DNA from: a bacterium
Lineage (GTDB): Bacteria > SZUA-182 > DTGQ01
Direction: 5' to 3'
DNA length: 64,000 nucleotides
Assembly: GCA_040755755.1 (NCBI GenBank)
Contig: JBFLZW010000050.1
Span: forward strand, 1-64,000
Positions within the stretch are counted from its first letter, which is position 1, and every line of letters starts with the position of its first letter. Positions 1 through 64,000 of the stretch are shown here, in pieces. The translations under genes and the position numbers were made by a program. Below the pieces are notes generated by a model. It had not been told where the DNA came from. It did no database searches and saw only the letters and a list, made by a program, of their open reading frames with translations.

Positions 1-6
1 TGGCAT
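1..6 (-). CDS. Start of a gene running off the left edge
   Basis: Only an ATG (minus strand, positions 6-4) and one further codon (CCA, Pro) lie in the window. On the minus strand an AAAGGAGTG ribosome-binding site at about 14-22 sits 7 bases before this ATG, which is why I call a start here. Nothing can be said about the product. The gene would be divergent from the small plus-strand gene at 109. Confidence 0.45.
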
Positions 7-108
7 GATAATCACTCCTTTCAGACCTTTTTTGATACCTCTTCTCTGGTACCAAGGATATTTTACCATGTCCGAACCTCTTTTTGTTTTCTATGTGGTC
101 GCGTATTT

Positions 109-390
109 ATGGCGACCTGTACTAAGCGGGCAAAAGAAGCTAAAAAAAAGTTAATAGAAATTCTGGGTAAGGATACAGAATGCCTGCAATTAATTGATAA
201 AAGCAAAAAGGTCGGAGATGAATCAGAACTATTGGAATTATACGAGACCTGTATTAAACGCGGATTAAAAGAACTTCCTGCCTCGCAAAGACGATATATT
301 CAAGAAGGGTTCTATCAGCCATCAGAAAAGGGCAGAAAAGCCTATATCGAGACTATTCTCTCGAGACTGCCACATAAACAGGCTGCTTAA
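109..390 (+). CDS. Hypothetical protein, 93 aa, basic and helical
   Basis: I do not recognise this product. The 93 residues are lysine- and glutamate-rich with leucine spacing that suggests alpha-helices, and there is no signal peptide or membrane segment. It holds two cysteines near the middle (in contexts TECLQ and ETCIK) and one near the N-terminus. No good ribosome-binding site precedes the ATG, so the start is uncertain. It is convergent with the MFS gene, 42 bases away. The coding-like composition and lack of any competing frame support a real gene, but with modest certainty. Confidence 0.5.
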   Translation: MATCTKRAKEAKKKLIEILGKDTECLQLIDKSKKVGDESELLELYETCIKRGLKELPASQRRYIQEGFYQPSEKGRKAYIETILSRLPHKQAA

Positions 391-432
391 TTATGAGGCA
401 GCATATACACCTGGCAGCCGCTCTATTCCGCT

Positions 433-1632
433 TTAGCCTGCCGCCCTGGCAGATGCCGCTGCCTGGACGAGCGCACACCCAAGCAGGGCAAAACCTGCCC
501 CCATGATAAAGGCGTATTGATAGCCCCATCTCTGCCATATCAGGCCAAAGATAAGGCTGGACGGTAACGAGGCAAGGCCGATTGCACCATGATAATAGCC
601 GAATGCTTTTCCCCTCAAAGCCTGCGGAGCGAATGAGGCCACCAGAGCCCGCTCGGCAGGTTCAGTCAGGCCAAAGTAAAGGCCATAGAGCAGAAAGACC
701 GTAATCAAAGCCATCCTGCCTTGTAAATAAGCAAACAGAAGATATATCCCGGCATAGTAAGCCCAGCCGGCAATAATCATGGATTTTCGGCCAAGGCTGT
801 CGGAAAGTCTTCCTCCGGCGTAGGTTGAAGCCATTTTCACCACGTGGAATATCGCCCACAACACCGCAGCTCCTGCCGCTCCCACGCCGGCCATGTTGAG
901 CCTGAGCAGGAGGAAGGCATCGGTGGAATTGCCAAGGGTAAAGGTGATGACTGCCAGGAGAAACAGCCTGAAACCGCTTCCCAAAGCAGCCCTTTGGTCA
1001 GTTTCCCCTTTGACCGGCCCCTTCTGGGGACTGGCCCCTCCAGGATCGGTTTCCTTCTCCCGGACGAAAAAGAGGATAATCACGATAACCATGACTGCGG
1101 GAAACGCGGACAGGAGAAACACCCATCGCAGCGAAAGCCCGAAACCCTTCAGCAGAAGGACTGCGGCCAGAGGACCAAAGACCGCACCAGCATGATCCAT
1201 AGCCCGGTGAAAGCCGTAGGCCCGGCCCCTGAATCCGGACTCAGTGACCTCGGCAATCAGGGTGTCCCGCGGCGAGGTCCTGATACCTTTGCCCACTCTG
1301 TCCATGAATCTCAGGACAAGAACCACAGGCCAGGCCGTGGCCAGGCCGATGAGGGGGCGCACCGAAGAGGACAGGCTGTACCCGGCAAGAATGAAGGGCT
1401 TTTTCTTCCCTGACCTGTCCGTCAGGTAGCCTGAAACAATTTTGAGGATAGCGGCTGTGGCCTCGGCCACACCCTCGATGAGTCCAAGGCTGAAAGCTCC
1501 TGCTCCGAGCACCGAGGCAAGAAATACCGGCAGAAGAGGATAGATCATCTCACTTGAGAGGTCAGTAAAGAAACTGACCAGTCCAAGGGCGATAACGGTT
1601 GGCGGGATGTGCTCAGATTTCAATTGTTTCAT
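433..1632 (-). CDS. MFS family transporter
   Basis: A 399-residue inner-membrane protein with about 12 predicted hydrophobic helices, the usual length for a major facilitator transporter. The N-terminal half carries the loop motif with SGYLTDRSGKKKP between helices 2 and 3 and a GKGIRTSPRDTLIA motif after helix 4; both are typical of drug/H+ antiporter-like MFS members. A charged, proline-rich cytoplasmic loop around residues 195-215 separates the two six-helix halves. The substrate cannot be told from sequence. It lies 43 bases downstream of the DUF364 gene on the same strand, so the two may be co-transcribed. Confidence 0.9.
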   Translation of the reverse strand: MKQLKSEHIPPTVIALGLVSFFTDLSSEMIYPLLPVFLASVLGAGAFSLGLIEGVAEATAAILKIVSGYLTDRSGKKKPFILAGYSLSSSVRPLIGLATAWPVVLVLRFMDRVGKGIRTSPRDTLIAEVTESGFRGRAYGFHRAMDHAGAVFGPLAAVLLLKGFGLSLRWVFLLSAFPAVMVIVIILFFVREKETDPGGASPQKGPVKGETDQRAALGSGFRLFLLAVITFTLGNSTDAFLLLRLNMAGVGAAGAAVLWAIFHVVKMASTYAGGRLSDSLGRKSMIIAGWAYYAGIYLLFAYLQGRMALITVFLLYGLYFGLTEPAERALVASFAPQALRGKAFGYYHGAIGLASLPSSLIFGLIWQRWGYQYAFIMGAGFALLGCALVQAAASARAAG

Positions 1633-1675
1633 ATACCGTTCTCAAAATCTATCTCAAAAAAAGAAGCCAGAAAAA

Positions 1676-2485
1676 TCACCCTCTCACCGCCACATTGACG
1701 AACCGCAGGAACGGGCGAAGCTGCCGGGTTCCTCCTCCTTCGGAGACAATCTGCATCACTTTACCCTCATCGAGAACAGCCGAGCCTCCAAGGTGAGTCA
1801 CCGGGGTTCCCCGAAACACTTCGGCACACAGGGGAGTTGAGGGTCCAAGGATAAGTACGTGCCGGGGGGTGCCCAGCCCGTTCAGCACTTCTTCCAGGGT
1901 GTCATTTAAAATGGAGGTTGCCGTAATAATGGCCACCGTGCACTCCTGCAATATCTTCCTCCTGATTTCCGTTTCCTGATCTTCGGGCAGATGGACCAAT
2001 GGCACACCCCGCATCGTCTCGTTCCGCTCGATGATGGACAGGGCGGCTCCGCTCTTCTCAATCCGCGAAACCAGGGGGGAGAAAAGGCCGATCATGGCCA
2101 CCTTGTCCTGCGGGGTCAGATTGATCAGCCCAATGGCGTCATTCTCCTCATCGTCAGGAGAGGATGTCATGAGAGGCGGCCCCGGAGCGATGAGGGCATT
2201 GGCTGTGGCCAGTCCCAGGGCTTTTTCCAGGGGATTTTTCCCTTCGACCAGGCGACTTAACAGGACAGATACCGAAAGCCCGGCCAGGTGTCCGGCTTCA
2301 GCAAGGACTGAACAGCAGGGCGACAGCTCACTCCGAAGTACAGCGGCCAGCCCTATCCGCCGCTCGCCCTCGATCCTTACCCCCACGTAGCCGAGCCCTA
2401 TTCTGACCTCTTCGACCCGCAGGTCCTCTCCTGCACTTGCGAGGTACTTATCAAGCCGACTGGCTATTTCTCCCGTTTTGATCAT
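1676..2485 (-). CDS. DUF364/DUF4213 family protein
   Basis: The product resembles the DUF4213-DUF364 family: an N-terminal enolase-like small domain (VEEVRIGLGYVGVRI) and a C-terminal Rossmann-like domain with GLINLTPQDKVAMIGLFSP and a final ILGPSTPLCAEVF followed by GTPVTHLGGSAV. Family members have been proposed to bind metals or metal chelates, but no reaction is established. I place the start at 2485 because a GGAGG lies 11 bases upstream; an in-frame ATG at 2515 would add ten residues but has no ribosome-binding site. Cysteines are few, so there is no Fe-S cluster motif. It is probably transcribed together with the MFS gene, and a metal-related transport role is only a guess. Confidence 0.8.
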   Translation of the reverse strand: MIKTGEIASRLDKYLASAGEDLRVEEVRIGLGYVGVRIEGERRIGLAAVLRSELSPCCSVLAEAGHLAGLSVSVLLSRLVEGKNPLEKALGLATANALIAPGPPLMTSSPDDEENDAIGLINLTPQDKVAMIGLFSPLVSRIEKSGAALSIIERNETMRGVPLVHLPEDQETEIRRKILQECTVAIITATSILNDTLEEVLNGLGTPRHVLILGPSTPLCAEVFRGTPVTHLGGSAVLDEGKVMQIVSEGGGTRQLRPFLRFVNVAVRG

Positions 2486-2598
2486 GGCAGATAATTCCTC
2501 CTTTTCCAGTAGCATATGTCAGTTTAAATCCTTTCTGGCTATTCTGTCAACGGTGATGCAGAGCAGGCAGATATTTTCTATATTTACTATTATTTCTT

Positions 2599-3114
2599 AT
2601 GGTGCTGGAAGGGCTTTCAGGGGCCTTTCCAGAGGCAATATCAAGTGCTTACCAGGTGATCAGTCAGTACGAAAACTTGACGAATGCTGAAAGATTAAGT
2701 ATGATATAAATAAAAATATGCCGATACCGGTACAGAGAGGTATTTACAACGAGCGAGCTTTTAAAAAGCCTAAATCAAGAATCGGATGAAGTATATCGAA
2801 CAGCGGAAAGACTTAAAAACAAGGATAAGGAAGAAGCTCAAGCATTTAAAGCAGAAATCCAGGAATTTATTATAAAAGAGGCGAGAACAAAAAAGCTGTC
2901 TTCATTAAGAGCGAGATCATCTTTGTTCATCCTGGGTATATCTATAATTATTTCAAAACTTTATTCTGAAAATATGGCTATATTGACTTTAGGTATGGCA
3001 GCGCCTGTTGTCCTTGTCAATATAATTCTTATATTTAAATCAGAATCAAATATACTGATCAAATCAGAAGAATACAAAACCCGGCTTACCCACCTGAAAA
3101 AGCGGGATATATAA
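2599..3114 (+). pseudogene. Broken gene for a small two-helix membrane protein
   Basis: One reading frame stays open from an ATG at 2599 to the stop at 3114 except for a single TAA at 2707-2709. The first segment reads as a helical stretch (contexts SSAYQVISQYENL and TNAERL). After the stop comes a charged coiled-coil-like region (about 2755-2920), then two hydrophobic segments around 2923-3050 separated by a short SENM-type turn, then a charged tail ending LKKRDI. After the TAA the first usable start is TTG at 2923, which would give only 63 residues with the coiled-coil removed. I read this as a formerly continuous membrane protein of about 170 residues, now interrupted; no family is recognised. 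Confidence 0.4.
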
Positions 3115-3207
3115 CCCCTCTCAACGTTAACTTCTTAACGCGCACTCAAGATTAAGCTTTCCCCCCGCTCCCTTGCTGCATCCGGTGTTTTTACCTTTGA
3201 TGAAGTA

Positions 3208-3236
3208 TTGATTTAGGAACGAGAGTCAGGTATAAT
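3208..3236 (+). promoter_or_regulatory. Sigma70-like promoter for the mltG-hisG run
   Basis: TTGATT at 3208-3213, a 17-base spacer and a perfect TATAAT at 3231-3236. Transcription would start near 3243, giving a leader of about 250 bases before mltG that contains a possible small ORF. Confidence 0.65.
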
Positions 3237-3385
3237 GATTGGATTAAAAGTCTGGCGAACACGAGATGAAATTCTCGGACGGATATACCATTTCCAGCCA
3301 AGCCCTTCGTTACAGCCACTACGGATGTGGGCGGTTCTTTAGCGGGAATACTTCCTTAAAATAACGTTTTGGCATAAATATCGGA

Positions 3386-3499
3386 ATGAAATTTAAAGTC
3401 AAACTGAAAAATCAGGCCCATACTTTTTGTCAGGCATTCCGAGAAGCATGGTGTAAGGATTTCCCGAAAGATAGATACTGGTATGGAACAGGGCAATGA
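3386..3499 (+). CDS. Possible 37-aa small ORF coupled to mltG
   Basis: An ATG-initiated 37-codon frame whose TGA (3497-3499) overlaps the mltG start codon (3496-3498) as ATGA. This is the arrangement of translational coupling. The predicted peptide is basic at its N-terminus (MKFKVKLKN), aromatic at its C-terminus (RYWYGTGQ) and has two cysteines. The upstream site is weak (CGGA only). It could be a regulatory leader peptide, a true small protein or chance. The overlap and the placement in a leader downstream of a good promoter are the only support. Confidence 0.3.
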   Translation: MKFKVKLKNQAHTFCQAFREAWCKDFPKDRYWYGTGQ

Positions 3500-4521
3500 A
3501 ATTTTCCGTAGGGCAGGGAAGACAGGTAAGAATCGGCAGGGGGGCTGTCACCTTTGTTGGCTTGACGCTTCTGATATTGCTTGCCATTCATATTTATGGT
3601 GCTCTCACTACGCCTCTTTACCTGGACGATCCGGAGGGGAAGATCATCGAAATCAAAAGGGGAATGAATATCAGTGAGATTTCTCTCCTTCTCAAAAAAG
3701 AGAAAGTTATTCGGGACGTCTGGTTATTTAAGCTGCTGACCAGGGTAAAGTATGGCATGGTGATCAAGGCGGGAGAATACCGGATGAATTCAACCATCAA
3801 TATCCTGCAGCTTCTCGACATGCTTGAGCATGGCAAGGCTCTGTGCCATAAGGTCACGGTGCCGGAAGGGCGCACTATCCGGCAGATTGCTGAAATACTG
3901 GCAGAGCGCGGTATGGCTGACGCGGAAAAATTTATCGAGACAGCCAATGATCCGGCTCTGGCCAGGCAGCTTGGTATTCAGGCTGAAAGTCTGGAGGGGT
4001 ATCTTTTTCCCGACACCTACTGCTTTACCAAAGGATTGCCTGAAAAATTGATTATCGAGGCCATGGTTCTCCGGTTTCACCAGGTTATTCCCAGGGAATG
4101 GGAAGAGCGGGCCAGGGAGATAGGATTTGATTTTCACCAGATTGTTACCCTGGCTTCGCTGATTGAAAAAGAGACTTCCTGCAAGGAAGAGAAACCTCTT
4201 GTGTCGGCTGCCTATCACAACCGGCTCCGGGACGGCATGCGCTTGCAGTGTGATCCGACCGTCATTTACTCACTGGCAAGCTTTGGCGGAACTCTGACCA
4301 AAGAGCACCTGTCGATTGATTCTCCCTACAATACCTACCGCATATACGGGCTTCCGCCCGGTCCTATTGCCAATCCCGGTAAAGATTCAATCTGGGCAGC
4401 CTTGCATCCTCTTAATATCGGGTATCGCTATTTTGTGTCAAAAAATAATGGAACTCATCAATTCTCTTTCACTTTAGAAGAGCATAATCGAGCTGTAGAA
4501 AAATATCAAAGGCGGAGGTAG
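3496..4521 (+). CDS. mltG: Endolytic transglycosylase MltG (YceG family)
   Basis: MltG cuts nascent peptidoglycan glycan strands in the periplasm and is thought to set glycan length. The 341-residue protein has a cytoplasmic basic N-terminus, one membrane segment at about 17-37, a LysM-like subdomain (about 45-110) and the YceG catalytic domain. The signature EGYLFPDTY is at 167-175, and the catalytic glutamate is E224 in [11 protein letters not shown], equivalent to E218 of the E. coli enzyme. The C-terminal [18 protein letters not shown] motif is intact. The gene starts inside the stop codon of a possible small ORF and is followed 4 bases later by hisG, so the two are likely co-transcribed although functionally unrelated. 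Confidence 0.95.
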
Positions 4522-4525
4522 TTTC

Positions 4526-5395
4526 ATGAAGTTACGAATCGGGATTCCGAAAGGGAGCTTACAGGAAGCGACAATTGCCCTGTTTCGGAAGGCGGGATAC
4601 CATATATCGGTAAGTCAAAGGTCATATTATCCGGTAATTAACGATTATCAGATGGAAGCCATGCTTATCCGGGCTCAGGAGATGGCCATTTACGTCCAAA
4701 ACGGGGTCCTGGATGTCGGATTGACCGGCAAAGACTGGATACTGGAGCAGAACGCCGATGTACACGAGGTTGCCGAGCTGATTTACGGCAAGGAAGGTCT
4801 GGCTCCGGTCAAGTGGGTATTGGCTGTCCCGAATGATTCCGATATCCGGAGCATCCAGGATCTGGAAGGAAAGAGAATCTCCACGGAGCTGGTCAACTTT
4901 ACCCGGAATTACCTCCGGAAAGCGGGAGTCAATGCCGAAGTTCTTTTTTCCTGGGGAGCTACGGAGATCAAGGCCCCGACCCTGGCCGATGCCATTGTCG
5001 AGTTGACCGAGACCGGCAGCACGCTGCGGGCCAATAATCTTCGCATTGTCGAGACCCTGATGGAATCCACCACCCGGCTGATTGCCAATAAATCTGCCTG
5101 GAACAACAACTGGAAACGGGAGAAAATCGAAAATCTGGCCTGCCTGCTCCGGGGATCGCTCCTGGCTGAAGAAAAGGTCGGCCTCAAAATGAATATTACC
5201 CAGAAGGATCTGGACCGCATCGTTGCCCTGCTTCCAGCCATGCACACTCCGACCATATCGACTCTGGTGGATAAAGAATGGGTAGCCCTGGAAGTGGTCA
5301 TCGATGAAAAAGTCGTGCGCGACATCATTCCGGAACTGAAAAAAGCCGGAGCTACCGGGATTGTCGAATATCCCTTAAGCAAGGTGATTCCGTAA
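4526..5395 (+). CDS. hisG: ATP phosphoribosyltransferase, long form
   Basis: HisG joins ATP and PRPP in the first step of histidine synthesis. At 289 residues it is the long, homohexameric form, with two periplasmic-binding-like catalytic lobes and a C-terminal ACT-like domain (about 215-289, from [14 protein letters not shown] onward). That domain gives feedback inhibition by histidine without a HisZ partner. The N-terminus RIGIPKGSL, the GLTGKDWI segment and the PRPP-loop region ([23 protein letters not shown], read in two parts) are conserved. No other his gene is in the window, so histidine synthesis is dispersed in this genome. It ends 4 bases before the next kinase gene. Confidence 0.95.
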
Positions 5396-5399
5396 GGCC

Positions 5400-7331
5400 A
5401 TGCGAGAAAAGATTCTCATTGCCGAAAGTAATCCCCGGTTTCTGGGCAAGCTTTCAACCATTCTGATTCAGAATAACTATCAGATCATTGCCGCCTCGAA
5501 GCAGGATGAGTTGCTTGAGCATGTTCAGAAAGACTCCCCGGATCTTCTTCTCTGGAGCTATTCCATTCCCTTTCTGGATGATCCCGGCCTTCTGAAAAGC
5601 CTGCATCAGAACCATGAAAATACATCGATTGTTTTTCTGGTCAATCAGGAAAATGAATCCCGGATCAGGGATCTCATCTGCGACGGAGCGGATGACTATC
5701 TGGTTGAACCCTTCGACGATTCCCAGGTTCTGGCCGTTGTCGGCAATGCCCTGAAGTTTCGCCAGATCAAACTCAGAAACAAGATGATCTGCCAGGAACT
5801 GGTCAACGCCAATCAGAGGCTGTCCATCAAGACCCGGCAGTTTCAGGAACTGGTGGATTTTCATAACAGTATCCTGGAAAATATCAATGTCGGCATCTTT
5901 ACCATTGATTCCCGGTTTGCGGTCACGAGCTGGAATAAAAAGATTCAGGAATTGACCGGCATTTCCCGGGAAAACGCTCTGGAGAAAAACATCTTCTCCC
6001 TGTTTCCGGTTTTGCGCGAGGATAACCTCCACCAGCGGATATCTCAGGTTGTGCATCATGGAGGAACCACGGAACTGGGCCATATCTACAGCCTCAATCC
6101 GCTGGGCGAGCATGTATGCTGTGCCTATAAAATTTCTCCTATCCGCAAGAATGGAGAGATTCTGGGTGCGGTTCTCCTGGTGGATGATATTACCCAGAAG
6201 ATCAACCTGCAGCAGGAGCTTAACAAGACGCAGCGGTACTTGAGCCATCTGGTGGAAAACTCTACGGATGCCATCATCAGCTTCGATCTGGACGGAGTGA
6301 TCGTCACCTGGAACCAGGGAGCGGAGGCCATATACGGATACTCTGATAAAGAGGCGATCGGCAGGAAATGGGACATCCTCGTCCCCGCTCATCACCATGA
6401 TGAGGTGGGCCACCTCTTCAAATGCGTCAAAGAGAACAGCTCGGTCAAGAACCTGGAATTATCGATGATCAACCGGAAGGGGAAAGAAATTCCCGTTACC
6501 ATGAGTCTGTCCCTGATCAAGGACCCTCATGGTCATATCTTCGGATTATCCTGTATCTCCAGAGATCAGTCTGAAAAGCGCGACCTTCAGAACCAGCTCA
6601 TCCACACGCAGAAAATGGCTTCTCTGGGAAGCATGGCCGCAGGTATGGCTCATGACATCAATAATCCCCTGGCTTCAATACTCGCCTATGCCGAACTGCT
6701 GGTCAACAAGACGGAAAAAATCGGTTTTACCGAGCTGACCGGTCATCTGCTGCAGGTTGAGGAAGATGTCGAGCGGATCGGCAGCATGATCAGGAAAATG
6801 CTCTGGTACTCAAAACCATCTCCTCCTCAGCTCAGCCAGGCCAACGTCAACGAGCAGTTGAACAGAGCCGTGGAATTTGCCAATTTTCAAACCCCTCTGC
6901 GGGATATCAAGGTAGTTCGGGAATATGATCCGAATCTGCCGGATACCCTTATGAATACTAGAGAGATAGTCCAGGCCTTTGTCAATCTCATTACCAATGC
7001 CGTAAAAGCCATGCCGAATAATCAGGGGACCCTGACGCTCAAAACCTTCCAGCGGCATAACATGACTAATGGAGCTGATGAGATCGTGATCATGGTCAGT
7101 GATACCGGCATCGGCATTCCTGAAGAGAACCTTGGCAAAATATTCCAATACTGCTTCACCACCGGCGAAAGCACCGGCAAGGGAAACGGCCTCGGTTTAT
7201 ATGTAGTCAGAGCCATTGTCGAAGAAAACGGGGGCAATATCCAGGTGCAGAGCAAAGTAAATGAAGGGACGACCTTTACCATAACCCTGCCCATAAAAAC
7301 CGATGGAAAATCCAATCCGTTTCTTCAATGA
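5400..7331 (+). CDS. PAS sensor histidine kinase with degenerate receiver domain
   Basis: A soluble 643-residue kinase without membrane segments. Domains in order are a receiver-like domain (about 3-120), two PAS domains (about 150-265 and 280-400), a HisKA dimerisation helix pair with the phospho-acceptor histidine in MAHDINNPLASIL (about 420), and an HATPase with N-box (VNLITNAVKAMP), DTGIGIP and GNGLGLYVV boxes. The receiver lacks key residues: the phospho-aspartate position is S53 (after PDLLLW), the conserved lysine before PF is E103, and the usual threonine/serine is V81 or N82. It is therefore probably a pseudo-receiver used for binding rather than phosphotransfer. The target regulator is not encoded next door. 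It follows hisG by 4 bases. Confidence 0.9.
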   Translation: MREKILIAESNPRFLGKLSTILIQNNYQIIAASKQDELLEHVQKDSPDLLLWSYSIPFLDDPGLLKSLHQNHENTSIVFLVNQENESRIRDLICDGADDYLVEPFDDSQVLAVVGNALKFRQIKLRNKMICQELVNANQRLSIKTRQFQELVDFHNSILENINVGIFTIDSRFAVTSWNKKIQELTGISRENALEKNIFSLFPVLREDNLHQRISQVVHHGGTTELGHIYSLNPLGEHVCCAYKISPIRKNGEILGAVLLVDDITQKINLQQELNKTQRYLSHLVENSTDAIISFDLDGVIVTWNQGAEAIYGYSDKEAIGRKWDILVPAHHHDEVGHLFKCVKENSSVKNLELSMINRKGKEIPVTMSLSLIKDPHGHIFGLSCISRDQSEKRDLQNQLIHTQKMASLGSMAAGMAHDINNPLASILAYAELLVNKTEKIGFTELTGHLLQVEEDVERIGSMIRKMLWYSKPSPPQLSQANVNEQLNRAVEFANFQTPLRDIKVVREYDPNLPDTLMNTREIVQAFVNLITNAVKAMPNNQGTLTLKTFQRHNMTNGADEIVIMVSDTGIGIPEENLGKIFQYCFTTGESTGKGNGLGLYVVRAIVEENGGNIQVQSKVNEGTTFTITLPIKTDGKSNPFLQ

Positions 7332-7333
7332 AA

Positions 7334-7404
7334 GTGGTCAGTGGCCAGTGGTCAGTAAAAACGGTGGTCAGAAAAAGAGCTGATAACTTCAAACTGATAA
7401 CTTC
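7334..7404 (+). repeat. Short dispersed and tandem repeats between genes
   Basis: The gap after the kinase holds three copies of GTGGTCAG (7334, 7348 region and 7364) built as GTGGTCAGTGGCCAGTGGT. This is followed by a direct repeat of CTGATAACTTC at 7380-7390 and 7394-7404. The same GGTCAGTGG-type sequence occurs, inverted, before sbcC at 45006-45046. Confidence 0.6.
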
Positions 7405-7428
7405 TTTAATATCGAGGATACCTGCATT

Positions 7429-8595
7429 ATGAAGATAGCCATTGCCGAAAGACTGAATCAGCTTCCTCCCTATTTATTTGCCAAAATCGACGCTTTGAAG
7501 GTGGAAGCCATAAAAAATGGGGTGGATATTATCGATCTTGGAATCGGAGACCCTGACCAGCCAACCCCTCTCCATATCCGGGAGAAAATGAAAGAGGCCG
7601 TGGAAGACCGGGCCAATCACCGCTACCCGTCCTATCAGGGCCTGCGCGACTTCAGAGAGGCTGTAGCCCGGTGGTACCAGAGGAGATTCGGGGTCGATCT
7701 TGATCCTGATACCGAGGTGCTCTCGCTGATCGGATCCAAGGAAGGGATCGCGCATGTTCCGCTGGCCTTTCTCAATCCCGGCGATGTCTGCCTGGTTCCC
7801 GATCCGGGTTATCCCGTTTATCAGGCGGGGACTACCCTGGCCGGAGGGATCGTTCATCGCATGCCCCTCCTGCCGGAGAACGGATTTCTCCCGGATCTGA
7901 CAAAAATCTCTGATCCCACGGTGCTGCAAAAAGCCCGGCTGTTCTTTATCAACTATCCGAACAACCCCACTGCAGCCACAGCCGAGCCGGGATTTTTCCG
8001 GCAGGTAATCGACTTTGCCCGAAAGCATAATATCATCGTCTGCCATGACAATGCCTATTCCGAAATTGCTTACGACGGCTATCAGGCCCCGAGCTTCCTT
8101 CAGATCGAGGGGGCCAAAGAGGTGGGAATCGAGTTTCATTCCCTGTCCAAAACCTATAACATGACCGGCTGGCGCATCGGTTTTGCCGCAGGCAATGCCG
8201 AAATCATTGCCGCTTTGGGCAAGGTTAAAACCAATATCGATTCGGGAATTTTTCAGGCTGTCCAGAGGGCCGGTATCGCAGCCATGAACATGGACCAGGA
8301 ATGCGTCCGCGATATGTGCAGGCTCTATCAGGAGCGCCGTGATGTCCTCTGCCAGGGGCTCGAATCTCTTGGGTTTACCGTAGTGCGACCCAGGGCGACC
8401 TTTTATCTCTGGATCAAGGTCCCCGCAGGCACCACCTCCGAAGCCTTAACCCTGCGGCTTCTCAGGGAGGCGGGAATCATCTGCACACCGGGTACAGGAT
8501 TCGGCACCTATGGCGAGGGATTTATCCGCATGGCCCTGACCATCCCCAAAGAGCGAATGGCCGAGGCCGTGGACCGGATGAGAAAGGTTTTGTGA
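7429..8595 (+). CDS. dapL: LL-diaminopimelate aminotransferase
   Basis: A PLP-dependent class I/II aminotransferase of 388 residues, most like DapL, which converts tetrahydrodipicolinate straight to LL-diaminopimelate for lysine and peptidoglycan synthesis. Fold-type I motifs are present: NYPNNPTAA at 175-183, the aspartate in CHDNAYSEIAYDG (about 205-217), and the Schiff-base lysine K241 in HSLSKTYNMTGWRIGF. The N-terminal LGIGDPDQPTP and YPSYQGLRDFREAV are typical of the family. The start is the ATG at 7429. Other aspartate-family aminotransferases share these motifs, so substrate assignment is by overall resemblance. No other dap gene is near; lysC lies at 24 kb. Confidence 0.88.
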   Translation: MKIAIAERLNQLPPYLFAKIDALKVEAIKNGVDIIDLGIGDPDQPTPLHIREKMKEAVEDRANHRYPSYQGLRDFREAVARWYQRRFGVDLDPDTEVLSLIGSKEGIAHVPLAFLNPGDVCLVPDPGYPVYQAGTTLAGGIVHRMPLLPENGFLPDLTKISDPTVLQKARLFFINYPNNPTAATAEPGFFRQVIDFARKHNIIVCHDNAYSEIAYDGYQAPSFLQIEGAKEVGIEFHSLSKTYNMTGWRIGFAAGNAEIIAALGKVKTNIDSGIFQAVQRAGIAAMNMDQECVRDMCRLYQERRDVLCQGLESLGFTVVRPRATFYLWIKVPAGTTSEALTLRLLREAGIICTPGTGFGTYGEGFIRMALTIPKERMAEAVDRMRKVL

Positions 8596-8684
8596 GCATC
8601 TGCAAGTACCCAGCCTGAAGGGCAATGCCATTAAGTTAAGAGGCAGCGGAGTTCATGCCCAAAGCTCAGGGCACTGTTTTTTCC

Positions 8685-8705
8685 CCTCTCCCCTGGAGGG
8701 AGAGG
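8685..8705 (+). repeat. CCTCTCCC hairpin repeat
   Basis: A perfect 8-bp stem (8685-8692 with 8698-8705) and a 5-base loop, preceded by a run of six T and followed by a GGTGA-type tail. It lies in the 173-base gap between dapL and folK. The T run is on the wrong side for a plus-strand terminator; the motif looks like a common short intergenic repeat. Confidence 0.5.
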
Positions 8706-8768
8706 ACTGGGGTGACGTCCACAGTATTTACCGCGCCGTGTACTTCATAAAAACCAGGGAGAAAAATC

Positions 8769-9272
8769 ATGGCCGCTGAGGTCTATCTGGGTCTTGGCTC
8801 CAACATTGAACCCCGGATTCTCCACTGCTATCAGGCTATATATCAGCTTCAGCGATCATCTTCTGGTTCTGTGGTCGAGCGATCCTCATTTTATGAGACC
8901 GAACCCTATGGGTATGAGAAGCAGGACTGGTTTATTAACCTGGTCCTGAAAATCCGGACCGAGCTCTCCCCGCATAGTCTGCTGAACCTGACTCAGCAAA
9001 TAGAGAAAAGTCTGGGCAGGGAGATCAATTTCAGGTGGGGTCCAAGGGTCATCGATATCGACATTCTCCTCTATGAGGATGAGCAGATTGAGGAAAAAGA
9101 CCTGGTAATTCCCCATCCACTGCTGCACCTTCGCAAATTTGTTCTTTATCCCCTGGCCGAAATCGCGCCGGATCTGGAGCATCCGGCGATTGGCAAGACC
9201 GTGAGGGAGCTTCTTCAAACCTGTCCTGACCAGAAGAAGGTTAGAAACCTTGAGCACCGAGAAAGCCGGTGA
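8769..9272 (+). CDS. folK: 6-hydroxymethyl-dihydropterin pyrophosphokinase
   Basis: FolK transfers pyrophosphate from ATP to 6-hydroxymethyl-7,8-dihydropterin in folate synthesis. The 167 residues match the family length. The N-terminal YLGLGSNIEPR, the FYETEPYGYEKQDWFIN region and the signature RWGPRVIDIDILLY (about 91-104, with the metal-binding aspartates) are all present, followed by IPHPLLHLRKFVLYPLAEI. The next folate gene, folP, is 51 kb away in the window. The start is supported by a purine-rich CAGGGAG site about 10 bases upstream. Confidence 0.95.
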   Translation: MAAEVYLGLGSNIEPRILHCYQAIYQLQRSSSGSVVERSSFYETEPYGYEKQDWFINLVLKIRTELSPHSLLNLTQQIEKSLGREINFRWGPRVIDIDILLYEDEQIEEKDLVIPHPLLHLRKFVLYPLAEIAPDLEHPAIGKTVRELLQTCPDQKKVRNLEHRESR

Positions 9273-9290
9273 GGAGCCAGGAGTCGGAAT
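9271..9290 (+). repeat. GGAGCCAGGAGTC dispersed repeat, copy 1
   Basis: Sequence closely similar to that at 16111-16131 and, inverted, at 22779-22800. It sits directly after the folK stop codon. Confidence 0.5.
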
Positions 9291-9426
9291 GGATCGACAA
9301 GAGGCTTCCAGCAGCTTACTGACTTCTTCAAGTTGACCCATCAAGGTTGAAGTATCCCCATATTCCCCTTTGTGCCTGGTTCTGTGCCTGAGTAGATACC
9401 TCTGCTGCAACCCCGGCTGATATCCC

Positions 9427-9456
9427 TTGACATATTTTTTCGGTTTATGGTAGCAT
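9427..9456 (+). promoter_or_regulatory. Sigma70-like promoter before the UPF0182 gene
   Basis: A perfect TTGACA at 9427-9432, an 18-base spacer and TAGCAT at 9451-9456. The start would be near 9463, about 120 bases before the ATG at 9585. The rest of the 312-base gap (9273-9584) shows no gene. Confidence 0.55.
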
Positions 9457-9584
9457 AAGTGCTGGTAAATTATGCCCTTTTGATGGTCCGCTGATTGTAT
9501 TGTCGGTCCACTGGTTATGGTGGCATACCGTGGCAATCCACTGATCAACGATCAACAGCAGTATATTCCCTCAGGGAGAATTTC

Positions 9585-12428
9585 ATGAGAAAGGAAAAGA
9601 TAATCCTTCTTTTTGGCCTTGCCCTGCTGCTCTTCCTTGTTTTGGGAAAGGCAGCCGACATCTATGGAGAGTTGTTGTGGTTTCAAGGGCTTGGTTACAG
9701 TTCGGTATTCTGGACCATCCTGCTTACCAAGGGATTGACGGCCATTGCTCTGGGAACATTGTTCTTCCTGGTGGCGGGGCTTAACCTGTATCTGGCCCGA
9801 AAAACCGGGCCTTCAAAAAAACAGTGGGAGCTTTCCGTCCGGCGGCAGGGCATGGGAGGAGTGGAAACCATCCCCATCAGGCCTGAATACGTTAACCGGC
9901 TTCTGTTGCTCGGCTGCCTGGTTCTCAGTGTATTTATGGGTATATGGCCGGCAGGGATGAAGTGGGACGAATTTCTCCGGTTCTGGTATCAGACCCCTTT
10001 TTCCCGTCTTGACCCGATCTTTCACCGGGATATCGGATATTTTGTCTTTTCTTATCCGGTCATGGTGTTCATGCAAAAATGGCTTTTTTATACCCTGCTG
10101 ATAACCACTGGACTGGTTGGCTATATCTATTCGAAAGATGGGGAGATACGGCTCAAGTTGGCTGACTTCATGTTTACCCGCAGGGCCAAGGCCCACCTGT
10201 CGGTTTTAGCCAGTCTTCTTCTGCTGCTCTTTGCCTGGGACAAGCGGCTCAAAATGCTGGGGCTGCTCTATTCATCGAGGGGCGTGGTCTTCGGTGCCAG
10301 CTATACGGATATGCACGCTCAGTTGATAGCCTACTGGATCCTGTTCATCATTGCCGGGGTGTGTGCCTTTTTATTCTGGATCAATATCTCCTCAAGGGGG
10401 TGGAAGTGGCCCCTGATCGGTCTGGCCAGTTTGTTTGTCCTTTCTATCCTGGTGAATGAGCTCTACCCCTGGGCACTCCAGCAGTTTATCGTCGAACCTA
10501 ATGAACTGGCCAAGGAACGGCCGTATATTCAGCACAATATTCAGTATACCCGCCTGGGATATAACCTCGATAAAATCGAGGAGAAAAATTTTCAGGCCCT
10601 TACCAACCTGAGCCTGGCGGATATCCAAAAAAATGCTCTTACGCTCAGGAATGTCAAGCTGTGGGATAAAAAACCCCTGAAACAAACCTACAGCGAGCTT
10701 CAGGAGATGCGGCTGTACTACAATTTTATCAATGTGGACGAGGACAGGTATATTCTCAATGGAGAACATACCCAGGTTATGCTCTCTCCCCGGGAGCTTA
10801 ATCAAAGTCAGTTGCCCGAACAGGCCAGGACCTGGGAAAACGAACACTTTAAATACACGCACGGCTACGGACTCTGCATGAGCCCGGTTAACAGCGTGAC
10901 CGAAAAGGGATTGCCCAATCTGGTAATCAAGAATATTCCTCCGGTCAGCGAGGTGGACCTGAAAGTCAGGCGGCCCGAGGTGTATTATGGAGAGCGGGCC
11001 AATGATTTTGTGATCGTCAATACGGCCAGTCCCGAGTTTGACTATCCCAGGGGAGACACCAATGTCTATACCAATTACCAGGGAAAGGGCGGGGTGAGGG
11101 TTGGATCATATCTTCACCGGCTGATTTTTTCCCTGAAGTTTTCAGACTTTAAAATCCTCCTTACCAGTTATGTCAAACCTGAGAGCCGCATTATGTTTCA
11201 CCGCGAAATCAGGGATATGGTCAGGACCCTGGCGCCCTTTTTGATCTATGATCGGGACCCTTATCCGGTAGTCTCATCAGCCGATGGGCATATATACTGG
11301 ATTCAGGATGCCTACACGACCACGGACAAATATCCCTATTCCGAGCAATCCATGCTGGTTTCGGCTGATGACAGCCTGCCCCTCCAGGGAGGAGGACCGC
11401 TGCCGATGCTTTTGTCCGGTCGGCAGCCCGGAGCTGGAATAATCAATTACATCCGGAATTCGGTCAAGGTGGTAATCGATGCCTATGATGGGACGGCGAT
11501 TTATTATGTGGTCGATCAGGAAGATCCGATCATTCAAACTTATCAGAAGATGTTTCCTGCGCTGTTCCGGCCTTTTTCCGAAATGCCGCAGGATTTGCGG
11601 TCCCATATCCGGTATCCCAAGGATTTATTTGAGATTCAGGCCAATATGTATCAGCTCTACCACATGCAGGATGCCCAGGTATTCTACAATAAGGAAGACC
11701 AGTGGGATTTGCCGAGGCAAAAAGGACTCTCAGATCAGGAAGAGTCTCCCATGGAAGGGTACTACCTGACCATGCGCCTGCCGGAGCAGGAAAAAGAGGA
11801 ATTCCTCCTGATGGTGCCCTTTACCCCGAATAATAAAAGCAACATGATTGCCTGGATATGTGCCCGGTGTGATGGTCCTGATTACGGGAAACTGCTGGTC
11901 TATAAGTTCCCCAAGGAAAAGCTCATTTACGGTCCCCGTCAGGTCGAGGCCCGGATCGATCAGCAGACGGAGATTTCCCGTGAGCTGACCCTGTGGAGTC
12001 AGCAGGGCTCGCAGGTCTTTCGGGGAGACCTTCTGGTCATCCCCATTGAGCGGGCAATCCTCTATATCGAGCCGGTGTATCTGGTGGCCGCAGGGGAAAG
12101 CCAGTTGCCTGAATTAAAGCGGGTGATCGTGGCCTATGGAGATAAGATCGAGATGAAGCCAACGCTGCCGGAAGCCATGCAGGCGGTCTTTGGCCAGGAG
12201 ATGGCAGAAGCCGCTCCGCCGCCGCCTCCCCCGGCCCAGCAGCGTGAACCGGCGCAGATACCGGGCGGCGGAGCACAGTCACTGAACGATCTGGCCAGGC
12301 AGGCTGATCAGTATTTCCAGAAAGCCCTGGAGAGCCTGCGAAACGGAAACTGGGCACAGTATGGCCAGTATCAGGATGATCTGGGAAAAGTCATTCAGGA
12401 ATTACTCAAAGCTTCAGAGGGAAAATGA
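9585..12428 (+). CDS. UPF0182 family membrane protein
   Basis: A large protein (947 residues) of the UPF0182 family, for which no biochemical function is established. The N-terminal third has about seven hydrophobic helices (first at 6-24), with the family trait GELLWFQGLGYSSVFW after the first helix. The rest is a large non-membrane region rich in aromatic residues (YRDPYPV..., YPYSEQSML), followed by a proline run of six near residue 885 and a helical charged tail. I start at 9585 because AGGGAGA lies about 7 bases upstream; a frame-open extension to 9495 would add 30 residues without a site. Its stop overlaps the start of the following TPR lipoprotein as ATGA, so the two are translationally coupled. 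Confidence 0.9.
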   Translation: MRKEKIILLFGLALLLFLVLGKAADIYGELLWFQGLGYSSVFWTILLTKGLTAIALGTLFFLVAGLNLYLARKTGPSKKQWELSVRRQGMGGVETIPIRPEYVNRLLLLGCLVLSVFMGIWPAGMKWDEFLRFWYQTPFSRLDPIFHRDIGYFVFSYPVMVFMQKWLFYTLLITTGLVGYIYSKDGEIRLKLADFMFTRRAKAHLSVLASLLLLLFAWDKRLKMLGLLYSSRGVVFGASYTDMHAQLIAYWILFIIAGVCAFLFWINISSRGWKWPLIGLASLFVLSILVNELYPWALQQFIVEPNELAKERPYIQHNIQYTRLGYNLDKIEEKNFQALTNLSLADIQKNALTLRNVKLWDKKPLKQTYSELQEMRLYYNFINVDEDRYILNGEHTQVMLSPRELNQSQLPEQARTWENEHFKYTHGYGLCMSPVNSVTEKGLPNLVIKNIPPVSEVDLKVRRPEVYYGERANDFVIVNTASPEFDYPRGDTNVYTNYQGKGGVRVGSYLHRLIFSLKFSDFKILLTSYVKPESRIMFHREIRDMVRTLAPFLIYDRDPYPVVSSADGHIYWIQDAYTTTDKYPYSEQSMLVSADDSLPLQGGGPLPMLLSGRQPGAGIINYIRNSVKVVIDAYDGTAIYYVVDQEDPIIQTYQKMFPALFRPFSEMPQDLRSHIRYPKDLFEIQANMYQLYHMQDAQVFYNKEDQWDLPRQKGLSDQEESPMEGYYLTMRLPEQEKEEFLLMVPFTPNNKSNMIAWICARCDGPDYGKLLVYKFPKEKLIYGPRQVEARIDQQTEISRELTLWSQQGSQVFRGDLLVIPIERAILYIEPVYLVAAGESQLPELKRVIVAYGDKIEMKPTLPEAMQAVFGQEMAEAAPPPPPPAQQREPAQIPGGGAQSLNDLARQADQYFQKALESLRNGNWAQYGQYQDDLGKVIQELLKASEGK

Positions 12429-13240
12429 AAAGAAGAAAAACCTTACCTGCATTACCTACACTACGCATGGCTGTTGCAGGCATTGTTCTGGCCGCCATAT
12501 TCGGCCTTGGAGGATGCCAGGGGATGAAAGCCCGTTTGCAGGAGGCGGAGAACCACTACGAATACGGCCTGCTCTACCTTCGGAATGGAAAATATAACCT
12601 GGCCTTTGGTGAATTCCAGAAGGCCAGGGAGCTCAATCCGAAAGACCCGCGGGTATATAACGGGCTGGGATTGACCTATTATTTCCAGGGGAAATTCTCC
12701 GCGGCTATCCAGGAATACCATAAAGCGATCAGGCTGAGCCCGGAGTATCCGGAAGCCTATAACAACCTGGCTGCCGCTCTGGGCAAGGAGGAGCGGTGGT
12801 CTGAGGTCATCCGCTATGCTGACAGGGCGCTGGCGATCCCTTCGTATACGACGCCCGAATTGGCACACTTTAATAAAGGATTAGCCTATTATCGCCGCGG
12901 GGAATACGAAAAAGCCAGGACTGAATTTGAAACCTCACTGGAATTGGATGCAAACTATGCCGATACGCACTTTCATCTGGGTTTGACTCTGCTTGCGCTG
13001 AAACAGCATGCATCTGCCGTAAAATCCTTTCAGAAAGCTCTGGAACTGCTCTCTATGGCTGAGGAGAGCCAGAACGATGCTCTCGCTGTCGAGTGCCGCT
13101 ACCACCTGGCTTTAGCCTATTTTCAGAGTGGACAGAGCGATCTGGCAGCCAGAGAATTCCAAAAGGTTATTGATCTTGCTCCGGACAGTGGCCGGGCTGG
13201 GGAGGCTCGAGGGTATCTTGGCAGGCTGAAGATGAAGTAA
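12425..13240 (+). CDS. TPR repeat lipoprotein
   Basis: A 271-residue lipoprotein. The N-terminus is basic (MKRRK), then hydrophobic, with lipobox GLGGC placing the lipidated cysteine at about residue 31. After this come five to six tetratricopeptide repeats, such as AYNNLAAALGKEERWSEVIRYADRAL and THFHLGLTLLALKQHASAVKSFQKAL read as helix pairs. It resembles PilF/PilW-type lipoproteins, but no type IV pilus gene is adjacent. The ATGA overlap with the UPF0182 gene suggests that the two act together at the envelope; this partnership is inference. Confidence 0.88.
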   Translation: MKRRKTLPALPTLRMAVAGIVLAAIFGLGGCQGMKARLQEAENHYEYGLLYLRNGKYNLAFGEFQKARELNPKDPRVYNGLGLTYYFQGKFSAAIQEYHKAIRLSPEYPEAYNNLAAALGKEERWSEVIRYADRALAIPSYTTPELAHFNKGLAYYRRGEYEKARTEFETSLELDANYADTHFHLGLTLLALKQHASAVKSFQKALELLSMAEESQNDALAVECRYHLALAYFQSGQSDLAAREFQKVIDLAPDSGRAGEARGYLGRLKMK

Positions 13241-13269
13241 AGACAAAATACAAAGGTAAAGGCAAAGGG

Positions 13270-13300
13270 CACCACTCAAGACACAGAGGCACAGAGAAAA
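13270..13300 (+). repeat. CACAGAG dispersed repeat, copy 1
   Basis: ACACAGAGGCACAGAG lies within this stretch and ends 4 bases before the ftsY start codon. It takes the place where a ribosome-binding site would be expected. Related copies are at 22262, 27312 and 37837. Confidence 0.6.
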
Positions 13301-13303
13301 ACA

Positions 13304-14251
13304 ATGGAACTTAAACCAACAAGCTGGTTTCAGCGGCTGCGGCAGGGCCTGGCGAAAACCCATAATACCCTTATGGGCGGCATCAACAGGCTGCTTCGTG
13401 GCAAGACTGCGGTTGATGAGGAATTATTTGAAGAGCTTGAGGAAGTTTTAATCCTGGCTGACCTTGGCTTTCAAACCTCTCATGAGGTGGTGGATCGGCT
13501 GCGGGATAAGGCCCGGCGGCAAAAAATCACCGAGGCTTCGATGCTCCGGTCAGTCCTGCAGGCGGAGCTTCTGGAAATAGTAAAACCGTTTCAATCTCCC
13601 CTGGATATTTCCGCACACGCTCCCTTTATCATGATGGTGCTGGGAGTCAACGGTGTTGGAAAAACCACGACCATTGGCAAATTGGCTGCCCGCTATACCC
13701 GGCAGGGGAAGAAGGTGCTCCTGACCGCGGGGGATACCTTCAGGGCTGCGGCTATTGAGCAGCTCGAAATCTGGGGTCAGCGGGCAGGGTGTAGCGGAGT
13801 GATCAAACACCAGTCCGGTTCGGATCCTTCAGCCGTGGTTTATGATGCCATTCAGGCTGCCCGGTCACGAAACATGGATTTAGTGATTATCGATACCGCA
13901 GGCAGGCTGCACACCAAAGACCACCTGGTGGCTGAGCTGCAAAAGATGAAACGGGTAATCTCCCGGGAAATGCCGGAGGCTCCGCATGAAATCCTTCTGG
14001 TACTGGACGCTACCACAGGTCAGAATGCGCTCCAGCAGGCCCGGCAATTCAATGAGGCGCTTCAGGGAATCACCGGCCTTGCGCTGACCAAACTGGATGG
14101 CACAGCCAAGGGAGGCATCATTTTCAGCATCGTTCATGAGCTGTCCATACCGGTCAGGCTGATCGGTGTGGGTGAAAGCGTCGAGGATCTTCGCGATTTT
14201 GAGGCCGATGAATTCATCGCTGCCTTGTTTGAAACCGCTGAGGAAGATTGA
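13304..14251 (+). CDS. ftsY: Signal recognition particle receptor FtsY
   Basis: FtsY is the membrane-associated GTPase that docks SRP-ribosome complexes for co-translational membrane insertion. The 315 residues make a short form with almost no acidic A domain: the N domain is about 1-95 and the G domain follows. The P-loop GVNGVGKT is at 114-121, DTFRAAAIEQL at 144-154, DTAGR at 197-201 and TKLDGTAKGG near 266. The ATG at 13304 abuts a CACAGAG repeat and has no obvious Shine-Dalgarno. Three bases separate it from ribD, so it may lead the riboflavin-nusB run. Confidence 0.95.
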   Translation: MELKPTSWFQRLRQGLAKTHNTLMGGINRLLRGKTAVDEELFEELEEVLILADLGFQTSHEVVDRLRDKARRQKITEASMLRSVLQAELLEIVKPFQSPLDISAHAPFIMMVLGVNGVGKTTTIGKLAARYTRQGKKVLLTAGDTFRAAAIEQLEIWGQRAGCSGVIKHQSGSDPSAVVYDAIQAARSRNMDLVIIDTAGRLHTKDHLVAELQKMKRVISREMPEAPHEILLVLDATTGQNALQQARQFNEALQGITGLALTKLDGTAKGGIIFSIVHELSIPVRLIGVGESVEDLRDFEADEFIAALFETAEED

Positions 14252-14254
14252 AAT

Positions 14255-15397
14255 ATGGATAGAGAATACATGAATCAGGTTTTTAAACTGGCTGCTCAGG
14301 GCAAGGGAAGAACTTCCCCCAATCCGATGGTAGGGGCTATTATTGTCAAGAATGACAAGATCGTGGGGCAGGGATACCATGAGCGGTACGGGGCTCCCCA
14401 TGCGGAAATCCGGGCACTTCAGGACGCCGGAGAAAATGCCCGGGGCGCTACCCTCTACATTAACCTTGAGCCCTGCTGTCACCAGGGGCAGACGCCGCCC
14501 TGCATCCCTGAAATCGTCCGCGCCGGTATCCAGCGGGTCGTGGTGGCTACCAAAGATCCGAATCCCCTGGTAAACGGGCAGGGGATCAGAGAGCTGAAAA
14601 TGCAGGGGATCGAGGTCAAGACCGGCGTTCTGGAAAGCGCTGCCCGAAAGTTCAACGAATACTTTTTTAAGTATATCAGGACCAAGACCCCCTTTGTTAT
14701 CCTGAAAATGGGCATGAGCCTCGATGGGAAAATGGCCACCAAGACCGGTGACTCCCGGTGGATAACCAGCGCGCTGCTGCGGGGCTTTGTCCATCAACTG
14801 CGCAACGAGATCGATGCCACCCTGGTGGGTATCGGGACGGTGATTCGCGACAACCCCCGTCTGACCACGCGGCTCAAAGATGAACCGGGCAGGGATCCCA
14901 AAAGGATCGTGGTCGACAGTCTCCTGCGGATCCCGTTAAAGGCCCGGATATTTACCCAGCAGTCGGAGGCCGAAAATATCATCGTCACCACGATCAATGC
15001 ACCGGTAGAACGGGTCAAGGAGCTGGAAAAGACGGGTGCCCGGATAATTTTTGTGAAAACCATGGGCAAGAATATGGTGGATATGAAGGATATGGTTGTC
15101 AAGCTGGGGCAGTTGCAGATCACTTCGCTCATGATCGAGGGAGGAGCCAGTATTAACGGTTCTGCCATCCAGGCGGGGATCGTCGATAAGGTGATCATGT
15201 TTATCGCACCCAAGATTATCGGAGGCGCCGCTGCCCCAAGCACCATCGGAGGTGACGGGGTGGCCAGGGTAGATGATGCCATTAAGCTGAATAACATCAA
15301 AACCAAACGCTTTGGTAACGATCTGATGATTGAAGGATATGTCGAGAAGCCGCCTTCAGCCTGCATCTGGTCTCCCTTTGGATGCAGCGGGGAATAG
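14255..15397 (+). CDS. ribD: Bifunctional pyrimidine deaminase/reductase RibD
   Basis: RibD deaminates and then reduces the GTP cyclohydrolase II product in riboflavin synthesis. At 380 residues it is bifunctional. The N-terminal deaminase has zinc ligands H49 (in HAE, with E51 as proton shuttle), C74 and C83 (PCCHQGQTPPC). The C-terminal reductase starts at about 147 (FVILKMGMSLDGKMA) and includes the NADPH-binding EGGASINGSAIQAG. No FMN riboswitch is visible, and none would fit in the 3-base gap from ftsY. The C-terminal tail after GYVEK is longer than needed and ends with two cysteines. Confidence 0.95.
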   Translation: MDREYMNQVFKLAAQGKGRTSPNPMVGAIIVKNDKIVGQGYHERYGAPHAEIRALQDAGENARGATLYINLEPCCHQGQTPPCIPEIVRAGIQRVVVATKDPNPLVNGQGIRELKMQGIEVKTGVLESAARKFNEYFFKYIRTKTPFVILKMGMSLDGKMATKTGDSRWITSALLRGFVHQLRNEIDATLVGIGTVIRDNPRLTTRLKDEPGRDPKRIVVDSLLRIPLKARIFTQQSEAENIIVTTINAPVERVKELEKTGARIIFVKTMGKNMVDMKDMVVKLGQLQITSLMIEGGASINGSAIQAGIVDKVIMFIAPKIIGGAAAPSTIGGDGVARVDDAIKLNNIKTKRFGNDLMIEGYVEKPPSACIWSPFGCSGE

Positions 15398-15424
15398 CGG
15401 AAAGGGGGCTTTTGAGGTTTTTTT

Positions 15425-16093
15425 GTGTTTACCGGTATCGTTGAAGAAGTGGGAACGGTTGCCAGTGTGCACCGCACGGGAGAGATTATCAAGGTCAGGG
15501 TCAGGACCTCACAGGTTGACAGTACAGACCGGATCGGGGACAGCATTTGTATTAACGGCGTCTGCCTGACGGTGGTTTCTCTGACTGACCAGAGCCTTGA
15601 ATTTGATCTTTCGCTGGAAACGGCCAGGACAACGACCCTTGGCAGTTTGCGGGTCTCGGACCGGGTCAATATGGAACGGGCACTGCGGTTGAGTGATCGC
15701 CTGGGAGGGCATCTTCTTTCCGGCCATATCGACGGTGTCGGATACATCAGAAAGCTCTCGAAAAACGGCTGGCATTACCTGCTGGGAGTGGCCCCCCCAA
15801 AGAGTGCTTCCTGCTACCTGGTTGACAAGGGATCGATCGGTCTTGACGGAATCAGCCTGACGGTTGCTTCCCTGGAAGATGGGCTGGTGTGGGTATCCGT
15901 CATCCCCCATACCGCTGAAGTAACCACCTTGAAAGAAAAGAAAACGGGTGATGCGGTCAATGTGGAAGCAGACCTTCTGGCTAAATATGTTCATCGTCTC
16001 CTGACTGCTCATCCCCTGTCTCAAGCTGCCGGTTCCCCGGAAAATTCCACGCTGGGAAAAGAATTTTTAGCCAAACATGGGTTTTTATCATAA
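15425..16093 (+). CDS. ribE: Riboflavin synthase, alpha chain
   Basis: RibE dismutates two 6,7-dimethyl-8-ribityllumazine molecules to riboflavin. The start is a GTG giving the canonical MFTGIVEEVG N-terminus, after a TTGAGG site. The 222 residues form two homologous lumazine-binding barrels, each with a related core: NGVCLTVVSL in the first and DGISLTVASL in the second. GHLLSGHIDGVG marks the junction. It trimerises through the C-terminal helix (HPLSQ onward). It sits 27 bases after ribD. Confidence 0.95.
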   Translation: MFTGIVEEVGTVASVHRTGEIIKVRVRTSQVDSTDRIGDSICINGVCLTVVSLTDQSLEFDLSLETARTTTLGSLRVSDRVNMERALRLSDRLGGHLLSGHIDGVGYIRKLSKNGWHYLLGVAPPKSASCYLVDKGSIGLDGISLTVASLEDGLVWVSVIPHTAEVTTLKEKKTGDAVNVEADLLAKYVHRLLTAHPLSQAAGSPENSTLGKEFLAKHGFLS

Positions 16094-16100
16094 TAACAAG

Positions 16101-16170
16101 AATTCAGGAGTCAGGAGCCAGGAGTCAGAATAAAAACCTTCTGAATTCCGCCTTCTGAATTCTGACTCCT
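16101..16170 (+). repeat. GGAGTCAGGAGCC inverted repeat element
   Basis: The gap between ribE and ribBA holds AATTCAGGAGTC followed by AGGAGCCAGGAGTC. AGGAGTCAGAAT at 16120-16131 is exactly inverted at 16159-16170, a 12-bp stem with a 27-base loop containing two TTCTGAATTC units. Related sequences are at 9271 and 22779. It could fold in the ribE-ribBA transcript. Confidence 0.65.
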
Positions 16171-16194
16171 CGATTGTTTTGAGGGAAATATCTT

Positions 16195-17406
16195 ATGTGC
16201 TTTAGTACGATTCCAGACGCCCTGGAAGATCTTCGCCAGGGCAAAATGCTCATTGTTATCGATGACGAGGACCGGGAGAATGAAGGGGACCTCACCGTTG
16301 CCGCTGAAAAGGTCACGCCGCAGATCATCAACTTTATGGCCCAGTATGGCCGCGGGCTGATCTGCCTGCCCATGACCGGCCAGAGGCTGGATGAGCTGAA
16401 AATCCCGATGATGGTTCAGGAGAACACCTCATCCTTCGAGACGGCCTTCACGGTTTCGATCGAGGCCAAACATCAGACTACTACCGGGATCAGCGCCGCA
16501 GACCGGGCGGCAACTGTTTTAGCGGCCATTGATCCGAAAACACGGCCAGAAGACCTGGCCCGGCCTGGTCACATGTTCCCGCTGCGGGCCAAAGAGGGCG
16601 GGGTTCTGGCACGGACCGGACAAACCGAAGCAGCCGTGGATCTGTCCCGTCTGGCCGGTTTATACCCGGCAGGGGTTATCTGTGAAATCATGAATCCTGA
16701 CGGCACCATGGCCAGACTTCCTTCTCTGATCGAATTCTCGAAGAAGCATGACATCAGGCTGATTACCATTAAAGACCTGATTACCTACCGGCTGCAAACG
16801 GAAAAGCTGATTCTGCGGGCTGCATCTTTCTCCCTGCCCACCCTGTACGGTATATTTCAATCTATCGCCTATCAGAGCAGTATCGACCGGCAGGTTCACA
16901 TCGCCCTGACCATGGGGACATGGTCTGCCGACGAGGAAGTGCTCGTGCGGGTCCATTCGGAATGCCTGACCGGCGATGCACTGGGATCGCTGCGGTGCGA
17001 TTGCGGGGCACAGCTCAAAAGAGCCATGGAAATGATCGCTCAGCGGGGAAAGGGGGTCATCCTCTACCTGCACCAGGAAGGCCGGGGTATCGGCCTGCTG
17101 AACAAACTGCGGGCTTACGAGCTTCAGGATGGAGGCAAGGACACGGTCGAGGCCAACGAAGCCCTTGGGTTTAAGGCAGACCTTCGCGAATATGGAGTGG
17201 GTGCCCAGGTGCTGGCTGATCTGGGGCTGAAAAAGATCCAGCTCCTGACCAATAACCCGCGCAAAATCGTCGGCCTGGAAGGGTACGGCCTTCAGGTGAC
17301 CCGCCGGATACCGATTGAAGTCGAGCCCTGTCAGAACAATGCTCATTATCTGAAAACCAAAAAAAACAAGCTTGGTCACCTGCTGACCATTGAGGAGAAA
17401 ATGTAA
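16195..17406 (+). CDS. ribBA: RibBA: DHBP synthase / GTP cyclohydrolase II
   Basis: A fused enzyme that starts both riboflavin branches. Residues 1-200 are the dihydroxybutanone-phosphate synthase with [12 protein letters not shown] at 22-33 (acidic metal site) and the RPGHMFPL motif. Residues 205-403 are GTP cyclohydrolase II with zinc ligands C257, C268 and C270 ([17 protein letters not shown]) and the [17 protein letters not shown] loop. All catalytic positions I can identify are present in both halves, so both activities are expected. Its stop overlaps the ribH start by one base (TAATG). Confidence 0.95.
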
Positions 17407-17888
17407 TGCCCAAAATTGTGGAAGGGGACCTGAGCGCGGAAGGTATCCGCTTTGGTATCATTGTCAGCCGCTTCAACGACTTTATTACCGACCGGCTGCT
17501 GGCTGGTGCTTTGGATGCACTCCTGCGGCACGGAGCAGACGAAGATAATATAGAGGTTATTAAAGTACCGGGCTCTTTCGAGATCCCGTATGCGGCTCTC
17601 AAAGTCGCCCAGAAGAAGCGGTATGAGGCGGTCATCTGCCTGGGTGCGGTGATCCGGGGTGATACGCCGCATTTTGAGTATATCAGTGCAGAGGTGGCCA
17701 AGGGCATCGCCAAAGTATCCCTGGATACCGGAGTGCCGGTAATGTTCGGAGTTGTCACCACTGACACGATTGAACAGGCCATTGAACGGGCAGGTACGAA
17801 AGCAGGCAACAAGGGCTTCCAGGCAGCCATGTGCGCCATTGAGATGGCCAGGCTGTATCGGAAACTGGCCGAAAAGGAGAGTGAGTAA
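17406..17888 (+). CDS. ribH: 6,7-dimethyl-8-ribityllumazine synthase
   Basis: RibH condenses the ribityl-pyrimidinedione with dihydroxybutanone phosphate and often assembles as an icosahedral shell. The 160-residue length is standard. Motifs are [12 protein letters not shown] (substrate loop), the [11 protein letters not shown] turn, [13 protein letters not shown] and the [24 protein letters not shown] segment (written in two parts in family alignments). The start codon overlaps the ribBA stop, and nusB follows after 6 bases. Confidence 0.96.
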
Positions 17889-17894
17889 ATTCTG

Positions 17895-18350
17895 ATGGGT
17901 AAGAGGCGGCTGGCACGAGAATTTGCCCTCCAGATTCTTTTTCAGTTGGACATCACCAGAGACCCTCTTCAGGAAGGAATTGAGTTGTTTTGGGCTGCCC
18001 GTGATCAGTCCCCCGAAGTCAAGGAGTTTGCCAATCAACTGGCCACTGGGACCCTGGAGCATCTGGCCTTTATCGATCAGTGCATCTGCCGGTATTCGGA
18101 AAAATGGACAATCACCCGGATGCCTACAGTGGACCGTAATGTCCTGCGGCTGGCTACCTATGAGATTTTGTTCCTGCCGGAAATTCCGGACAGGGTCAGC
18201 ATCAACGAGGCGCTGGAGATCGCCAGAGATTATGGAACGGATGAATCGGTGCCCTTTGTCAACGGCATCCTGGACAAGATCGCCAGGGATAAGGATGAGT
18301 TGTTATCTTCTCCGGGCTTGCCCCGGGACAGGGGGCCGAAGCCGGAGTAA
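17895..18350 (+). CDS. nusB: Transcription antitermination factor NusB
   Basis: NusB binds boxA RNA with ribosomal protein S10 (NusE) and supports antitermination at rRNA operons. The 151-residue all-helical protein starts RRLAREFALQILFQLD. It carries the C-terminal signature SINEALEIARDYGTDES with FVNGILDKIARD. The ribH-nusB order is a widespread arrangement. The last dozen residues (after DKIARD) are a divergent proline-rich tail. Confidence 0.94.
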   Translation: MGKRRLAREFALQILFQLDITRDPLQEGIELFWAARDQSPEVKEFANQLATGTLEHLAFIDQCICRYSEKWTITRMPTVDRNVLRLATYEILFLPEIPDRVSINEALEIARDYGTDESVPFVNGILDKIARDKDELLSSPGLPRDRGPKPE

Positions 18351-18365
18351 GAGAGGTTCGGAAGG

Positions 18366-19100
18366 GTGAAATACCTTATTTTTTCCGATGTCCACGGAAA
18401 TCTTGAGGCTCTGGAAGCCCTGCTGACCGAGGTTGCCAGGGAGCAGCCGGATCGGATATTCTTTCTGGGCGACGCGGTCGGGTATGGAGCCAATCCATCC
18501 GAGTGCCTGCACCAGATCGCAGAGACCGCTGACCTTATGCTGGCAGGAAATCATGATTATGCTGCCGCGGGGCTCACTTCCCCGGAATTCTTCAATCCCC
18601 TGGCCAGGGAAGCCATATTCTGGACACAGTCACAGTTAACGCCTGAGGAGAAGCTGTATCTCGGAAGCCTGCCGGTCATTCTTCAGTTTCCCCAGATGTG
18701 TCTGGTCCACTCCACTCCCCGCAAGCCGGCCGAATGGCATTACATTTTTTCTGAGGATGATGCAGCCGAAAATTTCCCCTGTTTTTCCTCTGCCCTCTGC
18801 TTTATCGGACATTCCCATCAGGTGCAGATCATAACCACTGACGGGTTCGGGAATTATTGGCGAAGCTCAGGCGAGAGTATCGTGCTGGAGGAAGGCCACC
18901 GCTCTATTATCAATGTCGGCAGTGCAGGACAGCCCCGCGATTATGATCCGCGGGGTGCTTACTGCATTTATGAAGAAGATGAGCATAAAAAGCAGATTCA
19001 AATCCGCCGGTTCGAATACGACATTCCCAAAGCCCAGCACAAGATCATTCAGGCCGGGCTCCCTTATCCCCTGGCTGAACGGTTATCCTTTGGGGCATGA
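18366..19100 (+). CDS. Metallophosphoesterase, YfcE/MJ0936-like
   Basis: A 244-residue calcineurin-like phosphoesterase. Metal-binding motifs are in order: FSDVHGNLEAL (8-18), FLGDAVGYG (about 37-45), AGNHDYAA (about 59-66), a central histidine in VHSTP, and GHSHQVQI. The fold and the DVHGN/GNHD spacing fit the YfcE-like group of cytoplasmic phosphodiesterases. The true substrate cannot be assigned. Translation starts at a GTG with AGAGAGG upstream. It closes the ftsY-rib-nusB run. Confidence 0.88.
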   Translation: MKYLIFSDVHGNLEALEALLTEVAREQPDRIFFLGDAVGYGANPSECLHQIAETADLMLAGNHDYAAAGLTSPEFFNPLAREAIFWTQSQLTPEEKLYLGSLPVILQFPQMCLVHSTPRKPAEWHYIFSEDDAAENFPCFSSALCFIGHSHQVQIITTDGFGNYWRSSGESIVLEEGHRSIINVGSAGQPRDYDPRGAYCIYEEDEHKKQIQIRRFEYDIPKAQHKIIQAGLPYPLAERLSFGA

Positions 19101-19161
19101 TCAGGTCCCTTTGGTAAATTTCAATTAACGGGAAATAATCTCCTTCAATAGCTTCTTTTTG

Positions 19162-19190
19162 TTGACAGCGGTTCTTTATTTAAATACAAT
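19162..19190 (+). promoter_or_regulatory. Near-consensus sigma70 promoter
   Basis: TTGACA at 19162-19167, exactly 17 bases, then TACAAT at 19185-19190. The start would be near 19197, giving an 85-base leader to the kinase gene at 19283. Confidence 0.7.
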
Positions 19191-19282
19191 TATTGCTACC
19201 TTCTCGGGCTTTGAGCATTTCTCTTTTTGACCTCATTCCAGGAATATTTAATTGAGTTTTGTCTTGCGCAGGGGGGTAATGG

Positions 19283-20455
19283 ATGTATAAGATTTTATTG
19301 GTTGATGATAACGATTCGATCCAAAAAACGTATCAGAGCCTCCTCGAGGCGCACGGTTTTACCGTCATTACGGCTGCAAGTCCAAAAGAAGGATTACAGA
19401 TCCTCACCGAGGAGCAGGATCCGTTTGTCATTATTACCGACATCAAATTTCCTTCCGGCATGGATGGCTTTGAGTTTATCCGCTGGATTAAAAAGACCCA
19501 TCCCAACCATGAGGTTGTGGTCATTTCCGGATATGCGACCATGGATCTGGCGATCGACGCCATCCGGCTCGATGCTTCTGATTTTATTCCCAAACCCTGT
19601 GAAATAAACCTGCTGCTGTTAGCTATCAAGCGGGCTTCCCAAAAAATCGAGATGCGCCAGACGATCAGGGAATACACGGATAGTCTGGAATATATGGTCC
19701 AAAAAAGGACCGAGGAAATCAAGCGGATTGAAGGACAGCTTGTGCAGACAGCCAAACTGTCAGCTATGGGAGAGCTGGCTGCCAGCGTTTGCCATGAGCT
19801 GCGGCAGCCCCTGTGCGGTATTATGGGCTTCGGGTACCTGGCCGAGAGAGAGCTTGGCGAAGACAGCCCGGCCAGGCCCTATTTACGGAAACTGGATGAG
19901 CAGTGTGAGCGGATGCAGCAGATCATCGAAAACCTTCGCGCCTTTTCCCGGCAGTCCGATGCTACCCTGGAGCTTATCAACATTCATGATCCTCTGGAAG
20001 ATGCCATTTCGCTTTTCCGCCATCAACTGAGAAGCCGGGGCATTGAGCTGGAAGAGGACCTGCCTACCAATCTGCCTCCTGTCCTGGGAAACAGGACAAA
20101 ATTACAGCAGGTGTTTGTCAACCTTATTTCCAATGCCCGGGACGCCCTCGATGCCCGGAATGGGCATTGCCAGAAGAAAATTTCCGTCCGCTGCGAGGCA
20201 GACGATGAAAATAGAAATATCCGCGTTTGGGTTATCGATAACGGGATCGGTATCGATGAGAGCATTAAATCCCGGATCTTTGACCCCTTCTTCAGCATCA
20301 AGTCGGTCGAGAAGGGAACCGGCCTCGGGCTTTCCATTGCCCGGACGATTATCTCCGACCATAACGGCGAGATCAATTTTTTCAGCAATCCGGGAGAAGG
20401 AACCTCCTTCGTCGTCCGGCTCCCGGCTACCGCATACAGTTCGACGCACGAATGA
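19283..20455 (+). CDS. Receiver-histidine kinase fusion protein
   Basis: A 390-residue soluble protein with an N-terminal receiver (2-118) directly joined to a kinase. The receiver is intact: acidic pair DDN near 8, phospho-aspartate in ITDIKFP (about 54), serine in VISGYA and lysine in PKPCE. A short helix links it to HisKA with histidine in SVCHELRQPLCGIMG (about 173), followed by an HATPase (VNLISNARDAL, DNGIGID, GTGLGLSIA). There is no sensory domain, so input probably comes by phosphorylation of the receiver. It has its own promoter and no neighbouring regulator. Confidence 0.9.
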   Translation: MYKILLVDDNDSIQKTYQSLLEAHGFTVITAASPKEGLQILTEEQDPFVIITDIKFPSGMDGFEFIRWIKKTHPNHEVVVISGYATMDLAIDAIRLDASDFIPKPCEINLLLLAIKRASQKIEMRQTIREYTDSLEYMVQKRTEEIKRIEGQLVQTAKLSAMGELAASVCHELRQPLCGIMGFGYLAERELGEDSPARPYLRKLDEQCERMQQIIENLRAFSRQSDATLELINIHDPLEDAISLFRHQLRSRGIELEEDLPTNLPPVLGNRTKLQQVFVNLISNARDALDARNGHCQKKISVRCEADDENRNIRVWVIDNGIGIDESIKSRIFDPFFSIKSVEKGTGLGLSIARTIISDHNGEINFFSNPGEGTSFVVRLPATAYSSTHE

Positions 20456-20515
20456 GGGGGCGAGGGCTCACAAGGGCATCGTTTTTCCCCCTCGCCGAGA
20501 CTTCAGATGAATCCG

Positions 20516-21103
20516 TCAGCTATCCTCATGCGGTTTTGACCTGTTCCCTTCCCTGATCAGGCTTTTTTGCTCATCCTGAGAGAGAAAACGCCACTGCCCG
20601 GAAGTCACATCCAGGTGTATGGGGCCAAACCGGATGCGCTTCAAGTCGAGGACCTTCAAAGCCGTGCCATACCGCTCGTCCATCAGGGCTCCAAAGAGCC
20701 GGCGAATATGGCGGTTTTTCCCTTCGTCAAGGACTAGTCGAAGATGCGTTTTGGGGCCTGTCCTGCCCAGAATCTCGACTTCCGTACATCGCAATATCCC
20801 CACCGGCGAGGGAACCCCTGTGCGGATTGCCTTAAGGTGGCCTTCCGTAACCTGACCGCGCACCCATACTTCATAGGTTTTTTTCAGCCCGCCGGGCCGT
20901 CCCAGCCGCTCCACCAGTCGCCCGTTCTTAACCAGGAGCAGCAATCCGCGCGTATCGCGGTCAAGACGGCCAACCGGCACCCATCCGTCCCGGCCTACCC
21001 AGTCCGGCAAAATATCGTAGATCGTCTTTCGCCCCAGCTCATCCCGACGGGAGACAACCACGGCCTTTGGTTTATGGAAAAGTATGATCCCTGATTCAGT
21101 CAT
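20516..21103 (-). CDS. Pseudouridine synthase, RsuA/RluE-type
   Basis: A 195-residue RNA pseudouridine synthase lacking the N-terminal S4 domain, which matches the short RluE-type branch. The catalytic motif VGRLDRDTRGLLLL (about 41-54) holds the essential aspartate. GLKKTYEVWV and EGKNRHIRRLFGAL are the further conserved motifs. It modifies rRNA or tRNA uridines; which site is not determinable. It is convergent with the kinase gene. Confidence 0.9.
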   Translation of the reverse strand: MTESGIILFHKPKAVVVSRRDELGRKTIYDILPDWVGRDGWVPVGRLDRDTRGLLLLVKNGRLVERLGRPGGLKKTYEVWVRGQVTEGHLKAIRTGVPSPVGILRCTEVEILGRTGPKTHLRLVLDEGKNRHIRRLFGALMDERYGTALKVLDLKRIRFGPIHLDVTSGQWRFLSQDEQKSLIREGNRSKPHEDS

Positions 21104-21435
21104 GGAACTATTCTACCTCGTGAGGGGCCTGCTGTCCAGATTCCTGGAAGGCCGGGGACCCGGCACCCGGATGTTCCCCGTGTTCTCTTGTCTCGGGATG
21201 AGGATTGATAATGACTTCATCCTTATGCCCTGATGTCACCCCCCAGATGTACCCCATTTCCCTTTTATCGATAAGGAAGAGATAACATGTGCTTCCAGCC
21301 ATCTAATCACACCGCTAAAACCCTCGCTGTTTCACTTCTTTGGTAAAATTAGTCAGTATTATTATTACAGTAATCCGACCTATGAATGGATACCGGAAAG
21401 TAAGTTGATAAAAATCTCATCATAGGAGGGTTACA
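21104..21435 (+). other. 332-base intergenic stretch without a supported gene
   Basis: This gap separates the divergent pseudouridine synthase and lipoprotein genes. It contains an A/T-rich part (about 21330-21375) that could carry promoters in either direction, but no hexamer pair is convincing. A strong AGGAGG lies at 21424-21429 just before the lipoprotein start. Confidence 0.4.
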
Positions 21436-22218
21436 GTGGAAAGGCTTAAAATAGTCAGTCTGGTGGTGGTAACTATCAGCTTGGGATTATTGCTTGTCAG
21501 TTGTGGCGGTGGCGGTGGCGGTGAAGGTGAAGAAATCAAGTCAGGCACTGCTGCCATTGAACCTATCGAAACACGGGGGACGCTAGATACACTCAGCAAT
21601 GACGCCAGCATGCGGCATCAACCCCATTATCAGCAGCTTGAAATACTGCCCACCTCGTATATTCAGGTCGATAATAACGGGATTCCAGTAAAACAGCCAA
21701 TAAAAGGGAGCATAACAGGGGTATATTCCAGCTACGACGGTCAAGCTCCGCAGGAATACAATGGGTATGATATATTCAAGTACGAAGTATCCTATCATAT
21801 TATCAATATAAAAACCAACCTTTCCGCCGACATTTCAAATTATTCCCTCATGACAGAGCTTGATGGCGGCGAATACCGGCTAGGCAACTCCGATTCCCAG
21901 GACCCGACAAAGGTAATCTGGGAAGATAAGCCGGTCCATGCCGGTTTCAAGACCTATGAGATTGGAGCAACGTATGATTATGCTTCCTCCTCGCAGCAAG
22001 GCAGGTTTACCGTATTGACCAGGGAATATATAACTGTCGGCAATATCAGATATCCAGCATGGAAGGTATGTGAGACTTCACAGGAAGGAACCATTTCAGG
22101 AGAAGAATACCGGTGGATCAATCCTGAATATGGCACTCTCAAGGTTCAATTAACTATGTCAGACAGCTCAGATAATTCGGTAATGTTTCTGGAAGCGGTA
22201 TTACAGGAAAGCTATTAA
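21436..22218 (+). CDS. Hypothetical lipoprotein with glycine linker
   Basis: A 260-residue protein not assignable to a family. It starts at a GTG after a perfect AGGAGG. The signal segment (about 5-21) ends in lipobox LLVSC, followed by six glycines and an acidic EGEE stretch, a typical flexible tether. The mature part is polar and beta-rich, with many Tyr, Ser and Asp residues and repeated short strands such as YNGYDIFKYEVSYHI. It is probably an outer-membrane lipoprotein. The neighbouring genes give no functional hint. Confidence 0.75.
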   Translation: MERLKIVSLVVVTISLGLLLVSCGGGGGGEGEEIKSGTAAIEPIETRGTLDTLSNDASMRHQPHYQQLEILPTSYIQVDNNGIPVKQPIKGSITGVYSSYDGQAPQEYNGYDIFKYEVSYHIINIKTNLSADISNYSLMTELDGGEYRLGNSDSQDPTKVIWEDKPVHAGFKTYEIGATYDYASSSQQGRFTVLTREYITVGNIRYPAWKVCETSQEGTISGEEYRWINPEYGTLKVQLTMSDSSDNSVMFLEAVLQESY

Positions 22219-22261
22219 CCAATTCGCTCACGGGTAAGACAGGTAGGCACAAACCAGGGGC

Positions 22262-22310
22262 AAAGGCACAGAGGCACTCCAACTTTGCCCCTTCGTGCTT
22301 TTGTGCCTTT
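22262..22310 (+). repeat. CACAGAG-family inverted repeat after the lipoprotein gene
   Basis: AAAGGCACA at 22262-22270 is exactly inverted as TGTGCCTTT at 22302-22310, and the arms continue imperfectly inward (GAGGCAC against GTGCTTT). The element follows the lipoprotein stop by 43 bases and could act as a transcript end, though no T run follows. Confidence 0.5.
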
Positions 22311-22319
22311 ACCAGGCAC

Positions 22320-22807
22320 TTACAGCATCTTTTGCATCCACACGGTGTCGAAGAATTGCCCGTTTTTCCGGCAGACAGCTTTAAATCGTCCGCACTCGAC
22401 AAAGCCGTGCTTCTGATGGAAGCGGATGCTTGCCTCATTCAGAGATGATATATTCGCCAGTACCGTCCTGATCCCTTGACTCTTTCCTTCATCGAGAAGC
22501 CGCCTGAGCAGGGCAGTGCCGATGCCTTTTCCGCAGGAGGCAGAATGAATTATGATACTTCCGCCGCATGGGAAAAAGTGGGATGGGGATTATGGGCATG
22601 AAGGAGCCCGAATCCGACCGTTTGTCCTTCCTTTGCCTTGACGACAAAAGCTGGATAACCGGCAGCCATTTTCAGAAAAAAATCATAGGATTCGTACCTG
22701 ATGCACTGCTCCGGAAAAGCGGCAAACGAGGTTTGAACATAATAAGATATCGACCACCGCAATCGAAAGTAAAGTTCATAGCTCCTTCCTGGCTCCTGAA
22801 TTTTCAA
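22320..22807 (-). pseudogene. Frameshifted GNAT acetyltransferase
   Basis: Two reading frames together make a GNAT of the phosphinothricin-acetyltransferase type. The first (22807-22556) includes YPAFVVKAKEGQTVGFGLLHAHNP and stops at a TAA at 22550-22552. Shifting by one base there continues as CGKGIGTALLRRLLDEGKSQG (acetyl-CoA loop), then SLNEASIRFHQKHGFVECG, and ends at 22320. A one-base indel near 22550-22556 is the simplest explanation. The apparent N-terminus (before about 22775) overlaps a dispersed GGAGCC repeat and does not look like a GNAT start, so the 5' end may also be lost. Confidence 0.75.
22779..22800 (-). repeat. GGAGCCAGGAAGGAG dispersed repeat, copy 3
   Basis: On the minus strand this reads ATTCAGGAGCCAGGAAGGAG, similar to the copies at 9271 and 16101. 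It underlies the apparent 5' end of the broken acetyltransferase. Confidence 0.45.
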
Positions 22808-22932
22808 TCTGATATTTTCCGGCCTGTGCAGGATATTGACAATCCGCAGGCCGTATGATTTAATTGGTTTTCAAATACTATAATCCTCAATACATTGTCA
22901 AGGGTAAAAACAAGGCAGGGTAAAAACACACC

Positions 22933-24171
22933 ATGACGAAAGCTGCCAGGAAAGTTGATCAGACCAAGTATTTGATTTTGCTGGGGGATGGAATGGCTGA
23001 TTATCCGATTCCGAAGCTCAGGGGCCAGACCGTCCTTGAATGTGCCCACACGCCGAATATGGATTTTATTGCTCAGCACGGGATTTTAGGTCAGGCGCAG
23101 ACTACTCCTGAATCCCTGCCTCCGGGAAGTGATGTGGCTAATCTTTCCATCCTGGGTTATGATCCCCGGCTATACTATACCGGCCGGGCTCCCTTCGAGG
23201 CGGCCAGCATCGGAGTGGATCTGGCACCTTCCGATGTAGCATTCCGCTGCAACTTCGTTACCCTTGAGGATGGCAGGATGAAGGATTTCAGTGCCGGTCA
23301 TATTTCCACCGAAGAGGCCAGACCGCTTATTCAGGAGCTGGATGCTCATTTGGGATCAGCGGAATTTCAATTCTTCTGCGGCACCAGTTACCGGCATCTT
23401 CTGGTTTACCGCAATGGCCGGGACCAGATGCTCTGCACTCCTCCTCATGACATTTCCGGTCAGCCCATTGCCCCTCATCTTCCCCGCGGAGAAGGTGCCG
23501 AACAATTGCTGGATTTGATGAGCCGCTCCCAGAGCCTGCTGAAGGATCATCCGATCAACCGGCAGCGGGCAGCCGCAGGCAGGCTCCCGGTCACTTCCAT
23601 CTGGCTGTGGGGGCAGGGCCGGAGACCTCAATTGCCTTCGTTTCAGGAAAAATATGGAATCAGCGGAGCGATTATCTCCGCGGTCGATCTCCTGAAGGGA
23701 ATCGGCAGAACCTTAAGCCTCGAAGTCATCGAGGTTCCGGGCGCGACCGGCTATCTGGATACCAACTATGTCGGCAAGGCCGATTATGCTCTTTGTGCCC
23801 TTCAGGATCACGACTTTGTCTATGTACATGTAGAGGCTCCTGACGAGGCGGGGCACAATGGAGATCTGAAAGCCAAGATTCAGGCTGTCGAAGACTTCGA
23901 CCGGCTGGTGGTGGGAACCATTCTCGATAAAATATCTCAGTTCTCTTCATTCCGGATCATGACCCTGCCGGATCATCTGACTCCTGTTTCTGTTCGAACG
24001 CATACCAGGGAGCCGGTTCCGGTGGCTATTTTCCCTTCGAATGGACAGGGAGAAGCCGATAAGGTAACTAAACGGAAAAGAAAATTTAACGAACATGATG
24101 CCCGATCATCGGGGATATTTTTCCCCGAAGGGCATAAGCTGATGGAATTTTTCTTGCAGAGGAGTGAATAG
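22933..24171 (+). CDS. apgM: Cofactor-independent phosphoglycerate mutase, archaeal type
   Basis: ApgM interconverts 3- and 2-phosphoglycerate without 2,3-bisphosphoglycerate. The 412-residue enzyme belongs to the alkaline-phosphatase-like superfamily. Its N-terminal LLGDGMADYP holds metal-binding aspartates, SDVANLSILGYDP contains the serine region, and HVEAPDEAGHNGD and LPDHLTP complete the metal site. Some relatives were first annotated as homoserine kinases, and the position directly before lysC (3-base gap) fits that history. A TATAAT at 22879-22884 may be the -10 of the operon promoter, but its -35 is poor. Confidence 0.92.
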   Translation: MTKAARKVDQTKYLILLGDGMADYPIPKLRGQTVLECAHTPNMDFIAQHGILGQAQTTPESLPPGSDVANLSILGYDPRLYYTGRAPFEAASIGVDLAPSDVAFRCNFVTLEDGRMKDFSAGHISTEEARPLIQELDAHLGSAEFQFFCGTSYRHLLVYRNGRDQMLCTPPHDISGQPIAPHLPRGEGAEQLLDLMSRSQSLLKDHPINRQRAAAGRLPVTSIWLWGQGRRPQLPSFQEKYGISGAIISAVDLLKGIGRTLSLEVIEVPGATGYLDTNYVGKADYALCALQDHDFVYVHVEAPDEAGHNGDLKAKIQAVEDFDRLVVGTILDKISQFSSFRIMTLPDHLTPVSVRTHTREPVPVAIFPSNGQGEADKVTKRKRKFNEHDARSSGIFFPEGHKLMEFFLQRSE

Positions 24172-24174
24172 GAG

Positions 24175-25407
24175 ATGGCGCTGGTAGTTCAAAAATACGG
24201 TGGCACATCAGTGGGTAGTATTGAGAGGATACGGGCGGTGGCCAAAAGGGTGGTGGAAACCCGCATGCAGGGGAACCTGGTGGTTGTGGTCGTGTCGGCC
24301 ATGAGCGGGGAAACGGACCGCCTGATTAACATGGCTCTGAAAATTTCGGAATATCCACGGGAAAGAGAGCTGGATATGCTTATGGCCACAGGAGAGCAGG
24401 CTTCGATGGCTTTATTGGCCATAGCCATTCATGAGCTGGGATACGAGGCCAAATCCCTGACCGGCCATCAGGCCAGGATACTGACCAATCGGGAGCATAC
24501 CAGGGCCAAGATTCTATCCATCGAGACGGAAAAGATATTGAAAGAGCTGGAAGATGGAAAAATTATCATCGTCGCCGGATTCCAGGGCTGTGATGATCAG
24601 GGTGAAATCACTACCCTGGGCCGGGGTGGCTCAGACTTGTCAGGAGTCGCTTTGGCGGCCAGTTTGAAAGCGGATGTTTGTGAAATCTATACTGATGTCG
24701 ATGGCGTATTTACTGCCGATCCCAATATCGTTCCGGAAGCTGCCAAAATTCCCAGAATTTCATATGATGAAATGCTGGAGCTTGCCGGGCTTGGAGCCAA
24801 GGTTTTACAGACCAGATCGGTAGAATTTGCCAAGAAGTTTGGTGTTGCCATACATGTACGGTCAAGTTTTAACAATCAGGAAGGAACCCTGGTCACAGGG
24901 GAGGATGCGGAAATGGAAAGCGTGTTAGTCAGAGGTGTAACCTGCAGCAAAAATGAAGCTAAAATCACTATTACCGGGGTGCCGGATAAGCCGGGAATTG
25001 CGGCCAGGATTTTTTCGGAAGTTTCCAGGGCTAATATCATGGTGGACATGATTATTCAAAACATCAGCGAACAGGGAAAGACCGATATCTCTTTTACGGT
25101 TCCCAAGGTGGAAGCCGGCAAGGCGGTAGAGACAATTAAAAAAATCGCTGATGATCTGGGAATCGAGGATATCAAGAGCGATCCGAAGATTGCCAAAATT
25201 TCGGTTGTCGGTCTCGGCATGCGAAGCCATACCGGCGTTGCCTCCACCATGTTCAGTTCGTTAGCGGGAGTGGGTATTAATATTCTCATGATTTCCACCT
25301 CCGAGATTGCCATCTCCTGTGTCATCGATGAGAAATTCAGTGAGCTGAGTGTCCGGATATTGCATGAGGCCTTTGGGTTGAGTGCTCAGGAGGCGGCAAA
25401 GAGTTGA
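24175..25407 (+). CDS. lysC: Aspartate kinase
   Basis: LysC phosphorylates aspartate at the head of lysine, threonine and methionine synthesis. The 410 residues have the N-terminal KYGGTSVGS (7-15), the kinase core with GRGGSDLSGVALAASL and TDVDGVFTADP, and two C-terminal ACT domains (about 265-410) that usually mediate feedback inhibition by lysine or threonine. The start follows an overlapping TAGGAG. No lysine riboswitch is visible in the 3-base gap. Its TGA overlaps the TTG start proposed for the DUF433 gene. Confidence 0.95.
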   Translation: MALVVQKYGGTSVGSIERIRAVAKRVVETRMQGNLVVVVVSAMSGETDRLINMALKISEYPRERELDMLMATGEQASMALLAIAIHELGYEAKSLTGHQARILTNREHTRAKILSIETEKILKELEDGKIIIVAGFQGCDDQGEITTLGRGGSDLSGVALAASLKADVCEIYTDVDGVFTADPNIVPEAAKIPRISYDEMLELAGLGAKVLQTRSVEFAKKFGVAIHVRSSFNNQEGTLVTGEDAEMESVLVRGVTCSKNEAKITITGVPDKPGIAARIFSEVSRANIMVDMIIQNISEQGKTDISFTVPKVEAGKAVETIKKIADDLGIEDIKSDPKIAKISVVGLGMRSHTGVASTMFSSLAGVGINILMISTSEIAISCVIDEKFSELSVRILHEAFGLSAQEAAKS

Positions 25408-25700
25408 AGTTATCCCTGCTGCACCTGATACAGCCAAGTCCATTAGGCAATAATTCCATATTAAAAGTACAGAAGGTATCTCCTTTGTTAGGCTTTGACC
25501 GGATTACCTTCGATCCCAATGTGATGGGTGGCCGGGCGTGCATCCGGGGAATGCGCATTACCGTCTCCCTGATCGTCAACCTGGTAGCCAATGGCATAAG
25601 CTTTGAGGATATAATCGATGCCTACCCGTACCTTGAAGTGGATGATATCTGTCAGGCACTCAAATATGCTGCCTGGCTGACTGAAGAAAGGTATCCATAG
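25404..25700 (+). CDS. DUF433 domain protein (antitoxin-like)
   Basis: The last 70 residues match DUF433: [31 protein letters not shown] and then [27 protein letters not shown], with the GG-x-x-CIRG-x-R-I core. DUF433 proteins are usually DNA-binding antitoxins paired with a PIN-like toxin. Here no toxin follows: cimA starts 24 bases later. The upstream-most start is TTG at 25404, overlapping the lysC stop, which gives 98 residues; starts farther in (for example TTG at about 25480) would give the usual 70-75 residues. Placement between lysC and cimA suggests co-transcription with an amino-acid operon. Confidence 0.75.
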
Positions 25701-25723
25701 GTAAAGAGAAAGACAGAAAAGAC

Positions 25724-27307
25724 ATGAAAGAATTTGTTCAAATCTACGATACCACGCTGCGGGACGGAGCCCAGGCCGAAGGGGTTTCCTTTCTGGTGGA
25801 GGACAAGATCCGGATCGCCCGGAAGCTGGATGAGTTTGGCATCCACTATATCGAGGGAGGGTGGCCGGGTTCAAATCCCAAGGACATCCTCTTCTTTGAA
25901 GAAATACAGAAAGTTCCCATCCGGCAGGCGATAATCACCGCTTTCGGCAGCACCCGCAGTCCCTGGTATCCGGTGGACAAAGACCCCAATCTGGCCGCTC
26001 TCGTCAGGGCCGGGACAAAGGCGATCACTATTTTCGGAAAGAGCTGGGACCTTCACGTCACCGATGCGCTCAATATCCCCCTGGAGCAGAATCTGGACTT
26101 GATCGCTGAATCGATAGCCTATCTCAAAAAGTATTGTGACGAGGTTCTCTTCGATGCCGAGCACTTCTTTGACGGATATAAGCACAATCCTGAATATGCC
26201 GTAAAAGCCCTTCAGGCAGCTCAGGATGCAGGAGCTGACTGCATTGTCCTGTGCGATACCAACGGCGGAATGCTCCCGTTCGAGATTCAGCCGGTCCTTG
26301 AAGCGGTCAGGAAAGTCATCACCACTCCTTTGGGGATCCATGCCCATAATGATTCAGAAACAGCCGTGGCCAACAGTCTCATGGCTATCCAACTTGGAAT
26401 AAACCACGTTCAGGGGACGATCAACGGCATCGGCGAGAGGTGCGGGAATGCCAACTTGTGCTCGATCATTCCGGGCATTAAATTGAAGCTCCGGAAAAAC
26501 TGCCTCTCCGATGAGCAGTTGAAAGGCCTTTTTGAGGTATCCCGTTTTGTCAATGAAATTGCCAATCTCAATCCCTGGTGGAATCAGCCCTATGTGGGAG
26601 ATTCCGCTTTTGCTCATAAAGCGGGTATTCATGTCAGTGCCATCCGGAAAAATCCCCTGACCTATGAGCATATTGATCCGGGACTGATAGGCAATCAGCA
26701 GCGGGTTCTGGTATCCGAGCTTTCCGGAAAGAGCAACCTGCTGTACAAGGCCGGGGAATTCGGTGTCGATCTCAGCAAGGATACGCCGGAAACCGGTGCC
26801 ATACTGAAGAAGCTCAAGGAATTGGAAAACCTTGGCTTTCAGTTCGAAGCTGCCGAAGGCTCTTTTGAATTGCTGATCAAGAAGGCCCTTGGGACTCACC
26901 GGACCTTCTTTGATCTGGTGGGCTTTCGGGTTATCGTGGAAAAACGGGAAGGGGACAAAGTGCCCATTACTGAAGCCACCATTCGCGTCAAGGTCAACGG
27001 AGAGGTAAAGTATACGGCAGCCATGGGCGATGGCCCGGTCAATGCCCTTGATACGGCTTTCCGGGAGGCTTTGGCCGGTTTTTATCCCTGCCTGAAAGAG
27101 GTAAAGCTGATCGACTTCAAGGTCCGGATCCTCAACAATAAGGAGGGAACAGCGGCCAAGACCAGGGTGTTGATGGAGTCGGCGGATGAAAACATGAAAT
27201 GGGGAACCGTAGGGGTGTCGGAAAATATCATCGAGGCCAGTTGGCAGGCCCTGGTTGACAGCATCGAGTATAAGCTGCTGAAGGGTGAAGAGACGAAAAA
27301 TACATAA
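25724..27307 (+). CDS. cimA: (R)-citramalate synthase
   Basis: CimA condenses acetyl-CoA with pyruvate to citramalate, opening the threonine-independent route to isoleucine. The 527-residue protein is of the LeuA superfamily. It has a TIM-barrel N-terminal half with [17 protein letters not shown] (metal and substrate site), [14 protein letters not shown] and the [15 protein letters not shown] segment. The C-terminal regulatory LeuA-dimer domain (about 400-510) carries the [10 protein letters not shown] turn. [15 protein letters not shown] near residue 40 separates citramalate synthases from isopropylmalate synthases. No leuCDB is nearby. Confidence 0.93.
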
Positions 27308-27311
27308 GGAC

Positions 27312-27380
27312 ACCACAGAGACACAGAGGCACAGAGGCACAGAGAAAAGCACAGAGTAACAACCTCTCTACCTCTGTGGT
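27312..27380 (+). repeat. CACAGAG element bounded by 9-bp inverted ends
   Basis: Five CACAGAG units, irregularly spaced, run from 27314 to 27356. ACCACAGAG at 27312-27320 is exactly inverted as CTCTGTGGT at 27372-27380. The right end lies immediately before the ispA start. It is the fullest of four copies seen in the window. Confidence 0.7.
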
Positions 27381-27381
27381 T

Positions 27382-28290
27382 ATGGGCTTTTCCTTGGACA
27401 TTCAAGCATATCTCACAGAAAAAAAGGCAGTGGTCGAGGACTGGCTGAAGAAGGCCATCCCGCCGGAGGATTTTCTGCCTGCCACCATCCATAAGGCGAT
27501 GCACTACAGCCTCATGGCCAGGAGTAAAAGGATCCGGCCTGTTCTGACGCTGGCCGCAACCGAGGCGGCAGGGGGAAAGATCGAAGCGGCACTCCCCTTT
27601 GCCTGTGCCCTTGAGCTGATTCATACCTATTCGCTCATTCATGATGATCTGCCTGCTATGGACAATGATGATTTCCGGCGGGGACAGCCGACAAATCACA
27701 AGGTTTTCGGAGAAGCTATGGCTATTTTGGCCGGTGACGCCCTGCTCACCCAGGCGTTTATCCTGATGAGTGCTCCAGCTCCGGATCCATCCTCCGGTGT
27801 CTCTCCCCACACTGCCGTGCGGATTATTCAGGAAATAGCCAGGGCTGCCGGGACGGAAGGAATGATCGGCGGCCAGGTTATGGATGTTGAGCTTGAGGGG
27901 CAGGCGGCCACGCTTGCCCAGGTTGAGGACATGCATCACCATAAAACGGGGGCCATGCTCCTGGCATCCGTGCGGGTGGGCGGCCTGGTGGCGGAAGCCT
28001 CGCCGGAGATGATGGAAAGCTTTACCTGTTATGGCCGTCATATTGGCCTGGCCTTCCAGATTGTGGATGACATTCTGAACGTTGAAGGGCAGCCGGAGAT
28101 ATTGGGCAAATCAGTGGGAAGTGACCGGTCAGCTCAAAAAGCCACCTTCCCGGCGGTTTCGGGATTGGAGGAGTCCAAAATTCTCGCCCGCCAGCATTAC
28201 ACGCTGGCTGTTCGGGCCCTGGAGAAGCTCGATAGCCGGGCCGATGCTTTGCGGGCCCTGGCCGAGTTTGTCGTTGGCCGCCGGTTTTAG
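27382..28290 (+). CDS. ispA: Polyprenyl diphosphate synthase (FPP/GGPP type)
   Basis: A trans-prenyltransferase that elongates DMAPP with IPP, most like IspA-type farnesyl or geranylgeranyl diphosphate synthases. The first aspartate-rich motif is in SLIHDDLPAMDNDDFRRG (about 86-103), with the two-residue insertion typical of bacterial short-chain enzymes. The second is in FQIVDDILN (about 224-232). I take the ATG at 27382; a GTG at 27376 in the same frame lies within a repeat element. No clear Shine-Dalgarno is present. It is followed 35 bases later by dxs, the same-pathway gene. Confidence 0.92.
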   Translation: MGFSLDIQAYLTEKKAVVEDWLKKAIPPEDFLPATIHKAMHYSLMARSKRIRPVLTLAATEAAGGKIEAALPFACALELIHTYSLIHDDLPAMDNDDFRRGQPTNHKVFGEAMAILAGDALLTQAFILMSAPAPDPSSGVSPHTAVRIIQEIARAAGTEGMIGGQVMDVELEGQAATLAQVEDMHHHKTGAMLLASVRVGGLVAEASPEMMESFTCYGRHIGLAFQIVDDILNVEGQPEILGKSVGSDRSAQKATFPAVSGLEESKILARQHYTLAVRALEKLDSRADALRALAEFVVGRRF

Positions 28291-28325
28291 AGAGTACACT
28301 GATAAATCAAAAGGACCTACACTCC

Positions 28326-30242
28326 ATGGAGCCGGTACTATCAAGAATCAATGGCCCGGATGATGTACGATCGCTCGACAGGAGCGATCTTTATGAATTA
28401 GCCGACGAGATCCGCCATCTGATTATCGACACGGTTTCCCGCAACGGCGGACATCTGGCGGCCAGTCTGGGCGTGGTGGAATTGACCATTGCCCTGCACC
28501 GGGTGTTTCACTCTCCGGATGACAAGATCATCTGGGATGTCGGCCACCAGTGTTATGCCCATAAAATCCTGACAGGACGGCGGGACCGCTTCCCTGCGCT
28601 TCGCCAATACGGGGGCTTGAGCGGTTTTCCCAAGCGGGGTGAAAGCGTTCATGACGCCTTCGATACCGGCCACAGCAGCACGTCAATCTCTGCAGCCCTG
28701 GGAATGTGCGTTGCCAGGGACATTCAGGGAAAAGACTATAAAGTCATTGCCGTTATCGGAGATGGGTCATTAACCGGCGGAATGGCCTTCGAGGCCATGA
28801 ACCATGCCGGTGATCTGAAAAAAGACCTCCTGGTCATTCTGAACGACAATAAAATGTCCATCTCACCCAACGTAGGGGCCTTCTCCACCTACCTGAACCG
28901 GATTATCAGCGGACAACGCTATAACAGAATGAAGCGGGATATCGAAACGGTGCTCCGGTCCATTCCCCAGGTTGGAGAGCATATGGTTAAAATGGCCGGC
29001 CGCCTGGACGAGGCTATCAAGTCCCTGGTAGTTCCCGGCGTTATGTTCGAGGAACTGGGTTTTAAATATATCGGCCCTATTCCCGGCCATAATATCAATA
29101 CCCTGATCGATACCCTCCAGGCTATTAAAAAATTCCAGCGGCCTGTTCTTCTCCACATTTTGACCAAGAAGGGCAGGGGATATACCCCGGCAGAAATGAA
29201 GCCGTCAGCATACCATAGCGCATCTCCATTCGTGATCGAATCGGGAAATTTCAAGCTGCAAACAAACCAGAACCTGCCAAGCTACACCCAGGTCTTTTCT
29301 CAAACCATGATCAAAATTGCCCGGCAGAACCCCAGGATCGTGGGCATTACGGCAGCCATGCCCGAAGGAACCGGACTGGACCGCTTTGCCAGAATATTCC
29401 CCGGACGGTTCTTCGATGTGGGCATTGCCGAGCAGCATGCCGTGACTCTGGCTGCCGGAATGGCCTGTCAGGGGCTTCGTCCGGTGGTAGCGATTTACTC
29501 GACCTTTCTGCAGCGGGCATACGATCAGATACTTCACGATGTCTGCCTGCAAAATCTGCCGGTTATCTTCGCCATCGACCGGGCCGGGCTGGTTGGCGAA
29601 GACGGCCCTACGCATCAGGGAAACTTCGACCTGTCGTATCTGCGCACCATGCCCAACCTGATCCTGATGGCACCCAAGGATGAAGACGAATTGCAGCACA
29701 TGCTCTATACCGCCACCTTCCAGGACTGTCCGGTCGCTATCCGCTATCCCCGGGGAAACGGGTTCGGCGTTAAGCTGGAAAACCTGCTCCGGCTCATTCC
29801 GGCCGGTGAAGGAGAGGTACTGCAGGAAGGAGAAGATATTACCCTTTTGGCCATTGGAAGTATGGCAAACATTGCTCTGGCTGCCTCGGAGCAACTGGCC
29901 AGGGAAGGGATTACAGCCCAGGTTATCAATGCCCGCTTTGTGAAGCCTCTGGACCGGCAGTTGATTATTCAGGCAGCCCGGCGTACCGGCAGGATCGTCA
30001 CCATCGAGGAAAATGTGCTGCCGGGAGGATTTGGCAGCGCCGTTCTGGAGGTACTGGAGCAGGAGGCATTGTGGTCAACCCATGTTCACCGCATCGGTAT
30101 CCCTGAGCAATTTACCGCCTTCGGGCCAAAGAGCGCCCTCATCCAGGAACTTGGGCTGAACGCGGCCGGTATCGTGGCTGCGGCCCGGAATCTGTGTGCC
30201 CTGAGCCCGGCTATTCACACTGACCATTGGGTGATGAGGTAG
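28326..30242 (+). CDS. dxs: 1-deoxy-D-xylulose-5-phosphate synthase
   Basis: Dxs makes DXP from pyruvate and glyceraldehyde-3-phosphate using thiamine diphosphate, the first step of the MEP isoprenoid pathway. The 638 residues are full length. The TPP-binding motif is GDGSLTGGMAFEAMNHAG with NDNKMSISPNVG. The catalytic histidine region is GHQCYAHKILTGR, and the transketolase central domain has DVGIAEQHAVTLAAGMA. It lies with ispA at the end of the apgM-lysC-cimA run. The ATG is at 28326. Confidence 0.96.
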   Translation: MEPVLSRINGPDDVRSLDRSDLYELADEIRHLIIDTVSRNGGHLAASLGVVELTIALHRVFHSPDDKIIWDVGHQCYAHKILTGRRDRFPALRQYGGLSGFPKRGESVHDAFDTGHSSTSISAALGMCVARDIQGKDYKVIAVIGDGSLTGGMAFEAMNHAGDLKKDLLVILNDNKMSISPNVGAFSTYLNRIISGQRYNRMKRDIETVLRSIPQVGEHMVKMAGRLDEAIKSLVVPGVMFEELGFKYIGPIPGHNINTLIDTLQAIKKFQRPVLLHILTKKGRGYTPAEMKPSAYHSASPFVIESGNFKLQTNQNLPSYTQVFSQTMIKIARQNPRIVGITAAMPEGTGLDRFARIFPGRFFDVGIAEQHAVTLAAGMACQGLRPVVAIYSTFLQRAYDQILHDVCLQNLPVIFAIDRAGLVGEDGPTHQGNFDLSYLRTMPNLILMAPKDEDELQHMLYTATFQDCPVAIRYPRGNGFGVKLENLLRLIPAGEGEVLQEGEDITLLAIGSMANIALAASEQLAREGITAQVINARFVKPLDRQLIIQAARRTGRIVTIEENVLPGGFGSAVLEVLEQEALWSTHVHRIGIPEQFTAFGPKSALIQELGLNAAGIVAAARNLCALSPAIHTDHWVMR

Positions 30243-30255
30243 GTGAGGAGAGAAT

Positions 30256-30426
30256 ATGAAGATTAAGATAATAGTTCATAAGGCAGAGGAAGGAGGGTAG
30301 TGGGCTGAAGTCCCTTCGATACCAGGTTGTGCTACTCAAGGGGATACTTTTGAAGAATTACTGGAAAATCTCTATGAAGCCGTAGAGGGATGTTTATCTG
30401 TTGGCATTGAAGAATTAAATTTATAA
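30256..30426 (+). pseudogene. HicB-type antitoxin relic with in-frame stop
   Basis: The frame begins KIKIIVHKAEEGG, meets TAG at 30298-30300, and continues [30 protein letters not shown] to a stop at 30424-30426. This is the standard HicB-like N-terminal fold, in which a tyrosine usually stands where the TAG is (GGYWAEVP). A single base change from TAC or TAT would cause this. An AGGAGAG site precedes the ATG. No HicA mRNA-interferase gene is recognisable on either side, so the module is dead unless the stop is suppressed or is a sequencing error. Confidence 0.8.
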
Positions 30427-30503
30427 GAGACTGATAAGGTGATGGAGATTGTCGTTTGAACAATCAAGTGTCAAAGGTTTTATAAAAAATCCGAGAGCAA
30501 TCA

Positions 30504-31976
30504 ATGAGCACCTGGCCTCACAAATCCCCATCATTCCCCTTGGTCATTTTCCTTTCCCTCTGCCTCCTGGCAGGCGGATGCGCCTATTTCGGTCTGGTTT
30601 CCTATCCTGAACTGGTTCAGGAAAAAAAGCAGTTGCTTGCCGGAGGGAATTTCGATCAGGCCCTGCGGGCGGTTGAATCCGGGACCCGTTCCGGTAACAG
30701 CCAGGTTCTCAACCTCATGGAGCAGGGAATGATCCGGCACATTCAGGGGGATTATCAGGGCAGCATTTCCTCTTTCAATCAGGCACTCTCTCTGATCAGA
30801 GATTATGAAGACCGGGCTGTTGTCAGCGCCAGAAGCGTAGCCAGCCAGCTTCTTACCCTTCCTTTGAATGACAATGCCATTCCCTACTACGGCTATCCTT
30901 TTGAAAGGGTCATGGTCAATACATATCAGGCACTGAATTACCTCTTCCTGGGAAATCCGCAGGAAGCACGGGTGGAGGTCCGGCAGGCGGACCTGCGGCA
31001 GACAAAAGAGCTTGAGCGGCACAATAAGGAAATCAGCGAATACCGGAAGTGGAGGAATGATAAAGGGATTGATGTCAGCGATTACCCGGCGGTGCGAAAG
31101 CTTCAGGATGAGATGGAAACCCTGAGCGGATCGACCATGAGCTCCTTTCAGAACGCTTTCACCTATTACCTTTCCGGGATCATCTATGAGCTGAACGGAG
31201 AGGATAACGATGCCTATATCGATTACCAGAAAGCATATCAGCTCAGTCCTCATTTTACCGCTGTTCAGTCTGATCTCCTTCGCCTTTCTCAAAAATTGGG
31301 GTTCCGGGATGAATATGCTGAATGGTCGAGCCGTTTCAGGGACCTGGCCAAAGAGGAGCAGGCAGGTTCAGCAGGTTCCGGGGCAGAGGTTATTCTCTTC
31401 TATGGGGCCGGATTCGTCTCTCAGAAGCAGCAGATCAAGATTACCCTGCCGGTCAATAGAACGCTGGTCAGTATCGCTCTGCCAGCCTATGCCCGGCAAA
31501 GTGCTAATTCTGGCAGTACGCTTCTGATTCAGGCCATTGATTCCGGCAAGCCTTTGGGAACTACCAGCCAGGTGATAGGCATCGATGGGCTGGCCGTCAA
31601 GTCCCTTGAGGAGCAACTGCCGATCATTATCACCCGCCAGCTTGCCAGGGTCATCAGCAAGACAGCCATCAGCAGGCAGGTGCAAAATAATAATGCCAAT
31701 AATCTGGCCTTTGTCGCTACGAGCCTTTATAATATGCTGAGTGAAAATGCTGACCTGAGAAACTGGCTGTTGTTGCCGAACAATATACAAGTGCTACGAA
31801 AGCGGGTGAATGCAGGAAGGCACGAATTCACCTGGCGGTTAGAAACCCGTTTCGGGCAAGTTCAGAGTATGCAGACGGCGTCGGTGGCTTTAAAGGATGG
31901 AGATACCTGTCTGGTGAATCTGCGGTCCATCAACGGCCGCTTATTCAGCAGCGTCAAGGTACTTCATCAGATATAG
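30504..31976 (+). CDS. COG3014-type TPR lipoprotein
   Basis: A 490-residue lipoprotein with a signal segment to lipobox LAGGC (cysteine about residue 26). It then has a helical TPR-like half: QGDYQGSISSFNQALSL, YQALNYLFLGNPQEARVEV and ELNGEDNDAYIDYQKAYQL. The C-terminal half is beta-rich with PVNRTLVSIALPAY. This matches the COG3014 family of uncharacterised lipoproteins, commonly adjacent to ycfL and lpoB as here. It is likely outer-membrane anchored and linked to cell-wall synthesis by association only. The ATG has a weak GAGAG site. Confidence 0.82.
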   Translation: MSTWPHKSPSFPLVIFLSLCLLAGGCAYFGLVSYPELVQEKKQLLAGGNFDQALRAVESGTRSGNSQVLNLMEQGMIRHIQGDYQGSISSFNQALSLIRDYEDRAVVSARSVASQLLTLPLNDNAIPYYGYPFERVMVNTYQALNYLFLGNPQEARVEVRQADLRQTKELERHNKEISEYRKWRNDKGIDVSDYPAVRKLQDEMETLSGSTMSSFQNAFTYYLSGIIYELNGEDNDAYIDYQKAYQLSPHFTAVQSDLLRLSQKLGFRDEYAEWSSRFRDLAKEEQAGSAGSGAEVILFYGAGFVSQKQQIKITLPVNRTLVSIALPAYARQSANSGSTLLIQAIDSGKPLGTTSQVIGIDGLAVKSLEEQLPIIITRQLARVISKTAISRQVQNNNANNLAFVATSLYNMLSENADLRNWLLLPNNIQVLRKRVNAGRHEFTWRLETRFGQVQSMQTASVALKDGDTCLVNLRSINGRLFSSVKVLHQI

Positions 31977-32034
31977 TTTTGGTTCAGGGAAGGTATAGGG
32001 ATAGAGAACGAAGGGATATAAAGGAGGAAAAGAA

Positions 32035-32274
32035 ATGAACCAGATTTTGCACCACATTTCCGATAAACCTGATGTATGCCCCGCTAAACCCAGCGTTGAT
32101 AAGTCCTGTATGGATAAGCCATACATTGCCGATACCCGAATATCGGTTTCCCTGGTCCTTGATCTCCTGGATGGCGGAATGAGCGTTGAGGAGATCATTG
32201 TTCAATATCCTCAACTGACCGAAGAGGATATCCAGGCAGCGATAGCCTATGGAGCTGCATGGAGGGAACTGTAA
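32035..32274 (+). CDS. DUF433 domain protein with altered N-terminus
   Basis: A 79-residue protein with a strong AGGAGG site. The C-terminal part is typical DUF433 (TRISVSLVLDLLDGGMSVEEIIVQYPQLTEEDIQAAIAYGA, in two helices). The N-terminal core differs: the usual GKPCIRGTRI reads MDKPYIADTRI and is preceded by a related segment DVCPAKP, as if 12 or so residues were duplicated. The CIRG element is therefore missing, which may affect DNA binding or dimerisation. No toxin gene adjoins. Confidence 0.75.
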   Translation: MNQILHHISDKPDVCPAKPSVDKSCMDKPYIADTRISVSLVLDLLDGGMSVEEIIVQYPQLTEEDIQAAIAYGAAWREL

Positions 32275-32294
32275 ACAGGAAGTAAGTGATATGT

Positions 32295-32315
32295 GGTGGG
32301 GCAAAAAGCCCCACC
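32295..32315 (+). repeat. GGTGGGGC-A5-GCCCCACC hairpin
   Basis: A perfect 8-bp stem (32295-32302 with 32308-32315) and an AAAAA loop, 20 bases after the intact DUF433 gene. A related hairpin occurs at 39400-39419. No T run follows. Confidence 0.6.
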
Positions 32316-32341
32316 CTCCATTTGCCGGGGAGGAGAAAAAG

Positions 32342-32545
32342 ATGAATCCGCTTTTACAGCGTATTTCTATTGACCCCTATTGTATGCTCTGGTAAGCCCC
32401 TGCATTCGTGGCACTCGAATACGGGTTTCTCTGATCCTTGATTTCTTAGCCAGTGGAATGAGCATCGAGGAGATCGTTGCCGAATATCCTCAACTGACAG
32501 AAAGAGGATATTGGGGCGGCAATAGCCTATTGGAGAGAGCTGTGA
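32342..32545 (+). pseudogene. DUF433 pseudogene, two frameshifts
   Basis: The relic begins MNPLLQRISIDPYCM after a GGAGGAG site and hits TAA at about 32393. A second frame reads SPCIRGTRIRVSLILDFLASG then MSIEEIVAEYPQLTE, where an extra A at about 32503-32507 shifts the end. Removing it restores EEDIGAAIAYWREL and a TGA at 32543-32545. Its closest relative in the window is the intact DUF433 gene just upstream, so this is a tandem pair with one decayed member. Confidence 0.8.
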
Positions 32546-32602
32546 AAAAGAATATAAATAACGAGCATAAGACAAAGAACATAAACCAAGGAGGTCATAC
32601 TC

Positions 32603-33025
32603 ATGTTTAAGAAATTATTGCTGTTCGTTGCCTGTTGTCTGGTGTTTTCAGCCTGTTCACGAGTTACCAGCAGTAATGTCGGCGGGGGACAGGCCATGCC
32701 CCAGGGGGGAGGAAGCTATGCTTTCAGCAATTTTGTTATAATTAACAACAAAGCCCTGCTGCGGGATTTGCAGATCACGGATATCAAATCCAGGATGGTC
32801 GATAACCTGATGCAGGTGCAGGTGCAGGTTCTCAACAAAACCAGCAGGACTTTTTCTTTTGATTATTCTTTCAGTTGGTTTGATGCTTCGGGCTTTCAGG
32901 TTGTCGGTGTGGGTGAGCACTGGACGCCGGTGGTCATCAACGGGAATGAGGTCAAGAGTCTGAACGGGGTGGCGCCGACTCCCCAAGCCTCACAATTCAA
33001 GGTTCAAATCCGAAAATCGAAATAG
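32603..33025 (+). CDS. YcfL-like (DUF1425) lipoprotein
   Basis: A 140-residue lipoprotein with signal segment and lipobox VFSAC (cysteine at about 17). The mature domain is an immunoglobulin-like DUF1425 fold: NNKALLRDLQITDIKSR, LMQVQVQVLNKTSRTFSFDYSF with W-F-D, and VVGVGEHWTPVVI. E. coli ycfL lies directly before lpoB, and the same order is kept here. Its function is unknown; an outer-membrane-anchored periplasmic role next to LpoB is inferred. An AAGGAGG site precedes the start by 10 bases. Confidence 0.82.
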   Translation: MFKKLLLFVACCLVFSACSRVTSSNVGGGQAMPQGGGSYAFSNFVIINNKALLRDLQITDIKSRMVDNLMQVQVQVLNKTSRTFSFDYSFSWFDASGFQVVGVGEHWTPVVINGNEVKSLNGVAPTPQASQFKVQIRKSK

Positions 33026-33063
33026 CTATCTGGCAAACTCTTTTGAGATCAGGAGGAAACGAT

Positions 33064-33666
33064 ATGATTCAGAAAAGGAAATTATTATATGCCGTTATCC
33101 TTGCAACCCTGGCTCTTTACAGCCTCTCCGGGTGCGGTGGTACCACGGTCCGGTACGGCGATCCGGGGGAAGTGGAGACCATGACCCTTGAGTTTGGCTC
33201 CACAGACCTTCAGACCATTGCCGAAAAAATGGTCCAGTCCCTGCTGGTCAGTCAGGTGCTTGGTGACAAACGTCCGGTGGTATATGTCAGCCAGGTCAAG
33301 AACAAGACTGCCGAGCATATCGATACCAAATCGATTACCGACACGATCAGCACTGCCCTGTTGAAATCCGGCAAGGTTCGGTTTACCGCTGCCAGTGAAA
33401 TCAACAAGGACCTTCTGGAGCAACTGGAATATCAGGAAAATACCGGTCTGGTGGACCCAAAAACCCAGAAGCAGCTCGGCAAGCAGGTCGGCGCGGATTA
33501 CATGCTTTATGGCGAAATCACTTCCATCAATAAGGCGGCAGGCAGAAAAAAGGATGTCTATTACAAGATCACCCTCAAACTGGCCGATATCCAGACCGGA
33601 ATCATCGAGTGGGCGGATGAGAAGGAAATCCGCAAAGGATCCCAGAAAAGCCTGCTGGGGATGTAA
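33064..33666 (+). CDS. lpoB: Penicillin-binding protein activator LpoB-like
   Basis: LpoB is an outer-membrane lipoprotein that reaches through the periplasm to stimulate PBP1b. The 200-residue protein has a signal segment, lipobox LSGC (cysteine at about 20) and a compact domain with FGSTDLQTIAEKMVQSLL, VVYVSQVKNKTAEHIDT and GADYMLYGEITSIN. All fit the LpoB (COG3417) family. It lacks the long disordered linker of enterobacterial LpoB. The ATG at 33064 follows AGGAGGAAAC; a TTG at 33043 would remove that logic. No PBP gene is in the window. Confidence 0.87.
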   Translation: MIQKRKLLYAVILATLALYSLSGCGGTTVRYGDPGEVETMTLEFGSTDLQTIAEKMVQSLLVSQVLGDKRPVVYVSQVKNKTAEHIDTKSITDTISTALLKSGKVRFTAASEINKDLLEQLEYQENTGLVDPKTQKQLGKQVGADYMLYGEITSINKAAGRKKDVYYKITLKLADIQTGIIEWADEKEIRKGSQKSLLGM

Positions 33667-33716
33667 GGGAGAAACGAAAATTTTATTGAGGTTACCGAGA
33701 GAAGGAGGAACGTATT

Positions 33717-34403
33717 ATGGTTAGGAGTGAAAGGAACCCGGCCCGATACCGGCATGGGTTAAGGTTAACATCGGTGATAATCCTTTTGGCGGGTATTATC
33801 ATTCTGGCCTGTCCACACCGGCTGCTGGCCCAGGATGATTATCCGGCCTTCGGCCTGCGGCTGAACGGGACTCAGTATATTGAAATCTCTCAGAACCAGC
33901 ATGATGTGACGGTCTCTCAGCAGATTGCCCAGATTGTCTACCGGGACCCGCAGTTTTTCTGGCTTTCATTCGGCCTTGGTCGGGAAGAGATCGACGCGCC
34001 GCACCTTTATGAGGGGCAGGATATCGATGAGGCACTCTGCTTTCAGGTTGCCGGGGCCTATTATCTTGCTCCGAATCTGGAGCTTGGCATCCCGGCTGAT
34101 TTTTCCATCGGAGCGGAGTACAGCCGAGCACGCCACGATATCGGTAAAGATGACCGCCTGACGCATCAGCGGCTTATCGGCACAGCCAATCTGGAATGGG
34201 ATTTTCACCCGGCCACACCCTATGTCCGGGTCGGCGCGCTCTATGCAACCCTTGATGCTTCAGGGTGGCCAGATGAGGATCAGACTTCAGCCCTGTTTAT
34301 CGGCGGCCTTCGGTTCTCCCTGACACAAGGCTTGAGCCTGGGAGCGGAATTCAATATCAGCCAGGATATCGGCTTTGGGGGTACGATAGGTTATATTTTT
34401 TAG
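33717..34403 (+). CDS. Small outer-membrane beta-barrel protein
   Basis: A 228-residue protein with a basic N-terminus and hydrophobic signal segment (about 18-38), probably cleaved after LLAQ. The mature part has alternating strands, for example FFWLSFGLGREEI, LELGIPADFSIGAEYSRA and PYVRVGALYATLDA. It ends in a terminal phenylalanine (GTIGYIF), the typical signal for BAM-dependent assembly. It follows lpoB by 50 bases with its own AAGGAGG and closes the lipoprotein cluster. No specific family is recognised. Confidence 0.75.
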   Translation: MVRSERNPARYRHGLRLTSVIILLAGIIILACPHRLLAQDDYPAFGLRLNGTQYIEISQNQHDVTVSQQIAQIVYRDPQFFWLSFGLGREEIDAPHLYEGQDIDEALCFQVAGAYYLAPNLELGIPADFSIGAEYSRARHDIGKDDRLTHQRLIGTANLEWDFHPATPYVRVGALYATLDASGWPDEDQTSALFIGGLRFSLTQGLSLGAEFNISQDIGFGGTIGYIF

Positions 34404-34428
34404 GAGAAAATCTTAGCCAAATGGCCCG

Positions 34429-35661
34429 CTACCTCTGGTCAAGGGAAGGATGGGCCACAGATTCTTTCATATCTCGGCCATCTTCTCCGGAAGCAGTAAT
34501 GGCATACTTTGTGCCTATTGGCCCGAAAATTTCATTAAAAGTTACTGAGGCCAGGACCAGGGCAGTAATCAAAGGTGCAAGCTGAGGATACTGCCCTCCG
34601 ATGACCAGCACCAGGGCAATAGCTACTCCGGCCTGGGGCAGCATGGCAAAGCCCAGATATTTGGCCACCGATTCCGGAACATGGCTCGCTCTCCCTCCCG
34701 CATAGGTCCCTGCCACCTTGCCTATAGCGCGGGCTATGACGAATGCCATGGCAGCAGGCCAGTTTTGGAGAAGAATGGACAGGTTTAATGTTGCTCCGGC
34801 CAGAGTAAAAAAACATATCAGGATAGGCAGCTCTACGTCTTCCAGAAGAGTCGAAATATGGGGTCTCCTGCTGAAATTGGTCAGAACATAACCATAGCTC
34901 ATGTTTAAGAGAAGACTGGAGAGCCCGAAGAGCTCTCCTATCTCTCCGGCTAAAAAGGCACACCCCAGGAGTATCACCACAATCTCATGTTTTTCCTTGA
35001 CTGTCTGCAGAATACCAATAACCAGGAACCCCAGCAGGAGCCCAATAGTTATCGATCCGCAGATTTCCCACAGAGGTTTTCTGATAACCTGCATCCAGGA
35101 GAAATTGTGAGAGCTGCCATTGAGCAATATTCCGGATACAGCCAGACAGAGGGAAAATAAAACGATGCATACAGCATCATCAAGAGCCACAATTGCCATT
35201 AAGGTATCGGTAAGGGGGCCGTGGGCCTTACATTCGTGAATTACAGCTACTGTGGCCGCAGGTGCAGTTGCAGAACCGATAGCCCCAAGGAGAAGCGCGC
35301 TATGGAGTGGTATCCTCAGCAGCAGATGCATAACCAGAGTGACAATGAAAAACGCTCCGGCTACCTGGGTAAAAGTAATAACAACCACGGATTTTCCCAG
35401 TCTCCGGAGTTTTTTGTTATTCAAATCCGAGCCAATAATCAGGGCGACCATGCTGAGGCCGAGGACCTCGATGAATCTCAACTGGTGAACCATTGGCGTA
35501 TGGATAATCTTCAGGGCCAAACCCAGAAGGATGCCGCACAGAACATAGCCGGTTATTGCAGGAAGCTTTAACCTGTTGACAACCTTTCCTGCCAGGAAAC
35601 CTCCCAGAAGCAGAAAACCAAGGATGATAATCTGATTTTCCTTGAGCGGGTGTGCCATCAC
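34429..35661 (-). CDS. Kef/NhaP-type cation:proton antiporter
   Basis: A 410-residue monovalent cation:proton antiporter-2 type membrane protein with about 12 hydrophobic helices. The N-terminal LLLGGFLAGKVVNRLKLPAITGYVLCGILLG is characteristic of the family. The ion-binding region is AIGSATAPAATVAVIHE followed by LMAIVALDDAVCIVLFSL, where the paired aspartates are expected. No C-terminal TrkA-N/RCK domain is present, so it lacks the nucleotide gating of KefB/C. It converges on the barrel gene and follows the DUF362 gene by 69 bases on the same strand. Confidence 0.88.
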   Translation of the reverse strand: MMAHPLKENQIIILGFLLLGGFLAGKVVNRLKLPAITGYVLCGILLGLALKIIHTPMVHQLRFIEVLGLSMVALIIGSDLNNKKLRRLGKSVVVITFTQVAGAFFIVTLVMHLLLRIPLHSALLLGAIGSATAPAATVAVIHECKAHGPLTDTLMAIVALDDAVCIVLFSLCLAVSGILLNGSSHNFSWMQVIRKPLWEICGSITIGLLLGFLVIGILQTVKEKHEIVVILLGCAFLAGEIGELFGLSSLLLNMSYGYVLTNFSRRPHISTLLEDVELPILICFFTLAGATLNLSILLQNWPAAMAFVIARAIGKVAGTYAGGRASHVPESVAKYLGFAMLPQAGVAIALVLVIGGQYPQLAPLITALVLASVTFNEIFGPIGTKYAITASGEDGRDMKESVAHPSLDQR

Positions 35662-35730
35662 TTCTCAGGATAACCTTTTTTAAGCTTGGACATTATTCCA
35701 GTTGTATCGGTCGCCTGGGTATCTTTTCCA

Positions 35731-36933
35731 TTACCGATTTCGGTCTTTCTCTTCCTCTTCCTGCAACCGAAGCAGGATACTTGAAGCAATCGGGGGGCAT
35801 CCGGGAACGTATATCCCCTTATCCTTATGGCTGGCTGTGCAGTTGCCGATAAGGACCACTCCCGGCGGCGGGTCCTTAAGCTCCTTGCCGATCCCCAGGA
35901 TCAGTTTTCCGTCCTGAAACAGCGATGCCGGAACCTGGGAGAGATACCGCCGGAGAAAGAGCAGGGTTGTAGACAGGCAGGCGCTGCACGAGTTGCAGTC
36001 ATGAACCACAACATTGGGGTATTGAATCGATATCTTTTTCGGCGGAGGAGCAAAGGATTGCCGGAAGTGGTGATAGTCCGGCGGCAGGATATGCATCCCG
36101 GCAAGGTCGATCGTCCCTGTTCCCCGCTCGGCAGCCATGCGAAGGTGGGGAATCGAGGCTGGTTCAAAGCCCATGAGGAAGGCGGCTACGGCGTCGGCAG
36201 CCAGGCAATCCTGGCTGGCTACGACCAGTCCTGCTTTTTTGGGGTCCCCCTCGCTGGGCCCCAGTCCTTCGAGGCCGATCGTGCCGTCGATCAACGCCAG
36301 ATCAGGCCGCAGGACTTCGGCCATATCCGCAATAGCCACATCCAGGGCTTTCCCCTGGCCTGCGGGCAGGGCGGGGTATTCCAATTGATGCAGCCTTGCC
36401 TTTTCCCGTCTCCAGAGGACCCCCTTCATGTTTTTGATGCTCAGGCTGACGCCGGTATGCATATGGGTTTTCATGACCGGGATGGAAACCAGATAATCCA
36501 CCTCCCGGACCGGGCCGCATACCCGAAGGCTGTGCAGCAGCTTTCCCTGGGGGACCGGCAATTCGAAGGGTGAGCCTTCATCGAGGTCAATCAGACAAAC
36601 CCCTTTGCTGCGGGCAATGTCCGCCATTTCGGCTTTCTCCAGGGCATCGAGGGCACGGACACCCAGAATCGGGCTTTCCCCCAGAAGGATTTGTGCCGGT
36701 GCCTGTTTCCGGAAAAAGTCGATGGCGGCGGCCACAACCAGGGGATGCGTGGTCACTCCGGACCGTGCAGGCACCAGGCGTCCGGCATTCGGCTTCAGCA
36801 GGATCCTTTTACCCGCAAGGGAAGGCAGGTTCAGCGATTCAAGGGCCTTCCAGGCATTATCATAGGGATCATCCCCTCTGGTTACGATGACCAGGGGAGA
36901 CGATCCTGGCGAAGAGATTTTTTTCTTGTGCAT
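35731..36933 (-). CDS. DUF362 domain protein with C-terminal cysteine cluster
   Basis: A 400-residue protein of the DUF362 family (function unestablished). The N-terminal two thirds show AGKRILLKPNAGRLVP, the VMKTHMHTGVSLSIKNMKG signature and LALIDGTIGLEGLGP. The last 100 residues contain HDCNSCSACLS, then GNC and VPGCPP, a set of five cysteines that could bind an Fe-S cluster or other metal. The order of cysteines is not a classic 2x[4Fe-4S] ferredoxin. It lies 34 bases downstream of pheA on the same strand and is probably co-transcribed. Confidence 0.82.
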   Translation of the reverse strand: MHKKKISSPGSSPLVIVTRGDDPYDNAWKALESLNLPSLAGKRILLKPNAGRLVPARSGVTTHPLVVAAAIDFFRKQAPAQILLGESPILGVRALDALEKAEMADIARSKGVCLIDLDEGSPFELPVPQGKLLHSLRVCGPVREVDYLVSIPVMKTHMHTGVSLSIKNMKGVLWRREKARLHQLEYPALPAGQGKALDVAIADMAEVLRPDLALIDGTIGLEGLGPSEGDPKKAGLVVASQDCLAADAVAAFLMGFEPASIPHLRMAAERGTGTIDLAGMHILPPDYHHFRQSFAPPPKKISIQYPNVVVHDCNSCSACLSTTLLFLRRYLSQVPASLFQDGKLILGIGKELKDPPPGVVLIGNCTASHKDKGIYVPGCPPIASSILLRLQEEEEKDRNR

Positions 36934-36967
36934 GGTACCTGCATTTTACCTTAAGAATGGGCTTTTG

Positions 36968-37780
36968 TCAGCACATCTTGGGGTAGGAACCAAGGATTTT
37001 CAAAAAAGCGGCCTTTGCCTCGATCTTTTGCAGGGCTTCGGTCAGGGGTGGATCTTCCCTGTGCCCTTCACAGTCGATATAAAAAAGATAGTCGCCAAGC
37101 TTTCCGGATGGGCGGGATTCAATCTTGTTCAGGTTGATATTCCGGACCTTGAACTCTTCGAGCATTTCGCACAAAATGCCCGGACGGTCGGCCACCGGGT
37201 AAATCACCAGACTGGTTTTATCCCTGCCGCTACTTTGTTTTGAATCCTCCTCGCTGATGACCACGAAGCGGGTTACATTGAACTTGCTGTCCTGAATGTT
37301 TTTCACCAGCAGGTTCAGGTTGTATATCTGGGCGGCAATGGCCGGGACGATAGCAGCATATTCGGGGCCGGTCTGCTGGGCCAGCATTTCCGCCGATTTG
37401 GCATTGCTGCTGGTTTCGATGATTTCCGCTCCCGAAAGCCGGGTCCGCAGGAATGTTTTGCACTGGGCATGGGTCTGGGGATGAGCGTAGATGACCCTGA
37501 TCTTATTGATTCCCCCCTGACCAGCCAGGTTGTGCTTAATGGGAAGTACCGTCTCCGCCTTGATATGCAGGTTAAAGTGAAGAAAAGCATCCAGGGTAAA
37601 GCCCACGGACCCGGTGATCGAGTTCTCGATGGGAACCATGCCCAAATCCCCTTCTCCGCAAGCCGTTCCCTCGAAAACATCCCATACCGTAGGCTTGAAG
37701 ACGATTTCAGCCTGCTGCTGGTATCCGGTCACTGCCTCATGGCTGAATGTACCCTTTGGACCAAGGGTAATAATCCGCAT
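36968..37780 (-). CDS. pheA: Prephenate dehydratase
   Basis: PheA dehydrates and decarboxylates prephenate to phenylpyruvate. I use the ATG at 37780 because a GGAAGGAAGG site lies directly before it and RIITLGPKGTFSH is the canonical N-terminus; the open frame extends 27 codons farther into repeat sequence. The 270-residue protein has the dehydratase domain (GMVPIENSITGSV, then SSNAKSAEMLAQ and TRFVVI) and an ACT domain with the Phe-binding NKIESRPSG. There is no chorismate mutase domain, so it is a monofunctional form. Confidence 0.93.
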   Translation of the reverse strand: MRIITLGPKGTFSHEAVTGYQQQAEIVFKPTVWDVFEGTACGEGDLGMVPIENSITGSVGFTLDAFLHFNLHIKAETVLPIKHNLAGQGGINKIRVIYAHPQTHAQCKTFLRTRLSGAEIIETSSNAKSAEMLAQQTGPEYAAIVPAIAAQIYNLNLLVKNIQDSKFNVTRFVVISEEDSKQSSGRDKTSLVIYPVADRPGILCEMLEEFKVRNINLNKIESRPSGKLGDYLFYIDCEGHREDPPLTEALQKIEAKAAFLKILGSYPKMC

Positions 37781-37836
37781 CCTTCCTTCCTCCGTTCGTT
37801 TGGGTTTGCTGATGTCCTTATGAAAGAGAAAAAGAA

Positions 37837-37868
37837 ACCACAGAGACACAGAGAGAGGCACAGAGGGG
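37837..37868 (+). repeat. CACAGAG dispersed repeat in the pheA leader
   Basis: ACCACAGAGACACAGAG followed by AGGCACAGAGG, related to copies at 13270, 22262 and 27312. It lies between the predicted pheA promoter and its start codon. Confidence 0.6.
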
Positions 37869-37917
37869 GAAATGCAATGCGGACTCTGTACCGTGAATGT
37901 CTTGCGTGGTTGCTCTT

Positions 37918-37947
37918 ATTGTAATAGAGATTGTCTTTGCGAGTCAA
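37918..37947 (-). promoter_or_regulatory. Predicted pheA promoter
   Basis: On the minus strand TTGACT (37947-37942), 18 bases, TACAAT (37923-37918). Transcription would start near 37911, about 130 bases before the pheA ATG. A 12-bp palindrome lies 9 bases upstream of the -35. Confidence 0.55.
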
Positions 37948-37952
37948 ATTAA

Positions 37953-37981
37953 AACGCCTCATATGAGGTCAATAAGGCGTT
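37953..37981. promoter_or_regulatory. Nested palindromes upstream of pheA
   Basis: CCTCATATGAGG at 37957-37968 is a perfect 12-bp palindrome. AACGCCT (37953-37959) is also exactly inverted as AGGCGTT (37975-37981), so two alternative pairings exist. The site sits just upstream of the predicted pheA -35 and could be an operator; it could equally be the end of a short element. Confidence 0.4.
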
Positions 37982-38186
37982 CTGAGTTAAAAAGTGTTAT
38001 AATAAAAGGGTAGAAGGCGGAAGAGATTTGCATGTTTAGGCTTCGCTACCATGCTCCAACACTCTAACACAGCAGGACTACCAGCCTGCACAGCCTCAAC
38101 AACCTGAGTAGTAACGATTTATGAAGCGTCAATGATGGCGATGACTACTCGGTCTCTGTCCATCATTTCAAGAAGGAGATACAGCA

Positions 38187-38283
38187 ATGATAGCCTGCTG
38201 TGGACTGGATTGTTTCAAATGTGAAGGATACCTTGGCTACTCAAGCAGATAGTAACGCTCAGCGAACGGAAGTGGCCAACGTC
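38187..38283 (+). pseudogene. DUF3795 gene fragment, frameshifted
   Basis: After a strong AGAAGGAGAT site, ATG at 38187 begins MIACCGLDCFKCEGY, the well-conserved start of DUF3795 proteins with three paired cysteines. The frame stops at 38250-38252. Moving one base at about 38229-38236 continues the family pattern as LATQADSNAQRTEVA. The fragment ends where the DNA glycosylase frame begins, so the remaining two thirds of a DUF3795 protein are missing. Confidence 0.65.
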
Positions 38284-38284
38284 C

Positions 38285-39019
38285 ATGAATCAGAACCAGA
38301 ACCAGAATCAATACCTGCTGCCGATATATTCATTTCTTCTCAAGGAGTACGGCCAGCAAGGGTGGTGGCCCCTGCTTGGCTGTGATGGATGTAAGCCAGC
38401 CAAAAGGGGGTCAGTCTCCGGCTACCATCCGGGGGATTATGACCTGCCCAGGACCCGCAACCAGGTCTTTGAGGTCTGCCTTGGGGCTATTCTTACGCAA
38501 AATACCGGATGGCCGCAGGTGGAGATGGCCTTACGGAGACTCCAGGAAAGAAACTGCCTCGATCCGGAGCGGATACGTGCAGTGGATACCGAAGTCTTGA
38601 AAGATGCTATCCGTCCGGCCGGTTATTTCAACCAGAAAGCCAAAAAAGTTAAAATCTTTACTGAGTATTTTCTTGGCCTTGGCCAGGACCAGATCCCTGG
38701 CAGGGATGAGCTTTTGTCCCTCTGGGGTATTGGCCCGGAAACTGCCGACTCAATGCTTCTGTATGCCTTTCGGGTGCCAACATTCGTTATAGATGCTTAT
38801 ACCCGGAGGATACTGATCCGCCTGGGAATAGCGGATGAAAAGAGCAGCTACGATGATCTCAAGAGTCTCTTCGAACAAAGCCTGCCTGAAGATTTCATTC
38901 TTTATCAGGAATATCATGCCTTACTTGTCGAGCATGCCAAAAGGTTTTATCCGAAGAGAACAGGCACTGAGCTTTGCCCACTTACGCAGATGCTGGGAAA
39001 TCGAGTGCCGGGAGGCTGA
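38285..39019 (+). CDS. HhH-GPD DNA glycosylase, MagIII-like
   Basis: A 244-residue helix-hairpin-helix base-excision glycosylase. FEVCLGAILTQNTGWPQVE lies at about 59-77, and the hairpin with catalytic region is LLSLWGIGPETADSMLL followed by FVIDAYTRRILIRLG. The catalytic aspartate (IDAY) is present, but the lysine of endonuclease III (GRKTA) is glutamate here (GPETA). That pattern suggests a monofunctional alkylbase glycosylase like MagIII rather than a lyase. Only one cysteine (ELCPL) remains where the [4Fe-4S] loop of many homologues lies. The N-terminus has an unusual MNQNQNQNQ run and follows a DUF3795 relic. Confidence 0.85.
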   Translation: MNQNQNQNQYLLPIYSFLLKEYGQQGWWPLLGCDGCKPAKRGSVSGYHPGDYDLPRTRNQVFEVCLGAILTQNTGWPQVEMALRRLQERNCLDPERIRAVDTEVLKDAIRPAGYFNQKAKKVKIFTEYFLGLGQDQIPGRDELLSLWGIGPETADSMLLYAFRVPTFVIDAYTRRILIRLGIADEKSSYDDLKSLFEQSLPEDFILYQEYHALLVEHAKRFYPKRTGTELCPLTQMLGNRVPGG

Positions 39020-39213
39020 TATCACACTGCGCAGTAAATTCGCGGCCAATTATAGGATCAGCAAACAGATCGCGTTTGATATATGGTTTTATTTCCAGGA
39101 ATTATCAATGTTTTAAAAAAAAATGGGTGACAGATTCAATTCAATGTTATATAACTATATATAAAGCCAATAAAAATTGTAGAGCTGATTCTATTATTAT
39201 GGCGAAGCTTTCA

Positions 39214-39231
39214 CGCTCGTCATTACGAGCG
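39214..39231 (+). repeat. CGCTCGTCATTACGAGCG hairpin repeat
   Basis: A perfect 7-bp stem with loop CATT. It resembles the CGTCATTGCGAGCG type of repeat that is dispersed in many environmental genomes. Confidence 0.5.
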
Positions 39232-39399
39232 ATAAATCCCCGGCAGGCAGCGACTTTTCCCCGTTCATCCGCTCCTGGTAGTCCAGATCATGGTTGTGCA
39301 GGTGTCACAGCGAAATGGTTGGTTATTCTCTACTCCTCTTTTAAGGCAGAGCACCATGCCCGTCAGGGGATCGCTTTTTCCTCATCATAATAAATAATG

Positions 39400-39419
39400 G
39401 TGGGGCATGTGAGCCCCAC
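39400..39419 (+). repeat. GTGGGGC-ATGTGA-GCCCCAC hairpin
   Basis: A perfect 7-bp stem (39400-39406 with 39413-39419), related to the hairpin at 32295-32315. Confidence 0.55.
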
Positions 39420-39531
39420 TCTGCAATTGCTCCGAGATTCATCATATTCGTTCAATCAACCAGGAGTGGGATATGCGGCTATTATAATAACTTTCTGATT
39501 CTGTATTTGATGCCTCTTGAAGGGAAGTGTT

Positions 39532-41658
39532 ATGCAGGAAAGAGATTTGGATCATACAATCGAGGCCCTGCAGCAGCAGATAGCCCAAGTGCATCGGTGC
39601 GCTGCTGAAGATTCAGGTCAGCTGGCAGACATGATGGCCGAAACTCTCCAGGGATTAGTGAACATCGTGGGAGAGTTACGTGCTGCTCAAGAGAATTTGC
39701 GTCAGTGGAAGGATGAATTGTCTGCTGCCCGCAGGGAGGTGGAAGCATCGCATCGGCGGTACCAGAGCCTTTTTGAATCCATTCCGCACGGGTGTCTGAT
39801 GACGGACAGCGCCGGTATAATCAAAGAAGCCAATCAAACCGCTCTGGACCTGTTTTCTACCGAACGGGAATGTCTGATTGGCAAGCCACTGCTTGACCTT
39901 ATAACTGCGAAAAGCTGCCATCAGGCTTTTGGCGGTAACCGGGTGCCTGACCTTGAAAAGGTGCATAAAGCCCAGGACTTTAAAGTACGTCTGAAGCCAT
40001 TGGGCAGACCCGACTTCCCGGCAGTGATCAGGGCGGTGGCTTTGCCTTCCGCTCAGAGCGGGGCGCCTGACGACCTGTGCTGGCTGATCCGCAGCCTTGC
40101 AGAGGGCAGACGGATAGATGAAGGACGTCGGGCACGGGAAGAGCTTTATTATAACTTTTTCGAGGAGGACTTAACCGGTGAATTCATCTCTACACCGGAT
40201 GGTCAGATTCTGGCCTGTAATCCGGCTTTTGCCCGCATCTTTGGTTTTGCCTCGGTCGAAGAGGCCATGAGCTGCAATCTCGATACCCTGTATCCGAATC
40301 ACCAGGCACGTGAGGCTTACCTGGAATTGATCCGGAAAGAAAAGAAAATTGAATGCCATGAAACGGAGCTTCGCCGCCGGGACGGCCAGCCGGTCCAGCT
40401 TATTGAAAAAGCCCTGGGCACTTTTGATGATCAGGGCAGGCTGGTTGAAATACAAGGGTATGTTTTTGATATCACCGATCGCAAACTCCTCGAAGAGCAG
40501 CTTCGCCAGTCGCAGAAGATGGAAGCGGTCAGGAGGCTGGCTAACCGCGTAGCTCACGACTTCAACAATCTCCTGGTGGGCGTTAAAGGCTACAGCGAGC
40601 TTTTACTCTATCACATCGATAGTCAGGATCCTTTGCGTAAAGATATTGAAGAAATCAGAAAAGCCGGTGAGCTGGCAGCCGCATTGACTCATAAGCTCCT
40701 GACTTTCAGCCGAAAGACAACCTCTCAGCACCCGGTGGTGATCGATCTCAAGGCAGCAGTGGCCAGCCTGGATGGGAAACTCCGCACCCTTATCAGCGAG
40801 GGAATCGACTTGACCTATATCTGTGATCCGGGTCCCAGCCTGATAAAAGCCGATCCCGGCCAGATCGGGCAGGTTCTCACCAACCTGATAACCAATGCCC
40901 GCGAGGCCATGCCGCAGGGCGGCAAGATCACCGTTACCATAGCCAATGTCCATCTGGACGAAAGCTACGCCCGTCAGCACGTCGGTGTCCAGGCAGGTCC
41001 CTACGTGATGCTGGCAGTGGCTGACAGCGGAATCGGCATGGACGAGGAAACCCTGTCCCATGTTTTTGAACCCTTCTATACTACCAAAAAGCAGGGTAAA
41101 GAGAGGGGGCTTGGCCTGGCAACAGTTTATGGGATTATTGAACAGTGCGGTGGCCACATCTCCATCTCCAGCCGGCTGGCAGAAGGCACAACCATCAAAA
41201 TCTATCTGCCGGTGATTCAGGAGTCCAAAACCTGCAGAACGGGTACCGGCGGCCTGGCCGGACTGGGACAGCAGGCAGCCAGAAAAGGCATGGAAACACT
41301 TCTCCTGGTAGAGGACGAAGAATCGGTCCGGACGGCGATAGGCATGATTCTCAGGAAATTCGGCTACACCGTGCTGGAGGCGCACCAGGGAGAGGAAGCT
41401 ATGATAATCTGTGAGCAATATCAGGGCCCGATCCACTTGATGCTGACTGATATGGTAATGCCACGAATGAGTGGCCTGGACCTGGCCAGGCGTCTGAGAC
41501 CGTATCGTCCCGAGATGAAGGTGATCTTTATGTCGGGTAACCTGGGTGTCATCTATGATCAGCAGAACTCTTCGGAACCAAACCTGAACCTGCTTTCAAA
41601 GCCTTTTGTCCTGGGCGATCTGGTGCACAGAGTGCGCCAGGTGCTGGATGAAAAATGA
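39532..41658 (+). CDS. Hybrid histidine kinase, PAS-PAS-HK-REC
   Basis: A soluble 708-residue hybrid kinase. An N-terminal coiled-coil (about 1-75) is followed by two PAS domains (about 78-195 and 215-325), HisKA with histidine in NRVAHDFNNLLVGVKGYSELL (about 343), HATPase (LTNLITNAREAMPQGG, DSGIGMD, ERGLGLATVYGI) and a C-terminal receiver. The receiver has VEDEE, phospho-aspartate in LTDMVMP, MSG and LSKPF, so it is intact. I start at ATG 39532 with GAAGGGA upstream; a TTG at 39517 is in frame. No output regulator is adjacent. Confidence 0.92.
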   Translation: MQERDLDHTIEALQQQIAQVHRCAAEDSGQLADMMAETLQGLVNIVGELRAAQENLRQWKDELSAARREVEASHRRYQSLFESIPHGCLMTDSAGIIKEANQTALDLFSTERECLIGKPLLDLITAKSCHQAFGGNRVPDLEKVHKAQDFKVRLKPLGRPDFPAVIRAVALPSAQSGAPDDLCWLIRSLAEGRRIDEGRRAREELYYNFFEEDLTGEFISTPDGQILACNPAFARIFGFASVEEAMSCNLDTLYPNHQAREAYLELIRKEKKIECHETELRRRDGQPVQLIEKALGTFDDQGRLVEIQGYVFDITDRKLLEEQLRQSQKMEAVRRLANRVAHDFNNLLVGVKGYSELLLYHIDSQDPLRKDIEEIRKAGELAAALTHKLLTFSRKTTSQHPVVIDLKAAVASLDGKLRTLISEGIDLTYICDPGPSLIKADPGQIGQVLTNLITNAREAMPQGGKITVTIANVHLDESYARQHVGVQAGPYVMLAVADSGIGMDEETLSHVFEPFYTTKKQGKERGLGLATVYGIIEQCGGHISISSRLAEGTTIKIYLPVIQESKTCRTGTGGLAGLGQQAARKGMETLLLVEDEESVRTAIGMILRKFGYTVLEAHQGEEAMIICEQYQGPIHLMLTDMVMPRMSGLDLARRLRPYRPEMKVIFMSGNLGVIYDQQNSSEPNLNLLSKPFVLGDLVHRVRQVLDEK

Positions 41659-41802
41659 TCGGGGGCAGAGAAGAAATAAAACAACCTTCTTCTTTACCAT
41701 TGATATTATTCCTGGTCTGAGAAGAACCATCTGCCACCGTTATCCTCCATTCCTGGATGTCTTCCTTGCCATTAATGACCTTCTGGCAACGACCGCTGTC
41801 TC

Positions 41803-44800
41803 TTACTGTCCCCCTTGCCTGATCCGGCTGCCGGTGCCGTCTGAGCGGGCAGGAAAAACCTCAAGATAGCGGGGCATGCGCTCGCGAAGCTCACCTACAT
41901 GGCTGATGATGCCTACGATGCGGTCCTGCTGGGACTGGAGCCGTTCCAGGGTATTCATGACCAGGTCCAGTTTTTCATTATCCAGGGTGCCGAATCCTTC
42001 ATCGAGGAAGAAAAATCCAAGGTGTTGTGATCTGCCCCGTGCCTGGACCTGGGACGAGAGGGCCAGGGCCAGGGAGAGTGCGGTCAGAAAGGTTTCTCCG
42101 CCGGAAAGAGTCGATACCGGCCGCTCCTTCGCGCCGTTGAAGCTGTCGATCATAAAGAAATTGTTATCCTGGTCCACCCGTAAGGTGTATCGCTCCCTGG
42201 TCAGAAACCGCAGGCACTCGGAGGCCTCACGGCACATATACTCCAGGTATTCATGGCTGAGGAAGGTGACCAGGGCCCGTCCCCGGAACAGCCGGGCCAG
42301 CTCATCGGCCTGATCGATGCGCCGGTCAAGGGCTTTCATCTCCTGATCGATCGCCTGCCACCGCAGGTGGTTTTTCTCAAGCTTTTCCAGTTCGCCGCTG
42401 ACCACAGCCAGGTTCCTGTCCTCAGTCTCGACCTGCTGGTGCAGGGTTTGGCAGCGCTCAAGGAGTACGGCATAGGCGGCAGGATCAAAGGATTGCCCTG
42501 CCAGTTTATCCGCCACCGATGCCAGCCGGTCCCGGTTGAGAAGGACCGCCTCCTGGTATCGCCTGATCTCCTGCTGGAGCCGGGCAAGGTCTCCCCGCTC
42601 CATCATGGCCTCGTGTGCGGCCTCGCTCGAAGGGAACTCTTCCTGGCGCAGCCGCTCGTCGAGGGCGATTTTCGCCCGCTCTTCGTTCTCGATCAGGCTC
42701 TCCAGTTTCCCCCGGCAGGTATCGAGATCGGAATGGAGCTTATTCACCAGCTTCTCGGAGTGCTGAAAGCGCTCCTGAGCTTCCTGGAACCGTTTTTCCA
42801 GAGAGGTAATGGCTGTTTCATTCTCCTCGATCAGGCTGCGGATGGGGCGTCCCTGGGTTATGGCCTGGATGGAACGCTCAAGATCGGCCAGCCCTTCGGC
42901 CAGACCGGCCAGGCTCGACTGCAGGGAGGACTGGCGGATTTCGAGCTCGGCCTTCTTCTGCCGCGCCTGCTCCATTTTCCGGCGAAGCTCCTCGATAAAC
43001 AGAGTCTGCTTTTTTTGCCGCTCCTGCACGAGGGCCAGGGTGCTTTCCTGCTTTGCCAGGGCCTGATACTGTTCCCGGATTTCATCACGGGAGAGAGCCG
43101 GAGCCTGTTCTCTGAGCTCAGCCGAAAGCCGCTGGCTTTCCTCCTGCTGCATGGTCACTTTCTTCTGCTGCCTCTCGATTTCCCTGGAGACACCTGCAAG
43201 GCTGGCGGCCATTTTGGCTATCCGGACCTCGAACTGGGAGAATTTCTTCTGCTGCTCCTGCCATCCCTTTTTCTCCTTTTCCCATCGGGCCATCTCCTCA
43301 CGGAGCCCTTCAGACAAAGCCGGGGCAGGATGCTGCCGTGAGCCGCAGACCGGACAGGGGGTGCCCTCTTTCAGGCGCAGGGCAAGGTGCGCCCCTTCAC
43401 TCCTTAATTTTACCTGGTCAATCTCCTGATCGCAGTGCACAAGAGCCTCCTGAATCCCTTTTCGCTCAGCCTCCACCAGGTTTTCCACCCCGCCTGCCTG
43501 CCAGTCAGGAAGGGAGCCTGCCCGTGACCAGAAAAGCGATTCCTTCAGGTGTCCCTGGATGGCTGCCAGCCACTGCTTCTCGGCCTGCTTGTGCTCCCCA
43601 AGGTTTTTATTCAGGATGCCCAGCTCATTGGCCAGGACCTTTTCCTTTTCCTCAAGCAGGCAAAGATGCTGATAGGCTGTCTGAATGGCGTGCTTCCTGA
43701 CCGGATCGACCGTATTGTGCTCGATTTCCCGGTTGATTTTTTCAAGCCGCTCCTGCTCGGTCTGCCATCTTTGCTGACCTGCGGCCAGATCTTCGGACAG
43801 CCGGGAAAGCTCCTGGCTGATCCGGGTATTTTCAGCCTGCTGCCTGGCCTGCTCTTTTTTCTTCTCCTTGCTCTGCTCATGAGATTCAAGGCAGCTTTTC
43901 AGGGTCTGCCTGCGCTCAAAGAGCCCTGGCCGGTTTTCCTCCCGCCTGCGGGAGATAAGCTCATAGTTCTCTTTCTCCTTCTGGTGCGCACCTTGTTGTC
44001 CTTCCAGGGCTTTTTGCTGCCGGGCCAGGCTCAGGGCTTCTTTCTCCCGTGCGGCCTGAAGATCACGGAGCAGCTCGAGGTCCCTCCGGCACCGTTCCGC
44101 ACGCTCAGCCAGAGCGGTCCGCTCCCGTGTTTGCCTCATGGCCTCTTCCTGCTCTTCGAGGGCTTTTTTCTCCTTCTCAAGCTTGGTTTTCTCTTCAAAC
44201 CATTCCTTGATCCGCCGCTGCCCCTCCTCTTCCTGGCGGAGTTTTTCAAGGCTTTGTTTGTGCTCCTGTGCAAGACGGGCCAGCCGCGCCTGTTCCTCCC
44301 TCCTGGCCTCCAGGACGGGAAGCGAGCAGTCTCCCAGACCCCGCGCTTCGGCCTCAAGCTCCCGCCTGCGGCTTTCGGCCTGTTCTTTGGTCCGGCTGGC
44401 TTTTTCGTAAATCTTTTGCCCGTAGCAGGAGAGGTTGAAAATATTTTCCAGCATGGCTGCCTTGTCTTTGCCCTTCAGGGAGAGAAAGGCATCGAACTTT
44501 CCCTGCGGAAGCACTACGGCCCGGGTAAACTCCTCCTCGCTCAGTCCGATGAGCTTTTCGACGGCAGCCTTGACTTCGGTAATTTTCTCGGCATAGGGAA
44601 CATACTCCCCGGTGTCAGGATTCAGGCGGCAGAGAAGCGACCGTTTGTTAATCACGGCATGCGGGTCATCTTTTACCCTCTGGTATCGCTGCTCTACCTG
44701 ATATCGCTCGTTCCCCAGCTCAAACTCAAACCTCACCCAGAGCTTCTCGCTGTTTTGATGGATGATGCCCTGGGTGCCCTTACTGGCCCGCTCCACGTTC

Positions 44801-44967
44801 CCGTAGAGGGCCAGGGTCATGGCATCCAGAATAGTGGATTTCCCGGCACCCGTAGGGCCGAAGATCCCGAACAGGCCGCTGGCTCCAAGCCAGGCAAAAT
44901 CGATATCCTGGGGATCGCAGTCGCAGTAGCTGTGCAGGCCGCAAAATTCAAGCCGAAGCGGTTTCAT
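41803..44967 (-). CDS. sbcC: Exonuclease subunit SbcC (Rad50-like)
   Basis: SbcC is the SMC-like ATPase of the SbcCD nuclease, which cuts hairpins and processes DNA ends. At 1054 residues it is full length. Walker A FGPTGAGKSTILDAM begins at about 36, long Glu/Lys/Gln-rich coiled-coils follow, and the zinc-hook CPVCG lies near residue 537. The second coil leads to the signature LSGGETFLTALSLALALS and Walker B FFFLDEGFGTLD near the C-terminus. The ATG has GAAGGGAG upstream. It lies 85 bases after sbcD; that gap contains GACCACT repeats. Confidence 0.95.
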   Translation of the reverse strand: MKPLRLEFCGLHSYCDCDPQDIDFAWLGASGLFGIFGPTGAGKSTILDAMTLALYGNVERASKGTQGIIHQNSEKLWVRFEFELGNERYQVEQRYQRVKDDPHAVINKRSLLCRLNPDTGEYVPYAEKITEVKAAVEKLIGLSEEEFTRAVVLPQGKFDAFLSLKGKDKAAMLENIFNLSCYGQKIYEKASRTKEQAESRRRELEAEARGLGDCSLPVLEARREEQARLARLAQEHKQSLEKLRQEEEGQRRIKEWFEEKTKLEKEKKALEEQEEAMRQTRERTALAERAERCRRDLELLRDLQAAREKEALSLARQQKALEGQQGAHQKEKENYELISRRREENRPGLFERRQTLKSCLESHEQSKEKKKEQARQQAENTRISQELSRLSEDLAAGQQRWQTEQERLEKINREIEHNTVDPVRKHAIQTAYQHLCLLEEKEKVLANELGILNKNLGEHKQAEKQWLAAIQGHLKESLFWSRAGSLPDWQAGGVENLVEAERKGIQEALVHCDQEIDQVKLRSEGAHLALRLKEGTPCPVCGSRQHPAPALSEGLREEMARWEKEKKGWQEQQKKFSQFEVRIAKMAASLAGVSREIERQQKKVTMQQEESQRLSAELREQAPALSRDEIREQYQALAKQESTLALVQERQKKQTLFIEELRRKMEQARQKKAELEIRQSSLQSSLAGLAEGLADLERSIQAITQGRPIRSLIEENETAITSLEKRFQEAQERFQHSEKLVNKLHSDLDTCRGKLESLIENEERAKIALDERLRQEEFPSSEAAHEAMMERGDLARLQQEIRRYQEAVLLNRDRLASVADKLAGQSFDPAAYAVLLERCQTLHQQVETEDRNLAVVSGELEKLEKNHLRWQAIDQEMKALDRRIDQADELARLFRGRALVTFLSHEYLEYMCREASECLRFLTRERYTLRVDQDNNFFMIDSFNGAKERPVSTLSGGETFLTALSLALALSSQVQARGRSQHLGFFFLDEGFGTLDNEKLDLVMNTLERLQSQQDRIVGIISHVGELRERMPRYLEVFPARSDGTGSRIRQGGQ

Positions 44968-45005
44968 GGGCTGTCTCCCTTCGTATTAATGGCATTACCA
45001 TATCT

Positions 45006-45046
45006 CCACTGACCACTCATCACTGGCCACTGAATCACTGACCACT
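45006..45046 (-). repeat. GGTCAGTGG repeat between sbcD and sbcC
   Basis: On the plus strand four CACTG(A/G)CCAC-like units, one degenerate, are separated by short spacers; on the minus strand this is the GTGGTCAGTG type also seen at 7334-7355. It fills most of the sbcD-sbcC gap. Confidence 0.55.
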
Positions 45047-45052
45047 ATCATC

Positions 45053-46303
45053 CTAATCATCCATTTCCTCAAGGTCCTGGGTCAATTCCACGAAAAGGTC
45101 GAGCAGTTCCTTCGAGGGTTCGGCACTGGCATTTTTCTGCCGGTAGAAGGCCACGAATTTTTCGATCAGGGAAAGCTCGGCCAGCCGTCTGGCAGGCACT
45201 CCGGCATCTGCGGGCTGGCCGCCGTCTGTGGGCGGAGTTCTGCGTAAGGTGACAATGTGATTATGCCTGCTTCTCAACTCCTTCATTTCCATTGTGCCCA
45301 ATGGCTGAGGATGGATGATTTCCATGTCCACCCACTGGTTCCTGTTTTCCGGCTGACCGCACCAGGCTAAGGCCTCCTGGTAGGATTGAAAGGTTTTTCG
45401 CACCAGGGGAAGCCCGCATTTCAGCGGCACTTCAGTGATCCTGGCTGCCTGGCCCGGCTCGGCCTCCACCAGGATCACCCGTTTTTGCTGCCCTGCCTCG
45501 GAAAAACTGTAGGCCAGCGGAGAGCCGCTGTAGCAGACAGGATAGCCAGCTTCATGGAAAGATTGTGGCCGGTGCAGATGCCCCAGAGCCACGTACTGGA
45601 TATGAGAAGATGCGGGCAGGTCAGCAGGCTGGATGGCGTTCAGGCCGCCGATGGACAGCATACGCTCGGAATCGGATGGCATGCCCTGACCGTAGAAGAG
45701 GTGAGAGAGAATGATATTGACCGTATCTTCCCGGAACTGTCCGGCCATGATGCCGAGGACTTCCTGAATCTTCTGGCGGTAGGCAAGCACCGTCTTCCCA
45801 TCGTCACCGGCAAAGTGGAGGTGAAACAGCTCTCCCAGCCGGGCTTCCGAAGGGTAAGCCAGGGTGACCAGCGTGACCTGATGATCGCAGCCCGGTACCT
45901 GAAGGCGAACCCAGCCAGGACCGCTGGCCGTACGCTGCACCCCGTGCCGCGCTCCTCCCAGAGAAGCCGTATCCCGGGGAAAGCCGATCAGGGTGATACC
46001 ATGATGCCTGGCCAGGTATTCCGGAGCGGCAAGCCGCTCCGGATTGTCGTGGTTTCCGGCAATCACTACCACGGCGCGCCTGCCGTTGTCTGCCAGTTTC
46101 TCCAGAGCATAATAGAAAAGATCTTCGGCTTCAGCCGAAGGGTTGAAAACGTCGTAAACATCACCGGCGATCAGGACCAGATGCACATCGTGGTCCACCA
46201 CGATCTGATGCAGCTCATCGATAAATTCCTTCTGCTCCGGAATCCGGGAGCACCCTTCCAGTGTCTTGCCAAGATGCCAGTCAGAGGTGTGAATAATCCT
46301 CAT
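45053..46303 (-). CDS. sbcD: Exonuclease subunit SbcD (Mre11-like)
   Basis: SbcD is the Mn-dependent nuclease subunit of SbcCD. The 416-residue protein has all phosphoesterase motifs: HTSDWHLGKTLEG (5-17), LIAGDVYDVFNPS (about 44-56), VIAGNHDNPERLAAP (about 80-94), LSHLFYGQG and ALGHLHRPQ. A C-terminal capping and SbcC-binding region follows and contains a low-complexity stretch around residue 360. It is transcribed first, then sbcC. A near-consensus promoter is 260-300 bases upstream. Confidence 0.95.
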   Translation of the reverse strand: MRIIHTSDWHLGKTLEGCSRIPEQKEFIDELHQIVVDHDVHLVLIAGDVYDVFNPSAEAEDLFYYALEKLADNGRRAVVVIAGNHDNPERLAAPEYLARHHGITLIGFPRDTASLGGARHGVQRTASGPGWVRLQVPGCDHQVTLVTLAYPSEARLGELFHLHFAGDDGKTVLAYRQKIQEVLGIMAGQFREDTVNIILSHLFYGQGMPSDSERMLSIGGLNAIQPADLPASSHIQYVALGHLHRPQSFHEAGYPVCYSGSPLAYSFSEAGQQKRVILVEAEPGQAARITEVPLKCGLPLVRKTFQSYQEALAWCGQPENRNQWVDMEIIHPQPLGTMEMKELRSRHNHIVTLRRTPPTDGGQPADAGVPARRLAELSLIEKFVAFYRQKNASAEPSKELLDLFVELTQDLEEMDD

Positions 46304-46348
46304 CCTTAATTTCTCCTGCTTGTAAGATTGCAGTTGCGTGCGGTTGTT

Positions 46349-46365
46349 GTCGCTTGTGCAGCGAC
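46349..46365 (-). repeat. GTCGCT hairpin in the sbcD leader
   Basis: GTCGCT at 46349-46354 pairs with AGCGAC at 46360-46365 across a 5-base loop. It lies 46 bases upstream of the sbcD start inside the predicted leader RNA. Confidence 0.35.
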
Positions 46366-46572
46366 ATGCGGCAGCCGAACAAAAGAGAATAGCTTTCAGC
46401 AGCTTACAGCTTCAAAACCAGGTCGAAAGGATGCCGAAACGACACTTCCCCAGCAGGGGGAAAGTGCTCGTACAAGGTGATCAATGTGGTCAAAGTACTT
46501 AAAATATAAGATATTCTTAAGAAAATGACGAGAAAAAAGAATTACTTGGCATTCATTGATGTAACCCTATAG

Positions 46573-46601
46573 ATCATAGCCAAGCCGAGAATGGTTGTCA
46601 A
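46573..46601 (-). promoter_or_regulatory. Near-consensus promoter for sbcDC
   Basis: On the minus strand TTGACA (46601-46596), exactly 17 bases, then TATGAT (46578-46573). The start would be near 46566, giving a leader of about 260 bases to sbcD. The remainder of the 351-base gap (46304-46654) contains no supported gene. Confidence 0.7.
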
Positions 46602-46654
46602 GAGGGCTGATTGAAGGGCAGGTTTGTCCCTCTCGAAAATGAGATGCTTTTATC

Positions 46655-47740
46655 TCATTTTGTGCCTGCCAGGGCTGATTGTGCCCTGTGCAGATTCTCG
46701 CTGGCCCTGGAATAGAAGACCGGCCTGGCTGCAATCGCCTTCTCAAAATACTGGATCGCCTCCTGGTATTTCCCCTCGGCCATGTACAGGTATCCGATGT
46801 TGTTATAGGCGGCTGCCTCATCTCCCGCACCTTTTTTGAAAGCCTCCAGTGCATCTGCATATCTTCCCAGTTTCCCGAAGGCCAGTCCGAGATTATTGTA
46901 CGTCGCTTGATTTACCGGCCGTATTCTTGAGGCTCTGGATAAGATATCCGCTGCCTTTTCATAATCCTGAGCTGAATAGTAGGACATTCCCAAATTATTC
47001 AGCAGGGGGCCTGAACCGGGATTGATAGCTATGGCCTTCTGGTACTCACTGATAGCGGATTCATACTGCTTCTCCAGGTCATAAATCAGGCCCAGGGAAG
47101 CATGGGCCCGCCACGATTGCGGATTAAGACTTACCGCCTCGGAGAAGTTATCTTTCGCTTCATCCAGTTCTCCTCTGGCCAGAAACACGCGCCCTTTACC
47201 CTCATAGGCCAGGGCATTCCGGGGATCGGTTTTCAGAATCTCTTCAAAGGCTGTCAGCGCTTCTTCGGTCAGTCCCTTCCGTAAACAGAGGATCCCCAAC
47301 TTGTAATGAACATTGGCCTGATGAGGATACAGGTGAAGGGCCTTGTCATATTGCAGAAGAGCCAGGCCTATTTTACCCTGCCTGATATACTGATCGCCAA
47401 GCTTCTCATATCCCTCCACGGCTTGGACGGCAGTAGTGGAAAACCGGCTCGTTCTTTTTTTCTCCGGGGTGGGGGGAGGAGACCATCGCGTTCTCTTGTG
47501 CGCAATGGGAAACCAGCTCTTTCCCTCCTCCCCGGCAGTTGCTGAAGCCCTTTGTTTTTGCAGTGTCTGCAACCTCGTGTATTCAAGCTCACGAAATCTG
47601 TTCTTCTTATTCCCCCACCTGGCGCAGCCAACCACGCCAGCGATAACAGCCGCCCCCAGAAGAGTGTACATAAGAGTACAAAAGCATGAAATGGATAACT
47701 GTATGGTCAGGCTTAATTTGCTGCGGTCAAGCGTATTCAC
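46655..47740 (-). CDS. TPR protein of the Tad locus (TadD-like)
   Basis: A 361-residue protein anchored by an N-terminal hydrophobic segment (about 14-38) that ends GVVGCARWG, possibly a lipobox. After a basic linker (about 50-100) come eight or so tetratricopeptide repeats, such as VHYKLGILCLRKGLTEEAL, AHASLGLIYDLEKQYESAI and TYNNLGLAFGKLGRYADAL. It is the last gene of the tad operon direction and lies 63 bases after tadC. TadD-type TPR lipoproteins are required for secretin assembly in known systems, which fits; the family match itself rests on context. Confidence 0.8.
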   Translation of the reverse strand: MNTLDRSKLSLTIQLSISCFCTLMYTLLGAAVIAGVVGCARWGNKKNRFRELEYTRLQTLQKQRASATAGEEGKSWFPIAHKRTRWSPPPTPEKKRTSRFSTTAVQAVEGYEKLGDQYIRQGKIGLALLQYDKALHLYPHQANVHYKLGILCLRKGLTEEALTAFEEILKTDPRNALAYEGKGRVFLARGELDEAKDNFSEAVSLNPQSWRAHASLGLIYDLEKQYESAISEYQKAIAINPGSGPLLNNLGMSYYSAQDYEKAADILSRASRIRPVNQATYNNLGLAFGKLGRYADALEAFKKGAGDEAAAYNNIGYLYMAEGKYQEAIQYFEKAIAARPVFYSRASENLHRAQSALAGTK

Positions 47741-47803
47741 GGAATAACGTTTTCTCCTTCAATTAGTTGTGTGATTTAGTTGTATGATTTTGGGTGATAA
47801 TGT

Positions 47804-48781
47804 TCATCTGCGCAACAACTGGGGCAGTTTATCGATTATTTTAATAACCGGCGGTCCCAGGATAACGATCAAAAGGGAAGGGAAAATGAAAAAAATAAGA
47901 GGAAACAGGATCTTGACCGGTAATTTGCCAGCCATCTCTTCCGCTCTTTGCTGTCTTTTGACCCGCATGGCATCTGAATGGATCCTCAGTGCCTGGGCTA
48001 TACTGGTGCCAAACCGTTCTGCCTGGATCAATAAGGTTACCAGGCTCTTTACATCTTCGAGGTCGGTTCTGAAGGCCAGGCTTCTCAGGGCATCGATACG
48101 CGATTTTCCAGCCCTCAGTTCCAGATTGAGTACCTGAAGCTCATCGCTGATTTCCTGATTGACCAGCCTCATTTCCTCGGCAACCCGGTTAATGGCGGCA
48201 TCCAATCCCATCCCTGCCTCAACGCAGACAACTAAAAGGTCCAGTGAGTCCGGAAAGCCTTCGCATATCTTCTCTTTTCTCCGGTCAGTATGTGCCCGGA
48301 GCCAGATATGAGGCAGATAAAAGCCTGCCACGGCCATCAGGAGCAGGATAAATGCCAGGAATTTGTGCTCGACAGGCCTGGGGAGAATGAGCTGAACAAA
48401 CAGACAGGCGGATGGCAGCAGAATAGCGAAAAAACCCTTGGCACCGAAGAAGATAATAGCTGCATTTCTGCTCCGGTAGCCAGCCCGGAGGAGATTTTTC
48501 TGCATGCTGGATAACTCCCCCTCGCTCTTTGGCTTCACGAAATTTCCCAGCCTGCTCATGATCCTGACCAGGTATTGTTTAATCCAGGTGAAAACAGCAT
48601 TTGGCCCTCTTACGAGGGTGAGCTCCCTGGTACGCTGCCTGATGCCATCCTGTTTAATTTTTTCCACAAGACTGCGCCGCTCCCGGCAATACCTGACGTA
48701 AGAGAAAACCAGAGCAAGGGTCAGCATAACGGTGATAAAAATTGATGCAGGAAGTAATAACATCATGAAATCATTAACCAT
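47804..48781 (-). CDS. tadC: Tad pilus inner-membrane protein TadC
   Basis: A 325-residue type II secretion F-domain protein. It has an N-terminal helix (about 8-28), a cluster of two helices around 100-150, the conserved cytoplasmic core FPDSLDLLVVCVEAGMGLDAAINRVAEEM (in two parts around 178-205), and two C-terminal helices (about 285-315). It pairs with TadB as the platform for the TadA ATPase. A 4-base gap follows tadB. Confidence 0.92.
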   Translation of the reverse strand: MVNDFMMLLLPASIFITVMLTLALVFSYVRYCRERRSLVEKIKQDGIRQRTRELTLVRGPNAVFTWIKQYLVRIMSRLGNFVKPKSEGELSSMQKNLLRAGYRSRNAAIIFFGAKGFFAILLPSACLFVQLILPRPVEHKFLAFILLLMAVAGFYLPHIWLRAHTDRRKEKICEGFPDSLDLLVVCVEAGMGLDAAINRVAEEMRLVNQEISDELQVLNLELRAGKSRIDALRSLAFRTDLEDVKSLVTLLIQAERFGTSIAQALRIHSDAMRVKRQQRAEEMAGKLPVKILFPLIFFIFPSLLIVILGPPVIKIIDKLPQLLRR

Positions 48782-48785
48782 ATGA

Positions 48786-49757
48786 CTAAACCTTTATCCT
48801 GATCATCTTCCTCATAACCAGAATTCCCATCCCCATCATGACCAGAGCGCCGAGAGCCAGCTTCACGCCTCGAGGGTCGGTCAGCAGGATTCGGGAATAC
48901 TCCGGATTTATCAAGGACATTAAACCGAACAAGCAAAAGGGAAGGGCGACCAGGATAACCGCCGAGATTCTTCCCTCCGCAGACAGTGCCTGGATATGGC
49001 CGCGCAGCTTGAACCTTTCCCGGATGAGACGGCTGATATTCTCCAGGATTTCGGCCAGGCTCCCGCCGCTCTGCCTCTGGATGATGACGGAAATAGCAAA
49101 AAACTTAATATCAGGGCAACTGACACGCTCGGTAAGTCCCTTCAAAGCTTCAGGAAATCCAACTCCAAGGTTGATCTGGGCCAGCATTTTTTCAAATTCA
49201 CTCCCTATGGGATCATCAAACTCCTGGGCTACCATCTGGAGCCCTGTGGGGAAAGCCTGCCCTGCTTTCAGGGCCCGGGCAATCAAATTGAGGGCATCGG
49301 GCAGTTGTTCCTCAAACTTGCGCATTCTGCGGTTTCTCTTCAGGGTGAGGAAAAAAAAAGGTAGCATAGCTGCCAGGGCACCTGCGGGCAATCCGATTTT
49401 AAAGTTATTACCCAACCAGCCAGCAATCAGGGATCCGGCCAGGGCCAGGACAAGGCTGCACAGGACATAAACTCCGAGAGGCTGATGAGTATTGGATTGC
49501 TGCAAGAGCTGATCGAACCAGCGTATGATCGGAGCTCTGACGTTTGACAGCATCCTGTTGAGCCACGGGATACCACTCAGCTCCTTCTTGCGTCTGATAA
49601 CCATAGGCGCATTCTTTGAAGCCGTGGCAGCGGTTCCCTGCAGTTCCCTCCGGACTCTTCTTGCCTCCGGGTTCCATAATGCTCTGAAAACCTGGAAAAT
49701 CAGTATCGTAAAGAGCAGGATAGTGATAAAGAGAAGAACTGTGCCGAAAATTTCCAT
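48786..49757 (-). CDS. tadB: Tad pilus inner-membrane protein TadB
   Basis: A 323-residue type II secretion F-domain protein with N-terminal helix (about 4-26), two helices at about 95-150, and the core LPDALNLIARALKAGQAFPTGLQ, then GGSLAEILENISRLIRERF and two C-terminal helices. It is directly followed by tadC, so the two platform subunits are made together. It starts 20 bases after the tadA stop. Confidence 0.92.
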   Translation of the reverse strand: MEIFGTVLLFITILLFTILIFQVFRALWNPEARRVRRELQGTAATASKNAPMVIRRKKELSGIPWLNRMLSNVRAPIIRWFDQLLQQSNTHQPLGVYVLCSLVLALAGSLIAGWLGNNFKIGLPAGALAAMLPFFFLTLKRNRRMRKFEEQLPDALNLIARALKAGQAFPTGLQMVAQEFDDPIGSEFEKMLAQINLGVGFPEALKGLTERVSCPDIKFFAISVIIQRQSGGSLAEILENISRLIRERFKLRGHIQALSAEGRISAVILVALPFCLFGLMSLINPEYSRILLTDPRGVKLALGALVMMGMGILVMRKMIRIKV

Positions 49758-49777
49758 CGCTGCTATTTTTCCTTTCC

Positions 49778-51100
49778 TTAAATCTCCAATACCTTTGGAG
49801 TACTGAAATGTTCATACGAAAAGGGGATACTTCGCGCCTTAAACCTGTCCACAAACTTTGGTAAGACACCTGTCATTCTGAATCGCCCTTTTACCTTGCC
49901 ATTATTATCCACACCAGTTTGTTCGAAGGAGAAGATTTCCTGTCTGGAGATAATATTTCCCTCCATGCCGGTAATTTCCTGAAGGCTTACCACCTTTCTG
50001 CTCCCGTCAACCAAACGTGCAGTTTGGATAATGACATTTAAGGCAGAGCTGATATATCTCCTGACCGCCTCATGGGGGATGGTAAGGCCGGACATGGACA
50101 CCAGTGTCTCTACCCTGATCAGAGCATCGAATGGCGTGTTGGCATGGATAGTGGTCAAGGATCCATCATGACCGGTGTTCATAGCCTGAAGCATGTCCAG
50201 CACTTCAGCTCCCCTGACCTCACCAACGATAATGCGTTCAGGCCGCATTCTGAGACTGTTTCTTACCAGCTCCCGCGTACTGATCTCACCCTTCCCCTCG
50301 ATGTTGGCAGGACGTGTTTCCATACGGACCACATGTTCCTGTTTCAGTTGCAGCTCTGCCGCATCTTCGATCGTGATAATCCTCTCGTCCGCCGGAATAA
50401 ACCGGGAAAGTACATTCAGGAGTGTGGTCTTCCCGCTCCCTGTCCCCCCGGAAATCAGAACATTCAATCTCGCTTTCACAATCCCTTGCAGAAGTTCTCC
50501 GATTTCCGGAGTCAGGGTCCTGAACTTGATCAAATCTTCCAGCTCAAGCGGATCAACGGCAAACCGCCTGATAGAGAGCAATGGGCCATCTACGGCAATG
50601 GGCGGTATAACGGCATTGACTCTGGAGCCGTCAGGCAATCTGGCATCCACCATCGGACAGAATTCATCGATCCGGCGGCCGACAGAGGAGACAATCCTGT
50701 CGATGACTTTCCTCAGATGATCATCATCCCTGAACCGGACATCGGTATGATGGAGTTTTCCGCTCTTCTCCACATATACCTGCCGGTATCCATTAACCAT
50801 GATGTCTGAGATTCCAGAATCACGCATGAAGGGTTCTATTGGCCCAAGCCCGGTGACCTCATCCTGAATCTCCTGATAAAACTGCTCCCTCTCCCCGGGA
50901 TTCAGGGGCATGCTGAACTGGTCCTCTGATAGTATTTCCTCGGTTAACTCCCGGATTTGCCGTTTTAAAGTAGTTTGGTCGAGCGAGTCAATCAGTGACA
51001 GATCCAAGACCTCGATCAGACGGTCATGAACTTTAGCTTTCATGTCGATGTATTCATTTGTTCTTGAAAAGGCGAACGATCTTTCGTTACCCAGGGCCAT
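49778..51100 (-). CDS. tadA: Tad pilus ATPase TadA/CpaF
   Basis: The secretion ATPase that drives Flp pilus assembly. The 440-residue protein has an N-terminal helical domain (about 15-100). The CpaF-type core includes DARLPDGSRVNAVIPP, Walker A ISGGTGSGKTTLLNVLS (about 217-233), the TIEDAAELQL Asp box, Walker B RMRPERIIVGEVRGAE and the His box NTGHDGSLTTIHANTP. All are intact. It lies 17 bases after the CpaE/TadZ gene. Confidence 0.95.
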   Translation of the reverse strand: MALGNERSFAFSRTNEYIDMKAKVHDRLIEVLDLSLIDSLDQTTLKRQIRELTEEILSEDQFSMPLNPGEREQFYQEIQDEVTGLGPIEPFMRDSGISDIMVNGYRQVYVEKSGKLHHTDVRFRDDDHLRKVIDRIVSSVGRRIDEFCPMVDARLPDGSRVNAVIPPIAVDGPLLSIRRFAVDPLELEDLIKFRTLTPEIGELLQGIVKARLNVLISGGTGSGKTTLLNVLSRFIPADERIITIEDAAELQLKQEHVVRMETRPANIEGKGEISTRELVRNSLRMRPERIIVGEVRGAEVLDMLQAMNTGHDGSLTTIHANTPFDALIRVETLVSMSGLTIPHEAVRRYISSALNVIIQTARLVDGSRKVVSLQEITGMEGNIISRQEIFSFEQTGVDNNGKVKGRFRMTGVLPKFVDRFKARSIPFSYEHFSTPKVLEI

Positions 51101-51117
51101 GTATTCTCCTTAATCTT

Positions 51118-52374
51118 CTAATTTCCACCGGATGTTGGTGTACGGGAAAAGATAGGGGCACCGCCGCTGACTTTTGTCAGCCATTTTGGCAGCTTGAAAC
51201 CGGTCAGGCCCTCTTTCCCTTCACCTTCGTCCCTGCCGGAAAGCAGGTCAGACAGTTCTTTGAATTTCCGTGATATCTCAGCGCCGGAGTCCAGAGCGGA
51301 AAGAGGCTTTCCCTGATTTATGGCGCTCATGGTCAGTTGGTAATTATTGGGAATACTCCACAAAAACTTTTTCTTGATACTTGCCTCCGCCTCTTTCAAT
51401 GAGACCGTGGAGTTTTTCTGGAGCCGGTTCACCAGTATCTGGACGTTCTTTTCAGCAGGAAAACCGAGGTCACGAAAGGTCGATAGGATTCTTTTAACAT
51501 TAATGAGAGAGGGAAGGCTGAGCGAAGTGACCATGAGGACCGTATCCGCCAGCCGGAGAGTCCCTCTGGCCATTCCCTCAAGGGATTGCCCGCTGTCTAC
51601 GATAACAAAATCGAACATCTTGCGGATCTGCTCAAGGATGGTCCCCATGATCTCATCAGGAGTCGCTTTCTCTTCTTCATGCAGTTTGGGCGGCGGTACC
51701 AGAGGCAGTCTGGAGGGAGATGGCAGCACATAGACTCCTGAAGAGTGCCGAAAAAATATACTGGTCAGATAGGCAGTATCCAGCCGGGAAATATTCCTGA
51801 CAGCCTCTGCCCAATCATAGGCAGGCTTGATACCCAGAAAAAGCGATACATCTCCGAAAGGAGGGCTCATATCGAGAAGAGCCACTGACTGAGAGCCTCC
51901 TGATTCAGCCAGGCTGACAGCAAGGTTTACCGCCACCGTAGTTGTCCCCACTCCGCCTTTGCTTCCCAGGATATTGATTATTTTCTCTTTCTTCGGTTGA
52001 GCCTTGCCCTGCTCCTTGCGCTCCCTGAATCGCTCCCTGAATTGATTAAGAGCACTTTGGACCTCTTCTTTTCGAAATGGCTGCGGGAAAAACTCCCTCA
52101 CTCCGGTCCGCAGGGCTTTCAGCAGGGTTTCAGGATTGGTGTCCTGCGAGGTCAGGAAAACCTCTCCGACTATGCCCAAAGATTGAAGATCATTCATGAT
52201 CCTGAATTCCTCCGATGGATCATCTCCCATTTCCATGATCAGAAGGTCGCACGGCTCGGAGCTTTCAACTCTCTGGAGATAAAATCCTTCCACCGAAGAG
52301 ATGATTTCTTCCAATTCCTCCCGTATCTTCTGCGTCTTGCTTTTGATTCTCACTGAAATGCTGTTTTCAGGCAT
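51118..52374 (-). CDS. tadZ: Tad pilus protein TadZ/CpaE
   Basis: A MinD/ParA-like localisation protein of 418 residues. The N-terminal receiver-like domain (about 1-125) has no canonical phospho-aspartate context. It is followed by the ATPase domain with the deviant Walker A GSKGGVGTTTVAVNLA (about 139-154) and the switch ALLDMSPPFGDVSLFLG. The later VDSGQSLEGMARGTLRLAD replaces the usual Walker B. TadZ positions the pilus machine at the pole in known systems. The start is ATG 52374. Confidence 0.92.
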   Translation of the reverse strand: MPENSISVRIKSKTQKIREELEEIISSVEGFYLQRVESSEPCDLLIMEMGDDPSEEFRIMNDLQSLGIVGEVFLTSQDTNPETLLKALRTGVREFFPQPFRKEEVQSALNQFRERFRERKEQGKAQPKKEKIINILGSKGGVGTTTVAVNLAVSLAESGGSQSVALLDMSPPFGDVSLFLGIKPAYDWAEAVRNISRLDTAYLTSIFFRHSSGVYVLPSPSRLPLVPPPKLHEEEKATPDEIMGTILEQIRKMFDFVIVDSGQSLEGMARGTLRLADTVLMVTSLSLPSLINVKRILSTFRDLGFPAEKNVQILVNRLQKNSTVSLKEAEASIKKKFLWSIPNNYQLTMSAINQGKPLSALDSGAEISRKFKELSDLLSGRDEGEGKEGLTGFKLPKWLTKVSGGAPIFSRTPTSGGN

Positions 52375-52513
52375 GATGCAATTTCAACTCCCAGTTGTTA
52401 AGGTTTCTGCTTACCAAAGGATCTCGGTGCCTCTCTCGTGGTCTTGTGTTTTTTTTCGTTCTCGAATGGATATAGACTCTTTCTTATGGAACAGCCTCTC
52501 CGGAGGTTTTCTC

Positions 52514-53665
52514 TCACTCGACCAGCCCGGCAAAGTTGCTCCTAATGGCTCTCGGCGTAGCACTAAATCGAGCACGTATTCCATATTCTGTTCCCGCTTG
52601 TCCACTATAGTTTATAATCTCGGTCAAGGTAATTAAGGTAAATCCTGCAATTTTCTTTCCCCCCACGGGTGGATTTTCTCCTGCGGCAGGCTCATCCTCA
52701 TAAATCACAGCTTTCATTGTCCAGGTCTCCGGATCGTTATCAGCATCGTCTTCCCCATCGTTTCTTCCCTTCATATCATCGAAAAACTTTTTCATCGGGA
52801 AAAAATTAGAAGCACCATGAATCTCCTCCACGTTTACAAAATTGCATGTATCGTTTACCTTTACCTCCGGACTGGTAAATTCTCCACTGAGTACAGCCTC
52901 CATAAGCCATTTAAAGTTATGGAAACTGGGGGTCATATCGTAGGTATGCCATCCGATAAACCAGTTATGGTAATCGCCCTGACTTTCATCAAAGTAAGGG
53001 GAAAGCCATATCTCTTTACCATTGTAACTCGGGTCATCAATAATGCGTTCGGATACTCCGACCGTTAACGAGAGGCTCCCCGGACTCATTGTATGCTGAA
53101 AAATCAGGGAAGACGTGGCGTAAGCAATGGCAGGGGCAGCTTTCATACTGAAAAACCTGGCAAAAAAGGTAGCTACCGGGCTATTGCCAGGGGTACTGCC
53201 GTCTTTGCGGACTATTACTCTTACTGCATCCGGTTGATTCAAAGTTTCCTTAAATCGTTGCTTCGGGTCCGGCTCCTTCCAATCCCAGATGCCGATTTTT
53301 ATATCGCTGTCAGCAATGGTGATGGCTTCCCCTGCTGCACTGTTCAGCCCTGCTACATACCGAACAGCTTCTCTGATATCCGCCTGATCTTCTGCCTCAC
53401 AAATATACCCCTGCTGCTCCCAGGGTTTCATATCTTTATAAATGTCTCCCAGAATTCCGGCACCGCGCAGTACTGTGGCATCTGCTATAGTCTGAAGCTC
53501 GTTTCTGACGATACTTAGAATGGGCCCATCGATCACCAGGGCAGCAATGCCTGTCAGGATCCCTGCGCCTAAAAGTATAACTACGATAATGCCTATTACG
53601 CCCCTTTCTTCCTTCATTTCTGGAATACCTGGAAACCGTCTTTTTACTCTATCCATCTTGTTCAT
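52514..53665 (-). CDS. Tad-domain (TadG-like) protein
   Basis: A 384-residue protein. After a basic leader it has EERGVIGIIVVILLGAGIL and GIAALVIDGPILSIVRNELQTIADATVLRGAG, the Pfam Tad/TadG N-terminal signature of one membrane helix followed by a short helix. The rest is a large periplasmic domain without recognised motifs. I choose ATG 53665, preceded by GGGGGAAG; the open frame continues 16 codons upstream without a site. In other loci TadG-like proteins are minor pseudopilin-like components. Confidence 0.82.
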   Translation of the reverse strand: MNKMDRVKRRFPGIPEMKEERGVIGIIVVILLGAGILTGIAALVIDGPILSIVRNELQTIADATVLRGAGILGDIYKDMKPWEQQGYICEAEDQADIREAVRYVAGLNSAAGEAITIADSDIKIGIWDWKEPDPKQRFKETLNQPDAVRVIVRKDGSTPGNSPVATFFARFFSMKAAPAIAYATSSLIFQHTMSPGSLSLTVGVSERIIDDPSYNGKEIWLSPYFDESQGDYHNWFIGWHTYDMTPSFHNFKWLMEAVLSGEFTSPEVKVNDTCNFVNVEEIHGASNFFPMKKFFDDMKGRNDGEDDADNDPETWTMKAVIYEDEPAAGENPPVGGKKIAGFTLITLTEIINYSGQAGTEYGIRARFSATPRAIRSNFAGLVE

Positions 53666-53896
53666 AATCTTCCCCCATCCTTTAAAATTTGACCGCTCAT
53701 ATCGTCCAGGCAATAAATAAACCCGCTTTACCCTTTTCCTTCTTGAGGCTTGTTCAGGGCTTTCAGGAAAGCTTTAGAGCCTGTGTGTCAGGGGAGGTTT
53801 TGTGAGGATGATGGATAAAAACCATCCCCCTTTCCCCTCCCCTTTAAGGAAGAAGGAGAGCAGGTAATCTCATGGCTATGAGAGATGAGCTATATT

Positions 53897-54310
53897 TTAT
53901 TCATATATCATCACCGCCTGGGAGCTTAAGGTAAGTGAGTCACCAAGACCGGGGATAAACGAGTCAAGGGCCCAAAAATCGTATCTGTAAGTTGCCGTAA
54001 CGTAGAGAGGTTTCCCCGGCATTTGGCCCTCAGGATGGTCAACATCAATCACCCCGTCCAAGGGCATAAGAGGCTGCAAATAATAACTCACCGTCTCCTT
54101 TATCTCATCATCACTTACCGATCCGGCCGGATACACGATTCCTCGCCGTGCTCCTTCCCTGCATGCATTGGTAATGATCTGTTTATTACATAGAGCTAAA
54201 CCAAATTCGATTATACCGAAAATAAAAACGAACAGCAGCGGCATGAGAATAGCAAACTCAACGGCCACACTGCCTTTTTCGCCTCTAAGTTTTCCCATAG
54301 TGATTGTCAC
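53897..54310 (-). CDS. tadE: TadE-like minor pilin
   Basis: A 137-residue pseudopilin. The N-terminus KLRGEKGSVAVEFAILMPLLFVFIFGIIEFG is the TadE signature: a short basic leader, the Glu at position 5 after the processing site (in VAVEFA) and a long hydrophobic helix. It is followed by QIITNACREGARRGIVYPAG. The prepilin peptidase of this locus may process it. It lies 6 bases after the small lipoprotein and 231 bases before the TadG-like gene; that gap holds a C-rich repeat but no gene. Confidence 0.88.
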   Translation of the reverse strand: MTITMGKLRGEKGSVAVEFAILMPLLFVFIFGIIEFGLALCNKQIITNACREGARRGIVYPAGSVSDDEIKETVSYYLQPLMPLDGVIDVDHPEGQMPGKPLYVTATYRYDFWALDSFIPGLGDSLTLSSQAVMIYE

Positions 54311-54316
54311 CTCCGG

Positions 54317-54613
54317 TCATTTCACTTCTATTCTATTTACTCGATTGATATTCTGGGTATTCCCGGTTGCCGCGCATGAATTTCCAAATCCCTGCCGGTA
54401 GCCCTCTACTACCCTGCGGGCTGCCTGCCCATCGAGCCCGTAGACCGGATCGGGGGGCTGTCCTCCAGCCTCGGGATTGAGGGTCTGATGAAGTTTAGCC
54501 AGCATGAAGGAGGTACCATAATCAACCTCCAGCCGGCTCATCCTGCCAGTACAACCTGCGAAAAACATCAATCCGATGATCAGCCCTGCCAACACAGGGC
54601 ATTGCATGGTCAT
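54317..54613 (-). CDS. Small lipoprotein of the Tad locus
   Basis: A 98-residue protein with signal segment and lipobox MFFAGC (cysteine about residue 21), then YGTSFMLAKLHQTLNPEAG, a proline-rich turn and GQAARRVVEGYRQGF. The position between the secretin and tadE and the operon spacing (6 bases to tadE) suggest a Tad-specific lipoprotein, perhaps a pilotin-like partner of the secretin. No family name can be given with confidence. An AGGAGGG site lies 8 bases upstream. Confidence 0.75.
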   Translation of the reverse strand: MTMQCPVLAGLIIGLMFFAGCTGRMSRLEVDYGTSFMLAKLHQTLNPEAGGQPPDPVYGLDGQAARRVVEGYRQGFGNSCAATGNTQNINRVNRIEVK

Positions 54614-54649
54614 AGAGCATCCCTCCTTGTATGTATAAGTAGTTGTGTA

Positions 54650-56224
54650 CTAAGGTTGTATATGCCCGAAATTTCCTTCCAGCCCGCTCCCGCCTGACAT
54701 AACTTCTCCCTCGATACGGGGCAGGATTGAAGGCAGGTCCGAATGATTGGCAGCGGAAGGCCCTTCCCCCCTTCCTTCCATTGCCCCTTCCAGGTAAAAC
54801 TCAAAGTCATCCGGCTCGATATATTCATCCGTAGGCAGTGTCTGTCTGGCTAAATCAAGCGGTTTTACCAGATGAGGAGTAACAATGATAATCAGCTCGG
54901 TCTCATTTTTCTGAAACAAGCTGCTCCGAAAAAGCGAACCCAGGATCGGAATATCACCCAGGAGAGGAAATTTCCGGACAATTTCACGGGCGTCATTCTT
55001 CAGAAGGCCGGCAATGGCAAAGCTCTGCCCGTCGCCCAGCTCGATCATGGTTGAAACGCGCCTGGTAGTCAGGGATGGCACGATAAATCCCGCGTAAGCC
55101 AGAGCATTGGTGAAATCGAGCTCAGATGATTCAGGAGTCACCTCCATATTGATTTTCCCGCTGCTCAATACCGTAGGGGTAAATTCCAGTCCAACCCCGA
55201 ATTTTTTATATTCTATCGCAATGCCGTCCTGTTGCGGTACCGGGATAGGATACTCGCCTCCAGCAAGGAAATTGGCGGATTTACCGCTTAAGGTGATCAG
55301 CGTCGGTTCTGCCAGGATTTTTACCAGGCCCTGTTCCTTCAGGGCATCGATAAGAAAGGTCCACGGGACTTCATCGGCATACAGGCGGAAAATGGCGTTG
55401 ATGCTTGATGATAGCTGCAATCTCTTGTCTTTGAAATTTTCAGTTGGCGAAAGGTCGGAAATCGTCGATAGGTTATCGAGAGTGCTTATCCAGAACTGCT
55501 TTCCGGTTTTATTTACGGTATTAAAATTAATGCCCAGCTTTTTGCCTATACTGCGGGACATCTCAGCTATCCGGACATCGAGCATCACCTGGTGTACACC
55601 TCCAACCTCGAGAAAATTATTGACCCTGGACTGCCCGCCCTGTCCCCTGGGAGCATACGACTCGGCCAGAGCCAGTACCTCGGACAGGCAGGCAGCACTG
55701 GAAACAGTGCCTGACAGGCTGAGACTGTCATGGGTAGCTGCCACCCGGATATTCTCTTCCCTGGGGAACATTTCATGGAGTTTCTCTTTCAACCGGCTTA
55801 TGTCCGGGACAACCTCAAGATCGAAAACATCGCTGACCCTTTCCTCGTGATTCCAGACCTCATCATTCCAGAATGTAAGGCTGGTCACTCCGGCAGCCTT
55901 GCCGGTAAGATAAATCTGCTGCGGTGTGATTACCAGGGCATCAGCCACTGCAGGATCAGCCAGAGATACCCGCTTCACCTTGTGGGGACTTTCAACGATA
56001 ATTGATTTTCCCACCGTCAGGGTCAGTTTCTGGGGAATAGTCATGTTCATATTCGCCTTTTCCTGGATATCAACCCTTTCCGAACTGTCGGTGCTCTCTG
56101 CCCGGCTTCGAAAAGGAAAAATGAGACACAAGGCCACCATAATCACCCAAAGAGCTTCTCTCACCCGTTTATCGAGCACAGCTCCCCTCCGCCACGCTGT
56201 AATATTCTTGGATTTCCTATTCAA
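54650..56224 (-). CDS. cpaC: Tad pilus secretin CpaC/RcpA
   Basis: The outer-membrane pore of the Flp pilus. The 524-residue protein has a signal helix (about 25-42), the CpaC/RcpA N-domain with KLTLTVGKSIIVESPHKVKRVSLADP, a BON-like segment (about 140-190) and the C-terminal secretin domain. That domain has AEPTLITLSGKSANFLAGGEYPIPVPQ (about 310-337), the VSTMIELGDGQSFAIAGLL motif and LIIIVTPHLVKP. Its ATG overlaps the end of cpaB by 8 bases, indicating coupled translation. Confidence 0.93.
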   Translation of the reverse strand: MNRKSKNITAWRRGAVLDKRVREALWVIMVALCLIFPFRSRAESTDSSERVDIQEKANMNMTIPQKLTLTVGKSIIVESPHKVKRVSLADPAVADALVITPQQIYLTGKAAGVTSLTFWNDEVWNHEERVSDVFDLEVVPDISRLKEKLHEMFPREENIRVAATHDSLSLSGTVSSAACLSEVLALAESYAPRGQGGQSRVNNFLEVGGVHQVMLDVRIAEMSRSIGKKLGINFNTVNKTGKQFWISTLDNLSTISDLSPTENFKDKRLQLSSSINAIFRLYADEVPWTFLIDALKEQGLVKILAEPTLITLSGKSANFLAGGEYPIPVPQQDGIAIEYKKFGVGLEFTPTVLSSGKINMEVTPESSELDFTNALAYAGFIVPSLTTRRVSTMIELGDGQSFAIAGLLKNDAREIVRKFPLLGDIPILGSLFRSSLFQKNETELIIIVTPHLVKPLDLARQTLPTDEYIEPDDFEFYLEGAMEGRGEGPSAANHSDLPSILPRIEGEVMSGGSGLEGNFGHIQP

Positions 56225-57173
56225 ATGTCACCTCACTAATCTTATCTCCCTTAATCAATTCAACGGTAAACGGCGATTTGACCGATGTCGGGGGGAGGGC
56301 GAGGAGTCCAGCCACCTTTTTACCGCCCTTTTTCCCTGTCCCCCTCTTCTTAACTATCTTTCCTGTTTTTACCACTGGCTTGAGCTGCGGAGCGTTACTG
56401 TCCCTGCACGAGGCCAGAAGGTCCGGTATGGTTATCCCCCTGGTGGGGATGAACGCGATATTGCTGCAACTTCGAAGTGCCAACTGAATCTTGCCCTCGG
56501 TAGCGGCCAGAGCCAGCTTTTCTCCTTCATCCGGCGTCACCTCAAGAGTGATAACATCCACCTCGACAGCTTTTTCCTGTTTTTTGCCATCCCGACCTAC
56601 TTCTGTCTCAACAGCCATTTGTGTACCGGAAGCCAGAACCTGGATGTTTTCAAGCACGGTCTTGGTTATGGGGCCGCTATCCCTCTTCTCCGGATCCTGC
56701 TCCCTTAAGGTTACCAGGACGTCCACCCGATGACCGGGGAAGATAAAGCCGGATACACCAATAACTTTGTCCACCTTTACCGCCATAGCCCGTTTTTCCT
56801 TGTCAATTACCGCAGCCATTCCACCGCTGTCTGAGGTAATGGGAGCTAATCTGGATTCCAGTATCGGCTCGCCTGCTTTGACTGGATAGCGAATGATTCG
56901 GTTCACCAGTTTGGAGGGATCGGTAAAAAACAAGTTCTTGCCTGTTTTCTTATCTGTTGGCAGGCTTTCCTTCAGGAAAGGTGCTCCTTTGATCAATTCC
57001 TTGGTAAGGATTTCACCCCACTTCAAATTGCGGGCTGCTGTTGCTATGATGACCCGCTCCCTGGAAGTTTCTCCCAACGGGGAAAGTTCTATATATTTGA
57101 GGATGCATATCGTAAGTATTAAAGATATAACCATGGCCAGGCCAAGCAACATGATTGATTTACTCCTATCCAT
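56217..57173 (-). CDS. cpaB: Tad pilus protein CpaB/RcpC
   Basis: A 318-residue periplasmic protein with one N-terminal membrane helix (about 8-28) and an SAF-type beta-clip domain (from IIATAARNLKWGEILTKELI). A middle domain follows with MAVKVDKVIGVSGFIFPGHRVDVLVTL, the CpaB signature. A lysine-rich loop around 275-290 (KKRGTGKKGGKK) is unusual. It sits after the prepilin peptidase and overlaps cpaC by 8 bases. Confidence 0.92.
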   Translation of the reverse strand: MDRSKSIMLLGLAMVISLILTICILKYIELSPLGETSRERVIIATAARNLKWGEILTKELIKGAPFLKESLPTDKKTGKNLFFTDPSKLVNRIIRYPVKAGEPILESRLAPITSDSGGMAAVIDKEKRAMAVKVDKVIGVSGFIFPGHRVDVLVTLREQDPEKRDSGPITKTVLENIQVLASGTQMAVETEVGRDGKKQEKAVEVDVITLEVTPDEGEKLALAATEGKIQLALRSCSNIAFIPTRGITIPDLLASCRDSNAPQLKPVVKTGKIVKKRGTGKKGGKKVAGLLALPPTSVKSPFTVELIKGDKISEVTFE

Positions 57174-57275
57174 TCATCTCTCCTTTCTGTCTCCTCTGTC
57201 CCATTTCCTTCTCACCATCCTTTAGGTATCAATCCTGCGCCGGCGATCCCTTCTGCATTCAATCCATTTCCCTGT

Positions 57276-57809
57276 TTAAATAATCCTGCCCAAGACCGAG
57301 AGTAACGTCCCGAAGGCAATGGCCAGTCCATAGTACAAAGCAGGTCCCTTTTCCCCCCTGGACGCAGGTATGTAAGCTATCTGCCGGGTATAAAAGAATG
57401 TCTTCACCATAGCTCCGTATCGCCCGATCATATTTTGGACCTGCCCATGAAGCATGGCAATGACAATGGCATAAACACCGCCGAACAGGGCAGTACCCAA
57501 AAAGGCGGAAAATACTCCCTTCGGCCCCACTAAGCTGCCGACCGCCCCCATAAGCTTGACATCACCAGCTCCCATGCCCCCTGACAGATAAAAAATGATT
57601 AATAGACCCAACCCGATTGCCACACCTGCTGCACTCGAGAGCAATCCCTTCCATCCTTCCGTCCAGGTGTGATAAATAATTCCCGTTACCATAGTGGAAA
57701 ATGTGAGCCAGTTGGGAATTTTCCGGGATAAAATGTCACCTGTGGCAGCCACAGGCAGTATAATGGCTAAGTATACTATGGGAAATGCTTCAGTTATCCT
57801 TGGTTCCAT
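57276..57809 (-). CDS. tadV: Prepilin peptidase TadV/CpaA
   Basis: An A24-family aspartic peptidase of 177 residues that cleaves Flp prepilins. It has five to six hydrophobic helices, the first catalytic aspartate in ATGDILSRKIPNWLT (about 24), and the second in GGMGAGDVKLMGAVGSLVG (about 82), the GxGD motif of the family. The long-form methyltransferase domain is absent, as usual for CpaA. It lies directly downstream of the two pilin genes. Confidence 0.93.
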   Translation of the reverse strand: MEPRITEAFPIVYLAIILPVAATGDILSRKIPNWLTFSTMVTGIIYHTWTEGWKGLLSSAAGVAIGLGLLIIFYLSGGMGAGDVKLMGAVGSLVGPKGVFSAFLGTALFGGVYAIVIAMLHGQVQNMIGRYGAMVKTFFYTRQIAYIPASRGEKGPALYYGLAIAFGTLLSVLGRII

Positions 57810-57863
57810 GTGCCTCTCTACAAAGATGTTATTAACCTTAGACTCCTTACCCCAAAAGCCCCC

Positions 57864-58037
57864 CTATCTCGGTAAATCAGGTATACACTTAGATATGGCA
57901 CCAAAATATGTGTTCAGGCTACGACCCAATGAGCCCGCCCCTATTGTCATGGCCAGAGCGATCAATCCAACAAGCAAAGCATATTCAAGAGCGACTGCTC
58001 CATCTTCATTTTTTAAAAATTTTATCATTTTATCCAT
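57864..58037 (-). CDS. Flp/Fap pilin 2
   Basis: A 57-residue pilin, too short for many gene callers. The N-terminus MDKMIKFLKNEDGAVALEY holds the Gly-Ala cut region with Glu5-Tyr6 (after GAVAL) and is followed by ALLVGLIALAMTIGAGSLG, the hydrophobic Flp helix. The tail NTYFGAISKCIPDLPR contains one cysteine, absent in the other pilin. It lies between the first pilin and the prepilin peptidase gene. Confidence 0.92.
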   Translation of the reverse strand: MDKMIKFLKNEDGAVALEYALLVGLIALAMTIGAGSLGRSLNTYFGAISKCIPDLPR

Positions 58038-58153
58038 GGTATCTACTGTGCAAGGTATTATTAGTATTAACGATATAATAGGTTATTTATACTATCTGGT
58101 TTAGATAGTATTCTCCCTCCTGAAGCGCATCGTTCTCATTACGCATAAAAGAG

Positions 58154-58194
58154 GTGCATTACTTACCCCCTCAGATGCAAGGTAAGTAATGCAC
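58154..58194 (-). terminator. 14-bp hairpin between the two pilin genes
   Basis: GTGCATTACTTACC (58154-58167) is exactly inverted at 58181-58194 with a 13-base loop. On the minus strand the stem is followed by CTCTTTTATG, a short T run. It lies 59 bases after the first pilin stop and could partially terminate or stabilise the pilin mRNA, giving much more first pilin than downstream machinery. Confidence 0.55.
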
Positions 58195-58253
58195 TCCCGT
58201 ATCCATTCAGATCAAAAGACGTCATCTGGGATCAGCAGACGTTATTAAGCTCC

Positions 58254-58427
58254 CTATCTTGGAAAAGAAGGTATTCTATTAGCTATGTCCTGAAAATATT
58301 GGTTTAAGTTAATACCCAATGCGCCTGCCCCGACGAGAATCGCAAGAGCGATCAAGCCAAGAAGCAAAGCATACTCAACAGCGCCGGCTCCTTCTTCATC
58401 TTTCAAAAATCTCATCAATTTGTCCAT
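58254..58427 (-). CDS. Flp/Fap pilin 1
   Basis: A 57-residue pilin and first gene of the Tad run. MDKLMRFLKDEEGAGAVEY has the processing site G-AGAVEY with Glu-Tyr in place. ALLLGLIALAILVGAGALG is the hydrophobic helix, and the tail NLNQYFQDIANRIPSFPR lacks cysteine. An AAGGAAGG site is 8 bases upstream. It is about 60% identical to the second pilin by eye. The hairpin behind it suggests it is the major pilin. Confidence 0.93.
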   Translation of the reverse strand: MDKLMRFLKDEEGAGAVEYALLLGLIALAILVGAGALGINLNQYFQDIANRIPSFPR

Positions 58428-59023
58428 AACATTCGCCTTCCTTAAAAATCTAATAATATCAATATGTTATTTTACTTTGACCTTCCTAAACCTTACTAAT
58501 TCCGTCAATTACCAGATTTTTTACACCCTGACGCTTTTCTTCTCTGATCTATCACCGTTTTTTGATAATCACCCCCCCTCTTTTTACTTTCCACCCTGTG
58601 TTGGCTTAATAAACCCTCAGATTCGATCAAATTTTATTTATTTACCCTTGAATACTGAAAATAAATATACCTTAAGATTTATATTACTTATATACTAGCA
58701 AAAAAGATGCCACTAACACTTTGTTATATTTAATTATAATATTAAAATTTCAAAATTATAATAATTATAACAATTTCTGTTATAAAGAATTGATTTATAC
58801 TCCCCGATGTGAAACTTCTTGCATGTGCTGTGCACATATCTTCATATAACCGGCAATCCACGGTAAATGTTAGCCCGGCTCTATGAAAAGTATTCAATAC
58901 TGCTTTTGGGGATAGGTGCTGAATAAGGAGGCAATCTCAGTCCTGGAGAAGACCAAGCATGCCTTCAGATCCCGGGACTTTGGACATCTGCGGAAAAACT
59001 GGAGGAAGCTATGGCGGGATTAA
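58428..59023 (-). other. A/T-rich upstream region of the Tad locus
   Basis: A 596-base stretch without a supported gene between pdxJ and the first pilin. The part 58430-58800 is strongly A/T-rich and must contain the Tad promoter; several TATAAT-like sequences occur, and none has a clearly better -35. It contains a perfect 8+5+8 dyad at 58765-58785. I see no c-di-GMP riboswitch or sigma54 consensus. Confidence 0.45.
58765..58785. promoter_or_regulatory. Perfect dyad TTATAACA-N5-TGTTATAA
   Basis: TTATAACA (58765-58772) and TGTTATAA (58778-58785) form a 21-base exact dyad, 338 bases upstream of the first pilin start. The size and spacing are those of a dimeric repressor site, though in A/T-rich DNA such symmetry may arise by chance. 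Confidence 0.35.
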
Positions 59024-59737
59024 TCATCGAATCAGGGTGAGCATTTCTTTGACCGCCTGCTCCAGGCCGACAAAGACGGCGCGGGCTACGATGTTGTGCC
59101 CGATATTGAGCTCTTCGATTTCCTCGATAGCTGCAATCGGGGTGACATTCCGGTAGGTCAGATCATGGCCGGCGTTGACTCCGAGGTTCAGCTTTTTGGC
59201 CAGTCTGGCTGCCTGCTGGATGCGCTCAAGTTCCTCACCCTGGTGGGCCGGGGCCTTGGCCGCAGCATACAGGCCGGTATGAAGCTCGACGTATTGGGCA
59301 TCGATCTTGCGGGCCAGCTTTATCTGTGACAGGTCAGGATCGATAAATATACTGACGGTAATTCCGGATTCCCTGAGAGCTCTGACCCGCTGGGCCAGAG
59401 CGTCTTTCTGCCGTTCGATATCCAGTCCGCCCTCGGTGGTCACTTCATTGGGTTTTTCCGGGACCAGGGTGACCATGTCCGGCTTGATTGCCAGGGCAAT
59501 ATCGATCATCTCGTTTTCAGGACATATCTCGAGGTTGAGGCGGGTTTGCACAACTTCACGCAGGAGCCGAAGGTCCCGGTCCTGAATGTGCCGGCGGTCC
59601 TGCCGAAGGTGTACGGTAATGCCATCCGCACCGGCCATTTCCACCATCACAGCCGCCGCAATCAGGTCCGGCTGGGTCGCTTTCCTGGCTTCCCGGATGT
59701 TGGCCACATGGTCGATATTAACTCCTAATCTGGTCAT
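59024..59737 (-). CDS. pdxJ: Pyridoxine 5'-phosphate synthase
   Basis: PdxJ condenses 1-deoxyxylulose-5-phosphate with 3-amino-2-oxopropyl phosphate to form pyridoxine phosphate. The 237-residue TIM barrel starts [19 protein letters not shown]. It has [45 protein letters not shown] and the C-terminal [12 protein letters not shown] phosphate loop. The ATG at 59737 has GAAGGAG upstream; an open extension to 59782 overlaps folP. The DXP it uses is made by dxs of this window. Confidence 0.95.
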
Positions 59738-59778
59738 TCCCGGTTTTCTCCTTCTCTCCTGACTTATGGTATTACCAT

Positions 59779-60651
59779 TCATCCCTTCACCGCAACCTGC
59801 TGCGGCTCCAGGATGGCATCCATCATCCGGGCTACCCGGACCATGGCCTTGACATCATGGACGCGAACCAGATGAGCCCCGTTCATGATCCCGGCGGCAA
59901 CGGCAGCCGCAGTCCCCTCGATCCGGTCCTCCACCGGAAGATCCAGGACCTTACCAATAAAGGATTTGCGGGATGGGCCAAGCAGGACCGGCTTGTCCAG
60001 GGAACGAAATTCCCCAAGCCTTTGAATGATCTCAAGGTTATGGAGGAGCGTTTTTCCAAAGCCGATTCCGGGGTCCACGATGATCTGCTCAGACAGGATA
60101 CCGGCCTCCAGGGCTGTCTCAATGCTCTGGTGCAGATAGTCTGCTATTTCCGGGATAAGATGCTGGTAAAAGGGATTCTTTTGCATATCACGGGGCGTTC
60201 CCTGAATATGCATCAGAACCACAGCGGCCTTAAACCTCCCCACAACAGCGGCCATCTGTGGATCAAAGCGCAGGCCGCTGATATCGTTAATCAGGTGAAC
60301 CCCTTCATCAAGCATGGCTTGTGCCACCGCAGCTTTGTATGTATCGATGGACAGGGGAACCGGGATCTCTTTTCGCAGATGGGAAATGAGCGGCTTCAGC
60401 CGCGCAATTTCCTCCTCAGCCGATATGGGCATTGAGCCCGGGCGGGTGGATTCCGCACCAATGTCAATGATATCCGCTCCCTCTTCAACCATCTGACCGG
60501 CCCGGCGGATGGCCTGGTCACGGCCGAGGAACTGCCCCCCGTCGGAAAAAGAATCGGGAGTGACGTTCAGGATGCCCATGATGCAGGTTCGTGATCCAAG
60601 CCGAATGGTCCGGTCATGGAGCACAAGAGAGTATTCTTTCCTCTTTTCCAT
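59779..60651 (-). CDS. folP: Dihydropteroate synthase
   Basis: FolP joins p-aminobenzoate with 6-hydroxymethyl-dihydropterin pyrophosphate, the FolK product. The 290-residue TIM barrel carries the standard motifs: [17 protein letters not shown] (25-41), [16 protein letters not shown] (about 58-73), [23 protein letters not shown], and GPSRKSFIG near 217. Residues known to contact sulfonamides look unaltered. It is co-directional with ftsH upstream and pdxJ downstream. Confidence 0.95.
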
Positions 60652-60728
60652 ACGGGACGGTTTCCTTCCTGATATCGCCTTACGGTTATAACTTTCGAAT
60701 TTTTTCCTACACGGGCACCAGGGAAAGA

Positions 60729-60762
60729 CGGGAGAAGTGGGGCATCGGGAAGACTTCTCCCG
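60729..60762 (-). terminator. Putative ftsH terminator hairpin
   Basis: CGGGAGAAG at 60729-60737 pairs exactly with CTTCTCCCG at 60754-60762, a 9-bp stem with a 16-base loop starting at the base after the ftsH stop. On the minus strand it is followed by TCTTTCCC, only a weak T tract, so termination may be partial. Confidence 0.5.
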
Positions 60763-62643
60763 TTATTTTTGAGCGAATGCCTTGACAGCCACAGGCGCTT
60801 CTATTACCGGGACCTTTTGGTTAGCTGGAGGAGCGTCTTTTTTATCCGGCTGGAGCTCACCCCTGACCAGTGCTTCGATCTCCGCTCCATCCAGCACTTC
60901 CTTTTCCAGCAGGGCGAGGGCCAGGCTGTTCAGTTGGCTCAGGTAGGTTGTCAGAATTGTCTTGGCCAGGTTATAATTCTCGTTCACAATTCTCTTAATC
61001 TCCTGATCGATCAGAATGGCGGTATCCTCGCTGTAGTCCCGGTGCTGAGCAAATTCCCGGCCAAGGAAAATCTGCTCTTCCTTCTTTCCGAACGAAAGAG
61101 GGCCGAGTTTGTCGCTCATTCCCCACTCGCAGACCATTTTTCTGGCCAGTTCCGTAGCCCGCTCGATATCGTTGCCCGACCCGGTGCTCAGGCTGTTCAG
61201 GACGATCTCTTCAGCCGCCCTGCCGCCCAGCAGAATGGCAATGTTCTTGAGCAGGTAGTCCGACGAATAGTTATGCTTTTCATCAAGCGGAAGCTGCTGC
61301 GTCAGGCCCATGGCCCGGCCACGGGGGATGATGGTCACCTTGTGAATCGGGTCTGTTCCCGGCAGCATCATGGCCACCAGAGCATGGCCGGATTCGTGGT
61401 AGGCAGTGATCTTCTTCTCCTCGTCGCTGATGATCATGCTCTTTCGTTCCTTGCCCATCATGACCTTGTCCTTGGCTGCCTCGAAGTCTTCCATGGCCAC
61501 TTTATCCTTGCCCTTTCTGGCCGCCAGAAGGGCCGCCTCATTGACCAGGTTGGCCAGGTCAGCACCGGAAAACCCGGGGGTTCCGCGGGAGAGTACCTTC
61601 AAATCGACATCGGCGGTCAGGGGCACGTTTTTGACATGAACTCTCAGAATGCCCTCACGCCCCTTGATATCCGGACGGGAAACCACTACCTGCCGGTCGA
61701 ACCTGCCGGGCCGCAGGAGTGCCGGATCGAGAACATCCGGCCTGTTGGTGGCAGCCACGATAATAACCCCTTCATTGGATTCAAAGCCATCCAGCTCGAC
61801 CAGCAGTTGGTTGAGGGTCTGCTCCCGCTCGTCATGACCGCCGCCGAGCCCTGCGCCACGGTGACGGCCTACGGCATCGATCTCATCCACGAAAATGATG
61901 CAGGGGGCATTCTTTTTCCCCTGCTCGAACAGATCACGCACCCGGGAGGCACCGACACCGACAAACATTTCCACAAAATCGGAGCCGCTGATGCTGAAGA
62001 AGGGCACATCCGCCTCTCCGGCGATAGCCCGGGCCAGCAGGGTCTTTCCGGTCCCCGGAGGCCCCATGAGCAGCACTCCCTTGGGGATTTTTCCTCCCAG
62101 TCTCTGGAATTTTTGCGGATCACGTAAAAATTCGATGATTTCCTGCAGCTCGTCCCTGGCCTCATCAATGCCCGCCACGTTTTCAAAGGTAACTTTCTGC
62201 TTGGGATTGGAGAGCATCTTGGCCTTGCTCTTGCCAAAGGAAAGCGCTTTGGCCCCTCCTCCCTGCATCTGCCGCATCAGATATATCCAGATGGCAATAA
62301 TCAGGATCAGGGGAAACCAGGAAATAAAGAGATTGGTAAACCAGGAATTTTCATCCACGGGTTTAGCTTCGATCCGGATGTTCTTGGTCCGCAGGGTCTT
62401 GATCAGGTCTGGATCGTTGGGAGAAAAGGTCTTGAATCGGCTGTTATCCTGATAAGTGCCCTGAATGTCATTACCCTTGATGATAATTTCCGCTACATTC
62501 CCCTTTTGGACTTCCTCCATGAACTCGCTGAAAATAATTTTTTTAACCTGCGACCTTGGAGTATTAAAGAGGTTGAAGAGCAGAATCAGGACCAATCCCA
62601 TGACCAGCCACAGGGCTAAATTTTTATAGAATGAATTATTCAA
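60763..62643 (-). CDS. ftsH: ATP-dependent zinc metalloprotease FtsH
   Basis: FtsH degrades membrane and short-lived cytosolic proteins. I start at TTG 62643 because GGAGG lies 7 bases upstream and [14 protein letters not shown] is the usual beginning; an ATG at 62676 would add 11 residues but has no site. The 626-residue protein has two membrane helices (about 9-24 and 107-124), AAA domain with Walker A GPPGTGKT (194-201), Walker [33 protein letters not shown], and the zinc site HESGH. All are intact. Confidence 0.96.
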
Positions 62644-62729
62644 AATCTTGCCTCCACGAAGCGAATATTTATACAAGCCAGCTATTTGATATCTATATTT
62701 ATATACTAAATATATAGTAAGCCTTGTTA

Positions 62730-62758
62730 ATCATAGCACAATATTCCCCCCATTACAA
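62730..62758 (-). promoter_or_regulatory. Predicted ftsH promoter
   Basis: On the minus strand TTGTAA (62758-62753), exactly 17 bases, TATGAT (62735-62730). The start would be near 62723, about 80 bases before the ftsH start codon. Confidence 0.55.
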
Positions 62759-62852
62759 CAGACAAACGGGTGAATTTGACTCAAACTATACGGGAATTTT
62801 CCATTTTTATTCATACGGAGCTTCAGCCAGACAGTGCTGTCTGCCTCAGGCC

Positions 62853-64000
62853 TTACTCCGTTGCAAGCCGAAGGACGCGCTCCGTTTTTTCTGTTATCTT
62901 GAACGGCTCGGCGATCCGCCTCCCGAAAACCCAGACCACCTCCTGGCCGAAAGCCACGACAGGGATTTTTTCTCTTTCCGGCCTGGGAATTTTGGCATCA
63001 ATAAAAAAATTTTTCAGCTTCTTATGTCCCGGCCCTCCCAGCGGATGGAAACGGTCACCCGCCTGACGCTTGCGGATAACCAGCGGAAGAGGCAGGGTAT
63101 CAAAATCCAGACAGGCTTTTTCAGCCTTGCATTGAGAGCCATGCCTTCCGCTATCCATAACCTCCGTAACCTCTGGTGAGATAGCCTCTGCCGGAACAGC
63201 CCCGGCTGGAAGAATCTCAGCAGAAATCGAAAGATTCAGTTCCGGAATCAGGGTGTTTCCGGGAATATTCATCTGATGGCAGAAATCTGCCTGCGGCAGG
63301 GTTTCGAACTGCTCCTGCCTCCCTTCAATCCAAAAGCTCTTCCCGTGTCTTCGGATGCGCAGGTCCCGGCCAAGGTGCATCACTCCTTCCGCCCTGCCCT
63401 CCTTGAGCCATTGAAGCACAGCAGACACTTTGAGAAATCCTGTCTTGTAGGGGCTCGAACCTGCCTGCTGGACCGCTTCGCGCAAGGTCTCCCGCTGGAG
63501 GGCGAGGGGAGCGGCCAAAAACGGGTCCAGAGCAAAGCGCATCCTCTGCTCCCCGGCCTCTTCGAGGCACTGCCCCAGGTGCTCCTTGACCAGTCTGGAT
63601 ATCCACTCTTGCTCTTCCCCCAGAATGGATGCGGTCTGGTGCAGGGTCACGAGGATCTGAGGATTGTATTCCCTGCTCAGCAGGGGGATCAGGTGCAGAC
63701 GGATTCGGTTTCGCAGGCAGTTAAGCTCCCGGTTGGTTGAATCCAGGCAAAAAGGTAATTTCTGTTCATCCAGAAAGTCCAGTATTTCCCGGCGAAAAAC
63801 ATCCAGCAGCGGTCGAATCAAAGGGATTTCCTCATCCCGTCTGGGCCGCATGGCTGCAAGGCCATCCAGTCCCGCTCCCCGGAAAAGGCGCATCAGGAGA
63901 GTTTCTGCCTGATCATCAGCCGTATGCCCCAGGGCAATCCTGGTGGCCCCGATATCCCTGCCCGTCTCCCTGAAAAACCGATACCTGGCTTCCCTGGCTG
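62853..64000 (-). CDS. tilS: tRNA(Ile)-lysidine synthase, C-terminal part
   Basis: TilS converts cytidine 34 of tRNA-Ile2 to lysidine. The frame is open to the right window edge, so the 5' end (with the SGGVDS ATP loop) is outside. In the visible part are the HTADDQAETLLMRLFRGAGLDG motif (HxxDDxxET) at the edge, RPLLDVFRREILDFL and DSTNRELNCLRNRIR. The C-terminal TilS domain (about the last 80 residues) includes VIRKRQAGDRFHPLGGPGHKKLKNFFIDAKIPR and WVFGRRIAEPFKI. It precedes ftsH, a common order in bacteria. Confidence 0.93.
   Translation of the reverse strand, partial: AREARYRFFRETGRDIGATRIALGHTADDQAETLLMRLFRGAGLDGLAAMRPRRDEEIPLIRPLLDVFRREILDFLDEQKLPFCLDSTNRELNCLRNRIRLHLIPLLSREYNPQILVTLHQTASILGEEQEWISRLVKEHLGQCLEEAGEQRMRFALDPFLAAPLALQRETLREAVQQAGSSPYKTGFLKVSAVLQWLKEGRAEGVMHLGRDLRIRRHGKSFWIEGRQEQFETLPQADFCHQMNIPGNTLIPELNLSISAEILPAGAVPAEAISPEVTEVMDSGRHGSQCKAEKACLDFDTLPLPLVIRKRQAGDRFHPLGGPGHKKLKNFFIDAKIPRPEREKIPVVAFGQEVVWVFGRRIAEPFKITEKTERVLRLATE

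Follow-up and report, generated by a model that had tools for sequence, protein, structure and literature searches.

A stable hairpin between tandem Flp pilin genes at the head of a Tad locus, with a possible role in stabilising the first pilin message

How can one operon supply a pilin in large amounts and the machinery that assembles it in small amounts? The window analysed here (the whole stretch of DNA, 64,000 nucleotides long) raises this question at a Tad locus. A preliminary description had noted two Flp pilins with a 14-bp perfect inverted repeat between them, and had proposed that partial termination or mRNA protection at this site sets a high ratio of the first pilin. Arm coordinates, base pairing and Pfam matches of both pilins (hereafter P1 and P2) bear out this arrangement. 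The interval 58154-58427 given for it takes in P1 and the hairpin only; P2 lies outside.

Both pilins exceed the Pfam cut-off for Flp_Fap (PF04964) of 32.2 bits (Table 1), and no further Flp pilin was found in the window's own genome at E ≤ 0.001. In an alignment of six pilins, G13, E18 and Y19 of G|XXXXEY, the prepilin processing motif of Flp/Fap pilins, are invariant. By sequence, the closest solved structures are the PilA (Flp pilin) chains 8u2b and 8u1k, which we take to be from Caulobacter. Consistent with the earlier statement that the second pilin and an assembly operon follow the hairpin, Pfam matches and gene order place the Tad genes downstream in the same direction, with prepilin peptidase, RcpC/CpaB, secretin, TadE and a TadZ-like ATPase beside the pilins. 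PF00437 matched once and PF00482 twice over cut-off, as expected for a CpaF-type ATPase with two platform proteins; these two models are broader than Tad, and the Tad names of the genes in question rest on gene order. The small protein with a lipobox-like cysteine matched no Pfam family. The stop codon of the TPR gene, with which the locus ends, is overlapped by a 10-bp stem (46636-46661) whose 3' arm ends in TTTT.

Table 1. Features of the Tad locus in the window, in the direction of reading
Feature	Position	Strand	Basis
Sigma-54 (-24/-12) promoter-like site TGGCATCTTTTTTGCT, 270 nt before P1	58697..58712	(-)	exact match to TGGCAYN5TTGCW
P1, first Flp pilin, 57 aa, good Shine-Dalgarno AAGGAAGG	58254..58427	(-)	PF04964, 50.8 bits; upstream sequence
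Hairpin, 14-bp perfect, 13-nt spacer, then CTCTTTTATG	58154..58194	(-)	sequence, fold, shuffles
Second, smaller hairpin, 9 bp, 5-nt loop, arms 58089-58097 and 58103-58111	58089..58111	(-)	fold z -2.3
P2, second Flp pilin, 57 aa, single Cys at residue 51	57864..58037	(-)	PF04964, 44.9 bits
Prepilin peptidase, CpaA/TadV type	57276..57809	(-)	PF01478, 67.9 bits
RcpC/CpaB	56217..57173	(-)	PF16976, 108.8 bits
Secretin, CpaC/RcpA type	54650..56224	(-)	PF00263 and PF13629
Small protein, Cys in lipobox-like place (FFAGC), possible lipoprotein	54317..54613	(-)	translation; lipobox read by eye
TadE-like pseudopilin	53897..54310	(-)	PF07811, 64.4 bits
Tad_C-like protein, just under Pfam cut-off	52514..53713	(-)	PF09977, 21.8 vs 22.1 bits
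TadZ/CpaE-like ATPase	51118..52374	(-)	PF13614 AAA_31, 62.6 bits; Tad name from gene order
CpaF/TadA-like assembly ATPase	49778..51100	(-)	PF00437 T2SSE, 224.4 bits
TadB-like platform protein	48786..49757	(-)	PF00482 T2SSF, 74.1 bits; TadB by gene order
TadC-like platform protein	47804..48781	(-)	PF00482 T2SSF, 72.7 bits; TadC by gene order
TPR protein, TadD-like by place, last gene of the run	46655..47740	(-)	TPR_1, 151.2 bits

The hairpin stands out from its surroundings. All 14 bases of one arm pair with those of the other (GTGCATTACTTACC; 58154-58167 with 58181-58194) across a 13-nt spacer, which makes this the longest perfect short-loop stem of the window and the only one of at least 14 bp with a loop of 3-30; in 20 dinucleotide shuffles of the window the mean number of such stems was 0, and stems of at least 12 bp numbered two in the window compared with 0.15 in the shuffles. 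The minus-strand RNA (81 nt) folds at -30.9 kcal/mol with a z-score of -5.1, a value equalled by 0 of 200 shuffles, and the whole 216-nt intergenic region between P1 and P2 has a fold z of -3.8. Of the strong stem and short T tract described earlier, the stem thus holds up well; the tract amounts to four T in a row, as the U tract after the hairpin is limited to CUCUUUUAU in the minus-strand downstream sequence CTCTTTTATG. A simple terminator scan of the window gave 8 sites against 8.6 expected and missed this hairpin because the scan allows loops of 3-8 only; a weak 6-pair site of the same scan lies at 58241-58223, between P1 and the 14-bp hairpin. The second, smaller hairpin sits between the 14-bp hairpin and P2. 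Directly before it we noticed AGGAGGG (58121-58115), about 75 nt ahead of the P2 ATG and with no ordinary start codon adjoining. Elsewhere in the window, an 11-bp perfect stem with a loop of 14 (60728-60763) at the end of an FtsH-like gene, named by eye, is the third longest, behind those at 58154 and 16120. Rfam returned nothing over threshold; the matches below it, mir-1297 (24.6 vs 84 bits) and Atu_L1 (17.1 vs 60 bits), were taken as chance, and a known RNA family was rejected.

We then looked at relatives, using nine genomes of the phylum, all drafts of 88-98% completeness. Flp_Fap matches at E ≤ 0.001 occur in four of the nine (over the cut-off in three), and RcpC is found in exactly these four, which indicates that Flp pilins track the Tad locus. 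Tandem Flp pilins are present in three: the window's own genome, a congener (G001) and a genome of the same order (G004). The preliminary description had held that relatives lacking the hairpin would speak against its reading; a hairpin follows the first pilin in all three tandem-pilin genomes, the window's own included. In the congener, P1 is followed in the same place as in the window by similar arms, GCATTAYTTACC (5' side) and AAGTAATGC (3' side). Between these two sequences 12 of 14 pairs hold, with one double change and two one-sided changes, and the two broken pairs are near the loop. The pairing-preserving changes include a G-U and a U-G pair. A shuffle control on this pairing, in which 249 of 500 shuffles reached the observed values, is uninformative because only two sequences enter it. 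In G004 the hairpin is of unrelated sequence (z -3.1; 1 of 200 shuffles as good) and begins about 110 nt past the stop codon, too far downstream to be scored in the survey scans described below, where the locus therefore counts as a miss (z +1.2 at 120 nt and +0.3 at 150 nt). The fourth genome, G005, has a single pilin and was likewise a miss in the 150-nt scan (z +1.2). By eye, a long inverted repeat of ccaggct-like units lies there between the pilin and CpaB (locus L006, about 1866-1995); it extends beyond the 70 nt that the scan can span. As for the congener's genes, its P2 falls under the Flp_Fap cut-off (21.8 vs 32.2 bits), and its RcpC/CpaB matches come as two pieces in different frames (G001:C8:80128-80480), possibly reflecting a frameshift or an assembly error.

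These comparisons bear on two readings in which the stem has no function at the RNA level. As a mere chance structure in intergenic DNA, with no regulatory effect, it would be hard to reconcile with the lack of any equally long stem in the 20 window shuffles, with its retention in the congener and with the general enrichment of stable folds after Flp pilins reported below; we consider this extremely unlikely. The inverted repeat might instead work at the DNA level, perhaps as an operator or as a scar left by a mobile element, since it is a perfect palindrome whose arm sequence is largely conserved in the congener and whose arm pattern, allowing one mismatch, is commoner than the backward pattern in all nine phylum genomes, among the matches listed (complete for the own genome and G001). 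The own genome holds 31 arm matches against 7 for the backward control, an excess that we take for an effect of base composition. Yet of these 31 no two are within 100 nt of one another except the arms of this hairpin, and the 155-nt hairpin region matches nothing in its own genome but itself. A dispersed repeat element found no support on the same grounds. Furthermore, the changes between species mostly keep the pairing, including the G-U and U-G pairs that suit RNA, the relatives too have their hairpin right behind a pilin, and operators do not usually have a spacer of 13 nt. A role as DNA is thus very unlikely.

To place the arrangement among Tad loci more broadly, we surveyed 89 loci: the best 80 of at least 366 candidates for the pattern EY[AG]L[LI][LAV][GAC]LIA (many of these 80 being Proteobacteria by title), the window and eight further loci. 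Hits that overlapped were counted as one, and any on the strand opposite to the main one (e.g., at L050) were omitted; one pattern-scan locus had too little sequence downstream of its first or only pilin, leaving 88 in the fold tables. Control ORFs were called mechanically, with at least 250 aa for the stricter controls of the 150-nt scan. Within 120 nt past the stop codon, a stable fold (z ≤ -2) followed 51 of 88 first-or-only Flp pilins and 26 of 202 other gene ends; the corresponding counts were 12/89 for upstream regions and 8/28 for later pilins. Within 150 nt the figures were 48/88 for first-or-only pilins and 21/150 for controls (Fisher p 5.5e-11), along with 8/72 for gene ends with a close downstream ORF and 9/28 for later pilins. 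Terminator scores above zero were found after 46 of 88 first-or-only pilins and 11 of 150 controls (p 8e-15). Both p-values are overstated, because the sample is non-random and many loci are related. The pattern-scan loci alone gave z ≤ -2 for 10/20 first, 33/59 only and 8/25 later pilins, with controls at 18/128 and 5/42. Among the Tad loci sampled, a stable fold behind the first or only Flp pilin is thus common, and the order P1, hairpin, P2 is for this reason mostly ordinary.

Does the hairpin terminate transcription or protect the RNA? Of the 48 stable post-pilin folds of the 150-nt scan, 38 were terminator-like and 10 were not, which marks termination as the commoner solution elsewhere. 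The main alternative to protection is a leaky intrinsic terminator, at which most transcripts would end after P1 while a fraction reads through to P2 and the assembly genes. The terminator-like hairpins after first-or-only pilins speak for it, as does the finding that in 62 of 65 single-pilin loci an ORF of 80 aa or more (called mechanically) starts within 500 nt in the same direction. For the window itself, the score (of the d'Aubenton Carafa type, applied to the window, G001, G004 and the survey loci) changes sign with the end chosen for the stem. With the tail counted from UUUUAUGCG it is +12.2 (stem extended by GAG:CTC) or +12.9; the core stem gives -11.7 and the 150-nt fold -25.8. The hairpin hence appears as a non-terminator in the 150-nt survey and as terminator-like in the scoring that gave +12.2. 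The relatives argue against termination as the conserved feature, because the congener's hairpin, without a U tract, scores -27.9 and that of G004 -26.8. A leaky terminator is possible, and we give it a substantial but minor share of the probability.

We favour protection over termination because the stem is kept within the genus and the U tract is not. The window hairpin is stable and retained in the congener, and the relatives have no U tract; what fits protection less well is the UUUU run of the window and the hairpin of G004, which has another sequence altogether. Of the two mechanisms proposed in the preliminary description, the relatives' scores thus support protection, with the window's own score remaining ambiguous. 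Judging from sequence and scores, the window's genus appears to belong to the smaller group with non- or weak-terminator folds. A decay-blocking 3' end that stabilises the P1 message is in our judgement the best explanation of the hairpin as a whole, and a somewhat probable one.

Under such protection, the locus could work as follows. P1 would probably be the principal subunit in the shaft of a Tad (type IVc) pilus. Transcription of all the genes would probably start from a promoter upstream of P1, likely sigma-54 dependent. The exact sigma-54 match listed in Table 1 is the only one in the window, where 0.15 were expected and 14 of 100 shuffles had at least one. The congener also has an exact match (L016, 6759-6744, minus strand), 571 nt ahead of its first pilin, and a protein with a sigma-54 DNA-binding domain is encoded in the window's genome; in G004, the 238 nt present upstream of the first pilin hold no match with up to two mismatches. 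The minus strand also carries sigma-70-like matches ahead of P1 (58783-58755 and 58786-58758). Between the pilins, the promoter scan of the minus strand found no sigma-70-like match and no exact sigma-54 match, so that P2 is probably read from upstream. Nucleases would shorten the long operon RNA from its downstream side and halt at the hairpin, and the P1 mRNA would thereby outlast the message for P2 and the assembly genes. The UUUU run may in addition make a modest fraction of the polymerases stop at this point. It is plausible, by analogy with the systems discussed below, that the hairpin sets a high ratio of P1. P2 would be made in smaller amounts, as a minor or adapter Flp pilin, also because its ATG, in contrast to that of P1 with AAGGAAGG ahead of it, has no clear Shine-Dalgarno sequence nearby. 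Weak translation of P2 is not conserved, since the second pilins of G001 and G004 have good ribosome-binding sites (AAAGGAAAG and AGAAGGAAAA, respectively).

The two pilins may differ in role. The C-terminal cysteine ascribed to P2 is present, at residue 51 of 57 and so not terminal. Its conservation among second pilins, which had been proposed as a check, holds in the congener, offset by one residue, and fails in G004, whose P2 has no cysteine; the congener's P2 carries an extra cysteine within the hydrophobic segment. Among the 117 pilins of the 89 loci, ten have cysteine in the C-terminal part (2 of 23 first, 3 of 28 later and 5 of 66 only pilins). Eight of these have exactly two there, which could pair with each other, and a single one is found in just the P2 of the window and of G001. 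A single cysteine as a general mark of second pilins was accordingly rejected. The suggestion of a tip or anchor rests on one cysteine, which may serve as a small lead and is not evidence for either role. In its fullest form, it would make P2 of this genus a specialised subunit that is kept scarce by the hairpin, caps or anchors the P1 shaft, and is linked covalently through its single cysteine, either as a disulfide dimer or to some other protein of the surface; we regard this as rather unlikely.

Operons in which an intercistronic hairpin protects the upstream message by selective RNA processing and stabilisation are known, with Rhodobacter puf reportedly among them. In E. coli operons, according to the accessible text of PMC5927463, the 3' ends of stabilised upstream mRNA segments lie just past a stable hairpin without a uridine tract in 26 of 34 cases; that study had excluded any gene pair with a terminator motif in between, so the missing U tracts are partly by design. 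In Clostridium cellulolyticum, the accessible text of PMC4423207 describes stem-loops at processing sites that set subunit ratios, 28 of 33 without a following U run. The window resembles malEFG of E. coli and cip-cel of C. cellulolyticum in that the gene expected to have the stabler message is followed by a strong hairpin lacking a proper U tract. In those systems RNA ends and processing were measured; for the window the comparison is one of sequence. It also resembles Tad/Flp (type IVc) operons in general, with one or more Flp pilins at the 5' end followed by the same machinery genes in one direction and commonly with a post-pilin fold. Unlike the terminator-like majority of survey folds, the hairpins of the window, G001 and G004 have a poor U tract or none.

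Older work on the Aggregatibacter flp operon reportedly mapped transcripts. In a literature search by titles and abstract openings, with subscription papers mostly outside its scope, we found no hairpin described after flp-1 or pilA of a Tad locus, and the word "terminator", along with "hairpin" or "stem-loop" (one or the other, depending on the paper), is absent from PMC3767616, PMC10934763, PMC11264516 and PMC6748444. For the second pilin, the closest parallel comes from Myxococcus, where, in the accessible text of PMC12075869, KilK and KilO are low-expressed Flp proteins that act as adapters between tip and shaft. Like P2, they are small Flp proteins besides a major pilin (in their case KilP), and they are transcribed at very low levels; they sit in tip-gene clusters, whereas P2 adjoins P1. 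By analogy, they show that a further Flp protein can serve as a minor pilin, as P2 may do.

Together, the survey and the locus suggest that a stable fold behind the pilin, terminator-like or not, gives a simple account of how much pilin and little machinery may come from one operon. In this poorly sampled phylum, P2 with its one cysteine and the sigma-54 site that the two congeners have in common offer small handles on the architecture and control of the pilus.
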